DNA from: Geosiphon pyriformis
Taxonomy: Eukaryota > Glomeromycota > Glomeromycetes > Archaeosporales > Geosiphonaceae
Assembly: GCA_016748015.1 (NCBI GenBank)
Contig: JAAOMT010000631.1
Coordinates: forward strand, 6,384 to 34,510
DNA length: 28,127 nucleotides
Direction of reading: 5' to 3'
The first letter of the stretch is position 1. Every line of letters begins with the position of its first letter. Shown piece after piece: positions 1-28,127 of this stretch. A model generated the notes under the pieces. That model was not told the DNA's origin, made no database searches, and was given only the letters and a program-made list of their open reading frames with translations. The position numbers and the translations under genes are program-made.

Positions 1-1
1 T

Positions 2-302
2 TCTAAATGGCCAGCACAATCACCCAATTTGAATCCAATAGAGCATTTATGGGATTATTTACAAAAACAACTCAAAAAACGAAATCCGCACCCCGAAAAT
101 AATCACAAATTATTCTTCGCGTTACAAGAAGAATAGCAAGCAATTCCACGAAATATCTATAAATATTTGGTTACTAGTGTATCTAGACGTATTGAAGAAT
201 GCATTAGAAAGGAGGGTGGACCAACTAGTTATTAAGTATTAAATAAAATAAAAAGCTATTAAAGAAATAATAAAGTGTCCCATGACTTTTTTCCGCCAAG
301 TG
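2..302 (+). mobile_element. Tc1/mariner transposon, 3' end with transposase C-terminus (broken)
   Basis: The plus strand reads the end of a Tc1/mariner transposase from base 2 to a TAA at 233-235. The hallmark is the segment WPAQSPNLNPIEHLW, whose Glu (codon 41-43) is the usual third acidic residue of the DDE/DDD catalytic triad; the protein ends in KEGGPTSY. An in-frame TAG at 134-136 follows EE and precedes QAIP. Relatives usually have Trp there, so TGG-to-TAG is likely and the copy is dead. Downstream, 275-302 on the minus strand reads CACTTGGCGG..., a plausible terminal inverted repeat, followed by TA at 303-304, the expected target duplication. The 5' part of the element lies outside the window. 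Confidence 0.85.
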
Positions 303-304
303 TA

Positions 305-2940
305 ATTCTATGCTTATTCTTGCATTTTTTACAAAGCAATTTATAATGTTGTAAGTTCAGTGTTTTTTCTTAATAAATTAGTTTAAAAATAACACAAAAC
401 AAAAAAAGACATAAAAATAAAAGAAATAATAAATCAAAAATTAGTATATTATTAATAGTTATGATTAAGAACTATTGTTTTAATATTATTGAATTTTTTG
501 AATAAATGTTATTACTATTAGTTGCTTGAACAGATTTAACGTATTAAATATAAGTAATTTTCACAAGATAAATAGTAATTTATAAATTTAGATTGTGAAT
601 AATTATAATGATTTTATTAGAAAAAAATTTGCTTCAAGTGGTAAACTTACTAATTTTTGAATAAATAGTTTGATAGAAATATTGATTTTTTTGCTTTTAC
701 TATTATCATTATATATATATATATATTTTCATAATATAAAATTCCTGAAATTAATAATAATATTTATACTTTTTTGAGTTATTATTGAAATTTTCAAAAT
801 CTTTTCTGGTATTTTTAATATTATATTATCTGATAATTTCTAATATATAATTTATTAATTTATGTTATATTTAATTCTTAATATTTTTTTTCTATTATTC
901 TATTAGTAACAATAGTTAAAAAATTGTTTTCATTAGTAAATAGTTTTAAAAAACCACCATTTTTTTAAAATTTTCAAAATTTATTAAATTAACTTTATAT
1001 TAAAATATAAAGTAGTCAAAGTTATAATATTAATTATTGATAAAAGTATTTTAATAAACACTAATCTCAAAAAATCAAAAATATATTTAGTTAGATTGTA
1101 ATTGTTAAAAAAAAATTTGAATGTTTTTAAAAAAGTAATTATTTTAATTTTATTTAAATTGAAAAAAGTAGTATTAATTTAATTACAATTAATTAGGTTG
1201 TAATAGAAAACTATTATAGAATTTGTTAAATTAAACTAAACTAATTTATTAGCTTTTAAATAATCTGTTTTAATTAGTAAAAGCTTAGTTTATATAACCA
1301 AAATTATTTGAAATATAAGTATTTAAAAACAAATAAATAAAATCAGAACTGTATTATTTATATTGTTTATAAATATTACTGTATATAATTTTAAGAATTT
1401 TTTAAAAAGAGCTAGTAAAAAAACTTGTATTATAAATTACATATTTATTATTTATAATAAAGTAAAATATATTACTATTTATTTTAAAATTAAAAAAATC
1501 ATTAAAAAAATCATTATATTATTTTTGATAAAATTAATTTGTTATAAAAATTATAAATACTATAATTATATTAAATTCAAATGTAATTTTTTTAAGAATT
1601 AACCCAAAAAATTTATTAAATATATGTTTTTAAAGATTAATTAAATTCAGTTTGTTAGTTTTTATATATAAAAAAATTATATCTCATATTTAATTACTTT
1701 TAATAAAAAGGCTTAAATTTAAATAATTTTTTTAATTGTGTTTTTGGTTTTTATTAATAATTTGAATATATTTTTAAATAAAGTATTTTTCAAGTTTAAG
1801 TTTTTTACTTTAAAATTAAAATTAAATATTCTAAAAAAAAATTTAGAGCTACTGTAAATAAAGTTTCAAATTTTTTTTTAGATTAAATGTTTTATCTTTA
1901 ACTGTTTTTTTTATACAATTTTTAATTATAATTTTTAAATTAAATATAATTTTGGATGTTTTTTTTGAAAAAATATTAATATGTTAACTTTAAATCTTAA
2001 TGTTTTTGTTTTTCTTATTTTTAAGTTAAGTGGTTTTAAAATTAAATTAGCTAAACTTTTAAGTTTTTTTAATATTGTTTTTTTTTAAAATTAAATATTA
2101 TTTTTTCTATAAATAAGTCTTAAGTTTTTTTAATAATAAATTTGATTTAGAAAATTGCTATATGTAATATAAAAAAAAACAATCTTGTTAAGCAAAAAAC
2201 ATTGTAAAATAACATAAAAATGCAAACAATTTAATATTTATTGTTACTAAACCGAAATTAAGAAATCAGATTAGGCTTTATATTATAAACAAGTTTGATA
2301 AGATAAAGATTTTTATTTTTGGTCTGTATTTTAATTATTTAAATTCCAATATTTAAGTTATATCTAGTTTAAAACACTTAGTTTGCTATATTTTTCTAAA
2401 TAGTAATTAGATTTTACTTATTAAATCGATAAAAAAAAACATTAAAACAATCAAAAAAAATTAATAAACTAAAAATATTAATATTTAAGAGTAATATATA
2501 ACTTTTTTAAAAAACTTTTTTAAACTTAAAAAATAATAATAACATATTTTTATTATTAGTTAAATTAAAGAAACTGGTAAATAAAACATGTTTAATCAAA
2601 TTTAAGCAATTATATTATTAATTTAAAAACAGTACAATCAAAAAAAATTAAATAATTTGATTTATAAATATATTAAAAAAAAGAAATTATTTTTTTATTT
2701 ATTAAAATTAATTAATATACAAATTAGTAAGTTTTAATTTATTACTAAAAACTTTATCAAAAATCTTAAGAATATTTTACAAAAAGTTATAATAAAAACA
2801 AAAACCAATTCAAACATTACACAAATTTTGCAATCTTAAAAGTAGCAAAAGAAAAGATTTAACAAACTTAATTTTAATAACAATATTTAAACTTATATTG
2901 TTTTTGATAATTAATTTTATATTAATAAAACTATATAAGA
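305..2940. other. AT-rich stretch without recognisable genes
   Basis: About 2.6 kb made almost only of A/T runs with very few CG dinucleotides. The only ORF of note (1363-1602, plus) is low-complexity Ile/Lys/Asn/Tyr and looks like chance in this composition. No tandem array, RNA gene or conserved protein was seen. It may be repeat DNA that has decayed beyond recognition, but that is inference. Confidence 0.6.
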
Positions 2941-3036
2941 CGAGTGGCCGGTCACATGTAGCAAACGTGTGAGTCACATTTGGTTATAGACACTTAGTTT
3001 GTTTATGTATACTAGACAGTGATTGGGCCGCACTCG
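2941..3036. repeat. GC-rich 96-bp island with imperfect terminal inverted repeats
   Basis: A sharp island of about 45% GC inside very AT-rich DNA. It begins CGAGTGGCCGGTCAC and ends GTGATTGGGCCGCACTCG. The outer CGAGTG/CACTCG pair perfectly, and the next bases pair with small gaps. The end read inward from 3017 starts CAGTGATTGG, loosely like hAT-type transposon ends (CAGNG). It could be a MITE or solo element remnant, or a structured RNA gene. No tRNA cloverleaf could be drawn. Confidence 0.4.
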
Positions 3037-3734
3037 ATAGTATTAAATACCAAAGTAAAAGTTATTTAATTAATTTTTTTTTAATATTAAGAATTGTTTT
3101 TTAAATATTATCAAAACAAATAATATTTTTAAAAAACAAAAAAAAAGCTTTAATTTAATCCTATTAATTTAAATTTGATAAGCAAATAAGTTAATAATAT
3201 AATTGGTTAGAATTACATATTACAAGTTAATTTGTTTGCTTTTAAAACCAGTAATAATTAGCTAGAATTTAGCATATTAAAGCGTTATTTAAAATAAAAA
3301 AAAGTTATTGATTATACAATAAAATACAATTAATTATTAAAATTAGTACTAATGTAAAAAAATTGGTAAAAACACCAAAAAAATCAAAGCTATATTATTT
3401 TAAAAAAGAATAAGCTTTAAGTTAAGAAAATGGTATAAAAACATCAAAAAAAATACTGTTTTCTAATATTTTAAAGAAATTAACCTTATATTTGATAAAA
3501 AAAAGAATTTGGTTTTTACTGTTTTTGTTTTTTTCAGTTGTTTAAACAGCAAAAAAAAGTTGCAGTAAAAAATAGCTTAATAATTAATTTGTAATTGAAA
3601 ACTTAATAATAACAACTATGCTAAAATTATTTTTAATGTACTGGTTTAAAAAAACCATAAATTAAAAAAAACTTTTATTTAATTATACTAAAAATTGTTG
3701 AACAAATTAAATTAAGATATGTTAATTCAATACC
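3037..3734. other. AT-rich stretch, nothing recognised
   Basis: Same very AT-rich composition as upstream of the GC island. I see no open frame with protein-like composition, no repeat array and no RNA gene. Confidence 0.5.
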
Positions 3735-3955
3735 TTCTTTAATTGTGGCAAAAAACGAGACAGTTGGTGAATTAAATGGTCAAACTTCCTTCCATTTCAA
3801 ACTTTTTAGTACCAAAAATTGGTTTGATATTTTGATTGTATTTAGTTTTAGATATGAATTGAATGTTTAAAATTATTAGGATTTATATATTGAATATTTT
3901 CAAATTTTATGTTTACTAACTTATAGAGTATTATAAATAAAGTATTTCATGTTTG
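3735..3955 (-). pseudogene. Duplicated fragment of the membrane-protein gene (exon 3 start plus intron 2)
   Basis: This stretch aligns by eye with 7325-7545 in the same orientation: shared blocks include ACCAAAAATTGGT, GATATTTTGATTG, TTGAATATTTTCAAAT and ATGTTTACTAACTTA. It covers the 5' part of exon 3 and the short intron 2 of the gene at 4950-8107. Flanking exon sequence is not recognisable. Most differences read as C to T or G to A in this copy (for example CTAGTCCTAG in the gene against TTAGTTTTAG here), so it is a decayed partial duplicate. Confidence 0.7.
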
Positions 3956-4949
3956 GATTATTATTATAACTTAAAATAAAAAATTTGTTATTTTAGATAT
4001 TATATATTATTAACTTGTATTTTTTATTTAATTTACATCATTAAATAAAGCATGAATATTAATTATTCAATTATAAATTAATCAATTTCAAATTTTAAGA
4101 ATTTTTAATTGAATTTATATTTAATTATTTTACAAAATTCATTTTTTTTCATTACACTAATTAGAAAGATGAATTGTTAAACTTAAAAATAATTTGAAAT
4201 TAAAATTTTACATAAATATGACTCGAGAAATTATTACAAATAGTTTAAACTGGTTATAATTTTTTAAACAGTGATTTTAAAACAAAAACCAATTAGCTTT
4301 CTTATAAATAGTAATTGAATTACATTAAATAAAATATATTAAAAATAATAATAATTGAATGATTTTTTTGAAATAATTTTTTACAACTTTTAAAAAAAAT
4401 TATTTACATATTTAATAAGATTAATAATTAATTCTAAAAATAAGATGATTAAGATATATATTATTAATAACAAACATAAAATTATGTAAATAAAATAAGT
4501 ATTATAAGTTTGCTAATTTGAAAATTCAACTGTAATGATATGTTTAAATTAATGAGAATTTTTAAATTGGAAACTAAATTGTTGTCTTAATAACCAATTT
4601 TGTTTCAAGTTAAATTATTATAAATCGCAATTTTTTTTTTAGTTTTTTTATATAATATTAATTTAAATAACAAAAATAATTTAAAAAATAAATGTCTAAA
4701 AAGATTGAAAAAACTACAAGCTAATAAAAAAAGGAATTAAATTTAAGGCTAGAATTCTATTTTATCCATTTGTTTTTGACCATGGAACCAAATAAAGACA
4801 CCATAAATTCGAGAAATTAAATTCATGCTCAAAATTATTGAACTCATAGTAAGACTTATTAGTGGAATAATATTGTATGCGAAGGTGTTTCGATGTTAAA
4901 AAACCTATTTGAAAATAATTATGTAAGATATTTAATCTAATCAAGCATT
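3956..4949. other. AT-rich stretch downstream of the membrane-protein gene
   Basis: Very AT-rich. A 60-residue minus-strand frame at 4762-4944 has ordinary amino-acid composition (for example NLWCLYLVPW) and could be a further 3' remnant of the adjacent gene, but I cannot connect it by splice sites. Nothing else is recognised. Confidence 0.4.
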
Positions 4950-7900
4950 GAAAATTTCATTTAACTAAAAAGTACCTAAATTATAAATTGTGGAATATCT
5001 TCAATGAAAATATTGGCACCACTACCCCAGAAGATTAAATCTTCAACTCTTTTGGATATTGGGGCGTTGAAAAGATCAAAGTTGGTGTATTTCGAATAGA
5101 AAAGATTTAGGGCATCAATATCGGCAGCAGAGAGCAGAGTAAATAACGCAGCGGGTTTTGCATGTTTCCGTAACCACAAAACATATTCACCATTTATGGT
5201 AATCTCTGTAATTACGATGTACATTGCTAGTCCACTATTAAAAAGAAAAGGTACAACTAGAAAAAGAATGCTAATTGATAAAAGGATTAATAAGATTTTT
5301 ACAGATTTTAAGGAATTTACTAAAGATTTGAGAATTACCTTGATAAATATAAATCTCTCACATCTTTTTCATTATTTACAACAAATATGATGTCGACTAT
5401 AACATTGACTAGAATCAATGTAATAGAAACAAAGATAAAAATTTTACCCTAAAATTGTAAAAGTTATTAAATATTTGTTTTATTTTTAAATTTCAAACAG
5501 CAATAATTCTAATATACTGTAACTATAAAAAAGTTAAATACCTTGGAATTTTTCTTTCTTCCTATAAAATATAGAGCCATTAATATTACTGCAATAATAG
5601 CAATTACAATTAACTTTAATTTATTTTCTTCCTAAAGATTAGCTAAAGAAATAGTGTAAGTACAGATATATTAGATATGTAATTTAGTAGAAAACAAGTA
5701 TTGAAGATTAAATTATGATCACTCACGTTTAACTTGGAACCTGTATGTGAAAAAATGCTAATAAGACTGAGCCATTTATTTTTAACTATTCCATAGGATT
5801 TCTTCCAATTTATTGTTTATTAAGGAAATTTTGAGTTGTAATATTTCTTGGCCTGCTGATCAATGATTTGATATGATGTCTTTCAAATAGAATGGTTAAA
5901 GCCAATTGATTTTCAAATATTCTGAAAAATTCATGTTTCTTTTTAATCTTTATTAAATTTGAAAAATCAGTGGTTCTATTTGTATTCAGACGCAAAAGTC
6001 CAGTCAGGGTAGCTTAAATTAATAAACATTATGTATTTTAGTTAGACAACGATATTCAATATTTTTAAAAGAAAATAAGCAATAAATCTTCTTACCTGCA
6101 TGAATGCTTTCTCGTGCTTCTAAACAAACGAGCGAATGAGTGAACAAACGAACGAACAAACGAATGAACAAATGAACAAACGAACAAACAAACAAACGAA
6201 CAAATGAACAAATGAACGAACAAACAAACAAACGAACAAACAAACAAACAAACAAACGAACAAACGAATGAATGAACAAACGAATGAACGAACGAAAAAA
6301 CAAACGAACAAACGAACGAACAAATGAATGAATGAATGAAAAATTAAATTTTAAAATGAATTTCCTAGAAAGCAAAAAAATAAAAAATTTACATTTACCT
6401 GTTTTAAATTGCCAAATATTTCTATAGATTCCTTTAATGGCTTCCTTATACTTTGCATCTTTTATAAAATTATCATCGACAACTATAAAATAATCTTTAT
6501 CCGGTTAATTAAATGTACTTTCTAATACTGTTTCTACTATGATAGTTTTCTTATCCAAACCCACATGACAATTTTTTCCAAGAATAGTTTGTTGGAAAAT
6601 TGACATAGTCTCATTGATTTGATAAATAGAAATATTGTTTCTGTTGGATAATGTGATTTTATTATAATAAGTGATATATATTTTACACTACTCCAATGGA
6701 ATTATCATATTATGACCAGGGTAAGTAATATTAATCAAAGAATTATCATATCCAGTGTCTATTCAAATAAAAAAATCTATAAACATCATTATTCAACCTT
6801 ACCTTTTTTTAAAAAAATGTGGTAAATTCATGGCGTATATTTTAATATTGTTCTTCCCTAATGTAGCAGCTAAGAAGGTATTGTCTTTTAAGATAGTCCA
6901 GAAAGCATCAGAGGAAGTGTTCCATAAATCAGTCTGGTTTCCAAATTGGTCACTTAAAGTAAATTGTTTATTTAAAGTATGCAAATTTTCCCCCCATAAG
7001 GCAGTGGATGTATCCAAATCTGATTGCCCAGATTCATAAGTTATGTCATATTTTAACACACACTTTGAAGAAATGATATTGTAAATTCATAGATTTTTTC
7101 AATTCCAGATTCCATTGTATTTTGATATATGGAACAATAATAACCCAAACCATCAATTTAAGCATCACATGCTTCGATCGAAAAATCATCTGCATCATAT
7201 TGATAAACTAGAAAATGAGGACCAAAATCAGTTGTTTTTCGCTCCCAAAATGTGATATATATCAAATGTTTTTTTATGTTTATACTGGGAGAATCATTAA
7301 TGGGAGAATTATTAACAATATATACATATCCAAAACCTCCTTCAGTTGTGGCAAAAGAGGAATCAGAGCGTGGATACGAACTTAAATTTCCTTCCAATTT
7401 AAGCTTTTTAAGACCAAAAATTGGTGTGATATTTTGATTGAGTCTAGTCCTAGATATAAATTGAATGTTTAAGATTATTGGAATTTATATTGAATATTTT
7501 CAAATCTTATGTTTACTAACTTACGAGCTATTAAAAATACTCCACTCTATTTCTGTATTATTATTAATTATTTTTTTCATAATAAGAAATTTTTCACTTT
7601 GGATACTTATTATTGACCTGTACCCTGTACTTAATTCTATATCACTAGATAAAACATTATGCATTATCAATATTATTTTTATTTTTAAAATTAAATTTTA
7701 TTTAAAGAGTTATTTAATAGAAACCTCTGAACTAATGTTCCATTCCATGAGAATATTTTGCCTTGATTTCTATATTCTACAAAAAGATAATTAGAGTTAA
7801 GAGGATAAATGTCAGTTATATTACTCTTGTCTCCATAATCTTTTTCTTCGGCTCGAGACAATTGACCGTCAGGTGTAAGCTTAAAGTATGCCGAAAGATT

Positions 7901-8107
7901 GTCTACAATATAAACACACTCTAACATAATTGTTCCATCTTGCTGGAAATGGAATACTTCGTCAACACAATGAATTCCCTTTGAATCAATTGGGTATACT
8001 GTTTCATGAATTGATGAACTCTTAATGACTAAAATAAAAAAAGATAAAAATATTGAAATAATCAAGAGGTAATAATTAAAATAAACGGCGAAGAAAAACT
8101 GCTTCAT
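4950..8107 (-). pseudogene. Multi-exon signal-peptide/transmembrane protein gene, broken (glomeromycotan family)
   Basis: Exon 1 runs 8107-7725 (Met start; hydrophobic N-terminal segment over about residues 9-28, a likely signal peptide or anchor; then repeats typical of an extracellular propeller-like domain). Splicing fits 7725/7644 (5' site GTTTCT), then exon 2 7644-7525, then an 85-nt GTAAGT-TAG intron to exon 3 at 7449, and all phases agree. Further downstream are ligand-like extracellular blocks to about 6405, a short exon near 6090-6120, a block at 5810-5995, a transmembrane exon at about 5545-5635 (hydrophobic LIVIAIIAVILMALYFI), a second hydrophobic exon at about 5350-5452, and the last block 5225-4976 (INGEYVLWLRKHAK... 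IEDIPQFII). I recall such proteins as an expanded family in arbuscular mycorrhizal fungi; the function is unknown. In-frame stops at 7158-7160, 6688-6690 and 6505-6507 and TAG after IEDIPQFII all fit lost Gln codons. A frameshift lies near 7080. Confidence 0.65.
6120..6345. repeat. Tetranucleotide microsatellite (AACG/AAAC/AATG)n
   Basis: About 225 bp of four-base units of the form AACN/AATG on the plus strand (AACG, AAAC, AATG interspersed). It lies in an intron of the membrane-protein gene: the exon to its 3' side on the plus strand ends in a GTAAAT donor on the minus strand near 6402, and a minus-strand exon resumes near 6118. The long minus-strand frames over it (repeats of FVRLFVC type) are artefacts of the repeat. 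Confidence 0.85.
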
Positions 8108-9169
8108 TTTTTTAAAAAAAGTTATATTTCTTTGCAGAATAATTTTTTTGAATGGGTTGATTTTTCAGTTTTACCCCAAATTTTATTCTTTAAATATTTT
8201 ATTATCAGAAATTTTAAAACCAAATATAGTTAAGATTATCATTATATTATGCCAGATATTTAATAAATATTATTATTATAGTTTATGAAAAAATCATTGT
8301 GGGATTATATCTAAAAATACTATTTTAACTTTCAAGTTAACCAACTCGGATTAGAGTTTATAAAAATTTAAGTAAATTAATAAACTTTTATCATTTATAC
8401 CTTTGTTATAAAATAAAACCACAATATTTAAATATCATGTTTTGAATAAAGATTACTTGGTAATTTCTAATTATTATTATTTATCTATTATTATATTATT
8501 TAACTGATAAAAATATCATTATTTTATTTATTCTTTGAAGAATAAATTTTTATTTATTGTGTATTGATTATTAGGATGAGATTATCTATAATATTTAATT
8601 AAATGTCGACATTCCAGTATTATAAGGTATGATTTTATTTCTTTTATAAATAAACTTTATCTTGAATCTATATCCAATTCTTTCAGATACACAATAATTA
8701 TATAAATGATGCATGTTATCGCATTCTTAGTAAAAAAATTTTAATGATTTGCAAATTTAGTTTTTCAAATTATTATATTAGTAATGAAATCCTATTTTCG
8801 AAATGTAGAATCTATTGGTTAAAAACACTATTTATGATTATTTCGAAACATAATATCCCAATTAGTACAAAAATTCTTATCTGCAACTGATAAATTTATT
8901 ACTAAAGTTATGTTTGTTACTGTTAATGATGAAAGAAGAATACCTTTTTACATTATGAGATGTGGAGTTTGATGTGAGTAAAGATTTAAATGGTGATCAT
9001 GTGAATTCTAGGTTTTTTAGAGCATAATGAAATTTCCCAAACCTAAGTTGTTGTGTTTCTTTTTAAAGATATTCATGAAAAGGAAGTATAATTAGAATTT
9101 AAAAACAAAAAACAATAATAATTATCTTTTTTACTTAACATGCAAAATAATGATATTAGAACATTTATC
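8108..9169. other. Intergenic, AT-rich
   Basis: About 1 kb upstream of the membrane-protein gene and downstream of gene K. It may hold the promoter of the former, but no motif stands out. There are short patches of mixed composition around 8930-9060 without a convincing frame. Confidence 0.4.
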
Positions 9170-10127
9170 TACTAAAGTAACACGGATATTTGTCCTTTCA
9201 TTGAGTGAAAAGACCATATCATTACTGAAGCTAACGTGTTTAGAATGTAAAAATCATTATAATAGTGTACTGCAGAAACATCTGGACCACCAAATATTAT
9301 TATAACCATGCTATTCGAATCTATGAAAAGATTTTTCAAAGTTTTTGTAAATAAATGACTGAAATGTTACAAAAATAAGGGATTCAATTTTTTTAAACAG
9401 CTTACTTGCAACAGTTCCGTGAAATCTATGAGATGGTGGGATATTTTCATCAACTATCTAATTAATAAAAAAAAAATTTAAGAAATTAAACATTTATAAA
9501 ATTTCTTCACTTACAGTACCTGACTCGACCATAATAAATTATTAGTATTAAAAACATTAATATTCGGCATAGGAACCAATTCTAATTTAAGCTCGTTATA
9601 AACTCTAACAACATGAAATTTTCCATTTCTTAATAGGGTTATAGCGCACATTAGACTATTTTTAGAATCATATCGAAATTCGGTAGTTTCTTAATAAATT
9701 TACATATACTATTAATAAATATAACGTTGAACCCCAAATAATATGTATGATTGAGTTATTGATGCTTGTTGAGATGTATATTCAAGAAGACACATAGAGA
9801 TGATGATAATGATTTATTAATTATAGTCGTATCTGAATTTAACCAGTGTGATAAAGTATTATTGAAATAAAATAAAGAATTTTCAGGCATTGGATTAATT
9901 CCTATTTCACTTCTAGTATTTGAAGACTCAACTTTTTTCAACAATCTTAAGAAAACATCGAATTGTTGGGTTATATCCAAGATCCTATCTCGGTTTTTCC
10001 ATCGTAAAAATAATGGCTACCAATTAACGTAGCAGAATGGGAACTTTAGAGGTTTAAAATAAAGTTTAATCACGTTAAATTGTTCAATCTTGGGAAAATT
10101 TGATTTTAAAAAAAGAAAATCATCCAT
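9170..10127 (-). pseudogene. Gene K: unrecognised multi-exon protein, probably broken
   Basis: Reading leftward: a Met at 10127 opens MDDFLFLKSNFP and runs to TAA near 9756, with a TAG at 10017-10019 between NW and PLFLRW (a likely lost Gln). A frame change follows near 9700. An exon at about 9695-9530 reads FRYDSKNSLMCAITLLRNGK..., ending SSQ next to GTACTGTAAGT. The next exon is 9461-9408 (IVDENIPPSHRFHGTVA then GTAAGC), then an exon at about 9360-9230 with VIIIFGG and YNDFYILNT, loosely like one kelch repeat. Donor and acceptor positions are conserved in the inverted copy at 13222-13620, which supports the gene model. A beta-propeller protein is possible; I cannot name a function. Confidence 0.5.
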
Positions 10128-10329
10128 TTATTAGAAAAATTATGTAAAAATTTTTAAATATTATTGATTATTATTATTTTAATTAAATTTTTCAGAGCTA
10201 AATTATACGTATAATTGGTTATAGTTTGAGAGTCAAGTTAAAAGTGTGCAATTAGATACCTTTTAAAAAAAATGCGAATTCTATTTTTATATTTAAATTA
10301 ACATCTTTAGTGTAAATATATGCTAATCC

Positions 10330-10725
10330 AAAAGATAAGAGCTATAAAGAAAGACGTGGCAAATTCAACTTTATAAAACTATGTGTTATTATGATATTTT
10401 CATTTAAATAAATTTTAAATCCAAATTTAATATGAAAGGTTATTGAATATACCCTATTTGGGTTTTTATTATTGTCTTCTTGTATATTTTCTATTATAAG
10501 TTTCTTTCCTTTAACCAATTTCATATCACTTTATAAAGTATTAAATAGATAAAATTAAGCAGATTTATCTTTAAGAGTTATTTGAAAACACATTTGAAAT
10601 AATATTCCTATTCTACGAAAAGATAATTAGAGCTTTTTTATTTTTTCCATCCTTTGAATAATCAATTGGGTGGGCGGTATACCATTGATTGATGCTAGAA
10701 AATTCTTGATAATTAACAAAATTAT
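10330..10725 (-). pseudogene. Exon-like fragments, possibly further exons of gene K
   Basis: Two minus-strand blocks have protein-like composition. About 10717-10610 reads SSINQWYTAHPIDYSKDG and later ALIIFS, then TAG and NRNIISNVF. 10524-10342 (Met start) reads KGKKLIIENIQEDNNK and FHIKFGFKIYLN. They lie 5' of gene K on the same strand and could be its upstream exons or a separate small gene. No family was recognised. The TAG in the first block again fits a CAG-to-TAG change. Confidence 0.35.
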
Positions 10726-10890
10726 TTTAGGTTAAATCAAAATTAGAAATGAAATTAATAAGTTTATTAACCAAAATTAAAAAATACTTAACTAATAATC
10801 AAACCATATATTAATTTTTATAGTATTATAACAATTATAGAAACAATAATTGTTTTACAAAAAGTGTCATTATATGTACTCACTTATCTT

Positions 10891-11100
10891 TAATATGCTT
10901 TAACATTCGCTAATAATACATCATCATAAAAGTAAAGTAAATGCAATCTAATATGATATTATAAGTGGTTTTTTTCTAATGATCATACTATGATTAATTT
11001 TTATGGCTTTTTAAATCAAGCAATAACATAAGAAATTATTTAATTTTGACATAAGGATAAGTATATTAGTCTTAATTAGCATCATTTTTAATTTATATTA
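10891..11100 (-). repeat. Dispersed repeat, copy A (second copy inverted at 21317-21525)
   Basis: The reverse complement of this stretch aligns over about 210 bp with 21317-21525, with no obvious gaps larger than a few bases; shared blocks include AATTAAGACTAATATACTTAT and TTTAAAAAGCCATAAAAATTAAT (each shortened where a C/T differs). Copy A is the C/G-richer version. It stops exactly where the left arm of the inverted-repeat element begins (11101), so that element or a rearrangement joins here. No protein is evident. Confidence 0.8.
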
Positions 11101-11860
11101 AATCATAAACAATTTTGATAAATTAATGTATACGTATTGAAAATCACATGACAGTAATTAACGTAAATAAAATGATCATCAGCTTTGGGATGTATTTTTT
11201 TTATTCAACAATGTCGTCCTCAAAGAAATATTTTGGTAGCTTGAGAATGCTAGCTGTCTTTTTTCTGTGAAAATTAGTCACTATCTTACCTTGTTCATTC
11301 GCATTTCTGATCAGATTATTTTGCGGAGAAGAACCCGGAAGAATGGAGTGAAATTAACTTTTTGTCATGGCTAAAGGAAAAAGAAAATATTTTTGCTGAC
11401 AATGTGTTGCTAATTCATGAGAGATGGTTTAGATGGCATCAGTGCTTTCATACAACCCTAGAGGCCATCATCTCTCAATATAAGAGTGACAACGACGACG
11501 CCCCCGAGTCTTTAAGATGACTAAATTTGGCAATCAAACTTAATAAGAGGCGGGTGAGTGAGAGCTACACCCGACCATAAAGTTATGGCAGGACAGTCTC
11601 TTTTGCCACACTGTTATGGCAGGCAGTCTTTTGTCCGTGGGCTAATCGAGATAGGGCCAATCCATCAAGGAGCGGCTGTCTTGACCATTTGGATAAGTTG
11701 TGACCGACCTCTATTATTGATGTAAAACTGACCATTTTTTACCTTTTAAATCTGAAGGGTAATATCCCAGAACAAGTTACCAAATGGTGGCAGAAACAGC
11801 AACAAACTCTTAAAGACCAGGAGATGTTGAAAATCACTACCCGGACAAATCTCGAGGTTG
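11101..11860 (+). repeat. Left arm of the inverted repeat
   Basis: Pairs with 12426-13221. The outer about 110 bp precede the small gene's start codon and would hold its promoter. It abuts dispersed repeat copy A on its outer side. Confidence 0.85.
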
Positions 11861-11940
11861 CCGATGGGTCCAAAGAGCTTATTGGTAATTTGTTCAATCT
11901 CATGAAAGTATCTCAATGTCCCTGTGCGTCTGTTGATTAA
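11211..11940 (+). pseudogene. Arm gene, left copy: Trp-rich protein with Gln/Lys helix, two introns
   Basis: Proposed model: exon 1 11211-11235 (MSSSKKYF), intron 11236-11314 (GTAGCT...TCAG), exon 2 from 11315 (YFAEKNPEEWSEIN..., then ERWFRWHQCFH, ISQYKSDNDDAPESLR). TGA at 11518-11520 would end a 76-residue protein. The same frame stays open after it to a strong donor CGG|GTGAGT at 11554, and an intron with ACTGAC and a T-rich tract leads to 11758, where GNIPEQVTKWWQKQQQTLK continues to TAA at 11938-11940. The TGA may therefore be a CGA (Arg) changed by C to T. Both arms share this TGA, so it predates the duplication or it is the true stop. The sequence beyond 11860 differs from the right copy. 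The family was not identified; the composition suggests a helical, possibly coiled-coil protein. Confidence 0.5.
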
Positions 11941-12104
11941 AATCCTAGCCCATTGATAAGAAGTGAATTCCTTAATAATTTTAGATGTGGGAGTCAAGTC
12001 TAGGATGTAGCTGCAAGCCGGACTGAGTGAGAGATAGGAAAACAGAAAAAGTGGAGATCAGACTAATATTCACGAGACATTCCATAATATTGCTTCTATT
12101 TTAC

Positions 12105-12258
12105 TCACTCGAATTTGGATGTTGTTCGCTTTGCACAATATTTCTCAAGGACAGATTCTATACTTGACGATGATGCTGATATTGGCACAGCAATTATATC
12201 TTCCCTATCATCCATCGTAGCGACCGAGCGTTTTTTTTTGTTACCGACATTCTCTTCC

Positions 12259-12293
<35 letters not shown>

Positions 12294-13078
12294 TTCTTCT
12301 TCTTCCTCTTCTTCTTCTTCCTCTTCTTCTTCGCTAATATTTACCACAGCCGTTGCTGTCCTCCTCGTCAATCGACGTTCAATGGCCGTCAATGTTGGGA
12401 GATTTTTCACCAGAATACGAATTACCAACCTCAAGATTTGTCCGGGTAGTGATTATCAACATCTTCTGGTCTTTAAGAGTTTGTTGCTGTTTCTGCCACT
12501 ATTTGGTAACTTGTTCTGGGATATTATCCTTCAGATTTAAAACGTAAAAAATGGTCAGTGTTACATCAATAACAGAGGTCGGTCACAACTTATCCAAATG
12601 GCCAAGACAGCCGCTCCTTGATGGATTGGCCCTATTTCGATTAGCCCACGGACAAAAGAGACTGCCTGCCATAACAGTGTGGGCAAAAGAGACTGTCCTG
12701 CCATAACTTTATGGTCGGGTGTAGCTCTCACTCACCCGCCTCTTATTAAGTTTGATTGCCAAATTTAGTCATCTTAAAGACTCGGGGGCGTCGTCGTTGT
12801 CACTCTTATATTGAGAGATGATGGCTTCTAGGCTTGCATGAAAGCACTGATGCCATCTAAACCATCTCTCATGAATTAGCAACATATTGTCAGCAAAAAT
12901 ATCTTCTTTTTCCTTTAGCCATGACAAAAAGTTAATTTCACTCCATTCTTCCGGGTTCTTCTCCGCAAAATAATCTGATCAGAAATGCGAATGAACAAGG
13001 TAAGATAGTGACTAATTTTCACAGAAAAAAGACAGCTAGCATTCTCAAGCTACCAAAATATTTCTTTGAGGACGACAT
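12105..13078 (-). pseudogene. Arm gene, right copy with poly-Glu tail
   Basis: This mirrors the left copy: exon 1 13078-13054, intron 13053-12975, exon 2 12974-12769 ending with the same TGA (12769-12771), then the donor GTGAGT and a third exon reading NIPEQVTK. Here a TAG at 12499-12501 replaces one of the two Trp codons seen in the left copy (TGGTGG), so this copy is broken. Past the arm boundary the minus strand continues into a Glu tract of about 28 residues (the TCT/TCC tract 12250-12332), then NVGNKKKRSVATMDDRED and a C-terminus ending KRTTSKFE with a stop at 12105-12107. This looks like an acidic tail exon (about 12333-12105) followed by a basic KKKR stretch. The function is unknown; acidic plus KKKR segments are common in nuclear proteins. 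Confidence 0.45.
12250..12332. repeat. TCT/TCC trinucleotide tract
   Basis: A run of TCT and TCC units. On the minus strand it encodes Glu (GAA/GAG) within the tail of the right arm gene. On the plus strand it gives a poly-Ser frame that I regard as a shadow. Confidence 0.85.
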
Positions 13079-13221
13079 TGTTGAATAATAGGTAGGTATA
13101 TGTGGAAAGCGTGTTGTGAAAAAAAAATACATCCCAAAGCTGATGATCATTTTATTTACGTTAATTACTGTCATGTGATTTTCAATACGTATACATTAAT
13201 TTACCAAAATTGTTTATGATT
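12426..13221 (-). repeat. Right arm of the inverted repeat
   Basis: Inverted copy of 11101-11860, longer by about 36 bp, mostly one insertion near 13085-13118 just 5' of the arm gene's start codon. Its outer end abuts the inverted copy of gene K. Confidence 0.85.
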
Positions 13222-13620
13222 CTAAATCGTCTATTAAGAAATGGAAAATTTTAAATTAGAATAGGTTCCTATGCAGAATATTGATTTTTTTCGAGTCAGA
13301 TAAGTGAAGAAATAATAAATATATGTGAAGTTTTCATTTCTTTTAATAATTTAGATAGTTGAAGGAAATAACATAGATTTTACAGAATTATTGCAAGTAA
13401 GCCGTTTAAAAACCTGATTCCTTTAATATGTGCCATCTCAGTCATTTATTACCAAAATCTTTTCACGGCTATAAAAAAAATCAACCACAACATTATCAAT
13501 TACATATTGCAATTTTGAAATCATCCTAAAAATATAATGACATTGCCTTGTTAATTGAGGACATTCGTACTGACGATTTCACCATAGATTTTTTATAGGT
13601 CAACCAATTTAATAATCAAT
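13222..13620 (+). pseudogene. Inverted, degenerate copy of gene K
   Basis: Read on the plus strand this follows gene K exon by exon. 13228-13300 resembles the K exon at 9640-9530 (TAAGAAATGGAAAATTT, TTCCTATGC-GAATATT). GTCAGATAAGTGAAGAAAT matches the K donor. TTTAGATAGTTGA matches the acceptor at 9461. GCAAGTAAGC and CATCTCAG|TCATTTATT match the next intron. 13550-13600 matches about 9180-9240. The frame is lost by small deletions and stops, so it is dead. It joins the inverted-repeat arm at the point that corresponds to about 9650 in gene K. Confidence 0.65.
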
Positions 13621-13689
13621 TTAAAAAGGACAATATTTGATATTAGAAAGGAACAAACTTTTTTAAATATTTATCTTTTATTAATCGAT

Positions 13690-16600
13690 GAAGAATGTGC
13701 CTTGTTAGTCTACCCTTCGACAACGCGTTGAATTCTAGCGCTTTTGTGCTCTGCTTTTATACGTGTGGAGCTACCATCTCCCCTACCAATACGATGAAAA
13801 AAGGTGATAAGGTTTGATTGAGATCGCGAGGAAGCCTCAGCCTTATTAAAATAATCAAATTGACAAGTGTGATTAGGATGATGACAAAAGATATCTAGCG
13901 AAAAGCAAAAAAAGAAAAACTTACATTTTTCTGATTCATTTATGTATTATTGGTATTAAACTTTCCATAAGAAATCTGTAGTTATAAAGTTGAGTTGAAA
14001 TTTAAATCAATCGCCAACTCCCATCTAAATTCCACCACTTCACTTTAAGTTGTACTGACTCCCGCAGCGTGTCCTGATCAGGGACTCCCCATTCAAATTG
14101 GATATTTGAATTATCTACTTCGGGATGATAATATGCAGCTCGCACACGCTCGCTCTGGAAGGTCTCGGAGAGCACAAAATCTTTTCGGCTTTTTTTCTAA
14201 AAACAAATAGATATTGATGCGACAAATAATAAAACCAATAAAAGAATCAAAACAGATTTAAACTCACAAAATTGTCCCGAAACCTATCTTGCTTGTAATC
14301 ACACGCATCATTGCCATTTTGAACATCTTTCCACCATATTTTAAACTCTTTCAGGCTGTTTATACCTAGAAACCCGTTGAGAATCTCCATTGCTGTGACG
14401 ATTCCAATTCCGGGTATACCTTCGGTGTAATCGCTACCCAACAAAAGAGATAAATGAATTAATTTTTCTCGATTCAAGTGCATTTCACGTTCCAGATCCT
14501 CAGCAAGGAAACATTCCACGAATTTTTGTTAGTCAAACATATTTTTATAAACGCAAGTGTCACCGAAAAGGAAAACATCACTGTCATCGGTAATAATACC
14601 ATCTACTAAAGATAAACGACATAGTTCAGCACATTATGCTTCAGCCTCCATTAGAGCAGCAATATATAGAATGTCAAAGAGTGTCAAAAGACGCTGTGTA
14701 ATAAACTTTTAAATAAGAAATTTACGAACCATTTTCAAAGTTTAAGCTTATCTTTAAATTTATTACTTACCTGGCAATCTTCAATCATAGTCTCAATTAT
14801 TTCATCAGCATCATGCTTATTCTGTCGTTGTTTTTGGTTTAATTGATTTATCTCTTGATCTAGCTCTCGAATAATTTCTTCTACATCTTTGTGTTGTATC
14901 TCATACAAAAAGTGAGTAAATTCAATATTCTCGTCGATCATTTCCTTCGAAGCATCTTCCATACTTTTCTCTCCGCTATTTTCAAATTCATCAGATGACT
15001 CTATAGTTTCTTCAGGTAGCACATCTCCAATTTCAACATTTAATGAGAGTATCCAAGTATAACCCGGTGGGGAATTAACTCTCTTCATATCGAGTAATGA
15101 CCCAGGTGCCAAATCGACTATCTGAGGATTAAGTGAGCCCTCAGGGAATAAGTTAACTGTCTGAGCAGCATCGAATGATAGTTCTCTTCGAATCGAGGAA
15201 CATCTCGGGCGTCAAATCACACTCCTCTGAACCGAGAAATGTTACGGGGGCCAAATCGACTGCCTCGGTAAAAGGCAATATCTGAGGTGACAACTCTTTT
15301 TTACCTTCTACATTTGAAATCAATTTGGGAGATGGACTATTGGGTAATTGAATATTGTTAGTTAGCATTGGGATTTAGCGTTTTTGGCATAATTTCTAAC
15401 TTACGGAAGTATCTGAATTTCTTCCCAATCACTTTCTTCGTTCTCTTCGGGGTATTTGATGATTTTCTGGCCTGAACTTAATGGCTTTACTATTTCAGGA
15501 TGAAAATTGAATTCCGATTCATCATGTTGTCTGCCGAATTTTGCGAAATTCTCTTTAATTTAAACTGAATATTAAAAGACATGAGATTCTTTTACTAACA
15601 CAGAGGGCTCAACTTCATAGCTGGAATCGCTCGCTTTATCAGAATACGAGCTTGAATCCGCGATTAAAGTTTCTAAGGATAGTTTCAACTTTTTTGGAGG
15701 TGGTTCAGCTTGTTTTTGAGAAACACTACCGATCGTCCAGCCGGTCATATTCTTGTCATTTTTTATAAGAATATATTCCCGATTTCGTTCGGAAGCGATC
15801 CGAACCGGAGTCGGAGCGGTCATATTACCTTCTTCTGATGTCACATCAAGAAGTTTTTGGGTTAAGTTATTACGATGTAAAAGATTTTGGATCTGAAAGT
15901 GGGAAAAATTATTAGCATTGTCCACTTGAAATGTCAAAGGGAAAGATGTTTGTGAGACTATTAAAGCAACTCAAGATTTTTGAAATCATTCTAATTGACG
16001 GCATTTCTAGGAACGTCAACTTCGATGCCTGACGACTCTTCATTCTCATTTCACCTATGATTTCGTATTGGGTTTCAAGTGGGAGACTTCGAAAGGCTTC
16101 AGAGTCGATATCGATATATTCCGGCTAAGGGTTGAGAAAAATTTAAAAAGAGCAGTGAGATATAATTTTCGCTATCCTATCTTTGTACTTTAACATGGCT
16201 CTCGATAGAGCAAAGGCATGATTGCAATGTAAATAATGAAGCAATCACAGGTCCCTCCTACTGATAATGCTGGTGTTATAGAACAAAGATCGGTACTATG
16301 GCACGGATACAACGTAGAGAAACGGTTTCCGACCTGATAAAGGTCGTCGTGATAATTCTGATGATTAAGGCAAAGGTACACAGATCTCTACATAATAGCT
16401 GTACGACAATAAATAATACTAAAGGAAACTCCGTATTTAGCCTTGAATTCTTTAATTAAAAATCGAAGATCCTCCTCATTAGCAAATCTGAAATCGTCCT
16501 TTTTAACCATCGCTCTTTGTGAATAACAGAGAGATGAATTAAAAACAGAAAATTTAATATGAGACTAGTCTTACCCCACACCACCCTCAATTGAAGGTAA

Positions 16601-17075
16601 CTCGTATTCATCACGTTTTCTACATCCATATATTTCTTGAACAGTTAATTTGAGGTCATCAAAGTAGCCAGTATCGTCAGTGATAATGGGTTGTTTTGGT
16701 ACACAATCAATCTCGTTCAAGGAACTGTTACAATCACAAAAAATGATAACGTCAAAAAGCTTTTACTACTGCCAAATCTCGTGAATCACCCAGATTTAAG
16801 TATTGAAATATTGAAATATTTCCCTTTTTGGATCCGTTTCCTTGATAGCTCTAAGTCGCATTTGCATAGCTAGAATCTTTTGGGCAGTTTTTTTGAGATT
16901 CTTGGCATTTTGCTGGCGCCTGAGCTTTCTTTCTGCATGAAATCTATTTGGTGGTTGTTGTCTGTTATTTCTTGGGACCGATTGATTATGATTATGATTT
17001 CCTGGATGTGTTGATTGAAAACGATTCTGGGGTGCAAACTGATTTCGCTGAAATAGTCTTTGATGTTGTAAATTT
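13690..17075 (-). pseudogene. XPG/Rad2 (ERCC5-like) structure-specific endonuclease, 5'-truncated and broken copy
   Basis: XPG/Rad2 makes the 3' incision in nucleotide excision repair in the nucleus. Recognisable parts, leftward: post-XPG-N linker (RRQQNAKNLKKTAQKILAMQM, about 16930-16850); acidic spacer exons (EYIDIDSEAFRSLPLETQY at 16137-16070; FQIQNLLHRNNLTQKLLDV near 15900); XPG-I motif EAEA*CAELC and [14 protein letters not shown] (14690-14560); helix-hairpin-helix LLGSDYTEGIPGIG (14440-14395); WGVPD (about 14090); and a C-terminal PCNA-binding box QSNLITFF (about 13815-13792) followed by RIKAEHKSARIQRVV. The N-terminal nuclease domain is missing; its place holds an N/Q-rich sequence. 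In-frame stops are at 16796, 16763-16768 (two), 15572, 15560, 14634 (the conserved Gln of EAEAQCA) and 14529. A frameshift lies near 15185. Conserved Gly/Pro/Arg residues are changed in C-to-T/G-to-A fashion. Splice sites such as CAG|GTAAGT near 14770 are intact. Confidence 0.85.
16138..16427 (-). other. Unusually long, GC-richer intron or insertion in the XPG copy
   Basis: Between the exon ending ...LIKEFKAKYG and the exon starting PEYIDIDSEAF lie about 290 nt of roughly 40% GC, far longer than the other introns (about 50-90 nt). The donor would be GTTTCC, the acceptor CCCTTAG. A 63-residue minus-strand frame inside (16190-16381) resembles nothing I know. It may be an inserted small element. 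No terminal repeats were found. Confidence 0.4.
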
Positions 17076-17479
17076 TTATAATTTACTGGTGGTGAATAAA
17101 ATAAAACCCAATTTACAAAAACAAATTCTTTTTAACTAAAATAATTAATTACAAGAACTTTTTCTTATTTTCTTTATTTGAAAAACTAATAACTTTATAA
17201 TTGCTTAGTTACCAACTATTAATCTATTAATTATTTCGGAATACTAGAATAACTATTTAGTGTTATTATATAAATAAAATTGATTTTTGAGAATTTATAA
17301 AACCAAAACACATCTTTATTGGATTTTGAAATTTATTGAAATAAAACAAGCAGACAGCCTTAGATTGGTTCAAACAATTCTATTTTTTAAAGTGAATCCA
17401 AATTTTCTAAGTTTATTTTTCCTAATTGTTCTGATTAAAACAAATAAAAATTTTCTGTTCTGGACAAAATTTGTGATAT
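17076..17479. other. AT-rich stretch upstream of the XPG copy
   Basis: No XPG N-terminal coding sequence is recognisable on either strand. The composition shifts sharply from the XPG exons to AT-rich DNA near 17100, which I take as the truncation point of the copy. Confidence 0.45.
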
Positions 17480-18300
17480 AAAATCTACATATTCACATAG
17501 TTGTAAAAAGTTTAGAACATATTGTAATAGTAACTGTTTTTTTTAGTTTTGGGCTCAAATATTCAATAATTGTATTAGCTAAAATTTCAATATTGTCTTT
17601 TATAATATTGTAAATTAAAATCCGAATATGTTTGTGATCTTTAATTAGTATGTACATATTGGTAATAGCAATAGATTAAAACTGACAAATTGCTGATTCT
17701 ATCTCAAAAATCTGGAATTAGTCCTTAATTTTTCTGAGTATTTTTAATAAATAGTAATAGTATGATAAGATTAAAACAATTTGACTAGTGAAAGTAATTT
17801 CTCCTTGGTCAAAAACTTTTTTTGTCATATTTACTGGTATATTAATTTTATTAGTAAATTCAAATATATTTATGCTTTTTGCTGTTATTCCTAATTTTTT
17901 CTTTGTTCTTACTGAAACTAATTGTGTTTTTTTAACTAAAGACAAAAATATAGTCTGTATTATCTTTTCTTTTGGTTTAATTATATAGGCTTTTTCTAAG
18001 TTATTTTATAGTATAATAACAATAATTTCTCTATATTCTGTATTGATTATTTCTTTTTTTATGCTGATTTTTCTGCTAAACTAGATCTTAATGTTAATTG
18101 TACTATAACTGTTGCTAGAATTTTTAATGTTATTTTTAAATCTATTTTTGTAAGAGAATAAAATTCTAAAACTATTAAAATCTGTCTAAAATATTTTAAA
18201 TCAAATTCAGTATTTGTTTTATGTATTTTTTTAAACATAATTTTTTCTTTATTATTACTAAACCATTTAAGTTTTTTTGATAGATTGAAAAGCACAATAT
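17480..18300 (-). pseudogene. Decayed long ORF, possibly retroelement polyprotein
   Basis: The minus strand holds protein-like sequence in two frames. 18295-18059 reads IHKTNTEFDLKYFRQILIVLEF... and SSLAEKSA, then stop. About 18005-17715 reads KKTQLVSVRTKKKLGITAKS and VFDQGEITFTSQIVLI. It continues past TAA through FQIFEIESAICQF, TAA, SIAITNMYILIKDHKHIRI and NIEILANTIIEYLSPKL to about 17505. The last segment loosely resembles the linker between protease and reverse transcriptase in Ty3-type polyproteins (IP.GT.IGYL), a weak match. Stops sit where Gln codons would fit. It is clearly decayed; identity is uncertain. Confidence 0.4.
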
Positions 18301-18320
18301 ATTGTTTACCATTAAAAGCA

Positions 18321-18727
18321 ATATTTAAATTTTAATCAGATTTGAAAATAATATTTAAATTAAGAATAAACTCTAATTTCGATTTCTATTAATTTTTACT
18401 AATTGGTTTGCTAATTTTAAAAACAAAGTATAAACAAAATTACACTTTTTATAATATTTAAATTTTAATCAGATTTGAAAATAATATTTAAATTAACAAT
18501 AAACTCTAATTTCGATTTCTATTAATTTTTACTAATTGGTTTGCTAATTTTAAAAACAAAGTATAAACAAAATTACACTTTTTATAATATTTAAATTTTA
18601 ATCAGATTTGAAAATAATATTTAAATTAACAATAAACTCTAATTTCGATTTCTATTAATTTTTACTAATTGGTTTGCTAATTTTAAAAACAAAGTATAAA
18701 CAAAATTACACTTTTTATAATATTTAA
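18321..18727. repeat. 133-bp tandem repeat, about 3 copies
   Basis: The block starting ATATTTAAATTTTAATCAG recurs at 18321, 18454 and 18587, and its first bases again at 18720, giving a constant period of 133 bp. Copies are almost identical (one visible difference is TTAAGAATAAAC in the first against TTAACAATAAAC in the others), so the array is recent or homogenised. It is non-coding on both strands as far as I can see. Confidence 0.95.
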
Positions 18728-19494
18728 AGTAATATAATATAAGATAATACTTGTATAATTTAGTATTTAAACTTAAAAATCTTTGTTTTTGTTTCTTTTT
18801 AAATAATACAAATACTTAATAATACTTGTAAAACTTGTTTAAATTGTTTAATAAATAAAAGATAGATTTTTATTTAAGTTAATAATTAGAGTATTTTTGA
18901 TTATAAAGATTTAGACTAATATAATATTGTTAATTTTTATTATAGTTATTCTTTAAATCTTGTTTTTATTATATAAACAATTGTTTAAATATAAAATAAC
19001 TTAATTATAAATGACAATAAAAATTGTATATTAACATAATTTGTTACATATTTTTTTTTGAAATATTGTTTTATATTTTTTTATTAAATAGAATTTTGTT
19101 ATAAGTAAAATATAATTTATTGTTTTATATAACTTGTTTTTTAGATAATTTAAATCTTTTTAAAACATAAAGTCTATAATAAAGTTTTGTAGTAATTAAG
19201 TATTTTTATTATTATTATATAGTTAAATATGAGATAACTTATACTGAGATAATCCATAATCTGTAATAAGCTATAGCATTTTGAATTTATCAATTTGGTA
19301 GTTAAAAATTCCTATGTTTATAATTCATACCTGTAATATTCAATAATCCATAACTTTATACTATCAATGTGAGTTATTTAAAGTGCTAAATTTAGTTTAA
19401 ATTCTGCTAATTTTGGTAAAATTACTGTAAAGCAAACCAATATTTCTATAACTAAAAATTTTATATAATAATATAACATTACTTATTTAACAAA
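18728..19494. other. AT-rich stretch, nothing recognised
   Basis: Very AT-rich; lies between the two tandem arrays. No gene, RNA or repeat identified. Confidence 0.5.
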
Positions 19495-19935
19495 ATAATA
19501 TTAATTATATAAATAATTAAATTAGAGTTTCGAATTGTTTCAAGTTTTAAATTATTATTAATTGTGTGAATAATTAAGTCAGAGTTTTGAATTATTCCAA
19601 GTTTTAAATTATTATTGATCTTGTGAATAATTAAATTATAGTTTCAAATTGCCCCAAGTTTTAAATTATTATTGATTATATGAGTAATTAAGTTTGAATT
19701 TCGAATTGTCCCAACTTCTAAATTATTATTGATTATATGAGTAATTAAGTCGAAGTTTCAAATTGTTCTAAGTTTTAAATTATTACTGACTTTGTAAATA
19801 ATTAAATTGAAGTTTTAAATTGTCTTAAGTTTTAAATTATTATCAATTATATAAGTAATCAAGTCAGAGTTTTAAATTGTCTCAAGTTTTAAATTATTAC
19901 TAATTTTGTGAGTAATTAAATCAGATTTTTGGATT
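19495..19935 (-). pseudogene. 57-bp tandem repeat coding for a 19-residue protein repeat (decayed)
   Basis: The anchor AAGTTTTAAATTATTA recurs at 19542, 19599, 19656, 19713 (variant AACTTCTAA), 19770, 19827 and 19884, an exact 57-bp period of about 7.5 units. On the minus strand every unit is open in one frame with consensus TIRNSDLITHIINNNLKLG, except for a single codon after TI. That codon reads TAA, TAA, TGA, CGA, TGA, CAA, CGA from right to left. These are the four states of an original CGA under C-to-T and G-to-A. The array therefore looks like the repeat region of a former protein gene. The flanking frame continues a little on both sides (SDQIKLIQKSD upstream). Short leucine/isoleucine/asparagine-rich repeats suggest a solenoid or a repetitive surface protein; no family named. 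Confidence 0.7.
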
Positions 19936-19990
19936 AATTTTATCTGATCAGAGTCTTAATCATACTTTTTCTTTGTCTTTTGATTTTACT

Positions 19991-20461
19991 ATGTCTAATA
20001 ACAAAAAGTATACTATTTTTTTAGCTTGTATTCTGCAAAGTTGTAAAAATACTACATTTCATAATAAACTTTTAGTGTTTGATCGATATTATGCAAATGA
20101 TAAAAACTAATCAAAAACTGCAAAGCATTTTAAAAAAAATAGTTTTCTATACATGAAATAGTCTTTAGTTTTGGCTTGGATTAAAAATAAACCAAATTTT
20201 TATTCATAAGCAAATACAATGCATGACTTGATTAATAAGTATATATATATAATATGTAATTCTAAATTTGATAAAACACTTGTTATTTTTGTTCAAAAGA
20301 CAAAATTATGTAGAATAATATTTATTGGAGATATAATTTAAACTGTTAGCATAAAATTCAATAATCAATTAAATATTCTAAAAAATAAGCACCAAAAATT
20401 ATCTAATAGCTGACTTAAAAGCTTTAAAGACTGTTACCTAATAAAAATTAACAAAAATCAA
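19991..20461 (+). pseudogene. Decayed ORF of unknown family
   Basis: From ATG 19991 the plus strand reads SNNKKYTIFLACILQSCKN, then HNKLLVFDRYYANDKN, and stays protein-like for about 155 codons with only about six stops, far fewer than expected in DNA this AT-rich. Stops (TAA/TAG/TGA) again fit Gln, Trp or Arg codons, for example between DKN and SKTAKHF and between YMK and SLVLAW. No family was recognised. Confidence 0.4.
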
Positions 20462-21316
20462 AAATAATAATATTATAATATATTAATTAATTATTAAATA
20501 ACAATATAAATAGTACAGATTAATGAATAAAATTAAAAAATGTAACATGTACATAATATTATGCAAAACATACACAAATGTACCCAATTTAACATAATTG
20601 CAAACAAGTAAGCCAAGAAGCACTTATAGTTAAATAAAAAGTTTAATAGTTTAGCAATTATACAATAATTAATTAGAATAGACATAATTATGTATAATTC
20701 GAAATATGTATTATATAATTATTTTCTATCTAAAAAAACAGACAAAAAAAGAGAATAATAAAAAGCAAGAAGTTAATTAAATAAAATAAAACCAAAAAAA
20801 AGCTAAAAAAATTGAATATAATTTTTAAAAAAACTAAAAAGTATGTTTATTAAGCTTTGGATTATAATATCCACTAATACTAAGATTAGTATTATTAAAA
20901 ACTTTTCATCTTTATAATTTAATTATCTACAAATAACCAAAAAAGTTACTATTTCCTTTTACTATTGTCTTTTTATTGATAAAAAACAATGGTAAAAACA
21001 TTTAATATATTAACACTAACATGAATAAAACCCAAGCTTAATATAATTGAAAACATATTAAAAAAATATTAAATACATAAAATTACTTAAAACTATTCAT
21101 AATATTTTGGCCAAAATTAATAATTGACTTAAAAATACAACAAAAATTTTTTTTGAAGGACTAGCATAAAAGTAATTACTAATAGTAATTTTAACAAAAA
21201 CATTATGTTATATACTAAATTCAATAACAAAACACTTATTAAAAAAAATTATTTAATATCTGTTAGAAAGTTAGAAAAACTTATTAAGCTAATTTTTAAA
21301 TTTTTAAATAATAATT
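20462..21316. other. AT-rich stretch, nothing recognised
   Basis: Very AT-rich DNA between a decayed ORF and the second copy of the dispersed repeat. No coding or RNA signal seen. Confidence 0.45.
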
Positions 21317-21525
21317 CAATATAAATCAAAAATGATGTTAATTAAGACTAATATACTTATTTTTATATTAAAATTAAATAATTTTTTATGTTATTACTTG
21401 ATTTAAAAAGCCATAAAAATTAATTATAGTATGATCACTAAAAAAAAACTACTCATAATATCATATTAGATTGTATTTACTTTACTTTTATGATAATATA
21501 TTATTAGCCAATATTAAACATATTA
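21317..21525 (+). repeat. Dispersed repeat, copy B (more AT-rich)
   Basis: Aligns with the reverse complement of 10891-11100. By hand I count about 14 positions where A has C or G and B has T or A, against about 4 in the other direction; about 9 of the 14 are in CpA/TpG context. Copy B is thus the more mutated copy. Confidence 0.8.
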
Positions 21526-21546
21526 CAATCAGGGAGATTTTCCAAT

Positions 21547-22045
21547 TTGTCAATGGAAATCATTTTTTTTATGATAATAAAAAAAATTAGAGAAGTTTTT
21601 GGAAACAATTGTAAAACACTAAACAAAATTTCTAAAATATTACAATATTTAATTATTATTTTTTTTTATAAGCTGCTACTGTCATCAAAAGACAATGACA
21701 AAACTATTATATCTGGCTTATTGTTTGTGAGTATTATAAGAGTTTTAATAATAGTTAATATATAATACAGTACTGCTGCTCTTGGTATTTTAAAAACTGG
21801 TGGTGCTTCAAAGGCTAGTAGTGCTTTGGAAGCTATTGTTGTAGGTATTGATAAAGTTATTCTGGATCAAACTTTGGCTAATAAGATTATTTTTTCTTCA
21901 TATTGAAAAAAAAATTAACAGACCTACAAATAAGAATAATGGCCCAATAGAATTCTTCAGGAACAAGTTTAATAGGACATTGTTCGAGCAAATTAACTGA
22001 AAATAGAGTTTGAATTTACTATTTCTTAGAAAGAAAAATGTGACT
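21547..22045 (+). pseudogene. Decayed ORF of unknown family
   Basis: ATG 21547 opens an ORF to TAA 21763-21765. The same frame continues directly with YSTAALGILKTGGASKASSA, then LEAIVVGIDKVILDQTLANK to TGA near 21904, and on through several TAA/TAG codons (NRILQEQV, DIVRAN, LKIEFEFTIS). The block of small residues (GILKTGGASKASSALEA) is ordinary protein composition, not chance in this DNA. Stops between NI and YS, KN and QTYK, and AN and LK fit Gln. The family is not recognised. Confidence 0.45.
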
Positions 22046-22129
22046 AATAATAAAACTCAAAGCATAAAAATTCCAATATATATCTAATAAATACGTTTTC
22101 ACACCAACTTTGGCATTTGTGATTAAAAA

Positions 22130-22680
22130 AAAGCTCTATACTAACAATCATATTCATCATTCAACCAATATTTAGTATTAGTGAGCAAAAGTTTGACTAA
22201 TAGTTTTAAAGATATATTAAAAATCAACTTTTTTGGAGCAAATAAATCCATGTTGAATGTTTTTCATAATCCAAACATAATTATACAGAATAGAAATTCG
22301 GACTTAGACTTAACATATTATGTTTTAAAAATGGATATATATAATACAATGGCAGCATTAGCATTAAATTCAATCTTAATGGCTGATAAAATTTTTGTAT
22401 ATGATCCAAATTTTTCAGCTTGTAAAAAATATTGCAAATAGAAGTCAATAAAAAGGAGTGGCAAAGAACCATATATTGAAAATTATTAATATCAAACAAT
22501 TGGCAATAGTAGTTGTTAAAACTTTATGGAATCTATTCAGTGGTTTTCTCTTTAGCAGCTAGTAGATATCTCAACTATGTGTTTAAATAATAGAACTGGA
22601 TGGAGTTTAAAATCTCACAAAACATGTATTAGCAAAAGAGCCTAACCCATAATCTTTATATTATAGCTCTGAACAAGAAT
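22130..22680 (+). pseudogene. Decayed ORF, perhaps transposase-derived
   Basis: The plus-strand frame around 22181-22441 reads FFGANKSMLNVFHNPN, NRNSDLDLTYYVLKMD, ALALNSILMADKIFVYDPN, then TAG and continues KSIKRSGKEPYIENY, TAA, YQTIGNSSC, TAA, NFMESIQWFSL, TAG, QLVDISTMCLNNRTGWSLK, SHKTCISKRA, TAA. The segment D-x(6)-LNNRTGWSLK-x-HK resembles the second catalytic block of DDE transposases of the Tc1/pogo type, a weak match. All stops are TAG/TAA at positions suited to Gln. No terminal repeats found. Confidence 0.4.
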
Positions 22681-23057
22681 TTTGCCAAGCATTATATTGA
22701 ACAATATAAGCATTAGTGCCACAATAATTACAATTTATATTTCACACAACTTCTGGGCTACATATATTAAAATCATCATTCACCATAGAAACAATTACAT
22801 CATAGACATTGGATTTATAGTTAATATCTTCAAAAATACAAGCATTGTATATTAATTAATTACAGTTCTAATTATAAATAATAATACATCCAACTCAATA
22901 TAAACAAAATTGTACACAATACAATATATTTCTAACTTCTTGAAGGATATTTATTAGGTTGTGACATGATTAATTTGATAAGTTTCAAAAACATAATTAC
23001 TTAAAAGAGATATTAGAAAGTTAATAATAGATAATAGTTGTAATTTTATTAATAAAT

Positions 23058-25663
23058 TTACATTTTTTGATGATCTGTTTTTTCACTTATTACTGAAATT
23101 GGTTTCCAAGTACCTAATGATATTTTTTTAATTCACTTTGCTTTAAAAAGTCTATTTTTTTTATCCATGCAATTTCACTGAATTTTTTCATTTCTTCACT
23201 TAATATCTATTTATGGTCAATATCACAAAAAATATGATTAGAAACATTTGGATTTACAAATTGTGTCTTTTTTATCTGAACTTAAAATTAATTTGATTTA
23301 ACAATAAAGCTAGAACGTATATGAAACCTGTATATTTTACTTTTAGAATATCCAATAACATTAAAAAGATTAGTATACAATCTCTTAAATTTAATACAGT
23401 TAAACACTGCAATTTTCTAATGCTGTTGTGAAGATATAGAAAAAATTAACAATTTAAGTGTTTTGTTAATTTTTTCAAGTATTGCATCATAGTCTTAATG
23501 TTAATTTGAAAGTTTAGATCAAGAAATTACAATTTTTTCTTGAATCAGCTTGCAAACTTTAGGCTTCAATTGTAGTCATTGTTCTTTATCAACAATTTCA
23601 ATTAATTGGTAAATAGGATAGCACTAAGCAGACCAAATTGGTGCAAACATTCATCTAGCCATGAGTCTTAATGAAAACCTATTAAAACAAACTCTAGTAC
23701 AAAAGTTAATAATTATTTGTAAATAAAAAAAGACTTATTTATACTTTAATCTGAATATGAGATTTGTTTTATTTTGGGCCCATTTTAAGTAACCTTCAAC
23801 AAATAGATTTTTCTTAAAAACAATATATAGTCACATTAATTTGGAAGTCATTACATGTCTATATATATTATATATTAAATTCTATGACTTATAATAATCA
23901 AAACAATTTTTAAAAAACTGCAGTTGACTTTTACTCTAATATTCCTAATATTGTGCAAAATATTTTATATTAATATTTCAATTCAGCTCAACAAATGCTT
24001 TTAACATATTTATCTCTTCATGAAGAACACCCAAAACCAATATAAGCCAAGAAAAGTTTTTTTTAATTATTTGTGTACAATAATAAGATACTTTATTACA
24101 TGTTACTACAATTCATTTACGGCTACCATTTTTAATGCCAAATAGTTTTTCAATATGTTCAAAAACCTTTTAAATATTGGCAATTGAGTTTGGGTTTATG
24201 GCTATTGGATTAGAAACATATAATTGCAACATATAAATCTCAATTTCTGGATACAATTGTGTATTTTCAAATGTGTAAGAATGAGGAATGAGTTTTTTGG
24301 TGATGTCAACTAATTCATTCAATTGATTTATCTTGGTAATTGTTGATAATTTGTTATGGCATGCAGGACAAATTCACTTCTTATTATTAATATTAAACAA
24401 TTGACAAGCTGGGCATTTTTTTAAAGAACCAATTTGGCTTTAATGTTGTACTAATTCATCAATCACATTTGTATTTTGACTTTTCTCCACACAAAGCTCT
24501 TTTAAAATAATAGTAAGATAATTAGTCAGTTCTTTATAAATTTCATTTATTATATCTGAAGTTAAAAAAATAATTTCTCATATTCCTTTTCGGGAAGTTC
24601 AGAATACAACCAAGAATCTATGTTTTGAATATTATTAATTTGATTATTATTAAAAACTCATAACAATATTGAATATGACTGTATTATATCTGCGATCTAA
24701 GTAATTTTTTTGACTTTTTTGTTCATTGTCAAAGGCTAAAAATAAAAATTTATTGGGAAGCTTTGACTGTTCTATAGCCAAACTTTCTAACCAGTTAGTA
24801 AACTTTTTATAGCAACCGGAACTTATAATATAATTATCAATATCAATGACCATTTTCGATTTTGTTACTAAATATTTGATTGCCAAAGTGGCTAAATTAA
24901 TAGCAGAAACATATTTAAGTGTCTTGATCCATATATAGCATCAATTGCTACAACACACTTAAAAAACTTTTCCTCTTTATTTTGATATTCATTTTTCATT
25001 ATAAGTAAGAGTTTCAATAAATCTTACAATGACTGAATTTCGTTTTGCAAGTTAAGTTAAAGAACAATACTCTAAAAAACTATCTAGACTAAAACGTTCA
25101 TGATTTTTTTTTAAACTTATTATATTATTATACAAATTATTTTGTTTCCTTTTGGTGATTTCTGTTATGGATTTAATATGACTTTGTTGATTATTAAATG
25201 TTGCATTCTCAGATAATAATTGCTGATTGATATTTTCTAGTTCCTGTATCCATTTTATATAAACTTTATATATTGGATCTGGCAAGAATACTTGGACTCC
25301 AAAATCAGAAAAAGTTTTTTCTAATTCTAACAACTTGTTATTATTAGAAAGTTTTGGTCTTTTTTTTTTTTTTTCTAAATCTAAAAAATTTGAATCATTT
25401 GATTTAGTAATTCGTTTAATAAAAAACTTTTTAACAACAATCTGATTATAATGTCTTTTACATAAAGAGTAATTGTTTAGAGAGTCAAGTAATATAGTTA
25501 ATCTAAGAAAATACTTAGTTATTTCTATTATTCTTTCTGTTGCAACACTAACTGATGCATGTTGCCATCTTTGACTTTCTTTGATCTCACATTTTACTAA
25601 TTGACTTTTGTCATATTCACTAATAAGAGATTCAAATAAACAGGATAAGTCTTTGGCATTCAT
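23058..25663 (-). pseudogene. Long ORF (about 870 codons) of a glomeromycotan repeat-type protein family, hypermutated
   Basis: From the Met at 25663 one frame runs to TAA at 23058-23060 with about 25 internal stops and only two shifts, both single bases at T runs (near 24657 and 24570). Blocks in order: N-terminal helical part (SQRWQHASVSVATERIIEI, LCKRHYNQIVVKKFF, coiled-coil-like LENINQQLLSE); then CYIWIKTLKYVSAINLATLA, FLFLAFDNEQKSQKNYLDRR (24770-24700); NIQNIDSWLYSELPEKEYE; a zinc-knuckle-like CPACQLF...ICPACH pair (24415-24355); KLFGIKNGSRK*IVVTC; LVLGVLHEEINMLKAFVEL; FAPIWSA; YPIYQLIEI. I recall this family as a multicopy, probably transposon-linked protein of mycorrhizal fungi, but I could not search. 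Stops are TAA, TAG and TGA where Gln, Trp or Arg fit (NKK*ICPAC, ELN*NI, SRK*IVV). The Cys residues of the zinc pair remain. Confidence 0.7.
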
Positions 25664-28127
25664 TATAAAGCAAGATGTAATTTTAAATCCAATTTAATAA
25701 AAAACTACTATGTAAAGTTGTGTGAATCTTTATAGATTCTAAAACTTTGTGTTTATAAAATATGTTTCTACTATTAGTTTCGATTTTTATATGAAGTATT
25801 TGATTAATAAAATATTATCGAATTCTCTATGCTAATAATGCTAAACAGTAATTAGATTACAAGAATTTTTTGTGAATTATTTCAGAATTGATCTACGAAA
25901 TTTAAAATCTCCTTAACTGTATTAAAAATAAATGAGTACATATAATAACACTTTTTGTTAATTAAAAGTTATGTAATATTTTTAATATCGATAAAACTAC
26001 ATTATTTTATATTATATTACCAAATTGAGATCTTATTACAATATTATGTTATGATACTAAACAATTAAAAGTGTAACTAATACTTGCTTTTACAATCAAT
26101 ACTAATAGAACTAAGTATTTGTCACCACTTATTGTTAATCATGCTAAATATTTATGTTGTTTTCAAAAAAAAATAGAAGAATAACTTGGTTTTTAATATC
26201 ATTCAAATATTTGCACTTAGATAACTGGTAATATTTTTTAATAATGACTTATTAATTAAGATTATTAGTTACATAAAAAAAACCAAAACATATTGTTATT
26301 AATAGACAATTTTGCTAATCATAAATATAATACAAAATTTATTACAAATATTTATATAAAACAGTTTATATTTAACTTAACAACATATATTTAGCCTATA
26401 AATACTAGAATTATTTATTGTTTTAAGACATATTCCTGTCACTATTTTTTTTATTATATATTAAATCTTTTTAATAATAATATTAATAATATTTATGTAA
26501 TTAACCAACTTTAAGCAATATGTCTAATTTATAAAACAAGAAAAAAGTTTTAAATAAAATAATTACTTATTACTAACAAAAAGTTGGCATTTTTTTAATC
26601 AATACAAATAACAACTTTTAGAATAAAACTGCAAACTTAAAAATAATAACTAATTATAATCAAAAAATAGTATAAGAAAAGATTAAAAATGAATACAAAA
26701 AATTCAATTATATATAACCAAATTGTACATACTTATTAATTAAAAAACTAATAAATTTATCTAAAAAAAACAATACAATTATTTTAAAATATCTGAATAA
26801 TAATAAAATTGCAAATTATATTATAATAAATTGTAAAACAAAACATGATAGCTCTAATAAAAAACAAAAAGTACAAAAAATAATAAGTATTAAAATATAT
26901 TAACTATTATTACAAATTTTAAACAATTTATAAAGCTTAAAAATAACAAGAAATTTTATGATATAATTAGTAAGCTTGCTTATGATAAATATATACTTCA
27001 TAAAAAAATACAAAATAAACAAAAACAAATAACTCTTATAAATTTCTTTAATATTGTATAAATTATTTAAAAATTTTTATAAGAATATGCAAATAAATTT
27101 ATTTTTTAATAATATTATATCTATTTTTATTATATATATACTATATATACTTAAACTTAAGAAAACTTATAACTTGTAATGATCTATAACAATTTATATC
27201 TACTAAAAATATAAGTTATTTTAGGTTTAATTGTAATATACTTTTATTAAAAATAGTTTTTTCTTATAATCAATACAAATAAACTTTAAGTATTAATATA
27301 GCTAGTTTTTTTAGTTAAAAAATATATATTATAAAATACTTATTATTAATTTTTTTAATTTGTCTTTTTTTATTTAATTTAATAATAATAACAAATTTAT
27401 ATAAAAATTGTTAATTTATAAAACTTAATAAGTTTTTAAGATAGATTTTTTTTTTAATTTTAATAAACAGTTTTTTATAATAATAGTTTTAAAATAATTA
27501 CAAATAGCTAGTATTTTTATATAATATTTGTTAAAATTTTATTAAAATTCTTAAATATTTTAGTTAAATATAATATTAGATTTAAAAAATTAATTATTAT
27601 TAATAAGTATTTAGTACTTTATAATTTTAATTATTAAGATTAATTAAGTATAATAATATTATTAACTTTAAAAAAAAGTCATTAATTTTATTAATTAAAG
27701 TTTTTATAATTCTATTAATAATAATTAAATGTGTATTAATAGTTATATTAACTTAATAATTTTATTAATCTATAAGTTATTTTGTAATAATATATAAAAT
27801 TAAAATTTAGAATATGTTTGATTTTTTAATTATTAATTTTTGTATTTATAAATATTATTATAAATAAGTTAATAAAGTTTAAAACAGTTTTATTAATTAG
27901 CAGTTTTTTTGTTTTTTTTAAATCAAATAGAAATATAGTAATAAAAATATTATTTTCTATAATTATAACAAATAAAATAATATTTAATGTGTTTAATTTC
28001 AAAAAATAAATAATAAACTAATTTTTTGATATAATAAAAAAACTTAAATAGCTTTAAAAATTTGAAATTATAAATGTGAATTTTTTAAATTTTTGATGTA
28101 TTGTTTTTATTATTAATTAGTATTATT
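25664..28127. other. AT-rich stretch without recognisable genes
   Basis: About 2.5 kb of A/T runs. 25934-25960 (GAGTACATATAATAACACTT and on) resembles the reverse complement of 10860-10886, just beside dispersed repeat copy A, so another fragment of that repeat family may lie here. Nothing else recognised. Confidence 0.5.

What the first reader, a model, noticed from the sequence alone, without database searches (positions are those of the whole stretch)
23058..25663. An 870-codon ORF destroyed almost only by C-to-T / G-to-A changes
The frame is kept for 2.6 kb with just two single-base shifts at T homopolymers, yet there are about 25 in-frame stops. They occur as TAA, TAG and TGA in contexts that suit Gln (CAA/CAG), Trp (TGG) and Arg (CGA), the only sense codons that become stops by a C:G-to-T:A transition. 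Random decay would give many more indels and other stop origins. This is the pattern of repeat-induced point mutation or of strong methyl-cytosine deamination. If the host is an arbuscular mycorrhizal fungus, an active RIP-like process there would be noteworthy; I am not aware of firm evidence for one.
Basis: partly seen in the sequence, partly recalled or inferred. Interest (0 to 1): 0.8.

Follow-up and report, generated by a model that had tools for sequence, protein, structure and literature searches.

The report
Transposons riddled with C-to-T mutations
A jumping gene and at least one unrelated family of jumping genes in this low-GC, apparently fungal genome have lost a large share of their C's to T's while the duplicated genes tested have not, which suggests that the organism mutates its silenced transposons in a way that resembles, but does not match, the known fungal defence called RIP.

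Summary
The core observation holds. The minus-strand frame 25663-23058 is a broken transposon gene with 35 stops: 11 lie in blocks shifted by indels private to this copy, 3 are shared by every aligned copy, and the other 21 all trace to CAA/CAG, TGG or CGA. It lies in a 4,394-bp TIR element (21526-25919); 39 other matches were listed genome-wide. Pairwise ts/tv among copies is about 22 (41-49 in a sister set); a multicopy gene family in the same genome gives 1.1-1.4. An unrelated MULE family shows the same bias and the same trinucleotide signature. In three Tc1-like groups, 5 of 12 copies are hit and their sisters are not.

It is not textbook RIP. There is no CpA bias (CpG highest, then CpC; strong TpC preference), the CpA-based substrate index is negative in 19 of 19 copies, and the duplicated genes tested and young Tc1 copies are spared. 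CpG sites decay one strand first, and C-to-T load rises with transversion age over three families.

Best reading: continuing, methylation-coupled C-to-T mutation of silenced transposons. A DNMT1-like and two DIM-2-like genes are present. The host fits an arbuscular mycorrhizal fungus but this is not proven.

The parts
21526..25919 (-). whole transposable element copy (4,394 bp, GC 0.243), gene on the minus strand
   Evidence: homology to other copies stops near 21513-21521 and 25924-25932; terminal inverted repeats 13 of the first 16 bases alike, TA on both sides
21526..21547 (+). left terminal inverted repeat (3' end of the element); TA at 21524-21525
   Evidence: 5 of 6 copies seen at this end have TA, by eye
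25898..25919 (-). right terminal inverted repeat (5' end of the element); TA at 25920-25921
   Evidence: 10 of 11 rows seen at this end have TA, by eye
23058..25663 (-). broken reading frame of the finding: 868 codons, 35 stops
25055..25663 (-). first 203 codons, still open
22334..22869 (-). 536-bp stretch present here but absent from a subset of copies (L001-L003, L005, L016, L054, L055, L057)
22960..23983 (-). 3' part of the frame shared with the more abundant sister set (L032-L046)
   Evidence: alignment

Best explanation
The stretch is a dead copy of a TIR DNA transposon whose copies have been mutated almost only from C:G to T:A. Shown: the bias is extreme, is common to two unrelated element families and, more weakly, to some Tc1-like copies, has one trinucleotide signature (CpG highest, then CpC; TpC preferred), and is absent from the duplicated genes tested. 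Inferred: copies that become silenced are cytosine-methylated at CG and, more sparsely, at other cytosines, and these cytosines turn to T over many cell generations, by deamination of 5-methylcytosine or by an error-prone action of the methyltransferase. CpG sites go first because they are kept methylated on both strands; once one strand is hit the site is no longer CpG and the other C mutates slowly. Copies that escape silencing stay almost intact. This would be a continuing, mitosis-compatible, RIP-like process aimed at silenced transposons rather than at duplication as such.
For: ts/tv about 22 over 173 pairwise segments of 19 focal copies and 41-49 over 120 segments of the sister set, against 1.1-1.4 by identity bin over 86 segments of a multicopy gene family (single segments 0.67-4.5). 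Focal C>T 5161, A/T>G/C 42, transversions 115 of 45434 cells; sister set 1360, 7, 19; MULE 1740, 51, 57. Trinucleotide rates of the three sets correlate, Spearman 0.85-0.96. CpG states in focal copies CG 53, CA 418, TG 406, TA 275 where independence expects 188, 283, 271, 410: odds ratio 0.09; 0.06 in both other sets. Non-CG C>T 0.170, 0.290, 0.453 goes with transversions per site 0.0011, 0.0025, 0.0052, a ratio of 165, 135, 117, against 3.3 in the gene family. No clustering or strand blocks within copies. In three Tc1-like groups 5 of 12 copies carry 22-37 private C>T in about 1 kb and 7 carry 2-9, with similar transversions. DNMT1-like gene (RFD, BAH) and two DIM-2-like genes (BAH, DUF7893) present.
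Against: Methylation itself was not seen. Published R. irregularis methylomes speak of CG methylation (PMC8647823, passages), while here non-CG cytosines are hit too. The Zymoseptoria Dim2 mutator acts at CpA and spares CpG (PMC8016269, passages), unlike this. The TpC preference is not explained by a known C5 methyltransferase that I can name. Copies differ in non-CG load more than chance (0.196-0.346, p 6.5e-15). The clock rests on three families and on 19, 115 and 57 transversions. Strict singletons in focal copies show a smaller bias (74 C>T/G>A, 42 T>C/A>G, 58 transversions), although per site it is still 0.080 against 0.0015 and 0.0020. The hit rate falls towards the 5' end (observed/expected 0.69-0.89 in the first 300 bp) but not towards the 3' end (0.96-1.08). 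Ancestral bases were inferred from the copies themselves.
Confidence: 0.55

Rival explanations
1. True RIP: a homology-triggered, RID-dependent burst of C>T in duplicated DNA before meiosis, with an unusual context preference.
For: Only C:G>T:A, in repeats, at very high load; copies of one Tc1-like family differ; [quoted passage not shown] A C5-methyltransferase pair on C318, without a BAH match in the two upstream frames scanned, could be RID-like.
Against: Gene duplicates of 80-95% identity over 1-3 kb have ts/tv near 1.3, and 98%-identical Tc1 copies are untouched. CpG decay is sequential, C>T load tracks transversion age, and there is no CpA bias.
Confidence: 0.2
2. A cytosine deaminase of the TpC-preferring kind acts on transposon DNA, for example while it is single-stranded during transposition or R-loop formation.
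For: TpC preference (focal TCA .436 against ACA .164, TCT .333 against ACT .141).
Against: CpG and the 3' base matter as much as the 5' base; sequential CpG decay; no strand blocks or clusters. No search for a deaminase gene was made.
Confidence: 0.12
3. Ordinary CpG-only methyl-cytosine deamination plus neutral decay.
For: CpG is the most mutated context, with strand-sequential decay.
Against: Non-CG cytosines have lost 17-45% of their C's while transversions are 0.1-0.5% per site; the ratio is 117-165 against 3.3 in the gene family.
Confidence: 0.08
4. It is only the mutation spectrum of a very AT-rich genome, read from neutral DNA.
For: The window has GC of 0.10-0.41 by 1-kb bin.
Against: Duplicated genes, their AT-rich segments included, give ts/tv near 1, as do young Tc1 copies (1.2-1.8 at 97-99% identity).
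Confidence: 0.03

Closest known systems
Repeat-induced point mutation (RIP) of Pezizomycotina
   Same: C:G>T:A only, in repeated DNA, making stops from Gln/Trp/Arg codons
   Different: no CpA bias; negative substrate index; duplicated genes tested are spared; CpG decays sequentially; load follows age
Dim2-dependent mitotic C>T mutator of Zymoseptoria tritici (PMC8016269, passages seen)
   Same: C>T in transposons, compatible with asexual growth, with a DIM-2-type enzyme present
   Different: there more than 98% of C>T at CpA and CpG spared; here CpG first, then CpC, with a TpC preference
CpG / TpCpG RIP-like bias in basidiomycetes (Microbotryum, Rhizoctonia AG8; PMC4352252 and PMC4014442, passages seen)
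   Same: CpG is the top target; in Microbotryum TpCpG
   Different: here TCG is only modestly above other NCG, and non-CG cytosines are heavily hit as well; in Rhizoctonia genes are hit like repeats
RIP signal reported outside Dikarya, Zoophthora radicans (PMC10515909, passages seen)
   Same: RIP-like reading in a non-Dikarya fungus with PF00145 genes
   Different: rests on dinucleotide indices, not on aligned copies with an internal control

Membership tests
RIP | mutations almost only C:G>T:A | tested here: met
   5161 C>T/G>A against 42 A/T>G/C and 115 transversions
RIP | repeats hit, unique DNA spared | tested here: inconclusive
   transposon families hit, a gene family spared; single-copy DNA cannot be compared within one genome
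RIP | any duplicate of sufficient length and identity is hit | tested here: not met
   gene duplicates over 80% identical for 1-3 kb have ts/tv near 1.3; 98%-identical Tc1 copies have 1-3 private C>T each; one gene family only, plus one DNMT pair with ts/tv 2.0-2.4
RIP | CpA preference and RIP indices | tested here: not met
   CpA is third of four contexts; substrate index 0 of 19, product index 15 of 19 (thresholds recalled)
RIP | RID-type methyltransferase required | tested here: inconclusive
   PF00145 matches at 10 places; no reference RID sequence at hand for a tree
RIP | acts before meiosis | not testable with these tools
   no crosses, no generations
5mC deamination | CpG most mutated, one strand first | tested here: met
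5mC deamination | restricted to CpG | tested here: not met
   non-CG C>T 0.17-0.45
5mC deamination | the mutated sites are methylated | not testable with these tools
   no methylation data
IS630/Tc1/mariner element | TA target duplication and TIRs starting CAGT | tested here: met
   TA at 10 of 11 5' ends and 5 of 6 3' ends (by eye); that CAGT/TA suggests this superfamily is recalled
IS630/Tc1/mariner element | DDE transposase of that superfamily | tested here: not met
   no Pfam family above cut-off in the broken frame read with X at stops, so the element is not filed there
host = arbuscular mycorrhizal fungus | Sel1 expansion | tested here: met
   2002 first-look candidates, 150 scored, 150 matched; Sel1 among inflated AMF families: PMC6123716, passage; other lineages not compared
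host = arbuscular mycorrhizal fungus | AMF rDNA | tested here: inconclusive

The most novel reading that the evidence does not exclude
Outside Dikarya, in a largely clonal mycorrhizal lineage, silenced transposons are driven to death by a dedicated, clock-like, all-context cytosine mutator with a Y-C-G/C signature. It needs no meiosis and no homology search, and CpA-based RIP scans cannot see it.
Probability: 0.35. Interest if true: 0.8.

Novelty: new variant of a known kind. Interest (0 to 1): 0.6.

Why it matters
A 2025 survey across fungi reports that ascomycetes alone show repeat-enriched RIP-like signatures (PMC12543289, abstract and one results section), and a paper on Gigaspora states that it lacks RIP (PMC7082362, passage, citing Venice 2019). 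If the host is an arbuscular mycorrhizal fungus, this shows strong transposon-directed C>T mutation there with a context that the usual indices miss, so negative RIP calls in early-diverging fungi would need redoing on aligned copies. It would also mean that transposon ages from Kimura distance are several-fold too old in such genomes, and would tie methyltransferase genes to a mutational outcome that can be tested in clonal cultures.

Tried and rejected
Background AT bias: rejected by the gene-family control. CpG-only decay: rejected by the non-CG load. Processive deamination in strand blocks: no sign. Taper at both ends: seen at the 5' end only. Family of the encoded protein: nothing above cut-off in Pfam and no significant PDB match; best Pfam hit a weak zinc ribbon. 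Helitron_like_N: no match, but nothing rang in the controls either. hAT domain: 13 short matches, not pursued. No structure was predicted.

A mistake of mine: the CpC column printed is inflated by a key collision in the script; one search recounts it (hit Tc1 copies: CpG 26 of 110, CpC 23 of 211, CpA 40 of 456, CpT 31 of 436; 5' T 56 of 406, 5' A 29 of 379). The label 'hit' was given after seeing the counts, so the Fisher p is descriptive only.

Rows dropped: of 40 DNA matches listed 18 longer ones and 15 of the shorter ones were fetched besides the window; of 143 DDE_3 matches 20 fetched, 18 used in the private-change counts; of 18 MULE matches 16 regions fetched, 11 used (L079, L080, L094 another subset; L081 without partner; L090 distant).

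Full report
What is there. The window lies at C89:6384-34510 of a 124.7-Mb genome in 406 contigs. The finding's frame is on the minus strand: 868 codons from the ATG at 25663, with 35 stops, the least interrupted of the six frames. It is the 5' part of a longer element. Comparison of flanks puts the ends at 21526 and 25919, 4,394 bp, with inverted repeats (13 of the first 16 bases alike) and TA on both sides. TA is present at 10 of 11 5' ends and 5 of 6 3' ends read by eye. The encoded protein has no Pfam match above cut-off and no significant PDB match, so its superfamily is open; CAGT ends with TA recall Tc1/mariner, from memory.

Copies. A DNA search lists 40 matches, the window included (133 candidates, 40 scored). 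Eighteen were fetched; with the window they are mutually 83.8-89.4% identical without clear subgroups, a star-like pattern. Fifteen further matches to the 3' part belong to a sister set whose homology to the window stops at 23983.

The stops. Of 35, 11 fall in two blocks (codons 225-241, 338-362) between indels that this copy alone has against the 8 copies listed; 10 of these 11 are stops in all aligned copies in that register. Three (819, 850, 858) are stops in 15 of 15. The other 21 face Gln, Trp or Arg codons; 19 have a direct C>T/G>A parent in at least one copy, and two (TGA facing CAA) imply a CGA ancestor.

Spectrum. Over 2643 columns, 754 segregate as A/G or C/T in at least two copies each and 5 as transversions; pairwise ts/tv is 24.5. 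By BLAST segments it is 22.2 in the main identity bin (166 of 173 segments) and 41-49 in the sister set (120 segments). The control is a multicopy gene family that the window itself carries at 5000-9500 (10 further loci): 86 segments, 75-99.6% identity, ts/tv 1.1-1.4 by bin, single segments 0.67-4.5. Private changes there are 93 C>T/G>A, 87 T>C/A>G and 132 transversions, 0.0328 per G/C site against 0.0100 transversions per site. A pair of methyltransferase genes gives 2.0-2.4. The excess is therefore not the genome's ordinary spectrum, as far as these controls reach.

Other transposons. Eleven MULE copies give C>T 1740, A/T>G/C 51, transversions 57; their pairwise segments have ts/tv 6-32. Trinucleotide rates of focal, sister and MULE sets correlate at 0.85-0.96 (16 contexts), and at 0.91-0.94 without CpG. 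Among Tc1-like copies (20 fetched of 143 DDE_3 matches) young pairs at 97-99% identity have ts/tv 1.2-1.8. In three groups 5 of 12 copies carry 22-37 private C>T, their 7 sisters 2-9, and six copies of two further groups 1-5; transversions are 2-10 throughout. Hit Tc1 copies rank contexts alike: CpG .236, CpC .109, CpA .088, CpT .071, with 5' T .138 against 5' A .077.

Context and tempo. Focal rates: CpG .594, CpC .365, CpA .292, CpT .246; CHG .252, CHH .297. TCA .436 against ACA .164. At CpG the two strands exclude each other: CG 53, CA 418, TG 406, TA 275, odds ratio 0.09, and 0.06 in both other sets. A single burst that hit both strands independently would not do this; sequential loss, with the site ceasing to be CpG after the first hit, would. 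Neighbouring C-W-C sites show no such effect (odds ratios 1.04, 0.64, 1.14). Non-CG C>T rises with transversions over three sets (0.170, 0.290, 0.453 with 0.0011, 0.0025, 0.0052 per site), a ratio of 165, 135 and 117 where the gene family has 3.3. That looks like a fast clock, on three points, one with only 19 transversions. Against a pure clock, focal copies differ in non-CG load beyond chance (0.196-0.346).

RIP test. CpA is not favoured; the substrate index is on the non-RIP side in 19 of 19 copies while the product index passes in 15 of 19 (thresholds recalled). Duplicated genes and young Tc1 copies escape. Classical RIP is therefore not filed; a RIP-like process is.

Enzymes. PF00145 matches lie at 10 places. 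Reading the loci: C96 has RFD, BAH and catalytic blocks (DNMT1 type); C327 and C355 have weak RFD, DUF7893, BAH and a catalytic block with AGSPCQGFS (DIM-2 type; the motif is recalled); C307 and C346 look like DNMT2 (recalled motifs); a pair on C318 has a catalytic domain and no BAH match in the two upstream frames scanned. Nai et al. (PMC7862722, passages) say that BAH is absent from RID/Masc1, which makes the C318 pair a candidate and no more.

Host. AT-rich DNA, size, Sel1 expansion (2002 candidates, 150 scored) and the methyltransferase set fit an arbuscular mycorrhizal fungus (PMC6123716, PMC8298701, passages). rDNA was not found by two primer patterns and the SSU model search failed. The name is not proven.

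Literature. Seen as passages unless said: PMC8647823 (R. irregularis: CG methylation on transposons, RIP not detected in Gigaspora), PMC12543289 (abstract and one section: ascomycetes unique), PMC8298701, PMC8016269, PMC4352252, PMC4014442, PMC10515909, PMC13297926, PMC7082362, PMC11075540 (no mention of RIP found by term), PMC7862722. Searches showed no report of C>T hypermutation of transposons in arbuscular mycorrhizal fungi in their listings; subscription papers are not covered.

Noticed in passing
window 5000-9500: Multicopy gene family without Pfam match, with many local copies on C333, C368, C360 and C89; used here as control.
   Followed up: partly
window 22334-22869: A 536-bp stretch present in this and some copies and cleanly absent from others (L001-L003, L005, L016, L054, L055, L057): two structural variants of the element.
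   Followed up: no
window 22960-23983: The 3' part of the frame occurs in a more abundant sister set with a different 5' part (L032-L046), a chimeric or sister element with a lower C>T load.
   Followed up: partly
window 12105-12540: Long run of Glu (minus) or Ser (plus) codons in both reading directions, beside a repeated coding-like segment.
   Followed up: no
window 6019-6504: Low-complexity minus-strand frame made of repeated FVRLF/SFVRLFV units.
   Followed up: no
L097 1654-2190 and L096 1939-2424: Both DIM-2-like genes carry DUF7893 (PF25423) beside a weak DNMT1-RFD match; the function of this domain is not stated in Pfam.
   Followed up: no
L047 and L048 (C318): Two neighbouring, about 90% identical C5-methyltransferase genes 32 kb apart.
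   Followed up: partly
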